64,000 nt of DNA, from NCBI RefSeq assembly GCF_039908645.1, contig NZ_CP150917.1, positions 3,483,501 to 3,547,500 on the forward strand. The letters run 5' to 3'. The notes under the pieces were generated by a model, which made no database searches, was not told the origin of the DNA, and was given only the letters and a program-made list of their open reading frames with translations. The DNA comes from Pseudomonas helvetica. GTDB taxonomy: Bacteria; Pseudomonadota; Gammaproteobacteria; Pseudomonadales; Pseudomonadaceae. A program made the translations under genes and the position numbers. Shown piece after piece: positions 1-64,000 of this stretch. The first letter of the stretch is position 1. Each line of letters begins with the position of its first letter.

Positions 1-1334
1 GGCTTGAAGCCTTGACCCTCGCCACTCGCCAGGCCTTACTCGCCGCCAACATCAGCGGTCGGGAGATTCTCGGCATCGGCGTCTCAGGCCAGCAACATGG
101 CCTGGTCCTGCTCGATGAACAAGGTCAGGTCCTGCGCCCGGCCAAGCTCTGGTGCGACACTGAAACCACCGCAGAAAACCAGCGATTGCTGACTCATCTG
201 GGCGGCGAAAGTGGCTCGTTGGAACGCCTCGGCGTGGCCATCGCACCGGGCTATACCGTGTCCAAACTGTTATGGACCCAAGAGCAGCATCCGCAAATTT
301 TCGCCCGCATCGCTCACATTCTGTTGCCCCACGACTACCTCAACTATTGGCTGACCGGGCGCTGCTGCAGCGAGTTCGGCGATGCTTCGGGTACCGGCTA
401 CTTCAATGTGCGAAGCCGCCAATGGGATCTGCAGCTACTTCGTGACATCGACCCCAGTGGGCGCTTGCAAGCGGCGCTGCCCGAACTGCTGGAGGCGCAT
501 CAGGCGGTCGGCACGATTTTGCCGGACATCGCCGAACGATTGGGCATCAACCCAAAGGCGCTGGTCGCCAGCGGTGGCGGCGACAACATGATGGGCGCCC
601 TCGGCACCGGCAATATCCAGCCCGGTGCAATCACCATGAGCCTGGGCTCTTCGGGCACCGTGTATGCCTACGCCGAACAGCCCAACGTCAGCCCGGACGC
701 GGCAGTCGCAACGTTCTGCTCCTCCAGTGGCGGCTGGCTGCCGTTGATTTGCACAATGAACCTGACCAACGCGACCAGCGCCGTGCGTGAGCTGTTCGAT
801 CTCGACCTCTCACAATTCAATGCCCGGGTCGAGCAGTCACCGATTGGCGCCGAAGGCGTGAGCATGCTGCCGTTCCTCAACGGCGAGCGCGTCCCCGCCC
901 TGCCCCATGCCACCGGCAGCCTGCTGGGGCTGAACATGAGCAACCTGACCCAGGCCAACCTCTGCCGCGCGGTGGTTGAAGGCACCACTTTCGGTTTGCG
1001 TTATGGTCTGGACCTATTGCGTCACAACGGATTGCAGAGCCGCAGCATTCGCCTCACCGGTGGTGGCTCAAAAAGCCCGGCATGGCGGCAGATGGTCGCC
1101 GACATCATGAATACCCCGGTGGTGTGCACCGAACACAGCGAGGCCGCAGCCCTCGGTGCAGCGATTCAGGCGGCGTGGTGCGAGTCGGCCGCCGGTACCC
1201 AGCAAAGTCTGTTGGCGTTGTGCGAGCGCTGTGTCAGCCTCGACCCCAGCAGCGAAACCCAACCCGTTGCGGTGAATGTAGCGGCCTACCAACAGGCCTA
1301 TGAGCGTTATCGCCAACAGGTCGCAACCCTTTAA
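1..1334 (+). CDS. mtlY: Xylulokinase (FGGY family), 5' end outside window
   Basis: Phosphorylates D-xylulose to xylulose 5-phosphate in the cytoplasm. The reading frame is open through base 3, so the gene starts upstream; about 443 residues are visible against roughly 490-500 for the family, and the N-terminal phosphate-binding segment is missing. Visible motifs are GGGDNMMGALGTG (the Asp is the usual catalytic base position) and the C-terminal LTGGGSKSPAW ADP-binding segment. It is followed after 13 bp by a PfkB fructokinase. That order matches the end of the mannitol/arabitol operon mtlEFGKDYZ known in P. fluorescens, which supports mtlY over a stand-alone xylB. The TTG at base 12 is internal and is not a start. 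Confidence 0.9.
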   Translation, partial: LEALTLATRQALLAANISGREILGIGVSGQQHGLVLLDEQGQVLRPAKLWCDTETTAENQRLLTHLGGESGSLERLGVAIAPGYTVSKLLWTQEQHPQIFARIAHILLPHDYLNYWLTGRCCSEFGDASGTGYFNVRSRQWDLQLLRDIDPSGRLQAALPELLEAHQAVGTILPDIAERLGINPKALVASGGGDNMMGALGTGNIQPGAITMSLGSSGTVYAYAEQPNVSPDAAVATFCSSSGGWLPLICTMNLTNATSAVRELFDLDLSQFNARVEQSPIGAEGVSMLPFLNGERVPALPHATGSLLGLNMSNLTQANLCRAVVEGTTFGLRYGLDLLRHNGLQSRSIRLTGGGSKSPAWRQMVADIMNTPVVCTEHSEAAALGAAIQAAWCESAAGTQQSLLALCERCVSLDPSSETQPVAVNVAAYQQAYERYRQQVATL

Positions 1335-1347
1335 AGAGTGAACAACT

Positions 1348-2292
1348 ATGTATCTGGTGTGTGGAGAAGCACTGTTCGATTTCTTCAGCGAAAACGCGGC
1401 CAGCAGTCAGGCTTCGACCGTGAATTACAAGGCAATTGCCGGCGGATCACCATTCAACGTGGCGGTCGGCTTACGTCGATTGGGGGTGGACTCGGCGCTG
1501 TTCGCCGGGCTGTCCACCGACTACCTCGGCCGTCGCTTGCAGCAGGTGTTAGCTGATGAAGGGGTACGTGCTGATTACTTGCTGGACTTCGACGCGCCAA
1601 CCACCCTGGCGATGGTCGCGGTCGGTGCCAATGGCTCGCCACATTACAGCTTTCGCGGTGAAGGTTGCGCTGATCGCCAGCTCACGCTCGCCCATCTGCC
1701 AGAGTTGAGTGATGAGGTGCGCGGTCTGCACATCGGCTCGTTCTCGCTGGTGGTGCAACCGATTGCCGACACACTGCTGGCGCTGGTACGTCGGGAAAGC
1801 GGTAAACGCCTGATCAGCCTCGATCCGAATGTACGGCTTAATCCCGAGCCGGACATCGAATTGTGGCGTTCGCGGATTGCCGAGTTGATGAAATACGCCG
1901 ACCTGATCAAGGTCAGCGACGAAGACTTGAGCCTGCTGTATCCGGGGCGCGAGCCGCAGAGTGTGATCGACAGCTGGCTCGAACATCGCTGCCAATTGGT
2001 GTTCCTGACCCGCGGCGGCCAGGGTGCGACGGTGTTCAGCCGTCGTCATGGCAGTTGGTCCGCGCCGGCAAGCAAGGTGGTCATTGCCGACACCGTTGGT
2101 GCCGGTGACACTTTCCAGGCTGCATTGATCACCTGGCTGACCGAGCAACAGCTCGATTCAGTCGACGGCTTGCAGCGCTTGAGCCGCGAACAGATCGACG
2201 CGATGCTCAGGTTCGCCATCAGCGCAGCCGCCCTGACGTGCAGCAAGACCGGGCCGGATTTGCCGTACCGGCATCAGTTGGAAATGCGCTGA
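1348..2292 (+). CDS. mtlZ: Fructokinase, PfkB family
   Basis: Phosphorylates fructose formed by mannitol dehydrogenase, giving fructose 6-phosphate. The protein has 314 residues, normal for the family. It shows the N-terminal PfkB glycine motif (GGSPFNVAVGLRRLG, about residues 31-45) and the C-terminal signature DTVGAGDTFQAA (about 249-260), whose GAGD Asp is the catalytic base. It begins 13 bp after the xylulokinase stop and is probably the last gene of the mtl operon, since a REPIN and a convergent porin gene follow. Function is inferred from family plus operon position; other ribokinase-family sugars cannot be excluded from sequence alone. Confidence 0.88.
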   Translation: MYLVCGEALFDFFSENAASSQASTVNYKAIAGGSPFNVAVGLRRLGVDSALFAGLSTDYLGRRLQQVLADEGVRADYLLDFDAPTTLAMVAVGANGSPHYSFRGEGCADRQLTLAHLPELSDEVRGLHIGSFSLVVQPIADTLLALVRRESGKRLISLDPNVRLNPEPDIELWRSRIAELMKYADLIKVSDEDLSLLYPGREPQSVIDSWLEHRCQLVFLTRGGQGATVFSRRHGSWSAPASKVVIADTVGAGDTFQAALITWLTEQQLDSVDGLQRLSREQIDAMLRFAISAAALTCSKTGPDLPYRHQLEMR

Positions 2293-2298
2293 ATGTGA

Positions 2299-2398
2299 GG
2301 GCCTCTTCGCGAGCAAGCTTTGCTCCTACAGGTCACGTGTTACTTGACGACATTGATCACCCGTAGGAGCAAGGCTTGCCCGCGAAAGCGGTCTACCT
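2299..2398. repeat. REPIN (inverted pair of REP palindromes)
   Basis: Two oppositely oriented REP sequences lie between convergent mtlZ and the porin. The left arm carries GAGCAAGCTTTGCTCCTACA (2311-2330) and the right arm GTAGGAGCAAGGCTTGC (2363-2379), separated by a short spacer. The same family recurs at 41816-41901. Confidence 0.85.
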
Positions 2399-2417
2399 CA
2401 CACCACCACTCTCACTG

Positions 2418-3719
2418 TCACAACACTGAGAAGTTGTAACTCACAATCAACCGGGTCTCATCCACATCCCGGGCGAACTTCTCGTAGTTGCTCCGATACG
2501 TCGCGTTGCGCAGCCGCAGGCTCAGATCCTTGAACGTCCCGCTCTGCACTACATACTTGAGCTCGCTGTCGCGCTCCCACTCCTTGCCTTCCTGCTCGCT
2601 GCCCGGCACCTTGATCTGATCGCCATTCACATAGCGGGTCAGGAAGCTCAAGCCATTGAGGCCGACGGCCTTGAAGTCGTAGTCGTAGCGCAACTGCCAG
2701 GAGCGTTCCTGGGCCGCAGCGAAGTCGTTGACCTGCACATAGTTGACCAGATACGGGTTACTGCCATCCAGGTACGGCATCGAGTTATCACCGATCATTC
2801 GCTGCCAGCCGGCGCTTAGCGTGTGACCGCCAAGGGTGTAGCCGAGCATGCCACTCAAGGCACGGTTCTCGATGGAGCCGGCGCGAGCGGCGCCGCTGTC
2901 GGCACTGTCGAATACGCGCAGGTCAGCCTTCAACAGGCCCGAGCCTAATGGCTGATTGGCCAGCAAACCGACAAAGTGCTGACGGTAGATATCTTCCAGT
3001 TCGGCGTAATGATACTGAGCGGTCAGGCGCTCGTTGATCTTGTAATCGATGCCATACATATCGAAGTGATCGGCCGTGACGTTGCAGGCGTAACGCTTGT
3101 TCTTGCAGTGCACGCGGATGTCCTGGGCGTCGGTGGAATCCCGAGCGGTGTATTTGTCCAGGCGAGCGGCCGTGAAGGTCAGGTCCTTGAATTCTTTCGA
3201 TGTGAGCATCGCACCGTTGAACATCGTCGGCAGCAGACGACCGTCGTTGTATTTCAGCAGCGGCAGATCCGGTAGCAACGCGCCGTACTTCAGGACGCTT
3301 TGCGAAACGCGGACTTTGGCCGTCAGGCCCAGCTTGGCGTATTGGTCTTTCGAGCCACGTGGATTCTCGCCGGTGGACGGCAACAAGCCGCTGTTGCTGC
3401 TGTCGGGGCTGGAATCGAGTTTGAGCCCGAGCATGCCCAACGCATCGACGCCGAACCCTACGGTGCCTTCGGTGTAGCCCGATTGCAGATTGAGAATGAA
3501 ACCCTGGGCCGACTCGTCACGCTTCGACGCACCCTGCTCGTTCGAGGTATGACCATCACGAAAATCGCGGTTGAAATACACCGTGCGCGATTCGACTTTG
3601 ACGCTGCTGTCTTCGATAAAACCGCTGGCCTGGGACTGCGCGGTAAAACCTGCGCACAGCAGCAAAGCGCCGAAGCCCAGAACCGGGCACGGTGTGATGA
3701 GGGGAAACGGGGGACGCAT
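2418..3719 (-). CDS. OprD family outer-membrane porin
   Basis: A substrate-specific 18-strand beta-barrel for uptake of amino acids, peptides or organic acids. From the chosen start the protein has 433 residues, typical for OprD. It shows a signal peptide (hydrophobic core FGALLLCAGF, then QSQASG), the OprD opening GFIEDSSVKVESRTVYFNRDF, and repeated amphipathic strands ending SYNFSVL. The ATG at 3719 is preferred over one 39 bp upstream because GGAG sits just before it and the signal peptide then has normal length. Substrate is not predictable. It is convergent with mtlZ and has its own upstream region. Confidence 0.9.
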   Translation of the reverse strand: MRPPFPLITPCPVLGFGALLLCAGFTAQSQASGFIEDSSVKVESRTVYFNRDFRDGHTSNEQGASKRDESAQGFILNLQSGYTEGTVGFGVDALGMLGLKLDSSPDSSNSGLLPSTGENPRGSKDQYAKLGLTAKVRVSQSVLKYGALLPDLPLLKYNDGRLLPTMFNGAMLTSKEFKDLTFTAARLDKYTARDSTDAQDIRVHCKNKRYACNVTADHFDMYGIDYKINERLTAQYHYAELEDIYRQHFVGLLANQPLGSGLLKADLRVFDSADSGAARAGSIENRALSGMLGYTLGGHTLSAGWQRMIGDNSMPYLDGSNPYLVNYVQVNDFAAAQERSWQLRYDYDFKAVGLNGLSFLTRYVNGDQIKVPGSEQEGKEWERDSELKYVVQSGTFKDLSLRLRNATYRSNYEKFARDVDETRLIVSYNFSVL

Positions 3720-4076
3720 GAAAAAAAGCTCCAACAGCGCATCTTTGCGGCAGGACAATCAGCCAACACAAATAGCGTTCATCCAGCGAAAAGGTTCGCC
3801 GTGATGAAGTGAAAAGTTACGGGGGTGATTGCCAATAGTGGCAGATGGCTGCTAGCTGATACAGACGACTTTAGTCTGAAAATGACTGCCAATTACTGCC
3901 CGCCGATGAGTTACCGATAGCGCTTAATGAACACGTACTCATCGTTTTTTCGGTGACAAGACCAGACTAGCCACGACCCTAGAGGCGCATTCTGTCCGAC
4001 TGGTTACGTATGCCAGGAGCAGCGTAAACACGTAAACTCCCGCCCTTATCAGGAAACGGACTTCGGATTCAACGTC
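3720..4076. other. Intergenic region between divergent genes
   Basis: These 357 bases separate the divergent oprD-like gene from the YcxB-like gene and must hold both promoters. I see no credible coding frame, strong hairpin or repeat. A GG/GC spacing near 3837-3852 resembles a sigma-54 site but is one base short, so it is not called. Confidence 0.5.
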
Positions 4077-4754
4077 ATGGAATTGCAATTCAGCATTACC
4101 CCCAAGCATACCGAGATCAGGATCGGCAAACTGCTGGAGCGCGAGATGCTCAAGCATGATCAACAGCAGGCCCGACTGCTGGGCTATGTCGCACGCTTTC
4201 AGGACCGCCTGATCGCCCCGCTGCTGTTTCTCCTGGGCCTGGTTGGCGGCATGCTGGCAATCTATTTCCCTGCGCGCGAGTTCAGCACTCAGAAGTTCAT
4301 CTCCATGGCGCTGTTTGGGGTGATCTTCTTGGTGTTCTGGCGGGTCTACTCCGGTCGCCTGCTAAGCCATTTACGTGAACGTATCGCCGACAACCGTGCC
4401 AAGCCGCGCGCGCCTTTTCGCAGCGCGAACCAGCGTCTCATAGCAATGAAATTGCGCATTTCCCTCAAGGCAGCTGAAGGTGGTTATCGCCTGCAATTCG
4501 ACGACCAGGGCTTCACCCTGATCAATACCAGGGGCAAAGGCGCCATAAGTAGGCTGGCCTGGGGGCAGATTGCGCGTCTCACAGTAACGCCCGACTTCTA
4601 CTCCGTTGCCTGCGCCAAACTGTATCGTGAGGACAAGGCCTATCACATCCCCAGGCATAGCGATGTGATGGACGCGGATTCGTATCAGCAAGGTTTGCAG
4701 CTGTTTTTGAGCCGAGTGCCCGTCTCGGCCAAGGAGTCATGCGTCGCGCCCTGA
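4077..4754 (+). CDS. YcxB-like membrane protein
   Basis: A predicted inner-membrane protein of 225 residues. Two hydrophobic helices (about residues 47-66 and 77-96) form a hairpin. A C-terminal soluble domain of about 80 residues carries the YcxB-like pattern of a Trp-containing I-x-x-L strand (LAWGQIARLTVTPDFY) and a late YHIPRHSD motif. The biochemical role of the family is unknown. The ATG at 4077 lacks a strong Shine-Dalgarno sequence. Next comes a pair of secreted paralogs on the same strand, with no sign of coupling. Confidence 0.65.
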   Translation: MELQFSITPKHTEIRIGKLLEREMLKHDQQQARLLGYVARFQDRLIAPLLFLLGLVGGMLAIYFPAREFSTQKFISMALFGVIFLVFWRVYSGRLLSHLRERIADNRAKPRAPFRSANQRLIAMKLRISLKAAEGGYRLQFDDQGFTLINTRGKGAISRLAWGQIARLTVTPDFYSVACAKLYREDKAYHIPRHSDVMDADSYQQGLQLFLSRVPVSAKESCVAP

Positions 4755-4835
4755 GCCTCTTCTGACCAGCGTGACCCTTTTTGTGTCCCTCTCCCTTTAA
4801 CCCGCCTCGGCGCAAATATTAAAGAACATGGTCAA

Positions 4836-5369
4836 ATGAGAAAAATTTGGCTGTATACGATAGCTCTGTTGGTGGGCGGCCCTGCTTACGCAGAACCCAT
4901 CAAGGCGATCCTCAGCTGTCCATTCTCCGATGGAACGCATGCATCGCTGTTGGCCACATCGACTTTGGAAGGTCAGAAGCTGTTTTTGAAAGTCGACGGG
5001 AATATCCAGAGTGCATTTTCCGATATGCCGAACGCTGATTTTGTCGGACAGATTGTCATGGCCAAGTGTGTTGCGTCCGGCTTGATATTCGCACTCAACT
5101 ACGGAACTCCGTACTCCAAGGGAGTCCTCTTACGAAAGAATCCAATAAGTCACGCTACCGAACGGATTGATTTTTCTGAAAAAGCGCTTCCTCGCTGGCT
5201 CTATGTCGGGCGTGAACAGATGCGACTCGTCATTCCAAACAGTGGACATGAAGTCGCCGCAAAGTTTCTGGTCTACGATTTCGTCAATGCAAAGGGACAG
5301 CCGGAAGAAGTCGAAGGCGTTGATACTCTTCCAGACAAGCTCGGATTTAAGGTTCTACGCTTGAAATGA
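4836..5369 (+). CDS. Secreted protein of unknown function (paralog 1)
   Basis: The product has 177 residues with a clear signal peptide (MRKIWLYTIALLVGGPAYA, cleavage after AYA). The mature part has two cysteines in N-terminal positions (ILSCPF and AKCVAS) and the block ATERIDFSEKALPRWLYVG followed by VIPNSGHEVAAKFLVYD. The downstream gene shares the same order: an early SC, then ERVDFAE..RPRWVQ, then NTGNESSHKYLVY. The two are therefore diverged tandem duplicates, probably periplasmic. I do not recognise the family. The stop overlaps the possible upstream start of the next frame by 4 bp, but the next real start is probably 108 bp further on. Confidence 0.7.
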   Translation: MRKIWLYTIALLVGGPAYAEPIKAILSCPFSDGTHASLLATSTLEGQKLFLKVDGNIQSAFSDMPNADFVGQIVMAKCVASGLIFALNYGTPYSKGVLLRKNPISHATERIDFSEKALPRWLYVGREQMRLVIPNSGHEVAAKFLVYDFVNAKGQPEEVEGVDTLPDKLGFKVLRLK

Positions 5370-5476
5370 GCAAACGTTTGGCATTGACACTTCCATCACT
5401 GCTCACATGCCGGGCAGTTAGCCGCATTAATACTCTTTACTCCGACTCAATACGGCTCATACGGCATATCATTCAA

Positions 5477-6034
5477 ATGAGACAATTTTCGCTTGGCATC
5501 TCGCTTGCCCTATTCTGCGTACATACTTTTGCTGCACCACCACAGATAAAACCTGTCGTCAGCTGTGAGTTGGCAGGCCCCAGGAATACGGTCGAACTGT
5601 TACGTGGCTCACCCATTGTTGACTCCTACATCTACAACATCCGCCACACTCAAAAAAACCGACTTATCTTTGGCACCCAGGATGCCTCTCGAGGTACCTC
5701 TGTTCAGTGGCAGTGCGCATCCAATCAATCGAATATGAACGTACTGGTGGTCTCTGGTGAATTCACGTCGAACTATCTCCAGGGCGCTCTTTTTTACTAC
5801 GACCCGAAAACAGGGCAAATAGAGCGTGTCGATTTCGCCGAAAGAAATCGCCCGCGCTGGGTGCAAATGTCCGAACAGGGGGCTCGCGTGATTTTCGAGA
5901 ACACGGGTAATGAGAGCTCCCACAAGTATTTGGTCTACGGAAAAGGCGACACGTATCTGGAGCTTGATGAGTTACCACCAGCATCTGATGAAAATGGAGG
6001 TCCCCTGATCGAACTGCATGGTCCTCAACCGTAA
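5477..6034 (+). CDS. Secreted protein of unknown function (paralog 2)
   Basis: The product has 185 residues starting at ATG 5477, which places a signal peptide at the N-terminus (MRQFSLGISLALFCVHTFAA). The frame is open back to 5366, but the 37 extra residues would bury the signal peptide. It shares with the gene just upstream the N-terminal VVSCELAGP cysteine region, the block IERVDFAERNRPRWVQM and the motif ENTGNESSHKYLVYG. Two cysteines in the mature protein (VVSCEL and QWQCAS) match those of paralog 1 and could form a disulfide. Function unknown; periplasmic location inferred. Confidence 0.7.
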   Translation: MRQFSLGISLALFCVHTFAAPPQIKPVVSCELAGPRNTVELLRGSPIVDSYIYNIRHTQKNRLIFGTQDASRGTSVQWQCASNQSNMNVLVVSGEFTSNYLQGALFYYDPKTGQIERVDFAERNRPRWVQMSEQGARVIFENTGNESSHKYLVYGKGDTYLELDELPPASDENGGPLIELHGPQP

Positions 6035-6205
6035 GTCGATCAACCCGCTACGTCCGTTAGGAACCCCACCGAGCTTAACCCCCGGTTAATCCTGCGGTCT
6101 AAAATTAACTGGACCGCGTTCGCGCAGAATCTTCTGACGCCCTGCGCGGCAGGGCCGACATCGTCAGGTGTCGCGCTGACTTCACGTCTGCACCGGAGAC
6201 TTCTC

Positions 6206-6469
6206 ATGAACATGCGAACTTTACTGGTGGCCTCTGCCCTCGCCTGCACCGGGTTTACCGGGCTGGCGCTGGCCGACTCCGCACCCTCCCAGCCTGTGCC
6301 GTATCACTACGGAATGTCGCTGCACGTCAAGAAAGTGGTTTCGATGACCGAGCCCACAACGCAAGACTGCAAGGTGGTGACGGCGGAGATGAAGTTCATC
6401 GACGACGTGGGTAAACAGGAATACATCAGCTATCGCAAGCTGTCGGATGCCTGCAGCTATCAGAACTGA
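6206..6469 (+). CDS. DUF2790 small periplasmic protein
   Basis: This 87-residue product has a signal peptide (MNMRTLLVASALACTGFTGLALA) and the DUF2790 pattern: YHYGMSLHVKKVVSMTEP, then DCKVVTAEMKFID, then a C-terminal YRKLSDAC. The family is largely restricted to Pseudomonas, with several paralogs per genome, and some members respond to metals or two-component systems; the molecular role is not established. The two mature cysteines (CKVV and DAC) probably pair. The gene stands alone and is followed by a GC-rich hairpin. Confidence 0.85.
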   Translation: MNMRTLLVASALACTGFTGLALADSAPSQPVPYHYGMSLHVKKVVSMTEPTTQDCKVVTAEMKFIDDVGKQEYISYRKLSDACSYQN

Positions 6470-6508
6470 GTCATGGCGCTGCGCAACGCCAGGCATTTGG
6501 TGATGGGC

Positions 6509-6534
6509 GAGGCCAAAGGTTATGCTTTGGCCTC
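6509..6534 (+). terminator. Hairpin after the DUF2790 gene
   Basis: A perfect 10-bp stem, GAGGCCAAAG pairing with CTTTGGCCTC, encloses a 6-base loop. No U-tract follows, so factor-independent termination is uncertain. It lies 40 bp past the stop and 25 bp before the next start. Confidence 0.45.
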
Positions 6535-6558
6535 CCCTCACTGCCGCAAGGATTCGCC

Positions 6559-6957
6559 ATGCAGTTTTCGTTTCGCACACTGTCGATGTTTACCGCTGGT
6601 CTGTGTTTTGCGCTGGCGCTGGTCTGGGGCTTTATACCCGAGGTGATGCTGTCGATCTGGAGTATCGGATACTCGGACGCGACAGGCTTGGTGGCCAGAC
6701 GCAGTGCGATGTTGTTTGTGGCGCTGGGCGTGATGTTTTATCAGACTCGCAACGCGCCGCCGTCCATTTCGCGTAGCGCGCTGAGCAGCGGTCTCGTGGT
6801 GGCGGTTTTCGGGCTGGCCACACTGGGTGTCGGCGAATGGCTCAACGGCCACGCCGGCCCGGGTATCTTGCTGGCGGTGGCGGTGGAGATTGCGCTGGGC
6901 CTGGCATTTCTCCAGACCCGGCGTGCGCCCGTCGAACTCGCAGAAATCGTGGATTAA
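6559..6957 (+). CDS. Small four-helix membrane protein
   Basis: A 132-residue protein with four predicted transmembrane helices (about residues 8-30, 48-65, 75-95, 103-120). A short GYSDATGLVARRSAM segment lies between the first two, and an acidic C-terminus follows. The layout resembles DUF4345-like small membrane proteins, but no diagnostic motif is visible and no function is claimed. The 3' end overlaps the convergent DUF1652 gene by 4 bp. Confidence 0.65.
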   Translation: MQFSFRTLSMFTAGLCFALALVWGFIPEVMLSIWSIGYSDATGLVARRSAMLFVALGVMFYQTRNAPPSISRSALSSGLVVAVFGLATLGVGEWLNGHAGPGILLAVAVEIALGLAFLQTRRAPVELAEIVD

Positions 6958-7226
6958 TGCGCGCGGACCTTTGACGCGAGCACATGGCTGCCGGGGGTGT
7001 GATCCTCCAGGTCGTGGCGCAACTCAGCGATCAAATCGTTGATTTCACGACAGCCGTTAAGAGCGTTCGCATCGATGCCGGTCACCAGCAGATCCAGTTG
7101 GTCCGTCCGGTGGTTGTCGTAGACCTTGACGGTCATCGACAAGTCCGGTGACAAGGTGCATTGGCACCGTTTAGGCAAAAAGCTGTGTTCAATGATATTG
7201 CGAAGTTCCAAGGCAGAAAGAAACAT
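6954..7226 (-). CDS. DUF1652 domain protein
   Basis: The 90-residue protein opens MFLSALELRNIIEHSFLPKRCQC, the usual start of the Pseudomonas DUF1652 family, followed by a small alpha/beta domain with the typical TDQLDLLVTGID and INDLIAELRHDL segments. The ATG at 7226 is chosen because AGGGAGGGG lies 6-8 bases upstream; the frame is open 27 bp further but without a better signal. Function unknown. It is a monocistronic, cytoplasmic gene convergent with the small membrane protein. Confidence 0.8.
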   Translation of the reverse strand: MFLSALELRNIIEHSFLPKRCQCTLSPDLSMTVKVYDNHRTDQLDLLVTGIDANALNGCREINDLIAELRHDLEDHTPGSHVLASKVRAH

Positions 7227-7544
7227 TACACCCCTCCCTTTTTGTAGGACCATCGATCAATCGCCGGGTTAACCGCCGTCAGTCTTGCCCATCCTTATCT
7301 CGCGGTTTTTCCTGGCGTGTTTTTCATGCACTGGAATGAAGCATAAGGTATGCCCGGGAATTCGCACGACGGGCCGTCGGTAAATCAGCTATTTGCGACG
7401 AACCGCCAAGTGACCTCGTGCAAAACGCATGATTGCCACTAATCATCTCTCACGTTGCCAACTTCGCCGTCGTGATTTGCATTGAGCGACCTGCACAGTA
7501 AGAATGCTCGCATTCACCGACTCAACCAAGAGCAAGGAGGCATC
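7227..7544. other. Intergenic region before ecotin
   Basis: About 320 bases between the divergent DUF1652 and ecotin genes. No convincing coding frame or repeat is seen. An in-frame extension of the ecotin frame back to 7482 exists but lacks coding character and would mask the signal peptide. Confidence 0.5.
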
Positions 7545-8024
7545 ATGCGCTCATCAACTCTCACCGCCGCGGCGGTGCTGCTGTCCGGTCTGTCCACTCT
7601 GGCCAGCGCTGCGAAACTCGAAGACGTTGCCCCCTATCCCAAGGCTGAAACCGGTTTTACCCGCCAAGTGATTCACCTCGCGCCGCAGACTCGGGAAGAC
7701 AGCTACCAGGTCGAAATCCTCGCCGGGAAAACCCTGACTGTCGATTGCAATCACCAGCGTCTGGGTGGCACGCTGGAGGAAAAAAACCTCGAAGGCTGGG
7801 GTTATCCGTTCTATCGACTGGAGAAAGTCATCGGCCCGATGAGCACCCTGATGGCGTGCCCGGATGGCAAGAACAAGCAGGACTTCGTGCCGGTCGTCGG
7901 CGAGGGTTTCCGGCTGCGATACAACAGCAAACTGCCAATTGTGGTCTACGTGCCGAAAGACGTCGAAGTGCGCTACCGGATCTGGTCGGCGTCGGCCAAG
8001 GTCGAGAAAGCCCGTCAAGAATAA
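7545..8024 (+). CDS. eco: Ecotin, periplasmic serine protease inhibitor
   Basis: A homodimeric inhibitor of trypsin-fold proteases that acts in the periplasm and protects against host or predator proteases. The 159-residue precursor has a signal peptide (LSTLASAA) and a mature body very close to E. coli ecotin: [38 protein letters not shown] and [14 protein letters not shown]. The reactive loop reads [10 protein letters not shown] with Met103 at P1, as in E. coli, and Cys68/Cys105 match the stabilising disulfide with the same 37-residue spacing. The ATG at 7545 has AAGGAGG 6 bases upstream. A NIPSNAP-family gene follows after 14 bp, possibly co-transcribed. Confidence 0.95.
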
Positions 8025-8038
8025 ACGGAGCACACACG

Positions 8039-8344
8039 ATGATTACCTGCCACGTCAAATACGTGATCGACCCTTACCAGCTCGCCGAGTTTGAAGCCTA
8101 CGCCAAGGCCTGGCTTAGTGTTGTCGAACGCCTGGGCGGTACGCACCATGGGTACTTCCTACCGTCCGAAGGCGCGAGCAATATCGCTTATTGCCTGTTC
8201 AGCTTTCCTTCGCTGGCCGACTACGAAAGCTATCGGCATATTGCCCTGACCGACTCCGAAAGCACCGCGTTGGTGGCGCAGGTGATGGAGAAGAAATTCA
8301 TCCTCAGTTACGAGCGGACGTTTCTGCGTCCGCTGCTCGCCTGA
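8039..8344 (+). CDS. NIPSNAP family protein
   Basis: This 101-residue, single ferredoxin-like (dimeric alpha/beta barrel) domain protein has the NIPSNAP pattern: MITCHVKYVIDPYQLAEFE at the start, LGGTHHGYFLPSEG in the middle, and a final SYERTFLRPL. Members of this fold often bind small hydrophobic molecules, but the role here is unknown. The start ATG at 8039 follows CGGAG by 7 bases. It lies 14 bp after ecotin and converges on the threonine dehydratase gene. Confidence 0.82.
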   Translation: MITCHVKYVIDPYQLAEFEAYAKAWLSVVERLGGTHHGYFLPSEGASNIAYCLFSFPSLADYESYRHIALTDSESTALVAQVMEKKFILSYERTFLRPLLA

Positions 8345-8359
8345 ATCCCTTTCAGCGAC

Positions 8360-9388
8360 TTACACCGGAGCGCCGCACAATGCGGCGCGCTCGGCCACAT
8401 GCCGCAAACTATCAAAATTGATATTGGCCCCCGAGTCGATCGCCACCAGGGTCTGCCCCCAAACACCGGTTTGCGCCACGTACTTCTTGATTCCGGCCAC
8501 GGCCAGCGCGCCGGATGGCTCGGTGATCGAGCGGGTATCGTCGTAGATATTCTTGATCGCCGCGCACAGTTCGTCGTTGCTGACCGTGAGTACTTCATCG
8601 ACATGATGGCGGCAAATTTCAAAGCCATACTCACCGATCTGTGCGACGGCTACACCATCGGCGAAGGTGCCCACTTTTGGCAACACCACTCGCTCTCCCG
8701 CGAGCATTGCTGCTTGCAAGCATGCGGAGTGTTCCGACTCGACGCCGACGATACGGATCTCCGGCCGCAGGTATTTGACGTACGCGGCGATGCCGGCGAT
8801 CAAACCGCCGCCGCCCACCGGGACGAAGATTGCGTCCAATGCGCCTTGATGCTGACGCAGGATTTCCATGGCCACCGTCCCCTGCCCGGCGATCACGTCC
8901 GGATCGTCGAAGGGCGAAACAAAGGTCCGGCCGGTTTGCCGGGCCAGGTTCAATGCGTACTCCAGGGCGAACGGAAAGCTCTCGCCATGCAACACCGCAT
9001 TCGCGCCACGACTGCGCACACCAATCACTTTCAGCTCCGGCGTTGACGTGGGCATGACGATGCTCGCCTCGATCCCCAACTCCCGCGCCGCCAGTGCCAC
9101 GCCTTGGGCGTGATTGCCAGCCGAGGCGGTAATCACCCCGCGAGCCTTTTGCTCGGCACTCAGTTGGGCCAGCTTGTTGTAGGCACCACGAATCTTGAAG
9201 GAAAAGGTCGGTTGCAGGTCTTCACGCTTGAGCAGGATCTGGTTGCCCAGCACCTCGGATAACGCCGGTGCCACCTGCAAAGGCGTGCGCACTGCCAGTT
9301 CATAAACCGGTGCGGCGAGGATTTTTTTCACGTAACGCTCAAGCAGGGCCTGCTTGGCGGTTGCAGTGTCGGTGTTGGTGTCCATCAA
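8360..9388 (-). CDS. Threonine dehydratase, catalytic domain only
   Basis: A PLP enzyme converting threonine (and serine) to 2-oxobutyrate (or pyruvate) and ammonia, the first step of isoleucine synthesis. The 342-residue protein has the PLP lysine in SFKIRGAYNK (Lys65) and the phosphate loop VPVGGGGLIAG. It tracks the catalytic half of IlvA up to the NFDSLRHVAERA junction, then stops after a few residues. The C-terminal ACT-like allosteric domain of classical IlvA (about 500 residues) is absent, and the next gene leaves no room for a frameshifted remnant. Isoleucine feedback may thus be missing here. A leader peptide and terminator hairpin lie 79-144 bp upstream, suggesting attenuation control. 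Confidence 0.9.
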   Translation of the reverse strand: MMDTNTDTATAKQALLERYVKKILAAPVYELAVRTPLQVAPALSEVLGNQILLKREDLQPTFSFKIRGAYNKLAQLSAEQKARGVITASAGNHAQGVALAARELGIEASIVMPTSTPELKVIGVRSRGANAVLHGESFPFALEYALNLARQTGRTFVSPFDDPDVIAGQGTVAMEILRQHQGALDAIFVPVGGGGLIAGIAAYVKYLRPEIRIVGVESEHSACLQAAMLAGERVVLPKVGTFADGVAVAQIGEYGFEICRHHVDEVLTVSNDELCAAIKNIYDDTRSITEPSGALAVAGIKKYVAQTGVWGQTLVAIDSGANINFDSLRHVAERAALCGAPV

Positions 9389-9430
9389 CGTCTCCTGGCT
9401 TTGTTCACGGCCCCGGAGACAGAAAATGAA

Positions 9431-9451
9431 AACCCGCCTCTAGGGCGGGTT
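9431..9451 (-). terminator. Attenuator-like terminator upstream of the threonine dehydratase gene
   Basis: On the minus strand an 8-bp perfect stem, AACCCGCC pairing with GGCGGGTT, closes a short loop and is followed by TTTTCATTTT, the form of an intrinsic terminator. It lies between the leader peptide stop and the dehydratase start. The last sense codons of the leader contain GGCGGG, which could pair with the terminator's 5' arm (CCCGCC) to form an antiterminator. This is the usual arrangement of ribosome-mediated attenuation, inferred from sequence only. Confidence 0.7.
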
Positions 9452-9466
9452 GGGTGCAGTCGTCAG

Positions 9467-9532
9467 CTAGCCCGCCAAATAAGGAATGGCGGTAATAATG
9501 CTTGGCTGGCAGCGCGATACGGTGGAAGTCAT
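9467..9532 (-). CDS. Putative leader peptide for attenuation of the threonine dehydratase gene
   Basis: The 21-codon ORF begins MTSTVSRCQPSIITAIPY and ends with Leu-Ala-Gly and TAG. It holds an Ile-Ile-Thr-Ala-Ile run, so its candidate control codons match the end product (isoleucine) and the substrate (threonine) of the enzyme encoded downstream. The stop codon is 16 bases before the terminator stem. The Shine-Dalgarno sequence is weak (TTCGAGCC), so translation is the least certain point. Confidence 0.6.
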   Translation of the reverse strand: MTSTVSRCQPSIITAIPYLAG

Positions 9533-9631
9533 GGCTCGAAATTAGCTGCGCGCGAAAGGCAAGTCAATGGCCAGTTTTCTGTCGAATGCGATAGTCTTCG
9601 AAAACCGTTCATTGTCCCAAGGAAGGAAAGC

Positions 9632-9967
9632 ATGAAGTCTGTCGCACTCCCGTTGATCGCCCTTCTCGCCTTTGCTGGCTATACCGTTTCAGTGATGCTC
9701 CATGCCGAGCAGTCACTCATCGATTTCGGCATCAGCCTGATGTCCCGCCCCGATACTGCCCAAGTGGTGATCGACCTTTATCTGCTAGCCACCCTCGCAG
9801 GCATCTGGATGTACAAGGATGCCCGGAGCCGTGGCCATTCAGTGTTGTCAGTGCTGCCGTACCTGCTGATTACCGCAGTATTCGTTTCCGTCGGGCCACT
9901 GCTGTATTTGGTGGTGCGCGGGCTTCGCAGCCGAAAAACCAGTGCTGTTTTCGGGCAGCAAGCGTGA
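9632..9967 (+). CDS. DUF2834-like small membrane protein
   Basis: A 111-residue inner-membrane protein with three predicted helices (about residues 4-22, 44-62 and 74-95). The central sequence DLYLLATLAGIWMYKDARSRG is characteristic of DUF2834 proteins, and the following PYLLITAVFVSVGPLLYLVVR fits. Function unknown. The ATG at 9632 has AAGGAAGG about 8 bases upstream. It is divergent from the leader of the threonine dehydratase gene, so both promoters lie within about 100 bp. Confidence 0.75.
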   Translation: MKSVALPLIALLAFAGYTVSVMLHAEQSLIDFGISLMSRPDTAQVVIDLYLLATLAGIWMYKDARSRGHSVLSVLPYLLITAVFVSVGPLLYLVVRGLRSRKTSAVFGQQA

Positions 9968-9978
9968 GCAGAAGAGCG

Positions 9979-11019
9979 CTAAACGGGCGGCAGTGAAAAC
10001 GTCAGCTCGATACGCCCAGTCTGTACCTTCACCGTGTTGAGCATTGGCGGGTGATGCCAGGCACTGAGTTGGGCACGTTGCGCGGCCGTACCGATGCTCA
10101 GTTGCGTCAACACGTCACAGACCACCGCATAGAGGATGGTCTGATTTCCGTCCTCGACTTTTACCGCAATACCCCGCGCCTGCTGGTCGGTCACACCGCG
10201 TATACCGATTGCATAGCTCGCGTCGGCACCGACCTTGCCCACCAGTTGACCGTTGAAGGCCTTCATCAGTGCTGTACAGAAACGGCCCTTCCCGGCGACC
10301 AGCTCAGGGTATGTGGCCATGGCTCGGTAAATTCGCGCCAATTCAGCTTCACGTGGCGACCGGGCACTTTCACCGGTATCGGCAGCACTGGCTATTTTGG
10401 CAAAGAGCAACGCCAGGCGATCCAGCGCGAAGGCCGGTGTCGGCAGGTTGCAGCCGTCGGTAGCCCACTGAATGGCGTCACCTGAAACCTCGCAAACCTC
10501 AGCCACCGTCTGCATCACCCGCTGCTGAAGCGGATGAGCTGGAAGGTGATAACCCTCCAGCGTTGCACCCAGCGCTTGGGCGGCCGCCAACATGCCAGCG
10601 TGTTTACCTGAACAATTGCTGCACACCGGACCGGGGACAAAATCGCTTTTGATCCAGGCCCGATAGACCTCATCCGAGATAGGCGGATGACCGCCGCAGC
10701 GCATGTCTGCTTCACTGGCGCCGGCCTTGGCCAGCATGCCCAGCGCTCGCTGGATATGCCGTGTTTCGCTGCTATGGGAGCCACACATCAAGGCCAGGTC
10801 AGCATCGTCCAGACCGAATTGTTCGAGTGCACCAGTTTCCATGACCGCCAACGCTTGCGCAGGTTTGGCGGCGGACCGGGCCAATGTCATGCGCGATGGA
10901 TCACCAAAACCGCTGAGCAAGCGGCCTTGGGCATCGACGACCGCGACATGCGCGATGTGAGTGTTTTCAATGCTATTACCGCGGTAGACGATCGCGGCAA
11001 TCGCCTGTTCCCTGTTCAT
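9979..11019 (-). CDS. L-asparaginase II family protein
   Basis: Predicted cytoplasmic hydrolase of asparagine to aspartate and ammonia, of the L-asparaginase II family (Rhizobium type) rather than the E. coli AnsA/AnsB fold. The 346-residue length is normal. Visible family blocks are RSAAKPAQALAVMETGA, MCGSHSSETRHI with its Ser-His pair, CSNCSGKHAGMLAAA with the conserved Cys/Lys, and DGCNLPTPAFALDRLALLF. The ATG at 11019 opens MNREQAIAAIVYRG. The gene converges on the DUF2834 gene 11 bp away; its own upstream region is short (about 100 bp to the RimK-family gene end). Confidence 0.87.
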   Translation of the reverse strand: MNREQAIAAIVYRGNSIENTHIAHVAVVDAQGRLLSGFGDPSRMTLARSAAKPAQALAVMETGALEQFGLDDADLALMCGSHSSETRHIQRALGMLAKAGASEADMRCGGHPPISDEVYRAWIKSDFVPGPVCSNCSGKHAGMLAAAQALGATLEGYHLPAHPLQQRVMQTVAEVCEVSGDAIQWATDGCNLPTPAFALDRLALLFAKIASAADTGESARSPREAELARIYRAMATYPELVAGKGRFCTALMKAFNGQLVGKVGADASYAIGIRGVTDQQARGIAVKVEDGNQTILYAVVCDVLTQLSIGTAAQRAQLSAWHHPPMLNTVKVQTGRIELTFSLPPV

Positions 11020-11121
11020 CCGGCATTCCTGCTGATTGCTTGAAAACCCTGCGCGGATGACTCCGCACTAATGCAGGGGAGCGTAGTTCAGCTTAAGGAT
11101 GTTGTCGGCATGAACGACTGT

Positions 11122-12708
11122 TCACCAGACTTGCCCGCGACGCTTGAGTTCGAGTCTGCGGACAAACTCCTCGAGTACCAGTGAATACAGATCGTCCTGC
11201 AGGTAAGCATCTTCGATACCAGCGTCGATGTTCGGGTTGTCGTTGACCTCGATCACCACCACTTTGTCGCCGGACTGCTTGAGGTCGACGCCGTACAGAC
11301 CGTCGCCGATGAGGTTGGCGGTTTTCACTGCAAGGTCCACCACGGCCTTGGGCGCCTCATGAACCGCCAGGGTACGGCACTCGCCGTTGATGTCCTGGCC
11401 CTTGGCTTTGTGGTTATAAATCTGCCAGTGGCCTTTGGACATGAAGTACTGGCAGGCGAAGATCGGTTTGCGGTTGAGCACACCAATGCGCCAGTCATAC
11501 TCGGTGTAGAAGAACTCCTGTGCCAGCAGCAACACCGAGTGCTCGAACAACTCAGCCGTGGCTTCGAGCAAGGCTTGCTGACTTTCGACCTTGATCACCC
11601 CTCGCGAGAAGCAGCCGTCAGGAATTTTCAGCACCAATGGAAAACCCAGTCGCTCGCCTACCCGCTCAAAATCTTCCGGTCGTTCCTTGTAGAGAATTTC
11701 CGTGGCCGGCATGCCCAGTTGATGGCTGTTGAGCAAGTCTGTCAGGTAGACCTTGTTGGTACAGCGCAGAATTGATGCCGGGTCGTCCATCACCACCAAG
11801 CCTTCACTTTCGGCCTTTTTCGCAAATCGGTAGGTATGGTTATCGACGCTGGTGGTCTCGCGGATCAGCAACCCGTCATATTCGGCGATACGCGCGTAGT
11901 CCTTGCGCTCGATCAACTCGACATCGATGCCCAGGCCCTTGCCCACCCGAACGAAATTCTCCAACGCCCTGGCATTGGATGGCGGCAGCGCTTCCTGCGG
12001 ATCGTGGAGGATTGCCAGGTCATAACGGGCCAGCCGGCGTGAACGCGGCATGCGCCAGATCTTGCGACTGAAGTTGTCCAGAGCGTTGGCGAAGTGATCT
12101 TCCTGATCTTCTCGCAACTTATGTAACGCACCAAACTTGACACCTTCGATGTGCCAGCCGTTACGTCGGCGAAACTCTACCAGCAAGATTGGACAGGGGA
12201 ACACTTCAAACAACTGACGCGCCAAATCCTGTAACGGTTCGATATTGGTCTTGCCGAAATACAGCGTCAGGGTAAATCCTTCAGTGTCGCTGTAAAGGTG
12301 ATTATTGAGCGCCTTATCCAAGGCTTTATCCAAATCGTCCAGCGACAGGCCATAAAGAGACTTGCGAGTGAGTTCGCTGATGGTTCGCACCGAAGGAATC
12401 ACCTTGTGCCCACGAGCCTCAGCCAGCAATGAGCAGTAATAACCGTGTCCCAGGTACTTGTAGCTGCGGCACAGGTTGATCACCTGAACCCGCTTGCCCT
12501 GCTCGCTGCCACGGGTTTGCTCGAGATACTCCTGGGCACTGACGATGTCTTCACTGGGAAAGTAAGACGCCCAGTCTTCCTTGCGTTCGACAATAATAAC
12601 CAACTGACTGGAGGTTCTGGCAGCCTCTGATAAATAAGTTGCTTTGGTTATTGCTGTCGGTAAACGTTGCTCCGATACTTCACGCCAATGACCTTGTAGC
12701 GCTGACAT
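11122..12708 (-). CDS. RimK family ATP-grasp ligase with RLAN N-terminal domain
   Basis: A 528-residue cytoplasmic protein. The N-terminal half (about residues 18-160, beginning QLVIIVERKEDWASYFPSEDIVS) matches the RLAN domain found before RimK-like ATP-grasp modules. The C-terminal half is a complete ATP-grasp: VLKIPDGCFSRGVIKV (nucleotide loop), AQEFFYTEYDWRIGVLN, and the metal-binding end VVVIEVNDNPNIDAG. Such enzymes make carboxylate-amine bonds on peptides or proteins; the substrate is unknown. The start at 12708 was chosen over 12846 because the extension is low in coding character and crosses the divergent promoter. It is divergent from a RimI-like acetyltransferase 92 bp away. Confidence 0.82.
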   Translation of the reverse strand: MSALQGHWREVSEQRLPTAITKATYLSEAARTSSQLVIIVERKEDWASYFPSEDIVSAQEYLEQTRGSEQGKRVQVINLCRSYKYLGHGYYCSLLAEARGHKVIPSVRTISELTRKSLYGLSLDDLDKALDKALNNHLYSDTEGFTLTLYFGKTNIEPLQDLARQLFEVFPCPILLVEFRRRNGWHIEGVKFGALHKLREDQEDHFANALDNFSRKIWRMPRSRRLARYDLAILHDPQEALPPSNARALENFVRVGKGLGIDVELIERKDYARIAEYDGLLIRETTSVDNHTYRFAKKAESEGLVVMDDPASILRCTNKVYLTDLLNSHQLGMPATEILYKERPEDFERVGERLGFPLVLKIPDGCFSRGVIKVESQQALLEATAELFEHSVLLLAQEFFYTEYDWRIGVLNRKPIFACQYFMSKGHWQIYNHKAKGQDINGECRTLAVHEAPKAVVDLAVKTANLIGDGLYGVDLKQSGDKVVVIEVNDNPNIDAGIEDAYLQDDLYSLVLEEFVRRLELKRRGQVW

Positions 12709-12800
12709 AGTGATTGATCCGTTGGAGAACAAGACCTTTCCTATTAAGCACGAAGTTTTTCGAAAGTCCCGTTTCGTTACACAACTTTTACGGTGGTCAT

Positions 12801-13328
12801 ATGAATCTTGTCTTTCGCCTTGCAGCACCGGCTGACCTGGCAGCACTCCTGAAACTTGAGCAGCAATGTTTCACCAGCGACCGGCTTAACCGCCGTAACT
12901 TTCAGTGGATGATTAACCGGGCTCACGGGCAGTTGATCATCGCCGAGTGTGCGGATCAATTGCTCGGATACGCCTTGGTGCTGTTTCACCGCCGCACTTC
13001 GCTGGCGCGGCTGTACTCGATTGCCACCTCGGTTCAGGCCCGCGGTACTGGTCTGGGCAAACAGCTGTTGGAGCGAATCGAGGCTTGTGCGCTGGAGCAT
13101 GACTGCACCTGTCTGCGACTGGAGGTGCGTATCGACAACCCGGTAGCGATTGCGCTGTATGAACGTAACGGCTACCGGCGTTTTGCGTTGATTCACGACT
13201 ACTACGAGGACCATGCCGATGCCTTGCGGCTGGAAAAACGTATCAGCTCAGCCAGCGCCTGCCATACGCTCAATAACTGCTGGTGTCCGAATCTCGGGAT
13301 GGCGACTTGGGCGCACTATACGGTTTGA
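12801..13328 (+). CDS. RimI-like GNAT acetyltransferase
   Basis: Transfers acetyl from acetyl-CoA to an amine. The 175-residue protein has the GNAT core: motif A SIATSVQARGTGLGKQLLE with the Q/R-x-x-G-x-G/A acetyl-CoA loop, followed by CLRLEVRIDNPVAIALYERNGYRR (motif B, as in RimI). The start ATG follows GGTGG by 5-6 bases. The conserved domain ends near LRLEKRI; the last 25 residues look like read-through and overlap the convergent gene by 59 bp. Divergent pairing with a RimK-type ligase suggests a joint peptide-tailoring role, which is inference only. Confidence 0.85.
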   Translation: MNLVFRLAAPADLAALLKLEQQCFTSDRLNRRNFQWMINRAHGQLIIAECADQLLGYALVLFHRRTSLARLYSIATSVQARGTGLGKQLLERIEACALEHDCTCLRLEVRIDNPVAIALYERNGYRRFALIHDYYEDHADALRLEKRISSASACHTLNNCWCPNLGMATWAHYTV

Positions 13329-13647
13329 CTGTACCCGGCGCAGTACCGCTGCGCGGATAGCCATTGCCAATCCCGCCGTTTTCGAGGGTCGGTGGGCGGG
13401 GAACCGGCACGGTGTTCGGCCCGCGAATAACCGGTGCGCTGGGCTGGGTGCCCTGCATGCTGTTGGGATTTACCCGGCGAATCGGGCTGTTGTAGGGGTT
13501 ATCGGAGTTGTCAGGGAGATTCTGGGCCAGCAGGGCCGGATGCTCCACCGTGGCAGCCAGCATGCCAATGTCTGCGCCGGCCTGGGTCAGAGTGCCAAGC
13601 AAGCCACTCAACGCCAACGCACTGGTACCGAGCACAAACCTGTTCAT
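13270..13647 (-). CDS. Secreted Pro/Asn-rich protein of unknown function
   Basis: A 125-residue product with a signal peptide (MNRFVLGTSALALSGLLGTLTQAGA) and a low-complexity mature part rich in Pro, Asn, Ser and Gly (SDNPYNSPIRRVNPNSMQG, later VPVPRPPTLENGG). This suggests a disordered, periplasmic protein. The ATG at 13647 has GGAGGA 8 bases upstream. The 3' end overlaps the acetyltransferase gene by 59 bp in antisense. I do not recognise the family. Confidence 0.68.
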   Translation of the reverse strand: MNRFVLGTSALALSGLLGTLTQAGADIGMLAATVEHPALLAQNLPDNSDNPYNSPIRRVNPNSMQGTQPSAPVIRGPNTVPVPRPPTLENGGIGNGYPRSGTAPGTVKPYSAPKSPSRDSDTSSY

Positions 13648-13785
13648 GGTGGAGTTCCTCCAGTACATGCAGATAGGGTCTTCGATAACACGCTACGCGC
13701 AGGATTCATCCCTGGGAAGATAATACTCCAGCGCAGATGTCACACCGATTGAGCGTATTGCAGACTCGCCCGAAACCTCAACGCC

Positions 13786-13808
13786 GCGCCAGCAAAGGTT
13801 GCTGGCGC
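13786..13808 (-). terminator. Hairpin between lpxO and the downstream small gene
   Basis: GCGCCAGCAA pairs with TTGCTGGCGC around a 3-base loop, 12 bp past the lpxO stop. No U-tract follows on the minus strand, so its role as a terminator is uncertain. Confidence 0.45.
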
Positions 13809-13819
13809 AATGGTCGTGC

Positions 13820-14719
13820 TCAGATCAATACAATAATGGCCAGCAAACCGCCGAAAATCGCCCACTTTTCCAGGTAGTAACGCGTCCGGTTGCGCTTTTT
13901 CAGTTCTTTACCGCGCAGACGGATCTTGTAGATTTTTCCGAAAAACCGGTTTATGCCACCGGTTTTATCGCCCGCATCGTTTGGCGCGCCAGCAGCGGAC
14001 ATCACATTACGGCTGAACCAGCGATTGAACGCTGTGGCCCAGCGGTATTTCAGCGGGCGCTCGATGTCGCAGAACAGAATGATGCGGTTTTGCTGGGTGG
14101 TGTTCTCGGCATAGTGAATGTAAGTCTCGTCAAACATCACCGCCTCACCATCACGCCAGTGGTAGCGCTCGCCGTCGACGTCGATGTAGCAACCCTCATC
14201 GTTCGGCGTGTCCAGACCCAGGTGGTAACGGTACGAGCCGGCATACGGGTCACGGTGGCGGACCAGTTTCGAACCCGGTGGCAATTCGGCGAACATCGCC
14301 GCCTTGATCGAGCCAATGCTTTGTACCAGCTCCGTGGTACGCGGGCAGAGCTTGGTGGCCGATGGGTGGCTGTCGCCATACCACTTCAGATAGAAGCGCT
14401 TCCAGCCGGTTTTGAAGAACGAATTGAAGCCCACATCGTCGTATTGGTCCGAGCGTTTGATCTCCCCTGCCCTGAGCAGATTTTGGCCTTCGGCGCGAAT
14501 TTCCTGCCAATTGGCCTGCAAGGGGCTCAGGTCCGGGAAGTCGGCCGGATTCAGATAAGGCTTGTTGGGGATTTTCGAAAACAGGTACAGGAAGCAGTTG
14601 ACCGGCGCCAGAAAGGTCGAATGATCACTCAATTGGCGACTCAGTTTGTGCCGGATGCGACCACGTAGATGCACATACGCAATGGATAAAACGTAGAGGG
14701 AGACAATGATGAGTTTCAC
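13820..14719 (-). CDS. lpxO: Lipid A hydroxylase LpxO
   Basis: An Fe(II)/2-oxoglutarate dioxygenase of the aspartyl/asparaginyl beta-hydroxylase fold that 2-hydroxylates a secondary acyl chain of lipid A at the inner membrane. The 299-residue protein has an N-terminal membrane anchor (MKLIIVSLYVLSIAYVHL), the iron-binding HxD in LVRHRDPYAGSYRYHLGL, the distal His in FDETYIHYAENTTQQNR with a following Arg for 2-oxoglutarate, and a C-terminal hydrophobic segment (WAIFGGLLAIIVLI). These match LpxO in length and layout. It is apparently monocistronic. Confidence 0.92.
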   Translation of the reverse strand: MKLIIVSLYVLSIAYVHLRGRIRHKLSRQLSDHSTFLAPVNCFLYLFSKIPNKPYLNPADFPDLSPLQANWQEIRAEGQNLLRAGEIKRSDQYDDVGFNSFFKTGWKRFYLKWYGDSHPSATKLCPRTTELVQSIGSIKAAMFAELPPGSKLVRHRDPYAGSYRYHLGLDTPNDEGCYIDVDGERYHWRDGEAVMFDETYIHYAENTTQQNRIILFCDIERPLKYRWATAFNRWFSRNVMSAAGAPNDAGDKTGGINRFFGKIYKIRLRGKELKKRNRTRYYLEKWAIFGGLLAIIVLI

Positions 14720-15203
14720 GGGAATTCGTCACAGTTCAGAAGAGTACATGCCGCGCGCCACAAACCTGATTTGAACGCAGCGTCCGAGATCCAACGATCA
14801 AGCGAATCGGTCAAGCACGGGAGTCTGAGCAGAAAGCTAGCTCATGGCCACCGGGGCGTATTTTAGTCATACTTTGTAATCAAAGGTTAACCTACATTTG
14901 TGAAAAACTGTGGAGGCGTTGTGCCAGAAACGCGCCTGCTCAGCTCAGCGAGACGCAAGACATCATTGAGAGCTGCGATGATCGTCTCAATAGACGTATG
15001 CCTGCTGGCTCAAATCATACGCAGACTGAAAATCCCTCCCTCGGTGTCCTGCCGACCGAACGAAAGCCCCTCTGTCGCCTCAAGATTTCCTACCGCTGCG
15101 TCGCGACCTCCACAAAGGGGTTCGCGATAGCAAATTCAGACCGCTCCTTCTGCAGCCCTGTCATTACTCGACTAGGCTATTAATCGCCACAGGAGCCAAA
15201 GCC
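14720..15203. other. 484-bp region without a clear gene
   Basis: This lies between the divergent lpxO and the small ORF before the diguanylate cyclase. Frames here are short. One plus-strand frame (about 14940-15183, containing LSETQDIIESCDDRLNRR) has some coding flavour but no start codon or ribosome site, and could be a gene remnant. No strong hairpin or repeat is seen. Confidence 0.4.
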
Positions 15204-15329
15204 ATGGAAGACCGGAGCCCGATCAATTTCGCGCTCCATAATCTAAATCCAACGCAGCGTGTATGCGGCGACGGAGCTACTACCGGTCCGGTGCTGGCAA
15301 AATATATTGAAAATTGGAGGGAGCCATGA
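15204..15329 (+). CDS. Putative 41-residue ORF coupled to the diguanylate cyclase
   Basis: This small ORF starts MEDRSPINFALHNLNPTQR and ends WREP, with AGGAG 8 bases before its ATG. Its TGA stop overlaps the ATG of the downstream cyclase (ATGA), the classical layout for translational coupling, and its 3' end contains the cyclase's GGAGGGAG ribosome site. No family is recognised. It could be a regulatory uORF rather than a functional protein. Confidence 0.45.
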   Translation: MEDRSPINFALHNLNPTQRVCGDGATTGPVLAKYIENWREP

Positions 15330-16756
15330 GCAATAGCGTCGCCACCGGCGAGCCACCTGAAGCCATCCGTCTCATCATCAAGGTTTATGCCGGCCTGCTG
15401 CTCGCGGGGTTTGCGTTTATTCCGGCCTACCTGATCAGCTACTTGTACTTCTTTCAGGACCCCACCCTTCTATTCGAGAACCACGCGTTCCATATCATTG
15501 CGATCACGGCAGCCACCCTGGAAGGCTTGTTTGTGACTTACGTGACGTGGCGCTGCTATCAGTCATCGGGAGAGCCGCTGCTGCGATGGATGACGCTTGG
15601 TTTTCTCGGTTTTGTACTGATCTATGCATTGCATGGTGCGTTCACCGGGCTCGCACATCACAATATCTGGCTCTTCCTGCTTTATGGACCGGCCTCTCGA
15701 CTGGTCATGTCGATACTGCTGCTGGTCGGAATGCTGTCGTACCACCGCCCACCTGATGCTGCGGACCGCCGAATGCAGCCCCGCCGGTGGTTGACCTGGA
15801 TAGGACTGTTCCTGCTGGTTGACCTGGTAGTGGCGTTCGTCGCGAACTCGTCAATCGCCGGCGAACCTGCGGTGCGCCTTTCGCTGGAAGGTGGCGCCCT
15901 GGTTCTATCCACATTGAACGTGGCAATGCTCCTGTTGCGCCGTATCCGTTCGCAGCTGATGGTGATTTTTGTCATCTCGGTCACGGCGTTCGCGTTGTCA
16001 TCTCTTGCATTCATCCTTGGACGTCCCTGGAACCACATGTGGTGGCTCGCCCATGCGATCTTCGCCGCTGGATTCTTCCTGTTGAGCTATGGGGTAGTAC
16101 AAGCGTTCCTCACCACGCGGTCCTTCTCGACAATTTACACCCAGGAGGAGCTGATGGTGCGTCTTGCCGAGGCTATGGAGTACACCGAAAACGCCCTGGT
16201 GGAGCTCCAGCGCACCAATCAGGAACTCGGACACCTTGCGGCGACCGATCCACTGACAGGCGCTGATAATCGGCGTCGGTTCATAGAGCGGGTCGAAGCC
16301 GAAATTGGCCGGACCAACCGTGGCGGTGAGCCGTTCTCCGTGTTGGCACTTGATCTGGACAATTTCAAGTCCATCAATGATCGCTTCGGCCATCAGGTTG
16401 GCGATGACATCCTGAAAGAGTTCGTGCAGAAATGCCTCGATTCGATCCGACCGTATGACGGTGTAGCCCGAGTGGGTGGGGAAGAATTCATGATACTGCT
16501 ACCTCATACCTCACTAGAGGCCGCGCATGTCATCGCCGAGCGTCTGCGAACCAGCGTTGCAAATACTTCTTTTAATAGCGGCTTCCAGCGGCTGACCATG
16601 GTCACCGTGAGCATCGGCATATCGCAATCTGGCCGCGACGGCGACACCATCGAGGCCATTCTGCACGTAGCTGATCAACGCCTGTATCACGCGAAACACC
16701 AAGGCCGTAATCGTGTGGTCACTGCCATCAAGACCAGCCTCCAACCGCTGCCCTGA
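15326..16756 (+). CDS. Membrane diguanylate cyclase (GGDEF)
   Basis: Makes cyclic di-GMP from two GTP. The 476-residue protein has about eight predicted transmembrane helices in residues 15-265 (a MASE-like sensor), a short coiled-coil linker (about 278-305) and a C-terminal GGDEF domain. The active site reads GGEEF at 384-388, a functional variant. The inhibitory I-site RxxD (RPYD) sits five residues before it, so product feedback is expected. The ATG at 15326 has GGAGGGAG directly upstream. It overlaps a small upstream ORF by 4 bp and is followed by a strong terminator. Confidence 0.92.
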   Translation: MSNSVATGEPPEAIRLIIKVYAGLLLAGFAFIPAYLISYLYFFQDPTLLFENHAFHIIAITAATLEGLFVTYVTWRCYQSSGEPLLRWMTLGFLGFVLIYALHGAFTGLAHHNIWLFLLYGPASRLVMSILLLVGMLSYHRPPDAADRRMQPRRWLTWIGLFLLVDLVVAFVANSSIAGEPAVRLSLEGGALVLSTLNVAMLLLRRIRSQLMVIFVISVTAFALSSLAFILGRPWNHMWWLAHAIFAAGFFLLSYGVVQAFLTTRSFSTIYTQEELMVRLAEAMEYTENALVELQRTNQELGHLAATDPLTGADNRRRFIERVEAEIGRTNRGGEPFSVLALDLDNFKSINDRFGHQVGDDILKEFVQKCLDSIRPYDGVARVGGEEFMILLPHTSLEAAHVIAERLRTSVANTSFNSGFQRLTMVTVSIGISQSGRDGDTIEAILHVADQRLYHAKHQGRNRVVTAIKTSLQPLP

Positions 16757-16799
16757 ACACCATAAGGATCATCACGAGCCTATTCGCTCTCTCGTAAAT

Positions 16800-16833
16800 A
16801 ACAGCCAGGTGCCTATAAGGCACCTTGGCTGTT
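16800..16833 (+). terminator. Terminator hairpin after the diguanylate cyclase
   Basis: AACAGCCAGGTGCC pairs with GGCACCTTGGCTGTT through a long, nearly perfect stem with a small loop and a following ATTAAT. It lies 43 bp past the stop. Confidence 0.7.
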
Positions 16834-17064
16834 ATTAATGGAGCAAGCCATTACTCACGTTGAACTTGCAACGTATCCCAGGGAGTGGATACCGGGTGCT
16901 GCGACCGCTGTATGACGTTTTGCAAGTCAATCTGTGTCTAACACTCTCCCGTTGACCGCCCTACTATCGTTCGCTCCAGGTGCAAACCTCAGCGGTGGCG
17001 AAAACCGCTCGTATTGATTTAACGGAGCTTTCGATTCGTTATCTCATCCATTAGGAGTTACTCG

Positions 17065-17700
17065 ATGCCCGAACTGTCCAACCTGCTCGCCTACGGTCTG
17101 ATCTCACTCGGCATGGTGCTGACTCCCGGCCCGAACATGATCTATCTCATCTCGCGGTCGATCTGCCAGGGACGAATGGCCGGACTGGTTTCTTTGGGCG
17201 GAGTGGCATTGGGTTTCGTCGTTTATATGTTTTGCGCCGCATTGGGTATCACGGCCCTGGTCATGGCCGTTCCCTATGCGTATGACGCCCTGCGACTCGG
17301 CGGCGCGCTCTATCTGCTCTACCTGGCCTGGCAGGCGGTCAAGCCCGGCGGTCGTTCCCCGTTCCATGTGCGAGACCTGCCCAAGGATGGCCCGCGCAAG
17401 CTGTTCATGATGGGCTTTGTCACCAACCTGCTGAATCCAAAAGTTGCAGTCATGTATTTGTCGCTGCTACCTCAGTTCATCGACCCCACCGACCACGGCA
17501 GCGTGCTGACGCAATCGATCGTGCTTGGCTTTACGCAGATCGTCATTAGCGTGAGCGTCAACGCGCTGATTGCCGTCATGGCTGGCTCCATCGCAACATT
17601 TCTCGCAGGCAGGCCCGTGTGGCAGATCGTGCAACGCTGGCTGATGGGGACGGTCCTCGCGGGTTTGGCCGTACGCATGATCGTCGAAGGGCGGCGCTAA
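17065..17700 (+). CDS. LysE/RhtB family amino acid exporter
   Basis: An inner-membrane exporter of amino acids or related metabolites. The 211-residue protein has six predicted helices and the family signature near the N-terminus, LTPGPNMIYLISRSICQGRMAGL. The later FVTNLLNPKVAVMYLSLLPQFI is the conserved N-P-K cytoplasmic loop. The start ATG at 17065 has AGGAG 7 bases upstream. Substrate is not predictable. A second member of the family lies at 58455. Confidence 0.9.
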   Translation: MPELSNLLAYGLISLGMVLTPGPNMIYLISRSICQGRMAGLVSLGGVALGFVVYMFCAALGITALVMAVPYAYDALRLGGALYLLYLAWQAVKPGGRSPFHVRDLPKDGPRKLFMMGFVTNLLNPKVAVMYLSLLPQFIDPTDHGSVLTQSIVLGFTQIVISVSVNALIAVMAGSIATFLAGRPVWQIVQRWLMGTVLAGLAVRMIVEGRR

Positions 17701-17786
17701 CCCCAATCGGCTAGCAGTAGCCCGTCGCTTATAGCTCGCCAATTTCGATACGATGGTGATACCAATGACCATCAGCGGACGATGCC

Positions 17787-18164
17787 GTGCCGGGATTATC
17801 TTTTGCCATCCGCGCTCTGTTTGCGGGCTGCCTACTCGTTGCAACAGCCAATCACCTGCATGCAGGCCTTACGCATGGGCTGCTCTGGGACTACGGATAT
17901 GGTGACAGTACTCCATGGGCCAGTCGTTTGTTCTGGGGAGCGCTCACGTTTTTAGATCCTCTGGCCGCACTTTTGCTCTTCAGAAACCCCCGACCAGGCA
18001 TCCTTTTCACGGCTGCAATCATCGTTGTGGACGTGATCCATAACACGTTCTATGTGGCGCTAAACCGACAATGGCTGGAGACGTTCTATATTTCGCAGAC
18101 AGTGTTTTTGCTGGCAGTACTACTTCTAGCACCTGTTGCCTGGAAAAGTATCAAGCAGCACTGA
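17787..18164 (+). CDS. Four-helix membrane protein of unknown function
   Basis: A 125-residue hydrophobic protein with four predicted helices and short loops, including HAGLTHGLLWDYGYGDSTPWA after the first helix and DVIHNTFYVALNRQW before the last. The GTG at 17787 is the only start that covers the first helix; CGGACGATG upstream offers only a weak ribosome site. No family recognised. Confidence 0.6.
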   Translation: MPGLSFAIRALFAGCLLVATANHLHAGLTHGLLWDYGYGDSTPWASRLFWGALTFLDPLAALLLFRNPRPGILFTAAIIVVDVIHNTFYVALNRQWLETFYISQTVFLLAVLLLAPVAWKSIKQH

Positions 18165-18387
18165 AGCCACGAGCGATAGAGAATGCCTCCGGTACGAATC
18201 CCCAGTAACCTCCCGCCAATCACGGACAGTAGCCTCCTGCCCCAAGGCAACGGATTCGCCCATTCCTTTGCCTGCCGGCCCAGGGACCAGGATTTCACCC
18301 ATATCGGCGCGGACAGGATCCTGGAGGTCGAGTCTGGTTTGCGTCCTGAGCGACCAGCACCTGATCACAGGTTTGAGGACTACAGCA

Positions 18388-18591
18388 ATGCCGAAGAAAC
18401 AGCAGGAAAATAAAGCAGCGGCGACCGCAGCTGAAATTGAGCGCTCTATCCAGGCGCTGAACAAGATGGCTGAACGCCTGTGGGGGGATGGCCGGGAAGC
18501 TGAGGCGAAAGCCCTTCTCGATGCCTTGAATGCGTTAAATCGGGCGCTGGATCGGATCAGGATTGGTGAGAGCCGTAAGACACTCCATTGA
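18388..18591 (+). CDS. Small helical protein of unknown function
   Basis: A 67-residue product (MPKKQQENKAAATAAEIERS at the start) that is Ala/Glu/Lys/Leu-rich and should be almost all helical, with heptad-like LNKMAERLWGDG and LLDALNALNRALDRI segments. The ATG at 18388 is preceded by GAGGA at a spacing of about 8. The frame is open upstream, but that part lacks coding character. Function unknown. Confidence 0.6.
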   Translation: MPKKQQENKAAATAAEIERSIQALNKMAERLWGDGREAEAKALLDALNALNRALDRIRIGESRKTLH

Positions 18592-18723
18592 GCCCCTGTA
18601 AAGGCTGGATAGCGATTCCATCACCTCAAGAGGATATAGCGTTCGCCCTGCGCATATGACCTTGCCATCCTTGGACCGGTAAAGAGTCATATGGCCGGGC
18701 GAACAGCTGAAACGATACACCAA
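18535..18723 (-). CDS. Possible 62-residue protein
   Basis: A short frame reading HMTLYRSKDGKVICAGRTLY in its central part, which looks protein-like. It needs a TTG start or an internal ATG (18690) without a clear ribosome site, and overlaps the convergent small gene by 57 bp. Listed as tentative only. Confidence 0.28.
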   Translation of the reverse strand: MVYRFSCSPGHMTLYRSKDGKVICAGRTLYPLEVMESLSSLYRGSMECLTALTNPDPIQRPI

Positions 18724-18876
18724 CTGATCTGGGCCTTCAAAGCATCATATATGGCCAGCCAGTGAAAGGTCGGTCCACGCATATGACTGTCAACCTAAAT
18801 AATGTAAGGATCGTTGTATGTGATGTCTGCCTGGGGCATTCTTCGCGATGCAAATCTACATGGACGGTAACATTTG

Positions 18877-19072
18877 ATGCGTTCTTCACCCATGGACGTG
18901 CTTATCCCCTGCGCCTGCACGCTCGATACCCTGCGTCGAAATCGCCTGGCAGGCGTTACTGGCCTGCCGTCCCATGCGCGAAAACCACCGAGCACTGTTC
19001 AACTCTATGGATGAATGCTGGCGTTTTTTCCGACGCGCCCATCGACCACTATTACCCCATTTGAAACCTTGA
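18877..19072 (+). pseudogene. Frameshifted small gene
   Basis: Two overlapping frames read as one protein if a single base is removed near the AAA at 18938-18940. The first frame (from ATG 18877) gives MRSSPMDVLIPCACTLDTLR and the second continues IAWQALLACRPMRENHRAL, then FNSMDECWRFFRRAHRPLLP, ending at TGA 19070-19072. The repaired product would have about 64 residues with coherent composition. Either a pseudogene or a sequencing error. Family unknown; no strong ribosome site is visible. Confidence 0.45.
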
Positions 19073-19085
19073 AAAGGAACTTCTC

Positions 19086-19345
19086 ATGAGTAGCAAACCG
19101 GCTGCCCGAGTGACAGCCCCCCACCCATTGACCGCTTCCCGGAAGCGCTCCGTTAAAGCAATTTGATTGCAGTTGAACTGCTGCGCAACGTGAATGCAAT
19201 CGAACCGTTAATCAGTGGAGACTTAAAAGTTGCAGTGGAAAAAGTCTCAAAAAATGGGAAGCCTTACCCATGGGCCCAGGCTTGGCGAATCGGCCAGTCA
19301 AAGAAAAACCATCGGGCCAACCATATACTGAGTACGGTGAAGTAG
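19086..19345 (+). pseudogene. Interrupted small gene
   Basis: A good start (AAGGAAC, 8 bases before ATG 19086) opens MSSKPAARVTAPHP but stops after 26 codons. After a C-run (19116-19121) another frame continues as PIDRFPEALR, meets TAA at 19153-19155, then stays open as NLIAVELLRNVNAIEPLISG and KPYPWAQAWRIGQ to the TAG at 19343-19345. The parts join naturally if one base is restored in the C-run and the TAA is changed, so this looks like a decayed gene of about 85 codons. The family is not recognised. Confidence 0.4.
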
Positions 19346-19379
19346 AAAAAATATATAAAAACTTTGGCGGTACCGTTAA

Positions 19380-19721
19380 ATGAAGCTGCAAACATTCATC
19401 ATCAGCCTTTTTTGCTGCACCAGTTTTTTTGCCAACGCAACGGACGCCCCTATAAAAGAGGGAATGTCCTTTCTAAATGCCAGAAAAGTATTAATTCAAA
19501 ATGGCTGGAAGCCGAACCCAACCTATACAGGTGAGTTTGGGGTCGAAAACATCATCATGAGAAAAGGTTTCAAAGAGATCGAATCCTGCACGGAGGGCAT
19601 CCGGTACTGCAGCTTCAATTACATCAAGAATGGAACCTGCCTTGGCGTGGGAACTGTCGGCGAAAAGATTAAAGAAATGAAGATTTACTCCTGGAACTTT
19701 AAATGTCCGGAGAAGGATTGA
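19380..19721 (+). CDS. Small secreted cysteine-containing protein (tandem copy 1)
   Basis: A 113-residue precursor with a signal peptide (MKLQTFIISLFCCTSFFANA). The mature part has the pattern DAPIKEGMSFLNARKVLIQN, then GWKPNP, followed by three further cysteines (ESCTEGIRYC, NGTCLGV) and a terminal FKC. The next gene repeats this plan, so the two are tandem duplicates. Codon use is AT-richer than the surrounding core genome, consistent with acquisition. Function unknown; a role as an immunity or inhibitor-type secreted protein is speculation. Confidence 0.7.
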   Translation: MKLQTFIISLFCCTSFFANATDAPIKEGMSFLNARKVLIQNGWKPNPTYTGEFGVENIIMRKGFKEIESCTEGIRYCSFNYIKNGTCLGVGTVGEKIKEMKIYSWNFKCPEKD

Positions 19722-19732
19722 GGGCTGGCGCC

Positions 19733-20116
19733 ATGTCACGAGATAGATGCACTAATGTCAGCCCTACTACTTTTAGGGTCTTGCCAATTGCTTGCATTGT
19801 GCTTTGTTGCGTTAGCACTTTTGCGAACGCAACAGATGTGCCAATTAAAAAAGCAATGCCATTCTTAAGTGCACGAAAGGTATTGATTAAACATGGCTGG
19901 AAGCCAAATTTAACGAACGTGATGGAGCCGGGCGGCGTTATGAAAACACTTAGAGATATGGGCATTAGTGAAGTCGAAAGATGCACCGAGGGAGTTCAAT
20001 ACTGCGAGTTTAATTACAGAAAAAATAAAACTTGCCTAGTTGTCAGCACTACTGGCGAAGAGGTAAAAAACATGATAGTTGATGATTGGGGCTTCAAGTG
20101 CCCCGAAGCGGAGTAA
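19733..20116 (+). CDS. Small secreted cysteine-containing protein (tandem copy 2)
   Basis: A 127-residue precursor starting at ATG 19733, with GAGGG about 9 bases upstream. The signal segment is VLPIACIVLCCVSTFANA. The mature part DVPIKKAMPFLSARKVLIKH, then GWKPN, VERCTEGVQYCEFNY, KTCLVV and FKCPEAE aligns throughout with the preceding gene (cysteines conserved). It lies 11 bp after that gene's stop, so they are likely co-transcribed. AT-rich. Family role unknown. Confidence 0.7.
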   Translation: MSRDRCTNVSPTTFRVLPIACIVLCCVSTFANATDVPIKKAMPFLSARKVLIKHGWKPNLTNVMEPGGVMKTLRDMGISEVERCTEGVQYCEFNYRKNKTCLVVSTTGEEVKNMIVDDWGFKCPEAE

Positions 20117-20205
20117 GGGCTGGCACTAAGTCCGCGCCACAAAGCTTAGACCAGCCAGGAATACACCTCCCACCCCACTGTCGCATCCGCTCACGGAGGG
20201 CGATA

Positions 20206-20436
20206 TCAGGCCAGCTTCATCAGCGCTCCAGAGACATTATCTCTGGCTTGCCGCAACTCGCTCGCATCCTGATTCAGGCGATGGACCACGCCCAGCAGCC
20301 GCTGGCGCAGCACTTCGTCACCAAGCTGATCAATGGCCCGCATGACATCAAGTGCTGCGGCCTCGTTATTGGCTGCTGCAGCGTCCAGTGTTTTACGCAG
20401 GTTTCGTGCTGATCGGTTCACTTCAGTAGCCCTCAT
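20206..20436 (-). CDS. Small helical protein of unknown function
   Basis: A 76-residue protein (MRATEVNRSARNLRKTLDAA at the start) that is Ala/Leu/Arg/Asp-rich and predicted helical with heptad-like leucines (VLRQRLLGVVHRLNQDASEL). No signal peptide, no cysteines. The ribosome site before ATG 20436 is weak. I do not recognise the family; composition and isolation between stops support a real gene. Confidence 0.5.
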   Translation of the reverse strand: MRATEVNRSARNLRKTLDAAAANNEAAALDVMRAIDQLGDEVLRQRLLGVVHRLNQDASELRQARDNVSGALMKLA

Positions 20437-20579
20437 GAATCAGGCCAGCACTCTATAACAGCAATGTTTCTTTTTAATTTCAGTCGTTTAGCTTTGGATG
20501 AGCGGCACCTGACTGGAAATGCCCCAATGGTCGGAATCATTGGGTTGTCGCCAGCGGTCCAGAACACTACATGTTCATA

Positions 20580-21194
20580 CTACCCGGCCATTTTGCATCG
20601 CTGAGATGTAGTAAATAGATCGCGGCCCAGGGCCCGCGCGACGTCCAGATGAACAGTCGGATCCTGCGTTTCCGATTCGAGCAGGAGCTCGGAGGTCACG
20701 ACACATGCGCCGCAATAGTCAAAGATCCCATGGTCAATCTGCGTCTTCATCGCGTTGGCATAACCGTGCCGTTCATAGGTTCCCCCGTCTGCGCCACCAA
20801 TACCGACAAGATGAACTCGTAGGTGGCGAAGCTTCTTCACCAGCTTCGCATCAGAACTGAAGTCGAACGCCCAACCATTGGCGAACACACGATCGATCCA
20901 TCCCTTGAGTAGTGCCGGCATAGACCACCAATAAACGGGATACACCAACACAAGGGTATCGGCGCGATCGATTCTCGCCTGCTCGGCAGCAACATCGGCC
21001 GGCGGTGGCCCTTCCCTGTGATGTACAGCGAGATCAGCCGCGGAGAACCGCGGATCGAAACCTTCCTCGGAGAGGTCCGCGATTTCGAAAGAGTTGCCTG
21101 CGTCAGCCAAGGATAGGCCCTCGGCGACATGCGCAGCGATGCTGTGACTGAGCGACCTTGGATCATGATGAGCAACAACGATAAGCGCGTGCAT
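20580..21194 (-). CDS. NAD(P)H dehydrogenase (quinone), NQO1/MdaB-like flavoprotein
   Basis: A cytoplasmic FAD/FMN oxidoreductase of the flavodoxin-like NQO1 family that reduces quinones or other electrophiles by two electrons. The 204-residue protein shows the N-terminal flavin loop HALIVVAHHDPRSLSHSIA, the central VYPVYWWSMPALLKGWIDRV (a strongly conserved NQO1 block) and GIGGADGGTYERHGYAN. It is divergent from a TetR regulator across 92 bp with an inverted repeat, the common arrangement for a substrate-induced reductase. Confidence 0.88.
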   Translation of the reverse strand: MHALIVVAHHDPRSLSHSIAAHVAEGLSLADAGNSFEIADLSEEGFDPRFSAADLAVHHREGPPPADVAAEQARIDRADTLVLVYPVYWWSMPALLKGWIDRVFANGWAFDFSSDAKLVKKLRHLRVHLVGIGGADGGTYERHGYANAMKTQIDHGIFDYCGACVVTSELLLESETQDPTVHLDVARALGRDLFTTSQRCKMAG

Positions 21195-21246
21195 GTCGAA
21201 AACTCCTGCTACTGATTGAGGGCAAAAGGCGAAGCTTATATACTTT

Positions 21247-21259
21247 TAGTAAGTTACTA
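21247..21259. promoter_or_regulatory. Candidate TetR operator in the reductase/TetR divergent promoter
   Basis: TAGTAAGTTACTA is a near-perfect palindrome, and AAGTTACT is repeated directly at 21251-21258 and 21264-21271. The repeats sit between the divergent starts, where a TetR dimer would block both promoters. Inferred from position and symmetry. Confidence 0.5.
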
Positions 21260-21286
21260 TCTTTAAGTTACTTTTGGTATATAGCC

Positions 21287-21934
21287 ATGTCAAGCGCCGA
21301 AAATAGAGAGCAGGTCTCCAGCACGCAGCCACGTCGTCGCCTGTCTAGAGAGGAAAGACAGCGTCAGCTTTTGGATGTCGCATGGCGATTGGTTCGAGAA
21401 GAAGGCACGGAAGCACTGACGCTTGGACGGCTTGCCGAGCAGGCCGGAGTTACAAAACCCGTCGTTTACGACCATTTCGGCACAAGGCCTGGACTGCTCG
21501 CGGCGCTCTATCAGGAGTTCGATGCACGCCAGACAACGCTTATGGACGCCGCGCTCCAAGCGAGTGAATCTACGTTAGTGAGCAGGGCTGCTGTCATCGC
21601 ATCGTCTTACGTCGACTGCGTGCTTCTCCAGGGCAATGAGATACCTGGCGTGATAGCGGCGCTGGCCAGTTCACCGGAGCTCGAAAAGATCAAGCGTGAT
21701 TACGAAGTGATCTTCATGAATAAGTGCCGGATCGCCCTGGCCCCTTTTGCCAGGGCAGGAGATATTGCGCCTGCAGGTCTTCGGGCAATGCTTGGCGCGG
21801 CCGAGGCTCTATCCCATGCCGCTGCGACCGGAGAAATCACGCCCGCCCAAGCGCAGGACGAACTCTTCGAAATGATCATCGCAATGGTTGATCGAAGCGC
21901 GCGCGGCAAGGCTGATCACGTCGCCGATGCGTAG
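21287..21934 (+). CDS. TetR family regulator
   Basis: A 215-residue repressor-type regulator. The HTH occupies about residues 24-70 (RQLLDVAWRLVREEGTEALT, then LGRLAEQAGVTKPVVYDHFG). The C-terminal ligand domain has no diagnostic motif. It is divergent from the NQO1-like reductase and most likely represses it and itself through the repeats in the 92-bp gap. A good intrinsic terminator follows. The gene pair flanks the prophage remnant. Confidence 0.88.
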   Translation: MSSAENREQVSSTQPRRRLSREERQRQLLDVAWRLVREEGTEALTLGRLAEQAGVTKPVVYDHFGTRPGLLAALYQEFDARQTTLMDAALQASESTLVSRAAVIASSYVDCVLLQGNEIPGVIAALASSPELEKIKRDYEVIFMNKCRIALAPFARAGDIAPAGLRAMLGAAEALSHAAATGEITPAQAQDELFEMIIAMVDRSARGKADHVADA

Positions 21935-21971
21935 CGATGTCGGCCCGACAGGAACACATCCCAGAAACAAC

Positions 21972-21998
21972 AAAGCCCAGCACTAAACTGGGCTTTTT
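21972..21998 (+). terminator. Intrinsic terminator after the TetR gene
   Basis: AAAGCCCAG pairs with CTGGGCTTT around a 7-base loop, followed by a T-run. Located 38 bp past the stop. Confidence 0.85.
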
Positions 21999-22016
21999 CA
22001 CATCAGGAACGACGCC

Positions 22017-22106
22017 TTACTTGCTCTGGCTCCAGATCACGGCCTGGGCCACGACGATGTGCGAGCCGTTGAATGTTGCAGCTGGAGAACCATAAAGTTG
22101 ATAGCC
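22017..22106 (-). pseudogene. C-terminal fragment of a phage tail-fibre gene
   Basis: On the minus strand one frame ends GYQLYGSPAATFNG then SHIVVAQAVIWSQSK and TAA at 22019-22017. This resembles the ends of pseudomonad phage tail fibres. It overlaps the holin frame in another phase, so the holin's last residues are encoded by tail-fibre DNA: a deletion has joined the two genes. The family assignment rests on this short motif alone. Confidence 0.5.
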
Positions 22107-22405
22107 CAGCGCGAGCCCACTATCCCGGCGAAGACAACAACGCAGAGTGAACCATACAGAAAGCCGCTGAAGTCTGCGGTCTTGGTCCAGGCTCTGCCCA
22201 GCAGCTCAGCAGCACCGAAGCCACCACCAATCCAGCCAGCCACCAGGTAACCCAATCGGCGTAGCGATGTCATGTCCTTGGCGAACACGACGTAAAAGAA
22301 AGCCCCGACCAATACGGCCAGGTCAATCTGGGGGAATGCAACGCCAGCGCCAACGCCGCTAAGTACGCCAGCTAATGCCAGGGCGCCGGTACTCGGCTCG
22401 GCCAT
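22037..22405 (-). CDS. Phage holin-like membrane protein, altered C-terminus
   Basis: A 122-residue protein opening MAEPSTGALALAGVLSGVGA with three hydrophobic helices (about 9-28, 32-50, 80-100), the layout of holins from Pseudomonas and Burkholderia phages. The ATG at 22405 has GGAG 11 bases upstream. After GSRWAINF the sequence runs into DNA that in another frame encodes a tail-fibre end, so the last 15 or so residues are probably not original. The holin would make membrane holes for lysis; no endolysin remains beside it, so lytic function is unlikely. Confidence 0.65.
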   Translation of the reverse strand: MAEPSTGALALAGVLSGVGAGVAFPQIDLAVLVGAFFYVVFAKDMTSLRRLGYLVAGWIGGGFGAAELLGRAWTKTADFSGFLYGSLCVVVFAGIVGSRWAINFMVLQLQHSTARTSSWPRP

Positions 22406-22533
22406 AGGTGTTACTCCAGAAATGAAAAAAACCAGCGAATACTGAGGCCCTGAATAGGTGCGAATTTGCAGCGCACGAGGTATAACACCGGCCGAATATT
22501 CATCGAAAAAAAACGAAATACGTGGATCGAAAT

Positions 22534-22887
22534 ATGAAGGGAAGTAGAGCTTTCTCAATGTTAATCGCAGCAACCTTTCTCTTCTTGCAGGGATGCGAAA
22601 ATAAAGAGGAACACATATTCCAACTGACTCGATGTGGTTTAGCTGCCGGTTTGGACGTCCATTCCGATCCATCTGTGGTAACCCGATCTGCCGAAGCAGT
22701 GGGGCTGTACGGGCGAGAGCACGGAATCAAAATGAGTTTTGAAGAGATGACCGTTATCACAGACAAGATAACAAAAGAAATAATGGGTGCCCCTGAATCC
22801 CCAGTGCAAGAGTGGGATGATCGAGCAAAAAAAATCGCAGAGTCCGATTTTTGTAAAAAGTACCTAAGCAGTTTGTATTCGAAATAG
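22534..22887 (+). CDS. Putative lipoprotein, prophage cargo
   Basis: A 117-residue product from ATG 22534 (a GTG 12 bp upstream is possible) with a lipobox (FLFLQGCENK), so it is probably lipid-anchored. The mature part has two more cysteines (LTRCGLAAG and SDFCKKYL) and charged helices (EEMTVITDKITKEIMG). Not recognised. AT-rich like its neighbours, and placed between the holin and integrase where phages carry accessory genes. Confidence 0.6.
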   Translation: MKGSRAFSMLIAATFLFLQGCENKEEHIFQLTRCGLAAGLDVHSDPSVVTRSAEAVGLYGREHGIKMSFEEMTVITDKITKEIMGAPESPVQEWDDRAKKIAESDFCKKYLSSLYSK

Positions 22888-23018
22888 CTGCGCGGTCTTC
22901 CCGCTGCCTGCCAAAGCCCTTCACTGCGCCGATCCCCGATCCAGTCTCGCACCAACCGTAAGCGTTGGAGTGCGGGGTGCGCGAACAGCCGTGCTGGCTG
23001 CGGTGTAAATTTTAGGCA
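22888..23018. other. Gap in the prophage remnant
   Basis: GC-rich filler between two AT-rich cargo genes. A minus-strand frame (containing ALQRLRLVRDWIGDRRSEGL) is open but has no start signal. No further feature is seen. Confidence 0.3.
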
Positions 23019-23045
23019 ATAAAAAAACCGGCGCAGTAACCAGGT
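23019..23045 (-). terminator. Intrinsic terminator of the 23067-23426 gene
   Basis: On the minus strand AAACCTGG pairs with CCGGTTT (one bulged base) around an 8-base loop, followed by TTTTATT. It sits 21 bp past the membrane protein's stop, which supports that gene being real. Confidence 0.65.
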
Positions 23046-23066
23046 TTCTCTTAAAGGCAGGACCAT

Positions 23067-23426
23067 CTACTCGCGTTTACTTGCCGCGATCTGCCAAATT
23101 TTCAACGACATCAAAGCCATTAATGCGCCAACCGTGCCAGCGAATATACCAATCTGAAGATATACCGAGGGGCCGAACTCGCACATGTTCGTTGGGGTAG
23201 CAAAACGAATAATGCAAGGTTCAGGAAACAACATTAGCCAAGCATGCGGTAGACAAGTTATGCAAAAAAAACCGATAACAAAAAGCCCGCACAGCCACCA
23301 ACCGGAAATGTTTTTGAGCTTTCTGTGGAGGATGCTCAAAGTAATGACCAAGGCAAACGACAAAAGCCCTGGCACAAGAAACGCGTCGAAAAATAATCGA
23401 TGAAGCTGTTGGGTTGGCGTATCCAT
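23067..23426 (-). CDS. Membrane protein of unknown function, prophage cargo
   Basis: A 119-residue protein with three predicted helices (about residues 14-33, 42-62, 89-110) and a periplasmic loop carrying cysteines (FPEPCIIRFATPTNMCEFGP). The start ATG at 23426 is preceded by GAGGTGAC, a strong ribosome site, and a terminator follows the stop. Not recognised; its place in the prophage remnant suggests a lysogenic-conversion gene. Confidence 0.62.
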   Translation of the reverse strand: MDTPTQQLHRLFFDAFLVPGLLSFALVITLSILHRKLKNISGWWLCGLFVIGFFCITCLPHAWLMLFPEPCIIRFATPTNMCEFGPSVYLQIGIFAGTVGALMALMSLKIWQIAASKRE

Positions 23427-23585
23427 GTCACCTCAGCAAAAAAACCAGCACTAGCGCTCTGAGCCTCGGCCATGAGGAGCGCTGGACCTCATACAGTGTG
23501 CCGATTCAAACCACCCGGGCACAGGGCTGTACGCCGCATATTGTAGATACCCGACATTTTCTTGCAAGTAGCGATTGGCAGGCAG

Positions 23586-23792
23586 TTACAAACACGCAGG
23601 AAGCGATAGCGTGTCCGCCACCAACGTAAAGGGTAAGTCGAGAATAATGAACGGCCCAACTAAAGGCATCATCTCTTTGAACTCAAGCTCCGTTCCGTTA
23701 AAGCAGGCAATGGACCCGTGAGAATTTGCAACAAGCCAAGCGCAGCCGCTCAACTGTGAAAGGCTGAATATCAAAATGAGCTTCCGTAGCAC
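23586..23792 (-). CDS. YceK/YidQ-like small lipoprotein
   Basis: A 68-residue lipoprotein with lipobox SQLSGCAW after a short signal peptide and the family ending FIILDLPFTLVADTLSLPAC (D-x-P-x-S/T-x-V-x-D-T-x-x-x-P). It starts at GTG 23792 with AAGGAA 9 bases upstream. YceK/YidQ proteins occur in enterobacteria, pseudomonads and phages; their function is unknown. It lies inside the prophage remnant, on the strand opposite to the integrase. Confidence 0.75.
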   Translation of the reverse strand: MLRKLILIFSLSQLSGCAWLVANSHGSIACFNGTELEFKEMMPLVGPFIILDLPFTLVADTLSLPACL

Positions 23793-23918
23793 GCAATTTC
23801 CTTATTACTTTTCCGTTGTGTTTCCCATAGATGCCATCGCGAAGAGCTAGTCACCCCCTCCCCGAATCTACCCGCATGCACTCCCCTCCGCGCCCAACGG
23901 CAACACGCGCGTGCGTGG

Positions 23919-24734
23919 TTGAGCGGGAGGGAGATCGAGGAAGGAACGCATCTAAATTACAAGAGTGAGTTGAACCTGTACTGGATGCCGTACTTGGCGC
24001 TGACTCGCCTGAGTACGATCAGCACCGTGATGCTGCGGAAAATCATCGGAGAGATAAACTGGTCATCACCTGACGTAAAACTCAACTCAATGGTGCGGCT
24101 CAGTACGATTCTGGATGATGCCGTTCGGGAGGAGCTCATCGCGAAGAATCCCGCAGAACATTTGGACACGCCGAAGCGCAAGAAGGGGGAGCCTGATCCA
24201 TTCACCCTGGATGAGGCTAACCAGATAATCGCTCAGCTATACCACACAGCCCATTGGCCGAGCACGATCTACGCTGCATTTTTCGAATTCGCTTTCTTCA
24301 CCGGCATGCGCCCGCAGGAGATCATTGCTCTACGCTGGGAATCCGTGGGGCGGGTATTGCACGCCCTGGAGTTCGCCGCTCAATACGCGGAGCGCCGGAA
24401 AGCTGGGAGTAGTTCAATCAAGCAGTTCCCCTACGTTTTCCCGCCCTCAAAGATGAGTCAGTACATCCGTCAGACCTCAGACCTGCACAAACAATGGGGG
24501 CCAACACTGAAGAAGCTGGCGACGCGTTATCGGCCGCCGTACAACTGCCGTCACACTTATGCGACAATATGCACAATGTCTGGCATGAACCCCGCCTTTA
24601 TAGCTCAACAGCTTGGACACAGCGTCCAGATGCTGCTCTCGACTTATGCGCGCTGGCTGAACTCTAGCGGCGACTGGGGAGAGATGGAAAAACTCCAAAA
24701 TGCCCCAGGAATGGCCCAAGCGTCAGATGCGTAG
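23919..24734 (+). pseudogene. Truncated and internally deleted phage integrase (tyrosine recombinase)
   Basis: The open frame keeps most of a core-binding domain (LNYKSELNLYWMPYLALTRL onward) and the C-terminal catalytic boxes: TGMRPQEIIALRW with Arg I, PPYNCRHTYATICTMSGMN with Arg II, QLGHSVQM, and LSTYARW with the Tyr nucleophile. The N-terminal arm domain and a proper start are missing (TTG at 23919). Directly after ALRWESV the frame jumps to RVLHALEFAAQYAERRKAG, so the beta-hairpin with the catalytic Lys is lost. Intact relatives have about 380-400 residues; here 271. It is unlikely to be active. Confidence 0.8.
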
Positions 24735-24761
24735 CTCGCAACCCATTGATAGGTAAAGTAA

Positions 24762-26351
24762 TTGATCTCCACAGCAAATATCACGATGCAGTTCGGCGCC
24801 AAGCCGTTGTTCGAGAACGTTTCGGTCAAATTTGGTGCGGGTAACCGCTATGGCCTGATCGGCGCCAACGGTTGCGGCAAGTCGACCTTCATGAAAATCC
24901 TCGGTGGCGACCTTGATCCGTCCGGCGGTCAGGTCATGCTCGAGCCGAACGTACGTCTGGGTAAGTTGCGCCAGGACCAGTTCGCCTACGAAGAATTCAG
25001 CGTTATCGACACCGTGATCATGGGTCACGAAGAGCTGTGGAAGGTCAAGGCCGAGCGCGACCGCATCTACTCGCTGCCGGAAATGACCGAAGAGGACGGC
25101 ATGGCCGTCGCCGAGCTTGAAACCGAATTCGCCGAGATGGACGGTTACACCGCCGAATCGCGCGCCGGTGAACTGCTGCTGGGCCTGGGTATCGGCATCG
25201 AGCAACATTTCGGCCCGATGAGCGAAGTTTCGCCAGGCTGGAAACTCCGCGTTCTGCTGGCTCAGGCACTGTTCTCCGATCCGGAAGTGCTGCTGCTCGA
25301 CGAACCGACCAACCACCTGGACATCAACACCATCCGCTGGCTGGAAAACATTCTGACCCAGCGCAGCAGCCTGATGATCATCATCTCCCACGATAGACAC
25401 TTCCTGAACAGTGTCTGCACCCACATGGCTGACCTGGACTACGGCGAGCTGCGCCTGTTCCCGGGCAACTATGACGAGTACATGACCGTGGCGACCCAGT
25501 CCCGCGAGCAACTGCTCTCGGACAACGCCAAGAAGAAAGCACAAATCTCGGAACTGCAATCGTTCGTCAGCCGCTTCTCGGCCAACGCCTCGAAAGCCAA
25601 GCAGGCTACTTCCCGCGCCAAGCAGATCGACAAGATCCAGCTGGCCGAGGTCAAGCCTTCGAGCCGCGTCAGCCCGTTCATCCGTTTCGAACAGAACAAG
25701 AAGCTCCATCGCCAGGCGGTCATCGTCGAGCGCATGGCCAAGGGCTTCGATGGCAAGACCCTGTTCAAGGACTTCAGCTTCAACGTTGAAGCAGGCGAAC
25801 GCGTGGCGATCATCGGCCCGAACGGTATCGGTAAAACCACTCTGCTGCGTACCCTGGTCAATGAATTGAGCCCGGATGCCGGTAGCGTGAAATGGACCGA
25901 CGCCGCAGAAATCGGCTACTACGCACAGGACCACGCTTCGGATTTCGAAGATGAATCCAACCTGTTCGACTGGATGGGTCGCTGGACTCAAGGTGGCGAG
26001 CAACTGGTCCGTGGCACCCTGGGCCGGATGCTGTTCTCCAACGACGAGATCCTCAAGTCGGTCAAGGTCATCTCCGGTGGTGAGCAAGGTCGCATGCTGT
26101 TCGGCAAACTGATCCTGCAAAAGCCGAACGTGCTGGTGATGGACGAACCGACCAACCACTTGGACATGGAATCCATCGAAGCGCTGAACCTGGCGCTGGA
26201 AAACTACCCGGGCACGCTGATCTTCGTCAGCCACGACCGCGAGTTCGTATCGTCGCTGGCCACTCGAATCATCGAGCTGAGCCCAAGCGGCGTGATCGAC
26301 TTCAGCGGCACCTACGATGACTACCTGCGTAGCCAGGGCGTGGTGTTCTAA
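24762..26351 (+). CDS. ybiT: ABC-F family ATPase YbiT
   Basis: A ribosome-associated ABC-F protein with two nucleotide-binding domains in one chain and no membrane part. The 529-residue sequence follows E. coli YbiT closely: Walker [10 protein letters not shown] (about 35-43) and GPNGIGKTT (about 350), Walker [12 protein letters not shown] and [11 protein letters not shown], and the interdomain linker [20 protein letters not shown]. The start is TTG 24762, with AGGTAAAG upstream. It is the first gene downstream of the broken integrase, whose stop is 27 bp away, so its upstream region is prophage DNA. A strong terminator follows. Confidence 0.93.
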
Positions 26352-26384
26352 GTAGCCTTAAGCTTCAAGCTGCGAGCGTCAAAC

Positions 26385-26412
26385 AAAGCCCCGTCCATGT
26401 GACGGGGCTTTT
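26385..26412 (+). terminator. Intrinsic terminator between ybiT and pssA
   Basis: AAAGCCCCGTC pairs with GACGGGGCTTT around a CATGT loop, then T. It separates the two convergent genes and may serve both. Confidence 0.88.
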
Positions 26413-26422
26413 GTGTTTTTGG

Positions 26423-27766
26423 CTACAGGATGCGATAGAGCAAGCGCTCAATCCGTACCCGGCTGACCCGACGCAGAAACTTGCTCACTGCCGGCGGGTA
26501 TTCAAGCAAGGTTTCCAGCTGCTGATAGCGCTCGATGCGGCGGGTGTTGTGGAAAATTTCCGCCAGCTCACTGCGACGGGGTTCCTGCAACTCACCTTTC
26601 GGGTCGTCGATCAGCAAAGCGTTTTCCAGGTCCAGGCGGAAGGCACGCGGGTTGAGGTTGTTGCCGGTCAACAAGGTGTAGCGTTCGTCGACCCACATGC
26701 CTTTGAGGTGATAGGTGTTGTCACCGTCGCGCCACAGATGCAGGTTCAACTGACTGCTGTCGATCACCCGCTGATGCCGCTTGGCGAAGCGTCGCAGGCT
26801 GATTTCATAGAGGTACGGTAACGCGGCAATGACCTTGAACGGCTCGCTCGGCGGAATGTAGAAGTCGTTGGCAGTCTTGTCGCCGACAATGATGTCGATG
26901 TTCACCCCGCGTGCCAGCGCCCGATTGATTTCACGGGTCACCGGCAACGGCAGGTTGAAATACGGTGTGCAAATAGTCAGCTGATGCTGGGCGCTTGCAA
27001 TCAACTCACAGATCACCCGGCTCAACGGGTTGTTTTTACCGACCCCGAGCAGCGGACTGACTGTCAGACCACCCTTGTCCAGCGTACCCGCCGTGGTGTC
27101 ATACACCGCGTGCTTGAGTCGACTGCGCAGGTCACCGATGTCGCTACGCAGACTGCGGGTGGTTGGCAGGTTTGGCACGTCAAGACGATGCACGGCTTTA
27201 GAGGCGATCAACCCGTGCTGCACCAGGTGCTGCATGGAATCGGCCAGTGCCCGGTTGCGCAGCACGTGATAACGGTCGTAACGGTATTTGTCGAATTTAT
27301 GCAGATAGACGTTATTCAGGCTGGCGCCGCTGTAGATCACGCAGTCATCGATCACGAAGCCTTTAAGGTGCAACACACCGAACAGTTCCCGGGTTTGCAC
27401 CGGCACGCCATACACCGGCACTTCGCTGGCGTGTTCGCGAGTCTGCTGCTGATACCACGCCGAATTGCCCGGTTGTTTGCCGGCACCGATCAAACCGCGC
27501 TGCGCCCGTAGCCAGTCAACCACCACCACCACGTCCAGTTCCGGGCGCGCAGCTTTGGCGGCGTGCAAGGCATCGAGGATTTCCTGTCCCGCTTCGTCGT
27601 GCTGCAGGTAAAGCGCGACGATGTAGATGCGCTGTGTCGCCTGGGCAATTTTCTCCAGCAGGCAACGACGGAACTCGGCAGCACCAGAAAGAATGGAGAC
27701 CGCATCGGCGGTCAGCGGAAAACTGCGCAGCTTGGGCAGTAGAGAGCGTTTGAAAAGCGACGGCAT
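26423..27766 (-). CDS. pssA: CDP-diacylglycerol-serine O-phosphatidyltransferase (type I, PLD superfamily)
   Basis: Makes phosphatidylserine from CDP-diacylglycerol and serine, the committed step to phosphatidylethanolamine. The 447-residue protein carries two HxKxxxxD motifs: HLKGFVIDDCVIYSGASLNN and HLKGMWVDERYTLLTGNNLN. This is the layout of E. coli PssA (451 residues), which is peripherally bound to ribosomes and membrane. The start ATG at 27766 (MPSLFKRSLLPK) is chosen over 27946, because the extension runs into a REPIN. It is convergent with ybiT. Confidence 0.92.
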   Translation of the reverse strand: MPSLFKRSLLPKLRSFPLTADAVSILSGAAEFRRCLLEKIAQATQRIYIVALYLQHDEAGQEILDALHAAKAARPELDVVVVVDWLRAQRGLIGAGKQPGNSAWYQQQTREHASEVPVYGVPVQTRELFGVLHLKGFVIDDCVIYSGASLNNVYLHKFDKYRYDRYHVLRNRALADSMQHLVQHGLIASKAVHRLDVPNLPTTRSLRSDIGDLRSRLKHAVYDTTAGTLDKGGLTVSPLLGVGKNNPLSRVICELIASAQHQLTICTPYFNLPLPVTREINRALARGVNIDIIVGDKTANDFYIPPSEPFKVIAALPYLYEISLRRFAKRHQRVIDSSQLNLHLWRDGDNTYHLKGMWVDERYTLLTGNNLNPRAFRLDLENALLIDDPKGELQEPRRSELAEIFHNTRRIERYQQLETLLEYPPAVSKFLRRVSRVRIERLLYRIL

Positions 27767-27814
27767 AGGGCTCGCAAAAGGTCGAATCCGAAGAACGCAC
27801 GAGCTTACACCATG

Positions 27815-27945
27815 TGTGGCGAAGGGGCTTGCCCCCGTGGACTGCATAGTCGCCGAAAGTGCCGAAAATGTGGTTTTCCATTTGCCGTTTCCAGTATTTT
27901 TCAGGCCCGCTTCGCGGTCCAACGGGGGCAAGCCCCCTCGCCACA
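27815..27945. repeat. REPIN
   Basis: An inverted pair of REP sequences: TGTGGCGAAGGGGCTTGCCC at the left end and GGGGGCAAGCCCCCTCGCCA at the right, with a spacer of about 80 bp. It is a sequence variant of the pairs at 38922-39056 and 56072-56206. Confidence 0.85.
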
Positions 27946-27976
27946 ATAAAATTATTGAATAGCGAGTTGACCAAGA

Positions 27977-27990
27977 AGAATGATCGTTCT
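27977..27990. promoter_or_regulatory. Candidate TetR operator
   Basis: AGAATGATCGTTCT is an imperfect 14-bp palindrome 12 bases before the TetR start. Position and symmetry suggest autorepression. Confidence 0.42.
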
Positions 27991-28002
27991 ACTCTTTGCC
28001 GC

Positions 28003-28566
28003 ATGAACGAAATCACTAGCAACGACACACGCGACATCATTCTGGATGTCACCGAAAAGTTGATCTATAAAAGTGGTATTGCTGCCACGGGCATGGATCT
28101 CCTGGTGAAAACCGCCGGCGTCTCCAGAAAAAGTATTTACCGCTACTTTGCCAACAAGGAGGAACTGACAGTCGCGGCTTTGCAACGGCGCGACGTGCGC
28201 TGGATGAACTGGTTCAAAAACGAAGTGAACAAGGCCCCGACCTCGGCCGAGCGGCTGCTCAACCTGTTCACCGTGCTCAAGGACTGGTTCGCCAGCGAAG
28301 GCTTTCGCGGCTGTGCCTTTATTAACACCAGCGGCGAGACCGGTGACCCGCAAGACCCAGTGCGACTGGTCGCGAAGGAACACAAACAGAAACTGCTCGA
28401 CTACATACGCGAGCTCTGTACCGAACATGGCGTACACGACCCGGAAGCGCTGGCCAAACAGCTGCTGATCCTGATCGATGGCGCCATTACCGTTGCACTT
28501 GTCATGGGCGATCACAGTGCTGCCGATAATGCGCAATGCATGGCGCGGAAGTTATTGGACCTGTAA
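28003..28566 (+). CDS. TetR family regulator
   Basis: A 187-residue regulator with an N-terminal HTH (DIILDVTEKLIYKSGIAATG, then VSRKSIYRYFANKEELTVAAL). The C-terminal part contains GCAFINTSGETGDPQDPVR, typical of the TetR subgroup with a conserved C-A-F-x-N motif. A palindrome lies directly upstream. The next gene, a DUF1348 protein 56 bp downstream, is probably its target and co-transcribed. Confidence 0.88.
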   Translation: MNEITSNDTRDIILDVTEKLIYKSGIAATGMDLLVKTAGVSRKSIYRYFANKEELTVAALQRRDVRWMNWFKNEVNKAPTSAERLLNLFTVLKDWFASEGFRGCAFINTSGETGDPQDPVRLVAKEHKQKLLDYIRELCTEHGVHDPEALAKQLLILIDGAITVALVMGDHSAADNAQCMARKLLDL

Positions 28567-28622
28567 CTGTTCAAGCAAGAACAACTGGCTGTTTTGACAC
28601 TCACTTTCCCTGGAGACTTTAA

Positions 28623-29102
28623 ATGTCATCTAATGCCGAAGTTCGTCCGCCACTTCCACCATTCACGCGTGAGTCAGCCATTGAAAAGATTCGCCTGGCC
28701 GAAGACGGCTGGAACTCCCGCGATCCACAACGAGTATCCCTGGCCTACACCCTGGACACTAAATGGCGTAACCGCGCCGAGTTCGCCAACAACCGGGAGG
28801 AAGCCAAGGCTTTTCTGACCCGCAAGTGGGCCAAGGAACTGGATTACCGGCTGATCAAGGAACTCTGGGCTTTCACCGGTAACCGTATCGCTGTGCGTTA
28901 CGCCTATGAATGGCACGACGATTCGGGCAACTGGTATCGCTCGTATGGCAATGAAAACTGGGAGTTCGATGAGCAGGGGTTGATGTCCAACCGTTACGCC
29001 TGCATCAACGACATGCCAATCAAGGAAAGCGAGCGCAAGTTTCACTGGCCGCTGGGCCGGCGCCCGGATGATCATCCGGGCCTGTCTGACCTGGGCTTGT
29101 AA
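28623..29102 (+). CDS. DUF1348 (NTF2/SnoaL-like) protein
   Basis: A 159-residue cytoplasmic protein of the NTF2-like alpha+beta barrel fold. The conserved DUF1348 blocks are visible: [60 protein letters not shown] and a C-terminal [18 protein letters not shown]. Function unknown; some are annotated as nuclear transport factor-like. A ribosome site GGAGA lies upstream. Probably regulated by the preceding TetR protein. Confidence 0.9.
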
Positions 29103-29112
29103 CCCGGTTGTT

Positions 29113-29141
29113 GATCGTTCCCATGCTGCGTGGGAACGATC
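29113..29141. repeat. Single REP palindrome
   Basis: GATCGTTCCCA and TGGGAACGATC form an 11-bp stem around a 7-base loop. The same family appears at 35251-35356 and 43903-43926. Confidence 0.8.
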
Positions 29142-29232
29142 ATGCCGGGTATTAGGGCGGTCGCAGGGGGCGGCGGTTATGGGTAAGATGGCGCCCCGCC
29201 TTGCCCTCTGCCCCGCCGAATAAGTCGACCTC

Positions 29233-30012
29233 ATGCCTTTCGAACTCAGCGTAGACCTCACCACTCTGGCCATTTTGGCCATCGTCGCGTTCATTGCCGG
29301 TTTCATCGATGCGATTGCCGGCGGTGGCGGTCTGCTGACTACCCCGGCGTTGCTCACTGCCGGTTTGCCGCCGCACCTGGTGCTGGGCACCAACAAACTC
29401 AGCTCGACCTTCGGCTCGGCCACCGCCAGCTTCACCTTCTACCGACGCAAGCTATTCCACCCGCGGCAGTGGGTACACGCGATTATCGGAACCCTGGTCG
29501 GCGCACTGACCGGCGCAACCGTCGCGCACTACCTGCCGGCTGAATGGTTGAACAAGATGCTCCCGGTGATCGTCTTCGCCTGTGGCGTGTATCTACTGTT
29601 TGGCGGCACGCCGAAAGCGCCACTGGACAGCGACGCGCCGATCAAGAAGAAGTGGCAGTCGAGCCAGGGTTTCAGCCTCGGTTTCTACGACGGCGTGGCC
29701 GGTCCCGGCACTGGCGCCTTCTGGACCGTGAGCAGCCTGCTGCTCTACCCCATCGACCTGGTCAAGGCCAGTGGCGTGGCACGCAGCATGAACTTCGTCA
29801 GCAACATCGCGGCGCTGTCGGTGTTCGTCTTTTCCGGGCAAGTGGACTGGATCATCGGCCTGAGCATGGGCCTGTCAGTAATGGTCGGCGCGTTCTTTGG
29901 GGCACGCACCGCCATCAGCGGTGGGGCGAAGTTCATTCGCCCGGTATTCATCACCGTAGTGCTGGGTTTGACCGTGCGTCTAGCCTGGCAACACTGGTTC
30001 AGCATGGCCTAA
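29233..30012 (+). CDS. TSUP (TauE/SafE) family permease
   Basis: An inner-membrane permease of 259 residues with about eight helices. The family repeats are visible: [20 protein letters not shown] in the first half and [17 protein letters not shown] in the second. The close relative is E. coli YfcA, whose substrate is unsettled; many TSUP members export sulfite, sulfonates or other organic anions. The 3' end overlaps convergent nudC by 33 bp. Confidence 0.88.
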
Positions 30013-30810
30013 GCGTCGCGCCACATAAATGTCGATCAGGTAGCGGGCAATCGAGCGCCCCGCCGGCAACGGCGGCAGCGCATGAATGTTGAACCACTGG
30101 GCGTCTTCGATCTCGTCGGCTTGCGGCACGATCTCGCCACTGGCGTATTCGGCATGAAACCCAAGCATCATCGAATGCGGGAACGGCCAGCACTGGCTGC
30201 CCAGGTACTGGATGTTCCTGACCTCGATCTGCACCTCTTCGCGCACTTCACGAATCAGGCAATCCTCGGCCGACTCACCCGGCTCGGCAAAACCCGCCAG
30301 GGTGCTGTAGACCCCTGGAACAAAGCGCGGCGAGCGCGCCAGCAGGATTTCGTCACCGCGGGTGATCAACACGATCATGCTCGGTGAAATCCGCGGATAA
30401 AAGCGCAAATCACAGGGTTCGCAGTACATCGCCCGCTCGCGCGGAATCTGCGTCATGCGCTGGCCACAGTTGCCGCAAAACCGGTGCTCGCGCGCCCAGG
30501 TGCCGACTTGCGCGGCATACCCCAACACTTTGTAGACCGTGTGATCGCCATCAAGCATGAACGCCCGCAGGCCTTTCCAGTTGCAGCCCGGCACTTCGCT
30601 GTGAGCCTTGAGCTCGAGCAAATACACCGGCTCACCGTCGAGATGACCGATGCCGTGCTCGGCGAGAATCGACAGGTCCTGTCGTTTCAGCCATTCCCGC
30701 GGAAACAGCGCGCCATTATCGTCGAACAAAAAACCTTCAGGGCTGCGGGCCACGGCCCAGCCGCCGGGCAAGTCGGTGTCGAGTACTGCAGTGGTCCAGC
30801 GTGAAGTCAT
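29980..30810 (-). CDS. nudC: NADH pyrophosphatase / RNA decapping hydrolase NudC
   Basis: Cleaves NADH to NMNH and AMP, and in E. coli removes the NAD cap from RNA. The 276-residue protein has the zinc-ribbon cysteines (FCGNCGQRM and [12 protein letters not shown]), the Nudix box [20 protein letters not shown] and the NudC signature [14 protein letters not shown], in which Cys replaces the common Pro. A crotonase gene ends 6 bp upstream, so the two may share a transcript. The end overlaps the convergent TSUP gene. Confidence 0.93.
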
Positions 30811-30816
30811 GTGTGC

Positions 30817-31629
30817 TCAGTCCAGAAATTCGGGTTTCTGCTTGCTCATCGACGCCGCCATGGCGACCCGCAGGTCTGTGGATTGCAGCATCGCGGCGTT
30901 CCACGTAGCGACGTATTCCAGGCCATCGTTGATGCTGTGATCGCGCATGTAGCTGATCATCTCTTTGGTCCCGGCAATCGCAATCGGCGATTTGGCAGCA
31001 ATTTCACGGGCAATGCCCATCACCCCATCCAGCAGGCTGGTCGTGTCCGGATAAACCCGGTTGACCAAGCCGATGCTGCGCGCCTCTTCTGCGCCGAAGG
31101 TGCGACCAGTGTATGCCAGTTCGCGCAGCATGCCGTCACCGATGATCCGCGGCAAGCGTTGCAAGGTGCCGACATCGGCGGCCATGCCCATGTCGATTTC
31201 CTTGATCGAGAATTGTGCGTCTTCTGCCGCGTAACGCATGTCACAAGCGGAAATCAGATCGATGGCGCCGCCCAGGCAATAGCCCTGAATCGCCGCCAGC
31301 ACCGGTTTACGGCAATTATCGACAGCGTTGAACGACGCTTGCAACGCCAGAATCTTACGCCGCAACAGGCGCGCATTGCGACCCGCGTCCTTGCCCATTT
31401 CATTGGCCACCGAAGCCAGCATCATCAGGTCGATGCCCGAAGAGAAATGCTTGCCGGCGCCGCTGATCACCACTGCGCGGACTTCATCGGTGTCGTCGAT
31501 CCACTGGAAGATCTCGATGATTTCAGTCCAGAACACCGCATTCATCGCGTTGATCTTTTCCGGGCGGTTGATCTGCACATGGGCGATGTTGTCGCTCAGT
31601 TCGACGCGAAAGGCTTGGTATTCGGACAT
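30817..31629 (-). CDS. Crotonase family enzyme, probably delta(3,5)-delta(2,4)-dienoyl-CoA isomerase
   Basis: A cytoplasmic beta-oxidation auxiliary enzyme that isomerises 3,5-dienoyl-CoA to 2,4-dienoyl-CoA. The 270-residue protein has the crotonase oxyanion-hole segments (GKHFSSGIDLMML, IQGYCLGGAIDLISACDMRY). The block FSIKEIDMGMAADVGTLQRL keeps the two acidic residues and the sequence typical of the ECH1 isomerases rather than of enoyl-CoA hydratase. It lies 6 bp upstream of nudC in the same direction. A broader crotonase activity cannot be excluded. Confidence 0.83.
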   Translation of the reverse strand: MSEYQAFRVELSDNIAHVQINRPEKINAMNAVFWTEIIEIFQWIDDTDEVRAVVISGAGKHFSSGIDLMMLASVANEMGKDAGRNARLLRRKILALQASFNAVDNCRKPVLAAIQGYCLGGAIDLISACDMRYAAEDAQFSIKEIDMGMAADVGTLQRLPRIIGDGMLRELAYTGRTFGAEEARSIGLVNRVYPDTTSLLDGVMGIAREIAAKSPIAIAGTKEMISYMRDHSINDGLEYVATWNAAMLQSTDLRVAMAASMSKQKPEFLD

Positions 31630-31849
31630 GGCAGTGATCCTTGCTGGCGCTGAAAATTAGCTCAGAACTATAACAAGCCATCGCGCGTGGCTGTAGGCAG
31701 TGCATCGGCCAAAAGCGGGACTGAGCGTCCACAGACCTTGCAGCCATCTACATCCGGTTGGTTACCTCCCCTTGGTCCTCACAAACGGACCTATGCTCAA
31801 GGTAAAAAGAGTGGTTTAGTGCCGCCCGTTACCCATCCGGAGAGTTGTC

Positions 31850-32284
31850 ATGACGTTCGATTCGCTTCACTTCACCCCATGGTCCGCGTTGGCTGGAGGC
31901 GCGCTGATCGGTCTCGCCGCCGGTTTGTGGGTGGTCGCCAGCGGTCGTATCGCAGGCATCAGCGGGTTGTTGGGCAGTCTATTGGGCCCCAGAGATTCGG
32001 CCTCGGGAGAAAAAGCCCTGTTCCTCCTGGGATTACTGGCGGCACCTGTGTTGTGGATGCTGTTTTGGGGACCGCCAGGTATCGAGTTCAAGACCGGCGC
32101 CCTGGGCCTGATCGTGGCAGGGCTGCTGGTGGGCATCGGCACCCGCTATGGCGCAGGTTGCACCAGTGGTCATGGCGTGTGCGGTGTTTCACGGCTTTCT
32201 CCGCGCTCGATCATCGCCACGCTGTGCTTCATGTTCACCGGTTTTACGACGGTGTTCGTCTTGCGCCATCTGCTGGGAAATTGA
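31850..32284 (+). CDS. YeeE/YedE family transporter, first half
   Basis: A 144-residue membrane protein with four helices and the family's cysteine motif GAGCTSGHGVCGVSRLS. The next gene, 2 bp downstream, encodes the complementary half; together they equal one full-length YeeE/YedE protein, which imports thiosulfate or related sulfur species. Split pairs of this kind (PmpA/PmpB type) are common. The ATG at 31850 follows GGAGAG. Probably transfers sulfur compounds across the inner membrane. Confidence 0.87.
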   Translation: MTFDSLHFTPWSALAGGALIGLAAGLWVVASGRIAGISGLLGSLLGPRDSASGEKALFLLGLLAAPVLWMLFWGPPGIEFKTGALGLIVAGLLVGIGTRYGAGCTSGHGVCGVSRLSPRSIIATLCFMFTGFTTVFVLRHLLGN

Positions 32285-32286
32285 AC

Positions 32287-32700
32287 ATGAAAAAACTGAC
32301 TGCGTTTGTTGCCGGCTTGTTGTTCGGCATCGGCCTGTTACTGTCGGGCATGACCAACCCGGCCAAAGTGCTGGGGTTTCTGGACATCGCCGGACTTTGG
32401 GACCCTTCCTTAGCCCTGGTCATGATCGGCGCCATTGCCGCGGCGTGGGTGCCGTTTCACTGGGCCATGAAACAGAAAACATCCCTGCTGGGCTTACCCA
32501 TGCAACTGCCGGTAAGCCGTGAACTGGATCGGCGCCTGATCGGTGGCAGTCTGCTGTTCGGCGTCGGCTGGGGCATTGCCGGTATGTGCCCGGGCCCGGC
32601 ACTGGTGCTGCTGCCCATCGGACACTGGCAAGCCTGGGTATTTGTGATTGCCATGCTGGCGGGCATGCTCATTTTCAACGTCCTGCAGACACGTCGTTGA
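32287..32700 (+). CDS. YeeE/YedE family transporter, second half
   Basis: A 137-residue membrane protein with the conserved GMTNPAKVLGFLDIAGLWDP after the first helix and the cysteine motif GWGIAGMCPGPALVLL in the last third. It begins 2 bp after its partner's stop and is certainly co-transcribed. The paired Cys-containing motifs of the two subunits probably form the central sulfur pathway, by analogy with full-length YeeE. Confidence 0.87.
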   Translation: MKKLTAFVAGLLFGIGLLLSGMTNPAKVLGFLDIAGLWDPSLALVMIGAIAAAWVPFHWAMKQKTSLLGLPMQLPVSRELDRRLIGGSLLFGVGWGIAGMCPGPALVLLPIGHWQAWVFVIAMLAGMLIFNVLQTRR

Positions 32701-32762
32701 TCCCGCTGATGTGTTGCGGCCCCGCCTGATCGCCCGGATTGGTCTTGAGCCGAAGCGTTTTT

Positions 32763-33677
32763 TCAGCGGTTGAGAGCGAGCCCCATCGACAGTAGCTCTT
32801 TTCTGAGCAGTGGCGGCTCGACAACGACCAGCCCTGCCTGACAGTCAACCTGTAACAGGCGGTTAAGCTTATGTTGGCTGGCCACAGGCTCGACCAGTAA
32901 GTAGCTTTTAGCCTCACCGATGCTGATGACGTTGAGTATCCAGTCATCCCCTTGCGCACCGAGCCATCGGCTCATCGCTGATCGGTGTTGTTGTACTAGG
33001 GCCTCGGCGTTCCAAACCGCCATCTGCGCGAACACCTGGGGCAAATTGCTCTGCGGCCGCATTATTTTCAGGTCCGCGGCCAGGGCCACGGGCAGGTCGG
33101 CTTCAATCGCCGCCTGACACTCGAGAAAGTAACGCTCAGGCCAGTCAGACGCCAACCCCGCTAGCGGCCTCAGAACCTCAAAGGCTCTGAGATCCTCTTC
33201 AGTGCTGCGCAATCCGGTGAAACACAGGGTGTTATCCAGAATTGCCGTAGCCAGCAACGCCGCGCTCTGTGCGCTGATGTGAGGCAGCAAGCCCGAGCTT
33301 TCCCAGCGCTGGAAAACCTGAGTCGCTGCCGCGCCGATAGGCCGAATGTCAGCATTCGGCCCCAAGGTTTCGGCCCAATAGGCCTCGAAGCCAGGATGAT
33401 GATCAATCACCTCCACCACCCGATCGAGCTTCACCATCGGGTCGAAGTAGTGATAGTCAGACACGTCCATTACCACGAACTCGTCATCGGCTCGCGGGAT
33501 GTAATCATCAAAGTGTTTGTTCCACCCCAACACCGTTGCCGAGACACTGGCGTTGGGCTGTGCGCTGCTCACGGCCCTGGCATCGACGCCGGTAAGATTC
33601 AGCCATTCGGCATAAGAGATGCAGCACGCATAAGCATCGATATCCAGATAGGCCGAACCGGAGGTCACTACCCTCAT
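32763..33677 (-). CDS. DHH family phosphoesterase
   Basis: A 304-residue cytoplasmic protein. The N-terminal DHH domain has SGSAYLDIDAYAC (metal site), DVSDYHYFDP and the namesake EVIDHHPGFEAYW. The first half matches the PPX1/manganese pyrophosphatase-like branch of the DHH superfamily. Substrate may be polyphosphate, pyrophosphate or small nucleotides; the sequence does not decide. It stands alone, with 263 bp upstream to the next gene and a convergent sulfur transporter. Confidence 0.78.
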   Translation of the reverse strand: MRVVTSGSAYLDIDAYACCISYAEWLNLTGVDARAVSSAQPNASVSATVLGWNKHFDDYIPRADDEFVVMDVSDYHYFDPMVKLDRVVEVIDHHPGFEAYWAETLGPNADIRPIGAAATQVFQRWESSGLLPHISAQSAALLATAILDNTLCFTGLRSTEEDLRAFEVLRPLAGLASDWPERYFLECQAAIEADLPVALAADLKIMRPQSNLPQVFAQMAVWNAEALVQQHRSAMSRWLGAQGDDWILNVISIGEAKSYLLVEPVASQHKLNRLLQVDCQAGLVVVEPPLLRKELLSMGLALNR

Positions 33678-33940
33678 GACAGGTCTACCGCCAGCCTGGG
33701 GTGTCGCTCACTTGGGCAAGGCAAGTCCAGGGCGTATGCAAATCCGTAAATCAACATCACATGTCCACATCCATATTCACATTACGTAACAGGGCGTCCA
33801 CCCCGCTGCAGTTGTTACCTGATAATCAGGTCGCGCAAAATCTCACAGGGACATGACGTAAATGTGACAAAGCGATGGAATATTAAGTAAGTGCTCGAAT
33901 GGGGAGAGGTCTTACCCCTCCCCCCATACGCGGCGAGACC

Positions 33941-35224
33941 TCAGGCCGCCAGTTCACCACTGGCAATCGCCGCCGAAGCCGCCAGCATCGCCCGCAACAA
34001 CACCGCACAACCGGCCGCCAGGTCATCCGGTGTGGCGTTTTCGATTTCGTTGTGGCTGATGCCGCCCTCGCACGGCACGAAGATCATCCCAGCCGGCCCC
34101 AGTTCGGCGAGGAAGATCGCGTCATGCCCCGCCCCGCTGACGATGTCCATGTGCGACAGCCCAAGACCTTGTGCCGCACTGCGCACAGCCTCGACGCAGC
34201 CCTTGTCGAAATACAGCGGCGGGAAGTCGGCAGTTGGCGTCAGTTCATAAGTCAGGCCGTGCTCATCGCAGGTGCTGTCGATCACCTGCCGCACTTCCGC
34301 GATCATCGAATCCAGCCGGGCCGGTTCAAGATGACGGAAGTCCAGGGTCATGCGCACTTCGCCGGGGATGACGTTACGTGAACCCGGATAGGCTTGCAGA
34401 CATCCGACAGTGCCACAGGCGTGAGGTTGATGACCGAGAGCGGTACGGTTCACGGCGGCGACGATTGCGGCGGCACCGACCAATGCATCCTTGCGCAAAT
34501 GCATCGGCGTCGGTCCAGCGTGGGCCTCGACACCGCGCAGTTTCAGGTCGAACCACTTCTGCCCCAACGCGCCCATCACCACGCCGATAGTCTTGCGCTC
34601 GTCTTCCAGAATCGGCCCTTGCTCGATGTGCGCCTCAAAGTAGGCACCGACTGCGTGGCCACTGACCTTGCGCGAACCGGCATAGCCGATGGCGTTCAGC
34701 GCCTCACCCACGGTCACGCCGCTGGCGTCGGTCTTGGCCAGGGTTTCTTCAAGGGTGAATTTTTCGGCAAACACCCCGGAGCCCATCATGCACGGGGCGA
34801 AGCGCGAGCCCTCTTCATTGGTCCAGACCACCACTTCCAGCGGCGCCTCGGTTTCCACGCCCAGGTCGTTGAGGGTGCGCAGCACTTCGACCCCGGCCAG
34901 TACGCCAAAACAGCCGTCGAACTTACCGCCGGTGGGTTGGGTGTCGATGTGGCTGCCGGTCATCACCGGTGGCAGTTGCGGATTGCGTCCGGCGCGGCGG
35001 GCGAAGATGTTGCCGACGGCGTCGATGCTCACCGTGCAGCCCGCCTCCTCGCACCACCTGACAAAAATGTCGCGGGCCTGGCGATCGAGGTCGGTCAGGG
35101 CCAGGCGACAGACGCCGCCCTTGACCGTGGCACCGAGTTTGGCCAGCTCCATGAGCGACTGCCAGAGCCGGTCACGGTCGATGTGCTGATGGCTGGACTG
35201 CAGAACGTCTACGGCAGCGTTCAT
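33941..35224 (-). CDS. N-carbamoyl-beta-alanine amidohydrolase / Zn-dependent M20 hydrolase
   Basis: Hydrolyses N-carbamoyl-beta-alanine (or a carbamoyl amino acid) to the amino acid, CO2 and ammonia, the last step of reductive pyrimidine degradation. The 427-residue protein has the metal ligands of the M20/HyuC family: GSHIDTQPTGGKFDG, TNEEGSRF, AHIEQGPILE and the C-terminal GGISHNEIE. The start at 35224 has AAGGAGATCACC upstream. It is followed by a REP pair and the NCS1 permease on the same strand, and faces dihydropyrimidinase and dihydropyrimidine dehydrogenase genes. Confidence 0.9.
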   Translation of the reverse strand: MNAAVDVLQSSHQHIDRDRLWQSLMELAKLGATVKGGVCRLALTDLDRQARDIFVRWCEEAGCTVSIDAVGNIFARRAGRNPQLPPVMTGSHIDTQPTGGKFDGCFGVLAGVEVLRTLNDLGVETEAPLEVVVWTNEEGSRFAPCMMGSGVFAEKFTLEETLAKTDASGVTVGEALNAIGYAGSRKVSGHAVGAYFEAHIEQGPILEDERKTIGVVMGALGQKWFDLKLRGVEAHAGPTPMHLRKDALVGAAAIVAAVNRTALGHQPHACGTVGCLQAYPGSRNVIPGEVRMTLDFRHLEPARLDSMIAEVRQVIDSTCDEHGLTYELTPTADFPPLYFDKGCVEAVRSAAQGLGLSHMDIVSGAGHDAIFLAELGPAGMIFVPCEGGISHNEIENATPDDLAAGCAVLLRAMLAASAAIASGELAA

Positions 35225-35250
35225 GGTGATCTCCTTCAGGCTGATTTTTA

Positions 35251-35356
35251 TAGTTCCCATGCTCTGCGTGGGAATTCATCTCTGGACGCTCTACGTCCGC
35301 TCTTGGGACGCAGAGCGTCCCCGGCTGCATTCCCACGCAGAGCATGGGAACGATCA
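35251..35356. repeat. Nested inverted repeat (REP pair)
   Basis: Outer arms TAGTTCCCATGCTCTGCGTG (35251) and TTCCCACGCAGAGCATGGGA (35330) enclose an inner inverted repeat GGACGCTCTACGTCC / GGACGCAGAGCGTCC. It lies between the permease and amidohydrolase genes. Confidence 0.85.
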
Positions 35357-35364
35357 CCCTTTTC

Positions 35365-36852
35365 CTATATCGAGGTATCGGCCACAGCCGTGTCGCTGCT
35401 ACGCATCGTGCACAACCCGTAATACATCAGCCCGCCAAGGGCCGAGCCGGTGAACCAGCCGTAGCTGTAGAACCAGCTGAAGGCATCGCTGCCCAGCGAC
35501 AGCAAGGTCAACACCACCGGCACGCCGAAGGCGATGAAGCCGTTCCAGTTCCACGCCGGGTACACGTCATCGCGGTATAGGCCAGCAAGGTCCAGTTGTT
35601 GTTTCTTGATCAGGAAATAATCCACCACCATGATCCCGGCGATCGGCCCGAGCAGGCTCGAATAACCGAGCAACCAGTTGGAATAGACCGTTTCCAGGCT
35701 GACATTGGAGACAATCAGCCCAAGCTTCTTCAGCAGTTCGTGGCCCATCAGCGCCAGCCCTACCAGACCGGTAAACATCACCGCCTTGGTGCGGTTGATG
35801 AGTTTGGGCGCAAGGTTCTGGAAGTCGTTGGTCGGCGAAACGATGTTGGCGGCCGTGTTGGTCGACAGCGTCGCGATAATGATCAGCGCCATGGCGAACG
35901 CCACCCACGCCGGGCTCTGGATATGCCCGATCAGACTAACCGGATCAGACACGGTCACACCCACCAGTTTCGCCGACGCGGCAGTCATCACCACCCCGAG
36001 CGAGGCGAACAGGAACATGGTCAGCGGCAAACCGAAAATCTGTCCGAGGATCTGGTCTTTCTGGCTTTTGGCGTAACGGCTGAAGTCCGGGATGTTCAGC
36101 GACAAGGTCGCCCAGAACCCGACCATCGCGGTCAGCCCGGCAAGGAAGTAACCGGTCACGCTGGCGCCTTCAGGACGTTTCGGCGGCTGGGCCAGCAACT
36201 CGGTCAGCGACACATTCGGCATGGCCCAGACCAGCAGACCCAGCCCCACCGCCACCAACAGCGGTGCCGAGAGCGTTTCCAGCCATTTGATCGACTCGGC
36301 ACCGCGCAGCACCACCCACAGGTTCAGCGTCCAGAACATCATGAAGCCGATCACTTCGCCGGTGCCCCCGAGGGATTTCCAGCCCTCGAAAACCGAGCCG
36401 AGAAACAGGTGAATCGCCAGCCCGCCAAACATCGTCTGGATACCGAACCAGCCGCAGGCCACCAGCGCGCGAATCAGGCACGGCACGTTGGAACCGATCA
36501 CCCCGAACGAGGAACGCAGCAACACCGGAAACGGAATCCCGTACTTGGTGCCCGCAAAGGCGTTAAGGGTCAGTGGAATCAGCACGATGACGTTGGCCAG
36601 CAGAATCGCCAGCAGCGCTTCGCCAACGCTCAGGCCAAAGTACGCGGTAAGCACCCCGCCAAGGGTGTAGGTCGGCACGCACACCGACATGCCGATCCAC
36701 AACGCGGTGATGTGCCATTTGTTCCAGGTTCGTTCGTGCACCTTGGTCGGCGCAATGTCGTGGTTGTACCGGGGACTGTCGAGGACGTCGCTGCCGGCGT
36801 CCAGTTCGTACAACCCTTCGCGCTCGGTGACGTGCGATCTGTTCTGTTGCAT
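35365..36852 (-). CDS. NCS1 family nucleobase/hydantoin permease
   Basis: A 12-helix cation symporter for uracil, allantoin or hydantoins. The 495-residue protein begins MQQNRSHVTEREGLYELDAG and shows the family's early helix-1 block WNKWHITALWIGMSVCVPTY, the substrate-site region FGIQTMFGG, and the SLNIPDFSRYAKSQKDQ loop. The ATG at 36852 is preceded by GGAG at 6 bases. Its place in the pyrimidine cluster suggests it imports uracil, thymine or their dihydro forms. Divergent from dihydropyrimidinase. Confidence 0.9.
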   Translation of the reverse strand: MQQNRSHVTEREGLYELDAGSDVLDSPRYNHDIAPTKVHERTWNKWHITALWIGMSVCVPTYTLGGVLTAYFGLSVGEALLAILLANVIVLIPLTLNAFAGTKYGIPFPVLLRSSFGVIGSNVPCLIRALVACGWFGIQTMFGGLAIHLFLGSVFEGWKSLGGTGEVIGFMMFWTLNLWVVLRGAESIKWLETLSAPLLVAVGLGLLVWAMPNVSLTELLAQPPKRPEGASVTGYFLAGLTAMVGFWATLSLNIPDFSRYAKSQKDQILGQIFGLPLTMFLFASLGVVMTAASAKLVGVTVSDPVSLIGHIQSPAWVAFAMALIIIATLSTNTAANIVSPTNDFQNLAPKLINRTKAVMFTGLVGLALMGHELLKKLGLIVSNVSLETVYSNWLLGYSSLLGPIAGIMVVDYFLIKKQQLDLAGLYRDDVYPAWNWNGFIAFGVPVVLTLLSLGSDAFSWFYSYGWFTGSALGGLMYYGLCTMRSSDTAVADTSI

Positions 36853-38914
<2,062 letters not shown>

Positions 38915-38921
38915 CGCTACC

Positions 38922-39056
38922 CCTGTGGCGAGGGAGCTTGCTCCCGCTGGAGTGCAAAGCGCTCCCAAACCGGTCGATTGCGTCCTATCTGCGTGACGAG
39001 TTGTCTGGTTTACGGGCGCTACGCACCCGAGCGGGAGCAAGCTCCCTCGCCACAGG
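38922..39056. repeat. REPIN
   Basis: Left REP CCTGTGGCGAGGGAGCTTGC and right REP GGGAGCAAGCTCCCTCGCCA in inverted orientation, with a spacer of about 80 bp, inside the operon between hydA and the dehydrogenase genes. Near-identical to 56072-56206. Confidence 0.88.
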
Positions 39057-39145
39057 ATGCGGCGTTACCAACCACCTATTTGCGTCATGTACAAAAAACA
39101 ATGCCCATCAGAGGCAGTACCTCAAATAACCGTGAGGCCAACACC

Positions 39146-40513
39146 GTGATCAAGACTCTGAGCCACTTGCCCCATCCCGCCGAGGATGCGGCCACCCTCG
39201 CCGGCCATTTCACCGACCTGGCGCCGCCGCTCAACGACCGTCAGGCACATCTGGAAGCCTCGCGCTGCCTGTATTGCTATGACGCGCCATGCGTCAACGC
39301 GTGCCCGAGCGACATCGATATCCCGTCGTTCATTCGCAACATCCATCAAGAGAACGTCCAGGGCGCTGCGCAAACCATTCTCTCGGCGAACATCCTGGGT
39401 GGCAGTTGCGCCCGGGTCTGTCCGACAGAAATCCTTTGCCAGCACGCCTGCGTACGCAACAACGCCGAGGAATGCGCGCCGGTACTGATCGGCCTGTTGC
39501 AGCGCTACGCCATCGACAACGCGCACTTCAGCGAACACCCATTCCAACGCGCAGCGGCCACCGGCAAACGAATTGCCGTGGTCGGTGCCGGGCCTGCCGG
39601 TTTGTCCTGCGCGCACCGCAGCGCCATGCATGGCCACGAGGTGGTAATTTTCGAGGCGCGGGAAAAGGCCGGCGGACTCAACGAATACGGGATCGCCAAA
39701 TACAAACTGGTGGATGACTTTGCCCAGCATGAGCTGGACTTCCTGCTGGAAATCGGCGGCATCGAAATCCGCCACGGGCAAAAACTCGGTGAGAACCTGA
39801 GCCTCAGCGAACTGCATCAGCAGTTCGACGCAGTATTCCTCGGCCTTGGCCTGGCCGCCAGCAAACAGCTGGGGTTGGCTGACGAAGACGCCCCAGGGCT
39901 GTTGGCCGCTACCGATTACATTCGCGAACTGCGCCAGGCCGATGACCTGAGCCAATTGCCGCTGGCCGATCATTGCATCGTCCTCGGCGCCGGCAACACG
40001 GCAATCGACATGGCCGTGCAAATGGCCCGCCTCGGTGCCCGCGACGTGAATCTGGTGTACCGCCGTGGTCTTGAGGACATGGGCGCAACCGCTCATGAGC
40101 AGGACATCGCCAAGGCCAATCAGGTACGGCTGATGACCTGGGCGCAACCGCAGGACGTCTTGCTCGACGATAAAGGCCAGGTGCGTGGAATGCGTTTCGC
40201 CCGCACGCGTCTCGAAAATGGTCGGCTGATCAGCACCGGGGACACCTTCGAGCTGGCCGCCGATGCGATCTTCAAAGCCATCGGGCAAAAATTCGACGAC
40301 AACGCGCTGAGCGATCCGCTGGCCCGCGAGCTGAAACGCCAGGGCGACCGAATTCAGGTGGATGAACAGATGCGTACCAGCATTCCCGGCGTCTATGCCG
40401 GCGGCGATTGCACCAGCCTCGATCAGGACCTCACCGTACAGGCCGTGCAGCACGGCAAACTCGCCGCTGAAGCGATCCATGCCCAACTCATGCTCAACGT
40501 GGAGGCTGCGTAA
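39146..40513 (+). CDS. preT: Dihydropyrimidine dehydrogenase subunit PreT-like (NAD(P)H:FAD, Fe-S)
   Basis: Feeds electrons from NAD(P)H through FAD and Fe-S clusters to the pyrimidine-reducing subunit. The 455-residue protein has N-terminal cysteine sets (CLYCYDAPCVNAC, CARVCPTEILCQHAC), the FAD loop VVGAGPAGLSCAHR, the NAD(P) loop VLGAGNTAIDMAVQMARLGA and the FAD-binding end GVYAGGD. The GTG at 39146 follows GAGG by 7 bases; the frame is open further upstream into the REPIN, which is rejected. The next gene starts right after its stop, so the subunits are co-translated. Confidence 0.92.
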   Translation: MIKTLSHLPHPAEDAATLAGHFTDLAPPLNDRQAHLEASRCLYCYDAPCVNACPSDIDIPSFIRNIHQENVQGAAQTILSANILGGSCARVCPTEILCQHACVRNNAEECAPVLIGLLQRYAIDNAHFSEHPFQRAAATGKRIAVVGAGPAGLSCAHRSAMHGHEVVIFEAREKAGGLNEYGIAKYKLVDDFAQHELDFLLEIGGIEIRHGQKLGENLSLSELHQQFDAVFLGLGLAASKQLGLADEDAPGLLAATDYIRELRQADDLSQLPLADHCIVLGAGNTAIDMAVQMARLGARDVNLVYRRGLEDMGATAHEQDIAKANQVRLMTWAQPQDVLLDDKGQVRGMRFARTRLENGRLISTGDTFELAADAIFKAIGQKFDDNALSDPLARELKRQGDRIQVDEQMRTSIPGVYAGGDCTSLDQDLTVQAVQHGKLAAEAIHAQLMLNVEAA

Positions 40514-41788
40514 ATGGCCGATCTTTCGATTGTCTTCGCCGGTATCAAAGCCCCCAACCCGTTCTGGCTGGCCTCCGCACCGCCCACCGACAAGGCCTAC
40601 AACGTGGTCCGTGCGTTCGAGGCCGGCTGGGGTGGGGTGGTTTGGAAAACCCTGGGTGAAGACCCGGCGGCGGTCAACGTCTCGTCGCGTTACTCCGCGC
40701 ACTTTGGTGCCAACCGTGAAGTCATGGGCATCAACAACATTGAGCTGATCACTGACCGCTCGCTGGAAATCAATCTGCGAGAAATCACCCAGGTCAAAAA
40801 AGACTGGCCGGATCGCGCACTGATCGTGTCGCTGATGGTGCCTTGCGTCGAAGAGTCGTGGAAAAACATCCTGCCGCTGGTAGAAGCCACGGGCGCCGAT
40901 GGTATCGAGCTGAACTTCGGCTGCCCCCACGGCATGCCGGAACGTGGCATGGGCGCGGCAGTGGGTCAGGTGCCGGAATACGTCGAGCAAGTCACTCGCT
41001 GGTGCAAGACCTATTGCTCGCTGCCGGTGATCGTCAAGCTCACGCCGAACATCACCGACATCCGCGTCGCCGCCCGGGCAGCCCACCGTGGTGGCGCCGA
41101 TGCGGTGTCGCTGATCAACACCATCAACTCGATCACCAGCATCGACCTGGATCGCATGGTTGCGCATCCGATGGTCGGCAGCCAAAGCACCCACGGTGGT
41201 TACTGCGGTTCGGCGGTCAAACCGATTGCGTTGAACATGGTCGCCGAAATCGCCCGTGACCCGCAGACCCAAGGCCTGCCCATTTGTGGCATCGGCGGCA
41301 TTGGCAGTTGGCGTGACGCAGCCGAATTCATGGCGCTGGGCAGTGGCGCGGTGCAGGTGTGCACGGCGGCGATGCTGCATGGTTTTCGGATCGTCGAGGA
41401 AATGAAGGACGGATTGTCCCGCTGGATGGACAGCCAAGGCTACTCAAGCGTGCAGGATTTTTCCGGGCGTGCGGTGGGCAATACCACGGACTGGAAATAC
41501 CTGGACATCAACTATCAGGTGATCGCCAAGATCGACCAGCAAGCCTGCATTGGTTGCGGCCGTTGCCACATAGCCTGCGAAGACACTTCGCACCAGGCCA
41601 TCGCCAGCCTGAAACAACCGGATGGCACCCACAAATATGAAGTGATCGATGACGAGTGCGTGGGCTGCAACCTGTGCCAGATCACTTGCCCGGTGCAGGA
41701 CTGCATCGCGATGGTGCCGGTCGATAACGGGAAACCGTTTCTGGACTGGGACCATGATCCGAGGAATCCCTATCATGTCGCGGGTTGA
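40514..41788 (+). CDS. preA: Dihydropyrimidine dehydrogenase subunit PreA-like (FMN, 2x[4Fe-4S])
   Basis: The pyrimidine-reducing subunit, reducing uracil and thymine to dihydropyrimidines. The 424-residue protein has a TIM-barrel FMN domain (NPFWLASAPPTDKAYNVVRA, NNIELITDRSLE, ELNFGCPHGMPERGMGAAVG with the catalytic Cys, ICGIGGIGSWRDAAEFM) and two C-terminal ferredoxin sets, CIGCGRCHIACED and CVGCNLCQITCPVQDC. It starts directly after preT's stop. With hydA and the amidohydrolase gene the reductive pathway is complete. Confidence 0.94.
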   Translation: MADLSIVFAGIKAPNPFWLASAPPTDKAYNVVRAFEAGWGGVVWKTLGEDPAAVNVSSRYSAHFGANREVMGINNIELITDRSLEINLREITQVKKDWPDRALIVSLMVPCVEESWKNILPLVEATGADGIELNFGCPHGMPERGMGAAVGQVPEYVEQVTRWCKTYCSLPVIVKLTPNITDIRVAARAAHRGGADAVSLINTINSITSIDLDRMVAHPMVGSQSTHGGYCGSAVKPIALNMVAEIARDPQTQGLPICGIGGIGSWRDAAEFMALGSGAVQVCTAAMLHGFRIVEEMKDGLSRWMDSQGYSSVQDFSGRAVGNTTDWKYLDINYQVIAKIDQQACIGCGRCHIACEDTSHQAIASLKQPDGTHKYEVIDDECVGCNLCQITCPVQDCIAMVPVDNGKPFLDWDHDPRNPYHVAG

Positions 41789-41815
41789 GATCCGCGTCGC
41801 CTGAACTGACGCCTT

Positions 41816-41901
41816 CGCGGGCAAGCCTTGCTCCTACGGATTTGTGTCGAGCCACAAATAGGTGATCGACACTAAACCCGTAGGAGCAAGGCTTGCCCGC
41901 G
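41816..41901. repeat. REPIN
   Basis: CGCGGGCAAGCCTTGCTCCT and GGAGCAAGGCTTGCCCGCG, inverted, spacer about 40 bp, between preA and the convergent regulator. Same family as 2299-2398. Confidence 0.88.
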
Positions 41902-41910
41902 ATGACAATC

Positions 41911-42531
41911 CTACGGTTCCAACCCGATCCCCCGCAGAATCACGCTGGTCACCGTCTGCACCGCGCGCTCGAACTGCATGTCCGACAGCGGTTGATGGTC
42001 GTTGAGAATGTTGATCTGGTGATCGAAGTCAGCGTAATGCTGGGTCGAGGCCCAGATCATGTACAGCAGGCTTGAAGGCTCCACCGGCAGGATGCGTTTG
42101 TCCTCCACCCATTGGCGAATTTTCGCTTCCTTCATCTTGGCCCAGTCGTACAGGCTGACGTCCAGCGCCTCACCCAATGTCGGCGCACCGTGGATGATTT
42201 CATTGGCCCAGACTTTCGAGCCGTAAGGCCGGCTGCGGGAATGGTTCATCTTGGCGCGGATGTAACTGCTGAGCACCACCCGCGGGTCATCGAACATCTC
42301 GAAGCACAGCGCGTCCTGCTTCCAGACTTCCAGCAAATCGAACAGCACCGCGCTGTACAGCTCAGCCTTGGTGCTGAAGTAGTAATGCAGATTGGAGCGC
42401 GGCAGTTGCACTTCCTTAGCGATGTCGGCCATCGCGGTGCTGCCAAAACCTTTCTCGGCGAAGACCTTCTCGGCGGCCAGGAGGATTTTCTCGACGTTAC
42501 TGCGGCGGATCTCGATTTTGTGATTGCCCAT
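41911..42531 (-). CDS. RutR-like TetR family regulator
   Basis: A 206-residue regulator. The HTH (VEKILLAAEKVFAEKGFGST, then EVQLPRSNLHYYFSTKAELY) and the C-terminal layout (KVWANEIIHGAP, LYMIWASTQHYADFDHQI) fit the RutR subgroup, which senses uracil/thymine in E. coli. The start ATG at 42531 has GGGAGCCCTT just upstream. It is convergent with preA at the end of the pyrimidine cluster and probably controls it, possibly through the palindrome at 37251-37278. Confidence 0.85.
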   Translation of the reverse strand: MGNHKIEIRRSNVEKILLAAEKVFAEKGFGSTAMADIAKEVQLPRSNLHYYFSTKAELYSAVLFDLLEVWKQDALCFEMFDDPRVVLSSYIRAKMNHSRSRPYGSKVWANEIIHGAPTLGEALDVSLYDWAKMKEAKIRQWVEDKRILPVEPSSLLYMIWASTQHYADFDHQINILNDHQPLSDMQFERAVQTVTSVILRGIGLEP

Positions 42532-42656
42532 AAGGGCTCCCTGACAGCGGCATGGGTCAAGACTAGCATTCGCCACCTGCGAAACGAAACGTCGTACAGG
42601 GTCCGAGGCATAGGTAAACTGTCGCATCTTCCAATCTGCCTGATAGGTGCTGACCG

Positions 42657-43022
42657 ATGTTGCTGAAAAAAGCCCTGACTGTGACTGCCCTACTCGGCTC
42701 GCTGTTCGCCGCCTCCTCGGTGTTTGCTCACGCTCACCTGAAAAGCTCGACGCCAGCCGCCGACAGCAACGTTGCCGCACCTGCCGAATTGCGCCTGGCG
42801 TTCTCCGAAGGGGTTGAAGCCAGTTTCACCAAAGTCGATATCAGCAAGGATGGCGTGGCCGTTGCCGTGAAAAGCATCGTCACCGAAAGCGCCGATAAAA
42901 AGACCCTGGTCGTTACTCCCGCCGCCCCTCTGAGCGCCGGTAACTACAAGGTCGAATGGCATGCAGTGTCGGTCGACACCCATAAAAGCGCTGGCGACTA
43001 CAGCTTCAAGGTGAGTCAGTAA
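42657..43022 (+). CDS. copC: CopC domain copper-binding periplasmic protein
   Basis: A periplasmic copper carrier of the CopC/YobA family. The 121-residue precursor has a signal peptide (LLGSLFAASSVFA) and then the mature N-terminal His-Ala-His (HAHLKSSTPAADSNVAAPAE), whose alpha-amine and first His bind Cu(II), plus the C-terminal LSAGNYKVEWHAVSVDTHKS with two further histidines. It is followed after 3 bp by copD, the usual operon. Divergent from the RutR-like gene. Confidence 0.93.
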   Translation: MLLKKALTVTALLGSLFAASSVFAHAHLKSSTPAADSNVAAPAELRLAFSEGVEASFTKVDISKDGVAVAVKSIVTESADKKTLVVTPAAPLSAGNYKVEWHAVSVDTHKSAGDYSFKVSQ

Positions 43023-43025
43023 TCG

Positions 43026-43904
43026 ATGTCGAGCGCGCTGGTCCTGGGCCGCTTCCTGCATTTCATCGTCGTGCTGATGCTGTTTGGGGCCTGCCTGTTC
43101 AGGCCCTTGCTGTTGCGCCATGAACCGCTGGCCCAAGCGCTCGCGACACTCGATCAACGCCTGGCCGGGCTGAGTCGGCTGCTCGCCGGGTTCGCCTTGT
43201 TCAGCGGGGTTTGCTGGCTGCTGTTGATCACCGCCAGCATGGCCGGCTCGCTGTCGGCGGCGTTTGATTGGCCAACCGTGCAACTGGTGTTGAGCAACAC
43301 CTTCTTCGGGCAGGTCTGGCGTTGGCATTTGCTGTTCAACGGGCTGTTGGTGGTCTGCCTGCTGAGCCCGCTGAGCAACTCGTTTGCGCTGCGTATGCTC
43401 CTGAGCAGCCTGCTGCTGATGACCCTGGCCCCGGTCGGTCATGGCGCGATGCTCGATGGCCTGAATGGCCAGTTGCTGATCCTCAATCAAGTGATTCACC
43501 TGACCTGCGTCGGTGCCTGGCTGGGTGGACTCATGCTGCTACTGATGATTCTGCGGCGACCGACGACTCACGCTGTCGAGCCGATACTGCAACGCTTCAG
43601 CGGGATCGGTTATGGGCTGGTGGCGGGTTTGCTGGTAACCGGCCTGATCAACGTCCGGGTGTTGACCGGGGCCTTCTGGCCGACACCGCTGCTGTCCGGG
43701 TTCGCGTTGATTCTGTTGATCAAGGTGCTGTTGGTCAGCGCCATGCTTGGCCTGGCGCTGTTCAATCGCTTGAAAATCAAGCACTGCGGGCAACGCCTCT
43801 CGGCGCTGCGCACCAGCGTGATGCTGGAGTGGTTGCTGGGGATAGCGGCCGTGGCGGCAGTTTCCCTGTTGGGTACATTGCCGCCGATGGTGGCCGGTAA
43901 CTGA
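43026..43904 (+). CDS. copD: CopD family copper-uptake membrane protein
   Basis: An inner-membrane partner of CopC, thought to bring copper into the cell. The 292-residue protein has eight predicted helices, beginning MSSALVLGRFLHFIVVLMLF and keeping the family's late helix with VGHGAMLDG and HLTCVGAWLGGL. The stop TGA overlaps the start of a REP hairpin. The pair with CopC lies 3 bp apart. Confidence 0.9.
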   Translation: MSSALVLGRFLHFIVVLMLFGACLFRPLLLRHEPLAQALATLDQRLAGLSRLLAGFALFSGVCWLLLITASMAGSLSAAFDWPTVQLVLSNTFFGQVWRWHLLFNGLLVVCLLSPLSNSFALRMLLSSLLLMTLAPVGHGAMLDGLNGQLLILNQVIHLTCVGAWLGGLMLLLMILRRPTTHAVEPILQRFSGIGYGLVAGLLVTGLINVRVLTGAFWPTPLLSGFALILLIKVLLVSAMLGLALFNRLKIKHCGQRLSALRTSVMLEWLLGIAAVAAVSLLGTLPPMVAGN

Positions 43905-43926
43905 TCGTTCCCGCACGGGAACGATC
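43903..43926. repeat. REP-type hairpin between copD and the convergent efflux gene
   Basis: GATCGTTCCCG and CGGGAACGATC with a 2-base spacer, overlapping the copD stop codon. It could also act as a bidirectional terminator. Same family as 29113-29141. Confidence 0.75.
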
Positions 43927-43934
43927 ATCGGCAC

Positions 43935-45086
43935 CTACGGATTGCCAGCGACGGCATTGCCTTGCCCGGAGGTATCGATACTCACCACCACCGACATGCC
44001 GGGCCGCAGGCGTTCGCTTTGCGCCTGGTTCGCGTCAACGGTGATGCGCACCGGCACGCGTTGAGCGATTTTGACGAAGTTGCCGGTGGCGTTGTCGGCC
44101 TGCAGCAGGCTGAACTCGGAACCGGTGGCCGGTGAAATGCGCTGCACTCGACCGTGAAATTTCTGGTGATTCAAGGCATCGACGGTGAAGGTAACCGGCT
44201 GGCCGATGTGGATGTTGTTCATCTGGGTTTCTTTCATGTTGGCGATCACCCACAACTGGCTCGGCACCAAGGCCATCAACTGCGCGCCGGAGTTGACGTA
44301 GGCACCAAGACGCACGCCGATCTGCCCGAGCTGACCGTCTTGCGGAGCGACCACGCGGGTGTTGGACAGATCGATCCGCGCCAGCTCAACCGCCGCTTCG
44401 GCACTGGCCACCGCCGCCTCCAGCGAACCGCGATTGACGATCACCGTTTGCAGGTCCTGCCGGGCAATTTCCAGACTGGCCTGGGCCTGCGCCACCGCAG
44501 CGATGGTTTGCGCATTAGCGGCACGGGTCACGTCCAGCTCGCGCTTTGACACCGAGCCGTCGCTGATCAACGCTTCGTTACGCCGCAAGTCCGCCGCGCT
44601 TTTTTGCGCCTGGGCCTGGCTGTCGGACAGCGCCGCCTGACGCAGCTTGATGGTCGCCTCGGCGCTGTTGCGTTGCTGCACCGCATTGGCCAGCGCGGCT
44701 TTCTGCACCGCCAGTTGCGCCAGCGATTGATCCAGACGTTGCTTGTAAATCCGGTCATCCAGCCGCACCAGCAGGTCGCCGGTCTTGACGAACTGGAAGT
44801 CCTGCACCGGCACCTCAAACACGTAGCCACTGAGCTGCGGGCCAATGATCGTCACCTGGCCGCGAACCAGCGCATTTTCAGTGCTTTCGATGGCGCTGCC
44901 GAACGGCGGCAACTGCCAGGCATACAACACGATCAGCACCCCGACGATGGCAATGCCAGCAAAGCCCAGCGACGAAATAATCCGCACCGGCAGAGAACGC
45001 GGCTCGGTGCCAGAAGTTTTAGGCGGTGCCACGCCCTCGGGAGTCGAGGCGATGGCGTTGGTGGTTGTGGTGATCGGGTCGGTCAT
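43935..45086 (-). CDS. HlyD/EmrA-type membrane fusion protein
   Basis: The periplasmic adaptor of a tripartite efflux pump. The 383-residue protein has one N-terminal membrane helix (IISSLGFAGIAIVGVLIVLY), a barrel-sandwich domain split by long coiled-coil helices (about residues 110-205, rich in Ala/Gln/Leu), and the closing lipoyl-like half VVAPQDGQLGQIGVRLGAYV. Its ATG overlaps the stop of the MFS pump gene by 4 bp, so they are translationally coupled. Substrates are probably drugs or fatty acids, by analogy with EmrAB. Confidence 0.9.
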   Translation of the reverse strand: MTDPITTTTNAIASTPEGVAPPKTSGTEPRSLPVRIISSLGFAGIAIVGVLIVLYAWQLPPFGSAIESTENALVRGQVTIIGPQLSGYVFEVPVQDFQFVKTGDLLVRLDDRIYKQRLDQSLAQLAVQKAALANAVQQRNSAEATIKLRQAALSDSQAQAQKSAADLRRNEALISDGSVSKRELDVTRAANAQTIAAVAQAQASLEIARQDLQTVIVNRGSLEAAVASAEAAVELARIDLSNTRVVAPQDGQLGQIGVRLGAYVNSGAQLMALVPSQLWVIANMKETQMNNIHIGQPVTFTVDALNHQKFHGRVQRISPATGSEFSLLQADNATGNFVKIAQRVPVRITVDANQAQSERLRPGMSVVVSIDTSGQGNAVAGNP

Positions 45087-46750
45087 GAAGAAGAGGCACC
45101 GCTGGAAGGAACGGAAGTCGGACTGGCCGGCGTGGGAGCGACAGCCTTGGTCGTGCTCAACAGCCACAGGCTGCGAATGAAGATCCAGAGCATGGTCAGC
45201 ATCGCGATCACCGCGATCAGCATGAACACATCGTTATAGGCCATGACATTCGCCTCCCGGGTCGCAGCCGCTGCCAGGCTACGAATGCCCTGAGTGGTGC
45301 GGGCCGATGGGTCGGCGATACTCGACACATAACTCGCGCTGCTGCCTTGCACACGGCTGGCCACTTGCGGGTCGACCAGGGTCAGGCGCTCGACGATATG
45401 GCTGGAATGGAATTTTTCCCGGGCGATCTGGAACGTCCCCAACAACGCAGCACCAATCAAGCCACCGAGGTTCTGGCAAATCCCGAACAGCACGGAAAAA
45501 CTCACCAGATTGCGCGGATTGGTCAACACGTTGCGGGTGCCGAGCACCATGGTCGGGCCGAGGAAAAACGTCCCGCCAAAGGCCAGTAGAAACTGGCTGA
45601 GGTACATGTTCTCCGGGCGTGTCAGGTTGGTCGAGAAACTGTCCATCACGGAACCTGTGGCCATCAGCGCCAGAGAAATGATCAACGGCATCAACAGGTG
45701 CGAGGGATTGATCGTCAGCGCGCTGGTGGCAAGGCCAGCGACGCTGCCCACTAGCATCACCACGTAAAGGCTGTGCATCTGCTGGCTGCCCAGGTTCAGG
45801 GTTTGCAGCAAACCCACGGCCCCGGTGGACTGTTCGGTGAGCACCATACGGATGAGGATCACCGCCAATGCCAGGCGAATCATCACCCCGCTGCCCAACC
45901 AGCGGGTCATCAGCATCGGGTTGCTGCGGTTATGTTCGATGGCCAGGCCGGCCATGATCAACACGATCGAGCCGGCCGAGGCGACGCCGATCCACGGTGC
46001 TTCAAGCCACCAATCGATACGGCCCAACGACAACACCGCACAGAGCAGCGCCACTCCACCCGCCAGCAAGGCGAAGGTCAGGAAATCGAGTTTTTCGAAA
46101 GTTTTGAAGCGGTCACCCGGCGGCAACTTGAGCATGAACACACAGCCCAGTGAGGTCAGCGCCATGCCCAGTTCAAACAGATAGAGCCCGCGCCATTCAG
46201 CGATCTGCAACAGGTCTTCGGAGAACAACCGGGCCAGTGGCAATGCCAGTTGCGAGGTACCCAGGCCCAGCACCAACGCCTTCATGCGCCACTTCGCCGG
46301 GAAAGCCTGCACCATGTAATACAGGCCCAGCGAACTCAGCGCCGCACCGACCATACCGTGGGCGGCGCGCACCGCAATCGCCGAACTGAGGTCGTTGACG
46401 AACAAATGCCCGAAGGTCACCAGCGCATACAACACCAGGAATACTTCAGTGAACGCCCGCAAGCCGAACTGCTGACGAAACTTCACCAGCAGCAGGTTCA
46501 TCGAGACGTTGGTCATCACGTAAGCCGCTGGCAGCCAGGCCATCTCGGCGGTCGTCGCCCCCAGCGCCCCTTGCAGGTAAGGCAGGTTGGCGACCACCAA
46601 CGCATTGCCCAAACCACCGGTCAATGCCACCAGCAACCCGACCAATGCATAAGCCAAGCGCTTTGGTGTTGGGTGTAAAGGGGTCGAGGGGGAACCGGGC
46701 AAGCTTGGCCGTTCGTGGGGCTGCCAGTTGCGCGGGGCGTAGTGATCCAT
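45083..46750 (-). CDS. MFS efflux pump, DHA2/EmrB-type
   Basis: The inner-membrane transporter of the pump. The 555-residue protein has 14 predicted helices, the DHA2 pattern. An early block AEMAWLPAAYVMTNVSMNLL corresponds to the EmrB helix-2 region and LVVANLPYLQGAL to motif D1-like sequence. The C-terminal tail (KAVAPTPASPTSVPSSG) is cytoplasmic and low-complexity. It is the first gene of a two-gene operon with the adaptor. No regulator or outer-membrane partner is adjacent. Confidence 0.88.
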   Translation of the reverse strand: MDHYAPRNWQPHERPSLPGSPSTPLHPTPKRLAYALVGLLVALTGGLGNALVVANLPYLQGALGATTAEMAWLPAAYVMTNVSMNLLLVKFRQQFGLRAFTEVFLVLYALVTFGHLFVNDLSSAIAVRAAHGMVGAALSSLGLYYMVQAFPAKWRMKALVLGLGTSQLALPLARLFSEDLLQIAEWRGLYLFELGMALTSLGCVFMLKLPPGDRFKTFEKLDFLTFALLAGGVALLCAVLSLGRIDWWLEAPWIGVASAGSIVLIMAGLAIEHNRSNPMLMTRWLGSGVMIRLALAVILIRMVLTEQSTGAVGLLQTLNLGSQQMHSLYVVMLVGSVAGLATSALTINPSHLLMPLIISLALMATGSVMDSFSTNLTRPENMYLSQFLLAFGGTFFLGPTMVLGTRNVLTNPRNLVSFSVLFGICQNLGGLIGAALLGTFQIAREKFHSSHIVERLTLVDPQVASRVQGSSASYVSSIADPSARTTQGIRSLAAAATREANVMAYNDVFMLIAVIAMLTMLWIFIRSLWLLSTTKAVAPTPASPTSVPSSGASSS

Positions 46751-46833
46751 GGCGTGGCCTTGTCATCGGTAATGAAGGCAGTAGACCTGAGCCAGAGATT
46801 TCTTGCCAGTTCGCCGCACGGCAACCACCGATT

Positions 46834-47634
46834 TCAGGCCTTGAGCAGCATGTAGCCGGCCACCATCAGGCACACACTGGCAAACCCCACTTGAAGTGCC
46901 CGGGCCGGAACGCGGGCGCACAGTCGTCGCCCCACGACCATCCCGGCGATGCTCGCGGCGATAAAAGCCGCGCCCTGGGCATCGATGGTCACCCCGGCAT
47001 GAAAGGCGCCGATCACTCCGGTTGCCGAGATCAAACTGATCACCATCAACGAGGTGGCGATGATGCCGCGCATCTGTACGTCGGTCAGTTGCTTGAATGC
47101 CGGCACGATCAGGAAACCCCCACCGACCCCGAGCAAGCCTGAAACCACGCCGGTCACCGCCCCCAATGCAGCCAGGGTTGCGGTGCATTTGGCGGTCCAG
47201 GAAAAGCGCCCGGTCTGTTGATCGAGCATGCAGTTCTTCTGGCCCCAGTTGGCGTGGCCGTGATCGCTCGGCCCCGCTTGCGGCTTTTCTCGCCGCAGCA
47301 TCCGCCAGGCGATCATGATCATCAGCAGACTGAACAGGATCATCAGGACTTTTTCCGGCAACTGATGGGCGAAGTAGATGCCCACCGGTGAGAACACCGC
47401 CCCCAGCAACGCTATCAACAACGCCGCACGGTAACGCACCAACCCATGGCGCAAGCCGTCGATGGCACCGACCGCCGCCGCACTGCCCACCGCAAACAAC
47501 GCCACCGGCGCTGCCTGGGTCATGCCCCAGCCCAGCCCGAGCACCAGGGCCGGGACTGCAAGAATGCCTCCGCCGGCCCCGGTCAGCCCCAGGATCAGGC
47601 CCATCACCACACCAAACAATGTCGCCAGCAGCAT
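46834..47634 (-). CDS. TSUP (TauE/SafE) family permease, probably sulfur-compound export
   Basis: A 266-residue inner-membrane permease with eight helices and both family glycine motifs (GLILGLTGAGGGILAVPALV and GVVSGLLGVGGGFLIVPAFK). A His-containing cytoplasmic loop (GPSDHGHANWGQKNC) lies between the halves. It begins 9 bp after the sulfide:quinone oxidoreductase gene, so its likely job is exporting sulfite or thiosulfate formed from sulfide. Confidence 0.88.
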   Translation of the reverse strand: MLLATLFGVVMGLILGLTGAGGGILAVPALVLGLGWGMTQAAPVALFAVGSAAAVGAIDGLRHGLVRYRAALLIALLGAVFSPVGIYFAHQLPEKVLMILFSLLMIMIAWRMLRREKPQAGPSDHGHANWGQKNCMLDQQTGRFSWTAKCTATLAALGAVTGVVSGLLGVGGGFLIVPAFKQLTDVQMRGIIATSLMVISLISATGVIGAFHAGVTIDAQGAAFIAASIAGMVVGRRLCARVPARALQVGFASVCLMVAGYMLLKA

Positions 47635-47643
47635 AGGGTTTTC

Positions 47644-48888
47644 TCAATCGACCTTGGACACACGAGTCAGCCACTCACGACCTTTGAGCATGCCGTTCCA
47701 GTAAAACCACGGCAGCAGCGTCGCCTTGAGAAACCATGCCGAACGCCGCGCCACAGTCGGCTCGAGGGGAAAAGTCGGCAGCAGCTTACCGGCATAGCCG
47801 AACTCGGCGAGTATCACCTTGCCCTTCTCCACCGTCAGCGGGCAGGAGCCATAACCGTCGTATTTCAGCGGCAAGGGTTGCTGTTTGCGCAAGGCCAGCA
47901 CGTTCTCCGCCACCACGACGATTTGCTTGCGCACCGCGGCGGCGGTCTTGGCGTTGCTGGTAGAGCAGACATCGCCGAGGGCGAACACGTCCGGATAACG
48001 CACATGCTGCAAACTGTGGACGTCCACTTCGCACCAGCCTGCGGCATCGGCAAGCGAACTCTGACGGATGAAGTCCGGCGACACCTGCGGTGGCACCACA
48101 TGCAACAGATCGAATTTTTTCGCTTGCAGCGTGACCGTTCCGGCGGCGTCCCTGACCTCAAACCAGGCGGTTTGCGCCGGCCCGTCGACCTTCACCAGGT
48201 TGGAGTTGAATGCCAACCGCGCACGGTATTTCTCGATGTACTTCATCAGCGGCGCAACGAACGTCGCCACGCCGAACAACGCGGCGCCGGCCAGGTTGAA
48301 CTCGACGTCGACATGCTTCAGCACACCGTGTCGGAGCCAGTGATCACACGACAGGTACAACGCCTTTTGCGGCGCCCCGGCGCATTTGATCGGCACCGCC
48401 GGCTGGGTGAAGATTGCCTTGCCGCCGCGCAGACCTTTGACCAGTTGCCAGGTGTAGGCCGCATGCCGGTAGCTGTAGTTGGACGTGACACCGTGTTGCC
48501 CGAGGGCTTCTTGCAGACCTTCGATTTTCTCCCAGGCCAGTCGCAAGCCAGGGCAGACGATCAGGTTCTGATAAGAGACGCTGCGCCCATCATCAAGCGT
48601 CAGCAGACGGTTTTCGGGGTCGACGCTGCTGACCGCAGCCTGCACCCAGTGAGCCTGACGCGGCATCACCGCCGCCATTGGTCGTACGGTGTTCTTGAGT
48701 TCATGCGCGCCGCCGCCAACCAACGTCCAGGCCGGTTGGTAATAGTGCTGGGCGCTGGGTTCGATGACGGTGACGTTCAAGTGCGGATCGCGCTTGAGCA
48801 GGCTGGCAGCGAAGCCGATACCCGCGGTACCGCCGCCTATCACCACGATGTCGGCACTGATGGTCTGGCCCCAGTGTTGGTCCTGCAT
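47644..48888 (-). CDS. sqr: Sulfide:quinone oxidoreductase
   Basis: Oxidises sulfide to persulfide or polysulfide and passes electrons to quinone at the inner membrane. The 414-residue protein has the FAD loop DIVVIGGGTAGIGFAASLL, the catalytic cysteine region KCAGAPQKALYLSCDH, and the second Cys near GDVCSTSNAKTAAAVRKQ. The C-terminal LEPTVARRSAWFLKATLLPW is the membrane-contact segment of the eukaryotic/type II SQR group. It lies 36 bp after the thiol-switch regulator gene and 9 bp before the TSUP gene, forming one operon. Confidence 0.9.
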   Translation of the reverse strand: MQDQHWGQTISADIVVIGGGTAGIGFAASLLKRDPHLNVTVIEPSAQHYYQPAWTLVGGGAHELKNTVRPMAAVMPRQAHWVQAAVSSVDPENRLLTLDDGRSVSYQNLIVCPGLRLAWEKIEGLQEALGQHGVTSNYSYRHAAYTWQLVKGLRGGKAIFTQPAVPIKCAGAPQKALYLSCDHWLRHGVLKHVDVEFNLAGAALFGVATFVAPLMKYIEKYRARLAFNSNLVKVDGPAQTAWFEVRDAAGTVTLQAKKFDLLHVVPPQVSPDFIRQSSLADAAGWCEVDVHSLQHVRYPDVFALGDVCSTSNAKTAAAVRKQIVVVAENVLALRKQQPLPLKYDGYGSCPLTVEKGKVILAEFGYAGKLLPTFPLEPTVARRSAWFLKATLLPWFYWNGMLKGREWLTRVSKVD

Positions 48889-48924
48889 AAGTTATTGCCT
48901 CTACAAGGGGCTGCCCGAAAAGGC

Positions 48925-49260
48925 TCACGCCCAGCTTTTTAGCACCGCGCCGCAATACAGGCCCGAGAGTGTTTTCATCACCTGAATCACTTCGTGGCTG
49001 GCAAGACCGTAGAAAATGTACTTGCCTTCACGTCGGGTGCCCACCAGGCCTTCATCGCGCAGAATGCCCAATTGTTGGGACAACGTCGGCTGACGCACAC
49101 CGGTCATGGTTTCCAATTCGCCGACGTTGCGCTCGCCCTGAGTCAACTGGCAGAGGATCAGCAGACGGTCCTCATTGGCCAATGCCTTGAGCAGCGCGCA
49201 GGCCTTGGAGGCCGAGGCACGCAATTGCGCCACTTCACCTTCGCTTAGACTGGATTGCAT
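48925..49260 (-). CDS. bigR: BigR/SqrR-like sulfide-responsive ArsR repressor
   Basis: A 111-residue winged-helix repressor. HTH region GERNVGELETMTGVRQPTLS then QQLGILRDEGLVGTRREGK. Its two key cysteines, Cys37 (DRLLILCQLT) and Cys103 (GLYCGAV), are 66 residues apart, the same spacing as the Cys42/Cys108 pair of BigR that forms a polysulfide bridge and releases DNA. It heads the sqr-tsup operon and faces the persulfide dioxygenase gene, with a perfect palindrome between them. Confidence 0.9.
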   Translation of the reverse strand: MQSSLSEGEVAQLRASASKACALLKALANEDRLLILCQLTQGERNVGELETMTGVRQPTLSQQLGILRDEGLVGTRREGKYIFYGLASHEVIQVMKTLSGLYCGAVLKSWA

Positions 49261-49297
49261 TTGCAGATAACCTTAGTCGTCACTTAAGCTGCGGACA

Positions 49298-49313
49298 TTA
49301 TGTTTAAACATAA
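49298..49313. promoter_or_regulatory. Perfect 16-bp palindrome, probable BigR operator
   Basis: TTATGTTTAAACATAA is a perfect palindrome centred in the 103-bp divergent promoter between the repressor and dioxygenase genes. AT-rich palindromes of this kind are the targets of BigR/SqrR repressors, so one dimer could control both operons. Confidence 0.78.
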
Positions 49314-49363
49314 AGTGTTGCAAGCCTTTGTGTCTTTCTGCCACCCAGCCAGGACCCGCCGCC

Positions 49364-50227
49364 ATGCCAGCGTTGATCCAAGCCTTCCTTGACGACGCAT
49401 CAAAGACCTACACCTATGTGATCTATGAACACGACGGCGGCCCGTGCGCCATTGTCGATTCAGTGCTCGATTACCACCCGGCGTCCGGTCGAACCGCCAC
49501 CACGCAGGCTGACCGGGTGATTGCTTTCGTTCGCGAGCACCGGTTGCAAACCCAATGGCTGCTGGAAACCCACGCCCATGCCGATCACCTGTCCGCCGCG
49601 CCTTACCTGCGCCGCGAGTTGGGCGGCAAGATCGCCATCGGCCAGGCCATCAGTCAGGTGCAGGACGTCTTCAAGAACCTGTTCAACCTTGAGCCGGCGT
49701 TTCGCAGCGACGGTTCGCAGTTCGACCATCTGTTTGCGCCGGACGAGGAATTTTCCATCGGCAACCTCAAGGCCAAGGCGCTGCATGTTCCCGGTCACAC
49801 TCCGGCAGACATGGCCTACCTGATCGACGATGAACTGATTCTGGTGGGCGACACGCTGTTCATGCCCGACGTCGGCACCGCCCGCTGCGACTTCCCTGGC
49901 GGCAACGCCAACCAGCTATTCGCCTCGATACACAGGTTGCTGGCCTTCCCCGCCGACACCCGTCTCTATGTCTGCCACGATTACCCGCCAGCCGGCCGCA
50001 CTTCCCAGTGCATGACCACCGTTGGCGAGCAACGCAAAAACAATATTCATGTGCATGACGGCATCGACGAAACGGCGTTCGTCGACATGCGCACCCGGCG
50101 CGATGCGGGCTTGTGCATGCCGACGCTGATACTGCCGGCGATTCAGGTGAATGTGCGGGCCGGGAATTTGCCACCGGCTGAAGACAACGGCGTGGTCTAC
50201 CTGAAGATCCCCATCAACCAGTTCTGA
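49364..50227 (+). CDS. Persulfide dioxygenase (Blh/ETHE1-like metallo-beta-lactamase fold)
   Basis: An Fe(II) dioxygenase that oxidises glutathione persulfide to sulfite. The 287-residue protein has the MBL signature LLETHAHADHLSAA, a metal ligand His in HVPGHTPADM, the Asp ligand in LVGDTLFMPDVGTARCDFPG (the DVGRxDF/TARCDF block of persulfide dioxygenases) and the late VCHDYPP. The start at 49364 has AGGA upstream. It is divergent from bigR-sqr, giving sulfide to persulfide to sulfite in one locus. Confidence 0.9.
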   Translation: MPALIQAFLDDASKTYTYVIYEHDGGPCAIVDSVLDYHPASGRTATTQADRVIAFVREHRLQTQWLLETHAHADHLSAAPYLRRELGGKIAIGQAISQVQDVFKNLFNLEPAFRSDGSQFDHLFAPDEEFSIGNLKAKALHVPGHTPADMAYLIDDELILVGDTLFMPDVGTARCDFPGGNANQLFASIHRLLAFPADTRLYVCHDYPPAGRTSQCMTTVGEQRKNNIHVHDGIDETAFVDMRTRRDAGLCMPTLILPAIQVNVRAGNLPPAEDNGVVYLKIPINQF

Positions 50228-50258
50228 CCCCAACACATTGGACCCCACACTTTATCTC

Positions 50259-50404
50259 GTAGCAGCTGCCGAGCTCCGCGAGGCTGCGTTCGGCGGCGCA
50301 GCCGTCGCGAAACCTGCCACCGCGTTCTTTCAGGCAGACCGTATCAGCCGGATTACGACGGCTGCGCCGCCGAACGCAGCCTCGCGGAGCTCGACAGCTG
50401 CTAC
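50259..50404. repeat. Long inverted repeat with 49-bp arms
   Basis: The left arm (50259-50307) and right arm (50356-50404) are complementary at 48 of 49 positions, around a 48-bp loop. Arm ends begin GTAGCAGCTGCCGAGCTCC. It belongs to a REP family distinct from the others in this window and sits between the convergent dioxygenase and bkdR genes. Confidence 0.85.
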
Positions 50405-50421
50405 GGGTATGTGGGGAGATC

Positions 50422-50910
50422 TCAGTTGGCCAGGGTCAGGCCATTGGCTGGCAATGGCAGCGCGGTTTTGTAGCGCACCTGCTTGAGCGCAAAGCTTGAG
50501 CGGATGTTGGCGACGCCCGGGACCTTGGTCAGGAAGTCCATCATGAAGCGCTCCAGCGACTGAATGGTCGGCACCAGTACGCGGATCAGATAGTCCGGGT
50601 CGCCGGCCATCAGGTAACACTCCATCACCTCCGGACGGTTGGCGATGGCGGCCTCGAATTGCGCCAGCGCCTCTTCCACCTGCTTCTCCAGGCTGACGTG
50701 AATGAACACGTTGACGTGCAGCCCCAGCAGGTCGGCATCCAGCAGCGTGACCTGCTCGCGAATCAGCCCTAATTCTTCCATGGCCTTGACCCGATTGAAG
50801 CACGGTGTCGGTGACAGATTCACCGAGCGGGCGAGGTCGGCGTTGGTGATGCGGGCGTTCTCCTGAAGGCTGTTGAGAATGCCGATGTCGGTACGGTCCA
50901 GTTTGCGCAT
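50422..50910 (-). CDS. bkdR: Lrp-family activator of the bkd operon
   Basis: A 162-residue Lrp/AsnC regulator. [23 protein letters not shown], then [21 protein letters not shown] effector domain with [20 protein letters not shown]. It is divergent from bkdA1 by 187 bp, as in P. putida, where BkdR binds branched-chain amino acids and activates bkdA1A2B-lpdV. The start ATG at 50910 (MRKLDRTD) is chosen over a start 12 bp upstream by family alignment. Confidence 0.93.
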
Positions 50911-51091
50911 GAGACAAAACAACCTGTTTTTTATGTTTATGCAGATTTTTTATCCTCAAATGGCTTCAACTGCAACGAAACAGAGATAAATATTCTTCTT
51001 GCCCCGGCCTATGATTGTTGTAGGACAAGATTTCTTCTACCCGAAGGATGACGGTCAGCTCACTACAAGAAATTCACAAGATCGAGCGTAG

Positions 51092-52333
<1,242 letters not shown>

Positions 52334-52334
52334 C

Positions 52335-53393
52335 ATGAACGATCACAACAATAATATCGAGCTGGAAACCGCCATGACCACAACCACCATGACCATGATC
52401 CAGGCCCTGCGCTCGGCCATGGACGTGATGCTCGAGCGTGACGACAACGTCGTGGTGTTCGGCCAGGACGTCGGCTACTTCGGCGGCGTGTTCCGTTGCA
52501 CCGAAGGCCTGCAGAGCAAATACGGCACCTCGCGGGTGTTCGATGCGCCGATCTCCGAAAGCGGCATCGTCGGCGTTGCGGTCGGCATGGGCGCCTACGG
52601 ATTACGGCCAGTGGCCGAGATCCAGTTCGCCGATTACGTCTACCCGGCCTCGGACCAGATCATTTCCGAAGCGGCACGCCTGCGCTATCGCTCGGCCGGC
52701 GAGTTCACCGCCCCGATGACCTTGCGCATGCCTTGCGGCGGCGGCATCTACGGCGGCCAGACCCACAGCCAGAGCATCGAAGCGATGTTCACTCAGGTCT
52801 GCGGCTTGCGCACAGTGATGCCGTCCAACCCCTACGACGCCAAAGGCCTGTTGATCGCCTCCATCGAGAACGATGACCCGGTGATCTTCCTTGAGCCAAA
52901 GCGCCTGTACAACGGCCCGTTCGACGGCCATCACGACCGCCCGGTAACCCCGTGGTCGAAACACCCTGCCGCGCAAGTGCCGGACGGCTACTACACCGTT
53001 CCGCTGGACCTCGCCGCCATCACCCGTCCAGGCAAGGACGTGACCATCCTGACCTACGGCACCACCGTGTATGTCTCGCAAGTGGCCGCTGAAGAAACCG
53101 GCATCGACGCCGAAGTCATCGACCTGCGCAGCCTGTGGCCGCTGGACCTGGAAACCATCGTCAAGTCGGTGAAGAAAACCGGCCGCTGCGTGGTCGTCCA
53201 CGAAGCCACCCGCACCTGCGGCTTTGGCGCCGAACTGGTCGCGCTGGTTCAGGAACATTGCTTCCACCACCTGGAAGCGCCAATCGAGCGTGTGACCGGT
53301 TGGGATACTCCCTACCCGCATGCGCAAGAGTGGGCGTATTTCCCAGGTCCGTCCCGTGTGGGCGCGGCGTTGAAACGGGTCATGGAGGTCTGA
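52335..53393 (+). CDS. bkdA2: Branched-chain 2-oxoacid dehydrogenase E1 beta
   Basis: The beta subunit of the E1 heterotetramer. The 352-residue protein has a transketolase pyrimidine-binding domain (DDNVVVFGQDVGYFGGVFRC, ISESGIVGVAVGMGAYGLRP) and C-terminal domain (VDLRSLWPLD-like IDLRSLWPLDLETIVKS). It follows bkdA1 after 1 bp and is followed immediately by bkdB. An alternative internal ATG lies at codon 14, but the first ATG has the better position. Confidence 0.95.
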   Translation: MNDHNNNIELETAMTTTTMTMIQALRSAMDVMLERDDNVVVFGQDVGYFGGVFRCTEGLQSKYGTSRVFDAPISESGIVGVAVGMGAYGLRPVAEIQFADYVYPASDQIISEAARLRYRSAGEFTAPMTLRMPCGGGIYGGQTHSQSIEAMFTQVCGLRTVMPSNPYDAKGLLIASIENDDPVIFLEPKRLYNGPFDGHHDRPVTPWSKHPAAQVPDGYYTVPLDLAAITRPGKDVTILTYGTTVYVSQVAAEETGIDAEVIDLRSLWPLDLETIVKSVKKTGRCVVVHEATRTCGFGAELVALVQEHCFHHLEAPIERVTGWDTPYPHAQEWAYFPGPSRVGAALKRVMEV

Positions 53394-54671
53394 ATGGGCA
53401 CGCACGTTATTAAAATGCCGGACATTGGCGAAGGCATTGCAGAAGTTGAACTGTCGGTGTGGCACGTCAAGGTCGGCGACATGGTCGTCGAAGATCAGGT
53501 GCTGGCCGATGTGATGACCGACAAGGCGATGGTCGACATTCCGTCCCCGGTGCATGGCAAGGTGATCTCCCTCGGCGGTGAGCCAGGTGAAGTCATGGCC
53601 GTCGGCAGCATTCTGATCAGTATCGAAGTGGAAGGTGAAGGCAACGTCAAAGCGTCGTCTCAGCCAGCACCGGCTGCACCAGCACCGAAGCCCGCAGCGG
53701 TTGCCGCACCGAAAGTCGAAGCCGCGATTGAAAGCAAATCCGCCGTCCCGGCTCACCCAGTTGCGCCGCAAGGCCCGATGGTCGCTCGCGAAGCCGATGA
53801 GCGTCCGCTGGCCTCCCCGGCCGTACGCAAACACGCGCTGGATGCCGGTATTCAATTGCGTCTGGTCCGTGGCACCGGCCCTGCCGGGCGGATTCTTCAC
53901 GAAGACCTCGAGGCCTATCTGGCACAAGGTCAGTCGAACGCATCGAGCACTGTGGCCGCATACGCCGAACGCAACGACGAACAGCAGATCCCGGTGATCG
54001 GCATGCGTCGCAAGATCGCCCAGCGGATGCAGGATGCGACTCAGCGTGCCGCACACTTCAGCTACGTCGAAGAAATCGACGTGACGGCAGTGGAAGAACT
54101 GCGTGCGCATCTGAATGAAAAGCACGGCGCAACTCGCGGCAAGCTGACGTTGCTGCCGTTCCTGGTCCGCGCCATGGTCGTCGCCCTGCGCGACTTCCCG
54201 CAGATCAACGCCCGTTATGACGACGAAGCCCAGGTCATCACCCGCCTCGGTGCGGTGCATGTCGGCGTCGCAACCCAAAGCGACATTGGCTTGATGGTGC
54301 CGGTGGTGCGTCACGCCGAGGCTCGCAGCTTGTGGGACAGCGCTGCGGAAATCTCCCGTCTGGCCACGGCTGCGCGCAATGGCAAAGCCAGCCGCGATGA
54401 ACTGTCCGGCTCGACCATCACCCTGACCAGCCTCGGCGCCTTGGGCGGCATCGTCAGCACCCCGGTGCTGAACCTGCCCGAAGTGGCGATCGTCGGCGTC
54501 AACAAGATCGTCGAGCGGCCAATGGTGATCAAAGGCCAGATCGTGATTCGCAAGATGATGAACCTCTCCAGCTCCTTCGATCACCGGGTGGTCGATGGCA
54601 TGGACGCGGCGCAATTCATCCAGGCCATTCGTGGCTTGCTCGAACAACCCGCAACCCTGTTTGTGGAGTAG
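53394..54671 (+). CDS. bkdB: Branched-chain 2-oxoacid dehydrogenase E2 (dihydrolipoyl acyltransferase)
   Basis: The core acyltransferase, passing the acyl group from lipoyl to CoA. The 425-residue protein has one lipoyl domain with Lys44 in DVMTDKAMVDIPSP, an Ala/Pro-rich linker (APAPKPAAVAAPKVE), an E3/E1-binding domain (ASPAVRKHALDAGIQLRLVR) and the catalytic domain ending SSFDHRVVDGMDAAQF with the active His. It abuts bkdA2 and is followed by lpdV after 6 bp. Confidence 0.95.
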   Translation: MGTHVIKMPDIGEGIAEVELSVWHVKVGDMVVEDQVLADVMTDKAMVDIPSPVHGKVISLGGEPGEVMAVGSILISIEVEGEGNVKASSQPAPAAPAPKPAAVAAPKVEAAIESKSAVPAHPVAPQGPMVAREADERPLASPAVRKHALDAGIQLRLVRGTGPAGRILHEDLEAYLAQGQSNASSTVAAYAERNDEQQIPVIGMRRKIAQRMQDATQRAAHFSYVEEIDVTAVEELRAHLNEKHGATRGKLTLLPFLVRAMVVALRDFPQINARYDDEAQVITRLGAVHVGVATQSDIGLMVPVVRHAEARSLWDSAAEISRLATAARNGKASRDELSGSTITLTSLGALGGIVSTPVLNLPEVAIVGVNKIVERPMVIKGQIVIRKMMNLSSSFDHRVVDGMDAAQFIQAIRGLLEQPATLFVE

Positions 54672-54677
54672 TAAGGC

Positions 54678-56063
54678 ATGCAACAGACTCTGAACACCAC
54701 GCTGCTGATTATCGGCGGCGGCCCCGGCGGTTATGTGGCGGCGATCCGCGCGGGCCAGTTGGGCATCAGCACCATTCTGGTCGAAGGCCAGGCGCTCGGC
54801 GGCACCTGCCTGAACATCGGCTGCATTCCGTCGAAAGCGCTGATCCATGTAGCCGAGCAGTTCCATCAGACTCAGCATCACAGCCAGCATTCGGCCCTCG
54901 GGATCAACGTCTCGGCGCCGACCCTGGACATCGGCAAAAGCGTCGAGTGGAAGGACGGTATCGTTGATCGCCTGACCACCGGCGTCGCGGCGCTGCTGAA
55001 AAAGCACAAGGTCCAGGTCATTCAAGGCTGGGCCAAGGTCATCGACGGTAAAACCGTCGAGGTCGGCGACACGCGTATCCAGTGCGAGCACCTGCTGCTG
55101 GCCACCGGTTCGAAAAGCGTCAACCTGCCGATGCTGCCAATTGGCGGGCCGATCATCTCTTCCACCGAAGCTCTGGCGCCGAAAAGCGTGCCAAAACGGC
55201 TGATCGTGGTGGGTGGCGGCTACATCGGGCTTGAGTTGGGCATTGCCTACCGCAAGCTCGGCGCCGAGGTCAGCGTGGTCGAGGCGCAGGATCGGATTCT
55301 GCCAGCCTACGATGCCGAACTGACCCAGCCGGTCAACGAAGCGCTCAAGCAACTCGGCGTAAAGCTTTACTTGAAGCACAGCGTCGAAGGCTTTGATTCA
55401 CAAGCCAATACCTTGCAAGTGCGCGACCCGAACGGTGAAACCCTGAACCTGGCCACCGATCAGGTGCTGGTGGCGGTTGGGCGTAAACCCAACACCCAGG
55501 GCTGGAACCTTGAAGCATTGAACCTGGACATGAACGGCTCGGCGATCAAGATCGACAACCGCTGCGCGACCAGCATGCGCAACGTCTGGGCCATCGGCGA
55601 TCTGAGCGGCGAGCCGATGCTCGCTCACCGCGCCATGGCGCAGGGTGAAATGGTCGCCGAGCTGATCTCGGGCAAACACCGCGAGTTCAATCCCACCGCC
55701 ATCGCCGCCGTGTGCTTTACCGACCCGGAACTGGTGGTAGTCGGTAAAACCCCGGATGAAGCCAAGGCCGCTGGCCTGGATTGCATCGTGTCGAACTTCC
55801 CGTTCGCCGCCAACGGCCGGGCGATGACCCTGGAATCGAAAAGCGGCTTCGTGCGGGTGGTCGCGCGGCGTGACAATCATCTGATTGTCGGCTGGCAGGC
55901 GGTGGGGGTCGGGGTCTCCGAGTTGTCGACGGCATTCGGCCAGTCCCTGGAAATGGGCGCACGCCTGGAAGACATCGCCGGCACCATCCACGCCCACCCG
56001 ACATTGGGTGAAGCAGTGCAGGAAGCGGCGTTGCGCGCCTTGGGGCACGCGTTGCACCTGTAA
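54678..56063 (+). CDS. lpdV: Dihydrolipoyl dehydrogenase of the bkd complex
   Basis: Reoxidises dihydrolipoyl groups with NAD+. The 461-residue flavoprotein has the FAD loop [20 protein letters not shown], redox cysteines Cys44/Cys49 in [15 protein letters not shown], the NAD loop [20 protein letters not shown] and the C-terminal His-Glu pair in [15 protein letters not shown]. Last gene of the bkd operon, then a REPIN. LpdV is the specific Val-type isoform in Pseudomonas. Confidence 0.95.
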
Positions 56064-56071
56064 CCGCTCAA

Positions 56072-56206
56072 CTGTGGCGAGGGAGCTTGCTCCCGCTGGG
56101 CTGCGAAGCGGCCCCAATCGCGTCACTGTGATCTGCCTGATACACCGCAGTGTCCGGTTTTACCAGTGCTGCGCACTGGAACGGGAGCAAGCTCCCTCGC
56201 CACAGG
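56072..56206. repeat. REPIN
   Basis: Left CTGTGGCGAGGGAGCTTGCT and right GGGAGCAAGCTCCCTCGCCA REP sequences in inverted orientation around a spacer of about 80 bp, between lpdV and ilvE. Near copy of 38922-39056. Confidence 0.88.
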
Positions 56207-56379
56207 GTTTCGAATAATGAAGGATCGGCGGCAAGTTTCATGAGCGGGCTAAGAAATCTGCCAATCACTCGATAGTCCGGGCTGCGATTTAGGCCTGGAA
56301 TGAAGTATTGTTGTCCCCATCCAGAAAAACGTCAGAAGCCTTGAACCATTCAGGCGATTGTTAAGTGATAGAGGGTGTC

Positions 56380-57399
56380 ATGGGTAACGAAAGCATCAAT
56401 TGGGACAAGCTGGGTTTTGACTACATCAAGACAGACAAGCGCTATTTGTCGCACTGGCGCGATGGCGCCTGGGACCAAGGCACCTTAACCTCCGATAACG
56501 TGCTGCACATCAGCGAAGGCTCCACTGCTCTTCACTATGGCCAGCAATGCTTCGAAGGCCTGAAGGCCTACCGCTGCAAGGATGGTTCGATCAACCTGTT
56601 CCGCCCGGACCAGAACGCCGCACGCATGCAGCGCAGCTGCGCTCGCCTGCTGATGCCGCAGGTCGACACCGAACAATTCGTCGAGGCCTGCAAGGCCGTG
56701 GTGCGTGCCAACGAGCGTTTCATTCCGCCGTACGGCACTGGCGGCGCGCTGTACCTGCGTCCGTTCGTGATCGGCGTGGGTGACAACATCGGCGTGCGTA
56801 CCGCTCCCGAGTTTATCTTCTCGATCTTCTGCATCCCGGTCGGCGCCTATTTCAAAGGTGGCCTGACCCCACACAACTTCCTGATCTCCAGCTACGACCG
56901 CGCCGCGCCACAAGGCACCGGCGCTGCCAAGGTCGGTGGCAACTACGCCGCCAGCCTGATGCCTGGCTCCCAGGCCAAGAAGGCGCACTTCGCCGACTGC
57001 ATCTACCTGGACCCGATGACCCACACGAAGATCGAAGAAGTCGGCTCTGCGAATTTCTTTGGTATCACCCAGGACAACAAATTCGTCACGCCGAAATCCC
57101 CTTCGGTATTGCCGGGTATCACCCGTCTGTCGTTGATCGAGCTGGCAAAATCGCGCCTGGGCATGGAAGTCGTTGAAGGCGACGTGTTCATCGACAAGAT
57201 CAGCGACTTCAAGGAAGCCGGCGCCTGCGGTACTGCTGCGGTGATCACGCCGATCGGCGGCATCGAGTACAACGGCAAGCTGCACGTGTTCCACAGCGAA
57301 ACCGAAGTTGGCCCGGTCACCCAGAAACTCTACAAAGAGCTGACTGGTGTGCAGACCGGCGACATCGAAGCGCCAGAGGGCTGGATCGTCAAGGTCTGA
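56380..57399 (+). CDS. ilvE: Branched-chain amino acid aminotransferase
   Basis: Interconverts Leu, Ile, Val and their 2-oxoacids. The 339-residue PLP enzyme is fold type IV, BCAT type II (larger, eukaryote-like): LHYGQQCFEGLKAYRCKDGS, the PLP lysine in GAAKVGGNYAAS (Lys184) and the class signature KIEEVGSANFFG. The start ATG 56380 follows GAGGG at 5 bases. It sits directly downstream of bkd, which consumes the same oxoacids, and is closed by a strong terminator. Confidence 0.95.
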   Translation: MGNESINWDKLGFDYIKTDKRYLSHWRDGAWDQGTLTSDNVLHISEGSTALHYGQQCFEGLKAYRCKDGSINLFRPDQNAARMQRSCARLLMPQVDTEQFVEACKAVVRANERFIPPYGTGGALYLRPFVIGVGDNIGVRTAPEFIFSIFCIPVGAYFKGGLTPHNFLISSYDRAAPQGTGAAKVGGNYAASLMPGSQAKKAHFADCIYLDPMTHTKIEEVGSANFFGITQDNKFVTPKSPSVLPGITRLSLIELAKSRLGMEVVEGDVFIDKISDFKEAGACGTAAVITPIGGIEYNGKLHVFHSETEVGPVTQKLYKELTGVQTGDIEAPEGWIVKV

Positions 57400-57418
57400 T
57401 CCAGCGCTTGCGGCACTG

Positions 57419-57458
57419 AAAAGCCCACCCATCGCTCACGCGGTGGGTGGGCTTTTTA
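57419..57458 (+). terminator. Intrinsic terminator after ilvE
   Basis: AAAAGCCCACCC pairs with GGGTGGGCTTTTT. Located 20 bp past ilvE; its 3' side overlaps the end of the convergent LysR gene and may serve both. Confidence 0.9.
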
Positions 57459-58349
57459 TTGGTTGCCATCTACATCGAGCCTGGCAAACAACCACTCCAG
57501 AAACACTTGAGTCTGCTCTGTCACGTCCGGCGCAACACCGTAGTAGTAACGCGGCAGCGGCATGCGCAGTTCGGGCAATGGGCAAATCAGCCGGCCGCTC
57601 GGCAGGTCATCGCCCAGCAACGAGGCCGGACACAAGGCTATGCCCTGTCCCTCCACGGCAGCCTGAAGCACCGGCTGCATGTGATCGAACTGCAACGTCA
57701 TCTGAGTCGCTGACTGCGTTTCGCCGAACAGCAGGGCCCAGTTGTGCCAGTCCTCGCGGCGGGTCTTGGCGGTCAGCAAGGTATGTCGGCTGAGGGCGTT
57801 CAAGTCGTCGAGCGGCAGACGCTTGATCAGCGAAGGCGCCGCGACCAGCAGCAATTCGTCTTCAAACAGTACCTGAGCGTGAATGTCCGGCGCCCAGCCG
57901 TCGCGGCCCCGTCGAATAACGACGTCGAACCTGTCTCGTGCGTGATCGGGCGCCAGCGTGGACGTGACCACCTCGGGTTTGATCTCCGGGTGCAGCGCCA
58001 TGAACTCCGCCAGCCTGGGTCTCAGCCAGCGCTGGGCAAAGGTCGGACGGACGTTGATCTTTACGGTACGCAGCGAAGCGTGTTGCTTGAGTGCCGCGGC
58101 GGCGTTGGCAATCTGTGACAGTCCAGCGCTGACCTGTTCATAGAAGCTCTGTCCAGCCGGGGTCAGCAGCGATTGCCGGATGCGCCGTTCGAACAGCAGC
58201 ACGCCCAGATGTTCCTCAAGCCGTTTGATGTGACGGCTGACGGCACTGTGGCTGACATGCAGTTCCTCGGCCGCGAGGCTGAAGCTCTGATGACGAGCAG
58301 CGGACGCAAAAGCGCGAACCGCATTCAAGGGAGGGAGTTGATTAATCAT
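57456..58349 (-). CDS. LysR family regulator (GcvA-like)
   Basis: A 297-residue regulator with the N-terminal HTH LPPLNAVRAFASAARHQSFS, then LAAEELHVSHSAVSRHIKRL, typical of the GcvA subgroup, and a periplasmic-binding-like effector domain. It is divergent from a LysE-type exporter across 105 bp and is its likely activator or repressor, as in LysG/LysE-like pairs. Confidence 0.9.
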   Translation of the reverse strand: MINQLPPLNAVRAFASAARHQSFSLAAEELHVSHSAVSRHIKRLEEHLGVLLFERRIRQSLLTPAGQSFYEQVSAGLSQIANAAAALKQHASLRTVKINVRPTFAQRWLRPRLAEFMALHPEIKPEVVTSTLAPDHARDRFDVVIRRGRDGWAPDIHAQVLFEDELLLVAAPSLIKRLPLDDLNALSRHTLLTAKTRREDWHNWALLFGETQSATQMTLQFDHMQPVLQAAVEGQGIALCPASLLGDDLPSGRLICPLPELRMPLPRYYYGVAPDVTEQTQVFLEWLFARLDVDGNQ

Positions 58350-58454
58350 GCGTCTAATTTAGTCACATATACCGTGCAATTAAAGCGTTTGTCACACCTT
58401 CATCGTCACGCCAATCTGCGGGCATGCAGCCAATGCCACCTGATGGAGTGAGAG

Positions 58455-59063
58455 ATGAATAGCTACGGAGTGTTTTTACTGTTCGCCGCCCTGACCATTC
58501 TGAGTCCCGGGCCCGGCGTGGTGCTCACGCTGACCAACTCCTTGCGTCATGGCTGGACCGGCGCGCTGCCGGGTATCCTGGGCATCGCCCTCGGGGCGTT
58601 TGTCGTCGCCGGGATCAGTGCGACCAGCGTGGGCCTGATACTCGCGACCTCCGCGAGCGCGTTCACCGTGCTGAAATATGCCGGTGCCGCGTACCTCTTG
58701 TACCTGGGTTACAAAAGCTGGCGCACTGATCGTTTCATCCCTGAGCGTGAAGTGAACTCGTCGAGTCCTGGGTATCGCTTCGTCGAAGCAGCATCGCTGC
58801 AGCTGTTGAACCCAAAAGCGGTGTTCTTCTTTCTCGCGGTGTTCCCGCAGTTCATCGATACCTCGACGCACTACTACAGCCAGTTTTTTAGCCTGGTCAG
58901 TTCCTACAGCCTGCTGGTGATCCTGATCCACGGCAGCTATGCGCTGCTCGCCAATGCAGCCAAAGGCTGGTTGTCGAGTCAAAAAGGTTCCTGGCTGGCG
59001 GCGAAGGTGTCAGGCGTTACGTTCGCCAGCTTCGGCGTGCTGATGGCCTCGGCCAGTCGATAG
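58455..59063 (+). CDS. LysE/RhtB family exporter
   Basis: A 202-residue inner-membrane exporter with six helices. N-terminal signature ILSPGPGVVLTLTNSLRHGW and the LQLLNPKAVFFFLAVFPQFI loop. Presumably exports an amino acid or similar compound sensed by the divergent LysR regulator. Diverged from the LysE protein at 17065-17700. Confidence 0.9.
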   Translation: MNSYGVFLLFAALTILSPGPGVVLTLTNSLRHGWTGALPGILGIALGAFVVAGISATSVGLILATSASAFTVLKYAGAAYLLYLGYKSWRTDRFIPEREVNSSSPGYRFVEAASLQLLNPKAVFFFLAVFPQFIDTSTHYYSQFFSLVSSYSLLVILIHGSYALLANAAKGWLSSQKGSWLAAKVSGVTFASFGVLMASASR

Positions 59064-59074
59064 CGAATACGCCG

Positions 59075-59845
59075 TTATGGCGAAGGACTGACAACCGCGC
59101 GACTGCCTGACTCAGTGGCACTCCGCAGGTTCACCTTCGCCAGCGCCGGCAGTTCAATCGCGAATCTGGCCGTGATCTCTTTACGCCCGGTCGCCGTCAA
59201 CGCCAGCGCTCGACTGTCCAGATCCTGTGTCAGCCATTTGCGCTTGATCGCCGTCTGCAACAACGCCGCGCCCAATGAGCCGCCGAGATGCGGGCGACGC
59301 ATGCTCCAGTCGAGACAAGGGCAGGCAAAACGTCGACGCAGACTGTTCAAGGACTTCACGTCGATGCCCAACCCTTCGAAAAACCGCTCACCGGTTTCAC
59401 TCAGCACGTGCTGCTGATCACCCTGCTCCGACACTGCCAACCAACCCGCTTCCAGCATCCGGTCATGCAGCAGCACGGCCAAGGTGCCGGCCATATGGTC
59501 GTAGCAAGTGCGAGCAAATTGCAGGCGATCCGGGGTTCGGGGAGTAAAGGTTGGCGCGGCGTTTTGGCCGATCACCATCAGCGCTTCCAGGGCCTGGGCG
59601 ACCCGTTGGTCCGCCAGGCTGTAATAACGATGACGCCCCTGAACATGCAGCCGCACCAAGGCAAGTTCCTTGAGTTTCGCCAAGTGGGCACTGGCGGTAG
59701 AGGCGCTGACGTCGGCGATCACGGCCAGTTCAGTACTGGTGCGCGCGTGGCCGTCCATCAGCGAGCAAAGGATTTTCGTTCGGGCCGGCTCGGCAATGGC
59801 TGCCGCCACTTGCGAGACGCCGATGTCGTGCTGCTCTACGTTCAT
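59075..59845 (-). CDS. ArsR-type winged-helix regulator with C-terminal extension
   Basis: A 256-residue protein. The first 100 residues form an ArsR-type HTH (AAAIAEPARTKILCSLMDGH, then IADVSASTASAHLAKLKEL and VQGRHRYYSLAD). The rest is a second domain with a C-P-C motif (RRRFACPCLDWSMRRPHLGG), typical of the longer ArsR/YdfF-like group. It is divergent from the cytochrome P450 gene 81 bp away and probably represses it. Start ATG 59845 chosen for its GGGAG ribosome site. Confidence 0.85.
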   Translation of the reverse strand: MNVEQHDIGVSQVAAAIAEPARTKILCSLMDGHARTSTELAVIADVSASTASAHLAKLKELALVRLHVQGRHRYYSLADQRVAQALEALMVIGQNAAPTFTPRTPDRLQFARTCYDHMAGTLAVLLHDRMLEAGWLAVSEQGDQQHVLSETGERFFEGLGIDVKSLNSLRRRFACPCLDWSMRRPHLGGSLGAALLQTAIKRKWLTQDLDSRALALTATGRKEITARFAIELPALAKVNLRSATESGSRAVVSPSP

Positions 59846-59926
59846 ATTTCGCTCCCTGACGAATCGTCGCCCTGCCCGACTGGAGATAGTAGCAACACTT
59901 TCCACCGACGAATAAGGCAGCACTTC

Positions 59927-61060
59927 ATGGACCCGATCATCGCCGCAACACATACCGACCCCTACCCTTATTACGCCAGCCTGCGCGCCGACGGCGGACT
60001 TTCATTTCATCAAGGACTGAGTCTGTGGGTGGCCAGCAGCGCCCAGGCCGTTGCCGCCGTGCTGGCTCATCCTGACTGCAAGGTCCGACCGGCCCACGAA
60101 CCAGTGCCCAACGCCATTGCACACGGCGCGGCTGGCAAGGTGTTTGGTCAATTGATGCGAATGAACGATGGCGAACGCCAGCGCTGCCCGAGGTCGGCCA
60201 TACAGCCGGGACTTGAAGTGATCGACACCGATGAGGTCAGCGCACTGGTGCGCGCCCGGTTGATCAGCCCATCTGCTGACGGACTGCACAAGGCCATGTT
60301 CATGGGCCCGGTGTGCGTGGTCGCTGCGTTGCTCGGCTTTACGCCAGCCGAAGGTCGAACCCTCAGTAAACTGACGGCTGATTTTGTCGCGTGCCTGTCG
60401 CCCCTGAGCAACCCAACCCAGCTGGACACGGCCCATGCGGCGGCGGAACAGTTGAACGGTTACTTCATAGAACGCCTCAGCGCGCAGGATCACCAAAGCC
60501 CTCTACTTGAAGGGATTCGTCAACGCCTGGCAAACCCCGACACCCTGCGCGCCAACCTGATTGGCCTGCTTTCCCAGACCTATGAGGCCACTGCCGGATT
60601 GATCGGCAACGCGGTGCTGGCATTGATCCGTAATCCGCAGCTCAAGGCTGAAATGCAGCGCGACCCGGCGCGGGTCAAAGATCTGTTGGCGGAAGTCCAG
60701 CGCCATGACCCTTCGGTGCAGAACACCCGTCGCTTCGTCAGCGCGCCTTGTGAAATCGACGGCGAGAGTCTCAAACCCGGCGACGTCATCCTGGTGCTGC
60801 TGGCCTCGGCCAACCGCGACCCACAGCTCAATGACAACCCGGACGCCTTGCTCCTCGACCGCCCAACCCGCCGCAGCTTCACCTTCGGCGCCGGCCGCCA
60901 CCAGTGCCCCGGCCAGGCACTGGCCTTGAACATCGCCAGCGCCACGCTCAGCGAAATCCTGACGCACAACGATTTGCTCGATCAGCTTGCCTGGGAGTAC
61001 CGCCCGTCATTGAACGGGCGTATTCCGGTGTTTTGGGAGCGGCGGGAGGTTCAGCGATGA
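59927..61060 (+). CDS. Cytochrome P450 with atypical I-helix
   Basis: A soluble bacterial heme monooxygenase of 377 residues. The heme loop FTFGAGRHQCPGQALA carries Cys327, and the K-helix ExxR is E256-V-Q-R259. The I-helix reads LLSQTYEATAGLIGNAVLAL: aligned to the usual AGxE(T/S)T, the Glu220 is kept but the conserved Thr is Ala221 and the AG pair is QT. The protein may therefore use substrate-assisted proton delivery, or have another activity. Substrate unknown. Divergent from an ArsR-type regulator; its stop overlaps a truncated monooxygenase gene. Confidence 0.88.
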   Translation: MDPIIAATHTDPYPYYASLRADGGLSFHQGLSLWVASSAQAVAAVLAHPDCKVRPAHEPVPNAIAHGAAGKVFGQLMRMNDGERQRCPRSAIQPGLEVIDTDEVSALVRARLISPSADGLHKAMFMGPVCVVAALLGFTPAEGRTLSKLTADFVACLSPLSNPTQLDTAHAAAEQLNGYFIERLSAQDHQSPLLEGIRQRLANPDTLRANLIGLLSQTYEATAGLIGNAVLALIRNPQLKAEMQRDPARVKDLLAEVQRHDPSVQNTRRFVSAPCEIDGESLKPGDVILVLLASANRDPQLNDNPDALLLDRPTRRSFTFGAGRHQCPGQALALNIASATLSEILTHNDLLDQLAWEYRPSLNGRIPVFWERREVQR

Positions 61061-61149
61061 TCGTGGTGATTTTCGAAGCGTTGCCTCATGCGGAACATCG
61101 TCAGCGTTTTCAGACCCGTCCTACAGCCATGGCACTCCGCTTGAGATAG
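61057..61149 (+). pseudogene. Truncated antibiotic-biosynthesis-monooxygenase (ABM) gene
   Basis: The ATG overlaps the P450 stop (ATGA). The first 16 residues, MIVVIFEALPHAEHRQ, match the start of ABM-domain proteins (normally about 100 residues), but the frame then turns to RFQTRPTAMALRLR and stops after 30. Most of the domain is deleted. The overlap shows that P450 and ABM were once a translationally coupled pair. Confidence 0.6.
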
Positions 61150-61186
61150 CGTCTCGTCGTACTTAACAGGCGAAACAAGGATGCGC

Positions 61187-61324
61187 ATGGCTCGTAAAAA
61201 GGACATACCAAAAGTCTGGAACCCTCCGTCGGGTGACGGTCATCACCGCACCTCTAGATACATGACGCCAACCGAGCTTGCAGAGCGTGAGTTTCGACAG
61301 CAGGCATATGAAGACATGCTCTGA
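61187..61324 (+). CDS. Small protein of unknown function
   Basis: A 45-residue ORF (MARKKDIPKVWNPPSGDGHH at the start, then a charged helix ELAEREFRQQAYEDM) with AAGG six bases before ATG 61187. Coding character is good. It lies 49 bp before a small helical-repeat protein and may share its transcript. Could be a short protein or the remnant end of a larger one. Confidence 0.5.
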   Translation: MARKKDIPKVWNPPSGDGHHRTSRYMTPTELAEREFRQQAYEDML

Positions 61325-61373
61325 TCAAAGCCGGAACGGTCGACAACAAAGGCAACATTCAGGGAGTTAAAAA

Positions 61374-61709
61374 GTGAGCCTGCTCTATCAAGATCCTTCG
61401 ATGAACCATGACAAAGCGAACACTCTTCTTGCTGAAGGAAAGGAAACGGATGTCATCGCCGCCCTGATCTCCATCGGTCTTAACGAGCCAGATGGAGCGT
61501 GGGCTCAGAACACTTGCCTGCACTATCTGAACAGTGAGAGTGAAAATGTTGTATCAGCCGCCATCACAGCCCTTGGTCATGTGGCACGCCGACACGGTCA
61601 ACTGGAGCTAGAGAAGATACTCGCGGCCTTTGAGCGTGCGAAGGCACGATTCCCCTCTCTTGAACCTGTCATCTCGGACACCCTTGAAGATATCGAGTTA
61701 TTTACCTGA
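61374..61709 (+). CDS. Small helical (HEAT-like) protein
   Basis: A 111-residue protein starting at GTG 61374 with GGAG 8 bases upstream. It is all-helical in appearance with HEAT-like pairs (NEPDGAWAQNTCLHYLNSES, VVSAAITALGHVARRHGQLE, LEPVISDTLEDIE). Such small HEAT proteins are often orphan immunity or adaptor proteins, but no toxin gene is adjacent. Function unknown. Confidence 0.62.
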   Translation: MSLLYQDPSMNHDKANTLLAEGKETDVIAALISIGLNEPDGAWAQNTCLHYLNSESENVVSAAITALGHVARRHGQLELEKILAAFERAKARFPSLEPVISDTLEDIELFT

Positions 61710-61742
61710 CGTGGTGCCAGGTAAATGCCCATAGCAGTGTCC

Positions 61743-62678
61743 TCAAGCGTTGCGATATTCAACCGTCAGGTGTGACAGCTCATGAACCGGGGCCAGCCGT
61801 TCGCGGATGGCATCGGCCGTGACGGCTGCCGAGGTCACGACGCTGACAATCGCCGCTCGGGCCTGTGGGCCTACGCGCCAGACATGCAGGTCGGTGATGC
61901 TGACATCGCCTGTCGACTCCAGCAGCTCACGAACTTCGGCGGCAACGTGTTCATCGGTCGTGTCCAGCAGCACTGCGGCGCTGTCTCGCATCAAGCCATA
62001 GGCCCAATTGGCGATGACGACTGCGCCGACGATACCCATCACCGGGTCCAGCCAGACCCAACCCAGATAACGACCAGCCAACAACGCAGCGATTGCCAGC
62101 ACGGAAGTCATCGCATCGGCCAGCACATGGACATAAGCCGAACGCAGATTGTTGTCGTGATGATGACCGTGACCGTGACCGTGACCGTGACCGTGGTCAT
62201 GATGCGCAGAGTTGCCGGCCAGTAAAAGCGCGCTGACGATGTTCACGGCCAGGCCCACTACGGCGATCAGTGTTGCTTCGGTGAAAGCCACGGTAGTCGG
62301 TTGAAACAGCCGCATGATGGACTCTGCGGCAATGACGATCGAGACCAGCCCCAGCACCATGGCCGAGGCGAAGCCCGCCAGATCCCCTACTTTGCCCGTA
62401 CCAAAACTGTAGCGCGCATTACCGGCGTTTCGTCTGGCAAACCCGTAGGCGATTGCGGTAATGCCCAGCGCACCAACGTGGGTGGCCATATGGAAACCGT
62501 CCGCCAACAGTGCCATCGAACCGGTGATGTAACCGGCGACAATCTCGCCAACCATCATGACGAACGTCAGCGCAACGACCCACAGCGTGCGTCTGGCATT
62601 CTCATCATGGGTGGCACCCAGGAACATGTGATCGTGGGAATAACGTGAAACCTGAGGTGTACTGCGCATGGGTTGCAT
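61743..62678 (-). CDS. dmeF: DmeF-like CDF metal efflux transporter
   Basis: Exports Co(II)/Ni(II) from the cytoplasm as a proton antiporter. The 311-residue protein has six helices, the first metal-site block ALLADGFHMATHVGAL, the second ALADAMTSVLAIAALLAG-type helix (VHVLADAMTSVLAIAALLAG), and a His-rich loop HDHGHGHGHGHGHHHD encoded by a GTGACC repeat array. The N-terminus is uncertain: TTG 62687, ATG 62678 and ATG 62669 are all possible. It directly follows and probably is coupled to the DmeR repressor gene. Confidence 0.88.
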   Translation of the reverse strand: MQPMRSTPQVSRYSHDHMFLGATHDENARRTLWVVALTFVMMVGEIVAGYITGSMALLADGFHMATHVGALGITAIAYGFARRNAGNARYSFGTGKVGDLAGFASAMVLGLVSIVIAAESIMRLFQPTTVAFTEATLIAVVGLAVNIVSALLLAGNSAHHDHGHGHGHGHGHHHDNNLRSAYVHVLADAMTSVLAIAALLAGRYLGWVWLDPVMGIVGAVVIANWAYGLMRDSAAVLLDTTDEHVAAEVRELLESTGDVSITDLHVWRVGPQARAAIVSVVTSAAVTADAIRERLAPVHELSHLTVEYRNA

Positions 62679-62683
62679 GACCT

Positions 62684-62959
62684 TCAATTTGAATAACGAC
62701 GAATGGCTTGCAGCAACTCTTCAAGACCTTCGGCGCGTTCTTGATCGCTGAGCTCGGGGCTGGCCACGTGTTCACGGGCGTGGGCTTCGATGAACTGGTC
62801 CATCAGACCGTTGACCGCGCCACGGATTGCCGCGACCAGATGCAGGGTCTTGGCGCAGTCGGCTTCCGACTCCAATGCCCGCTCGACGGCTTGAACCTGG
62901 CCGGCGATACGACGAACCCGCTTCAGCAGATCGTCCTTGTGTTCGTGAATGTGCGACAT
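62684..62959 (-). CDS. dmeR: Ni/Co-responsive repressor DmeR (CsoR/RcnR family)
   Basis: A 91-residue all-helical repressor. Counting from ATG 62959, His3, Cys35, His60 and His64 coincide with the metal ligands of E. coli RcnR, predicting Ni(II)/Co(II) sensing, and AAIRGAVNGLMDQFIEAH is the family core. The ATG at 62965 is an alternative start, but the SD spacing favours 62959. A GC-rich operator overlaps its own ribosome site. Confidence 0.9.
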   Translation of the reverse strand: MSHIHEHKDDLLKRVRRIAGQVQAVERALESEADCAKTLHLVAAIRGAVNGLMDQFIEAHAREHVASPELSDQERAEGLEELLQAIRRYSN

Positions 62960-62963
62960 ACCC

Positions 62964-62977
62964 ATACCCCCTATACC
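62964..62977 (-). promoter_or_regulatory. Candidate DmeR operator over the dmeR ribosome site
   Basis: On the minus strand GGTATAGGGGGTAT contains a G5 tract flanked by ATA and TAT, the layout of RcnR/DmeR sites (an A/T inverted repeat around a G-tract). The G-tract is also the Shine-Dalgarno sequence, so the repressor and ribosome may compete for the same bases. Confidence 0.55.
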
Positions 62978-63160
62978 TATCTACGGAAAGAATAGTCGTC
63001 GTTCACGTCAATATTGGCAACCCTGCATTCACCCAATGGTCATGGGATATGCCGCGGAACAGCGCTAGAACAAGTTGAGTTTGTTTCAGGGGCCGCGTCG
63101 ACCTGTACTCTTGAACGTTCCTGCTTGCGCAGTCGCCCTATCCCGATCAAAGGAATGTCA

Positions 63161-64000
63161 ATGAGTGCAAATTTTTCAGGCATTACGTGGGGCTTTCCCG
63201 GCATCGACCGGCGCCTGCTGAAAGTGCAATTCAGTTTTTTGCTGATGGTTCTGGGAGGACGGTGCAATCAACTGGCGGTGGCCTGGTGGACCTTGCAGGA
63301 AACAGGCTCTGCGCTCTATTTCGCCAACATGATTGCCTGTTCCATCGCGGCAGAGGTGTTAGCCAAGCCTCTGCTGGGATGGCTGGGGGACAAGTACAAC
63401 AAAATCCTGATCATCAAGCTGGCCTCATGCATCAGCCTGCTGACAGCGCTGTTGATGGTGGTGCTGTCCGCCACGGGGTCGTTCAACCCCTGGACCGTGG
63501 GCGCGCTGATGATGATCAGCAGTGCGATCGTCGGCGTGCGTGACCCTCTCCAGGCGTCGATCATTCCTTTGTTTGCAGACGACGATAAAGTCTCCCCGGC
63601 CTTTCGGACCAAAAGCGTGATGTCGTCCTTTTCCATTCTGCTGGGGCCGGTGTTGGCCAGCGGGCTGATTTACAGGTTCGGTATCACCTTCGCCTTTGCC
63701 GCCGACTTTTTTGCGATTCTCATCGCAGGGACGTTGATCGCGACCATCCCGAGCCACATCGGTGCCACTGGCCAAGACGAAAAAGCCCCGGGTGCCAGTG
63801 GCTTCAGCATGATCTATTCCGGCTTCAAAGTGGTTTACGGAGTGAAAGTCGAGTTTTACCTGGCCATCATTGCAATGCTGATCAACTTTGCCCTGTTTCC
63901 GTTCTTCACCATCCTGATCCCTCTGTACGTAAAGGACGTCATCCAGTACCCGGTCACTTACATCGGTCTTCTGGATTCGTGCTTCGGGCTGGGCATTCTG
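63161..64000 (+). CDS. MFS transporter, 3' end outside window
   Basis: The frame is open to the window end; 280 residues are visible, starting MSANFSGITWGFPGIDRRLL, with seven or so helices so far (for example SFLLMVLGGRCNQLAVAWWT and MMISSAIVGVRDPLQASIIP). The early GGRCNQLAVAWWTLQETGS and GWLGDKYNKI are MFS motif A-like features. The pattern resembles the EntS-type and multidrug DHA1 exporters; the substrate is not known. ATG 63161 has AAAGGAA 9 bases upstream. Confidence 0.8.
   Translation, partial: MSANFSGITWGFPGIDRRLLKVQFSFLLMVLGGRCNQLAVAWWTLQETGSALYFANMIACSIAAEVLAKPLLGWLGDKYNKILIIKLASCISLLTALLMVVLSATGSFNPWTVGALMMISSAIVGVRDPLQASIIPLFADDDKVSPAFRTKSVMSSFSILLGPVLASGLIYRFGITFAFAADFFAILIAGTLIATIPSHIGATGQDEKAPGASGFSMIYSGFKVVYGVKVEFYLAIIAMLINFALFPFFTILIPLYVKDVIQYPVTYIGLLDSCFGLGIL

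Follow-up and report, generated by a model that had tools for sequence, protein, structure and literature searches.

The locus described here raises the question how expression of a threonine dehydratase gene is controlled that lies on the minus strand of the window, i.e., of the whole stretch of 64,000 nucleotides from Pseudomonas helvetica that was analyzed, behind a short open reading frame and a terminator hairpin. A first-pass annotation had proposed ribosome-mediated attenuation, and this stands as the best-supported reading, since terminator and stems are kept across loci together with the leader frame and its Ile/Thr codons. Very probably, the element is a compact ribosome-mediated transcription attenuator that would sense charged isoleucine tRNA and control the second threonine dehydratase of Pseudomonas. 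Sequence anatomy, conservation, pairing and gene linkage form the basis of this reading, and from these we infer start site, translation, signal and regulation.

Read along the minus strand from 9567 to 8360, the locus comprises, in this order, a -35 element, a -10 element, the leader ATG, the leader ORF, the terminator hairpin, an AGGAG motif and ilvA. The -35 element TTGACT (9562-9567) is followed after 17 nt by the -10 element TAATTT (9539-9544), which ends 6 nt before the leader ATG, a spacing that predicts transcription to start at the A of this ATG (9532). The leader ORF of 21 codons, MTSTVSRCQPSIITAIPYLAG, extends from 9532 to a TAG stop that ends at 9467. According to the leader comparison, it carries the control codons ATT ATT ACC (Ile Ile Thr, 9491-9499) and a further Ile codon ATT (9485-9487). 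Segment 1, CCGCC (9488-9492), is followed by segment 2, GGCGGG, located within the last leader codons (9471-9476), by segment 3, CCCGCC (9444-9449), and by segment 4, GGCGGG (9433-9438). The intrinsic terminator is an 8-bp hairpin, AACCCGCC-CTAGA-GGCGGGTT (9451-9431), followed by TTC with the T-run reaching 9429. Leader ORF, hairpin and the complementarity of segments 2 and 3 (9476-9471 vs. 9449-9444) were thus found as the first-pass annotation had given them. Its distance of 43 bases between hairpin and dehydratase start holds for TTG at 9388, while the likelier start of ilvA is ATG at 9385, 6 nt behind the Shine-Dalgarno sequence AGGAG (9392-9396); from there the gene runs to 8360. What had been overlooked is a match to a known RNA family, the promoter, the shortness of this IlvA in the presence of a longer paralog and a stem between segments 1 and 2 (CCGCC, 9492-9488, paired to GGCGG, 9476-9472), by which the set of three stems is complete.

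A consensus scan yielded two terminator-like sites in the region vs. 1.1 +/- 1.0 in shuffled sequences and, under its stricter rules, no promoter. As the terminator count is near background, the terminator alone is not significant, and its reality is shown by conservation. The exact cassette pattern has one match in the whole 6.4-Mb genome, which rules out a repeat element. In the neighborhood, a small divergent gene on the plus strand (9632-9967, MKSVALPLIALLAFAG...) has its start at a distance of 100 bp from that of the leader, such that both share one intergenic region; its longer ORF has no Pfam match. The leader is preceded, likewise on the minus strand, by an L-asparaginase II gene (PF06089; 9979-11019).

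The sole Rfam match above cut-off in the window, and the only match of this family in the source genome, is RF00624, "Pseudomonas sRNA P9" (9429-9502, minus strand; 90.7 bits, gathering score 43). The RNA described there as an sRNA is the same RNA, with a match that leaves out the promoter and the first 30 nt including the ATG and the peptide N-terminus. In the original work on P. aeruginosa, P9 was reportedly identified by a combination of prediction and Northern blotting, and its position before a threonine dehydratase is said to have been remarked on earlier. Among 298 Pseudomonas genomes, RF00624 occurs above cut-off in 217 and at E <= 0.001 in 224. Eight genomes with weak matches only were read, and five of them proved to contain related cassettes (one, L060, above cut-off), while three were chance-like. 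The weak matches L065-L067, L078 and L080-L086 were rejected, as they resemble chance matches to ordinary terminators or coding DNA.

For comparison we used 71 loci, termed class A (L001, L010-L059 and L088-L107), which are the best-scoring ones together with others picked for variety. L087 was dropped because it is the same place as L052; at L087 (G007:C18:100544-100695) there are tandem P9 matches, the second of them weak and perhaps a duplicated terminator half. Because the loci were chosen by model score or variety, part of the conservation within the 74-nt P9 core follows from the selection itself; ATG, N-terminus and promoter fall outside this core. A further sample consisted of 80 loci from named species, found via IlvA and scored with a covariance model, R1, built from the alignment described below. 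A full match was obtained for 31, one was cut by a contig end and the remainder gave none. All 31 belong to Pseudomonas, e.g., P. protegens, P. chlororaphis, P. putida, P. fluorescens and P. viridiflava, and leader and TTGAC are present in each of them.

With regard to the leader peptide, an ATG-initiated ORF of 20-22 codons in frame with an Ile-Ile-Thr core is present in 71/71 class-A loci, in agreement with the conserved length and codons that the first-pass annotation had anticipated. The 65 distinct leaders have 21 (53), 20 (6) or 22 (6) codons and end with TAG (57) or TGA (8). A count of ATG-to-core distances divisible by three holds by construction unless the ATG is defined by the promoter; with the promoter-defined ATG, the frame agrees with the core in all 69 scored loci (two of the 71 being unscorable), at distances of 33 (62), 30 (6) and 36 nt (1), a count that does not equal 69 independent trials because the loci are related. 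One of the two other frames is stopped in 64 and the other in just three of the 65 leaders, so that an open leader frame by itself is weak evidence. The core reads (I)IIT(A/V/S)I, always with ACC for threonine, and the N-terminal half is free to vary. ATT accounts for 211 of the 239 isoleucine codons in the leaders vs. 137 of 564 in a set of 30 long ORFs from the window. In L048-L051 and L091, one base is lost after the core, which turns the peptide end LAG into WRAC or WRAS and places the stop one codon later, with GGCGGG kept. Since this motif persists while the peptide end changes, the RNA switch appears to be what is conserved and not a working peptide; a functional conserved peptide was ruled out on these grounds together with the free N-terminus. 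Conserved frame, promoter and the test with the promoter-defined ATG likewise ruled out that terminator and ORF stand together by chance.

In 68 of 69 distinct class-A upstream sequences, TAnnnT ends 6 (30), 7 (33) or 8 nt (5) before the leader ATG, and in the same 68 a -35 hexamer precedes it at a distance of 17-18 nt; the exception is L055, where the leader promoter is absent. TTGAC[TGCA] is found in 66/69, and a strict test of promoter placement was passed by 61/69 sequences vs. 3/13800 shuffles. Shine-Dalgarno complementarity before the leader ATG amounts to 3 nt or none in 64/69 and to 4 nt in 5/69; the corresponding counts for ilvA are an unfair control, as a match of 4 or more was required for its start to be called. 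Outside class A, the promoter spacing fits 30 of 40 distinct upstream sequences under looser criteria applied without shuffle control, and a Shine-Dalgarno-like match of 5-6 nt occurs in 4 of 40. Given a spacing of 6-8 nt, the first transcribed base should be the A of the ATG or lie no more than 1-2 bases from it. Judged by this spacing, the class-A leader is probably leaderless.

Pairing was assessed on an alignment of 55 sequences across gene contexts (A1; 23 class-A and 32 other rows, with rows and columns set by hand). For stems 1:2 (helix 1) and 3:4 (helix 2), 88.7% of cells are paired and nine pairs are changed on both sides, a value as high being reached in 0/500 shuffles; shifting the stems by 1-3 columns lowers the paired cells to 35-52%. 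In the terminator hairpin, 98.0% of cells are paired in the 55 sequences, and a single 1:2 pair is broken in L054. In the antiterminator 2:3, 99.1% of cells are paired and a single pair varies (C-G, U-G, U-A). None of its pairs was scored as changed on both sides, and shuffles were as good in 50/500 cases; it does not clearly beat them because its columns barely vary. Antiterminator and terminator exclude each other, and nearly all of the 55 sequences could form either. Covariation of the stems, which the first-pass annotation had named as a check, is seen in 1:2 and 3:4 and not in 2:3, where pairing is kept largely by constant sequence. Folding with a stalled ribosome, named there as well, gave a divided answer for the window leader at one mask size, with the RNA treated as single-stranded as far as 12 nt beyond the base that opens the A-site codon. 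Once segment 3 has been transcribed and nothing further, the pairing probability of 2:3 is 0.99 with the A-site at Ile12, Ile13, Thr14 or Ala15, 0.83 at Ile16 and 0 without ribosome, at Leu19 or at the stop. The full-length RNA folds into the terminator in every ribosome state (3:4 = 1.0), and 1:2 pairing without ribosome reaches 0.55 only. Because the complete RNA always forms the terminator, antitermination must be kinetic, i.e., set by the order of synthesis, as is assumed for such systems, and folding alone is no proof of switching.

According to the mechanism that we propose, transcription would start at, or 1-2 bases from, the A of the leader ATG, and ribosomes would load on the leaderless ORF. 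With ample Ile-tRNA, a ribosome at the stop codon would cover segment 2, the 3:4 terminator would form and termination would free an RNA of about 100 nt that contains P9. When Ile-tRNA is scarce, the ribosome would stall at the Ile (or Thr) codons and cover segment 1, such that 2:3 pairs as the polymerase proceeds, pre-empts the terminator and allows transcription of ilvA. On an untranslated leader, segments 1 and 2 could pair, and termination would be the default.

The presumed target is a short, IlvA2-like threonine dehydratase that consists of the catalytic domain only. Its 341 residues, counted from the ATG, match threonine ammonia-lyase models along their first two thirds, and the biosynthetic model TIGR01124 is matched at positions 2-320 of 499 only. 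The paralog elsewhere in the source genome is encoded by a frame of 507 aa and is 74% identical. An IlvA match lies downstream of the leader in 70/71 class-A loci, the exception being L019, where the contig ends too soon. Among these 70, 35 are short (about 335-361 aa), 28 are open beyond 440 aa and seven are truncated or odd; with lengths varying in this way, the switch precedes full-length as well as shortened enzymes. An IlvA search in 30 Pseudomonas genomes, comprising 8 of the 224 P9-positive and 22 of the 74 P9-negative ones, revealed two ilvA copies in 8/8 of the former and one in 22/22 of the latter. P9 goes with a second ilvA copy. If the attenuator reading is true, a dehydratase without regulatory domain may still be restrained, namely at the level of transcription and not allosterically.

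Related cassettes also occur before other genes. Across the order, RF00624 at E <= 0.001 is present in 34/293 genomes (10 above cut-off) and R1 in 38/293, and across the class R1 is present in 17/369; many of the weakest of these matches are due to chance, and the matches were inspected in part. Class-wide, reading left out L146, L148, L151, L153, L154 and L157, and the leader is absent from L143, L144, L145, L147, L149, L150, L152 and L156. Order-wide, reading led to rejection of L126, L127, L129, L133-L135 and L137, the leader pattern gave no reading for L181, L183 and L184, and L185, L186 and R1 matches without a locus were left out. The loci L119, L123 and L136, the contigs of which are short, were read as L165, L169 and L176.

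SnoaL-like proteins of the SgcJ/EcaC family are encoded behind an Ile-codon leader and terminator in nine Pseudomonas loci (L060, L061, L063, L064, L069, L071, L075-L077), in a sister genus, where a P-loop kinase follows (L111, L112, L114), and outside the order (L139, L140); family models were run on L060 and L111, and the other loci were assigned by similarity of sequence. Two kinds of P-loop kinase are encoded directly behind the cassette, in seven Pseudomonas loci (L062, L068, L070, L072-L074, L079) and in 14 others (L113, L115-L118, L120-L122, L124, L130, L142, L165, L169, L176), with family models run on L068, L113 and L116. The Pseudomonas kinase of L068 weakly matches a homoserine-kinase model (26.8 bits, cut-off 197), which is a lead only, and searches of the kinases against PDB sequences gave no useful identity. 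Ile-rich leaders precede citramalate-synthase-like genes in two genomes of one genus (L125/L177 and L128/L178); for L128, the frame of which is cut by the locus end, CimA is the best model (556 bits, cut-off 950), and L125 was assigned by likeness. Other IlvA proteins are encoded behind the cassette in three genomes, in two of which a recognizable promoter is absent. In L182, the leader MKYAQTFAIYRFIIQHRTVG and a terminator (R1, 35.9 bits) are located before an isoleucyl-tRNA synthetase gene, again cut by the locus end, that reaches 579 bits with TIGR00392 (cut-off 621) and is also matched by MupB-type models. An acetyltransferase gene stands behind the cassette in L155. On a P. aeruginosa plasmid record (L109, 4119-6070), P9 with the leader MTFATLLTRRSIITAIPAMAG is followed by an SgcJ/EcaC gene, the product of which is 43-64% identical to four other family members, and then by a full-length ilvA that overlaps it by 4 nt. 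No IlvA was found downstream in the class-B loci themselves. In L141 (1630-2049), the leader MPKNTNTHTAYSASALIIILAILRNGRVS and a terminator precede a 140-aa ORF that appears loosely SnoaL-like; a usable promoter was not found there.

This gene linkage suggests that the SnoaL-like and P-loop kinase families are connected to isoleucine. We tentatively propose, with a confidence that stays a little short of even, a dispersed isoleucine regulon of leaderless leader-peptide attenuators in Gammaproteobacteria, with P9 as its best-known member and with ilvA2, citramalate synthase, isoleucyl-tRNA synthetase, SgcJ/EcaC and P-loop kinase genes under its control. If true, it predicts a role of the SnoaL-like proteins and kinases in threonine/isoleucine metabolism or in a response to the breakdown of isoleucyl-tRNA charging, whether brought about by natural inhibitors of the synthetase or otherwise.

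The same set of genes can be read differently, namely that the leader mainly senses inhibitors of the ribosome or of isoleucyl-tRNA synthetase and that the genes for kinases, SnoaL-like proteins and acetyltransferase serve to protect the cell. Mupirocin and obafluorin are made by pseudomonads, for several of the cassette genes no part in isoleucine synthesis is known, and one acetyltransferase resembles the GNAT part of the model 'ileS_w_GNAT' (63 bits, cut-off 1999). However, the main target in Pseudomonas is a dehydratase of the biosynthetic type, and such inhibitors would trip the very switch that senses isoleucine, so that inhibitor sensing is not independent of it; as the main function, it is improbable.

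It is quite improbable, too, that threonine charging is the main signal of the attenuator, as might be suspected from the invariable Thr codon of the class-A core and from the fact that the enzyme consumes threonine. Among related leaders such as RIIIIIP, RIIIIP and RIITIIP, Ile codons are kept where Thr goes, the first two having lost it altogether; the route served by the citramalate-synthase-like genes bypasses threonine; and extra dehydratase during threonine shortage would worsen that shortage. Retention of Ile upon loss of Thr, together with the linkage to citramalate-synthase-like genes and, once, to an isoleucyl-tRNA synthetase gene, points to isoleucine. Where the first-pass annotation had left the choice between Ile- and Thr-tRNA, attenuation is thus upheld and isoleucine appears the likelier signal.

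Could P9, in line with its description in Rfam, be a trans-acting sRNA with its own promoter, placed before ilvA incidentally? A terminated leader can act in trans, as stated for rnTrpL of Sinorhizobium meliloti in the accessible part of the source (PMC7298713). Three points argue against this reading, namely the linkage of the same cassette to ilvA or other genes, a frame that is conserved while the N-terminus varies freely, and a pairing pattern as expected of a switch. We consider it very improbable, although all three objections are compatible with an additional trans role of P9. That the hairpin ends an upstream transcript and the leader ORF arose by chance accords with the near-background terminator scan and is nevertheless so improbable, given the conserved promoter, frame, codons and alternative stems and the uniqueness of the cassette pattern in the genome, that it can be dismissed.

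Judged by its anatomy, the element is a real and conserved attenuator. If the attenuator reading is true, it gives a mechanism to an RNA family that is present in most Pseudomonas genomes searched and catalogued only as sRNA, leaderless translation would serve as the sensor of an attenuator beyond the reported alphaproteobacterial case, and two uncharacterized protein families tied to isoleucine offer a testable lead.

No description of P9 or of a Pseudomonas ilvA leader as an attenuator was found in the open literature, which was represented mostly by titles and beginnings of abstracts and did not extend to subscription journals. The statement of the first-pass annotation that no case is described in Pseudomonas thus holds for the attenuator in the literature searched and does not hold for the RNA, which Rfam already lists. 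The terms ilv, isoleucine and threonine are absent from the main text of a terminator screen from 2010, as far as accessible (PMC2965389), as are leader peptide, leaderless, threonine and PA1326 from the accessible text of a P. aeruginosa transcriptome study (PMC3460626). For P. putida, the part of the report available to us describes no histidine-rich leader upstream of hisC-hisD (PMC7822408).

The mechanism as such belongs to a known class. Within the literature searched, what appears to be new is its connection with P9, the leaderless organization, the association with a second ilvA and the wider gene set. Proteobacterial attenuators were reportedly treated in a comparative study in 2004, and the enterobacterial ilvGMEDA and thrABC operons possess ribosome-mediated attenuators. 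Like these, the P9 cassette combines a short leader ORF containing codons of the pathway with mutually exclusive stems and an intrinsic terminator. Unlike them, it comprises about 20 codons and approximately 100 nt with one run of 2-5 Ile codons, does not have a clear Shine-Dalgarno sequence, carries segment 2 inside the ORF (class A) and precedes a single ilvA copy, not an operon, in most loci read. The 5' end of the attenuator RNA coincides with the ATG of the leader ORF in trpL (rnTrpL) of S. meliloti, where it is reported, according to the accessible text (PMC7298713), while in our case it is deduced from the promoter; that system differs in responding to tryptophan, in its 14-aa peptide and in belonging to the Alphaproteobacteria. 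Leader peptides are furthermore described, in the parts of the sources available, for ilvBNC of Corynebacterium (PMC11857589) and, in a leucine-rich version, for branched-chain synthesis in Staphylococcus (PMC5794164), and these control branched-chain amino acid genes as the P9 cassette is proposed to do, in other phyla and before other genes.
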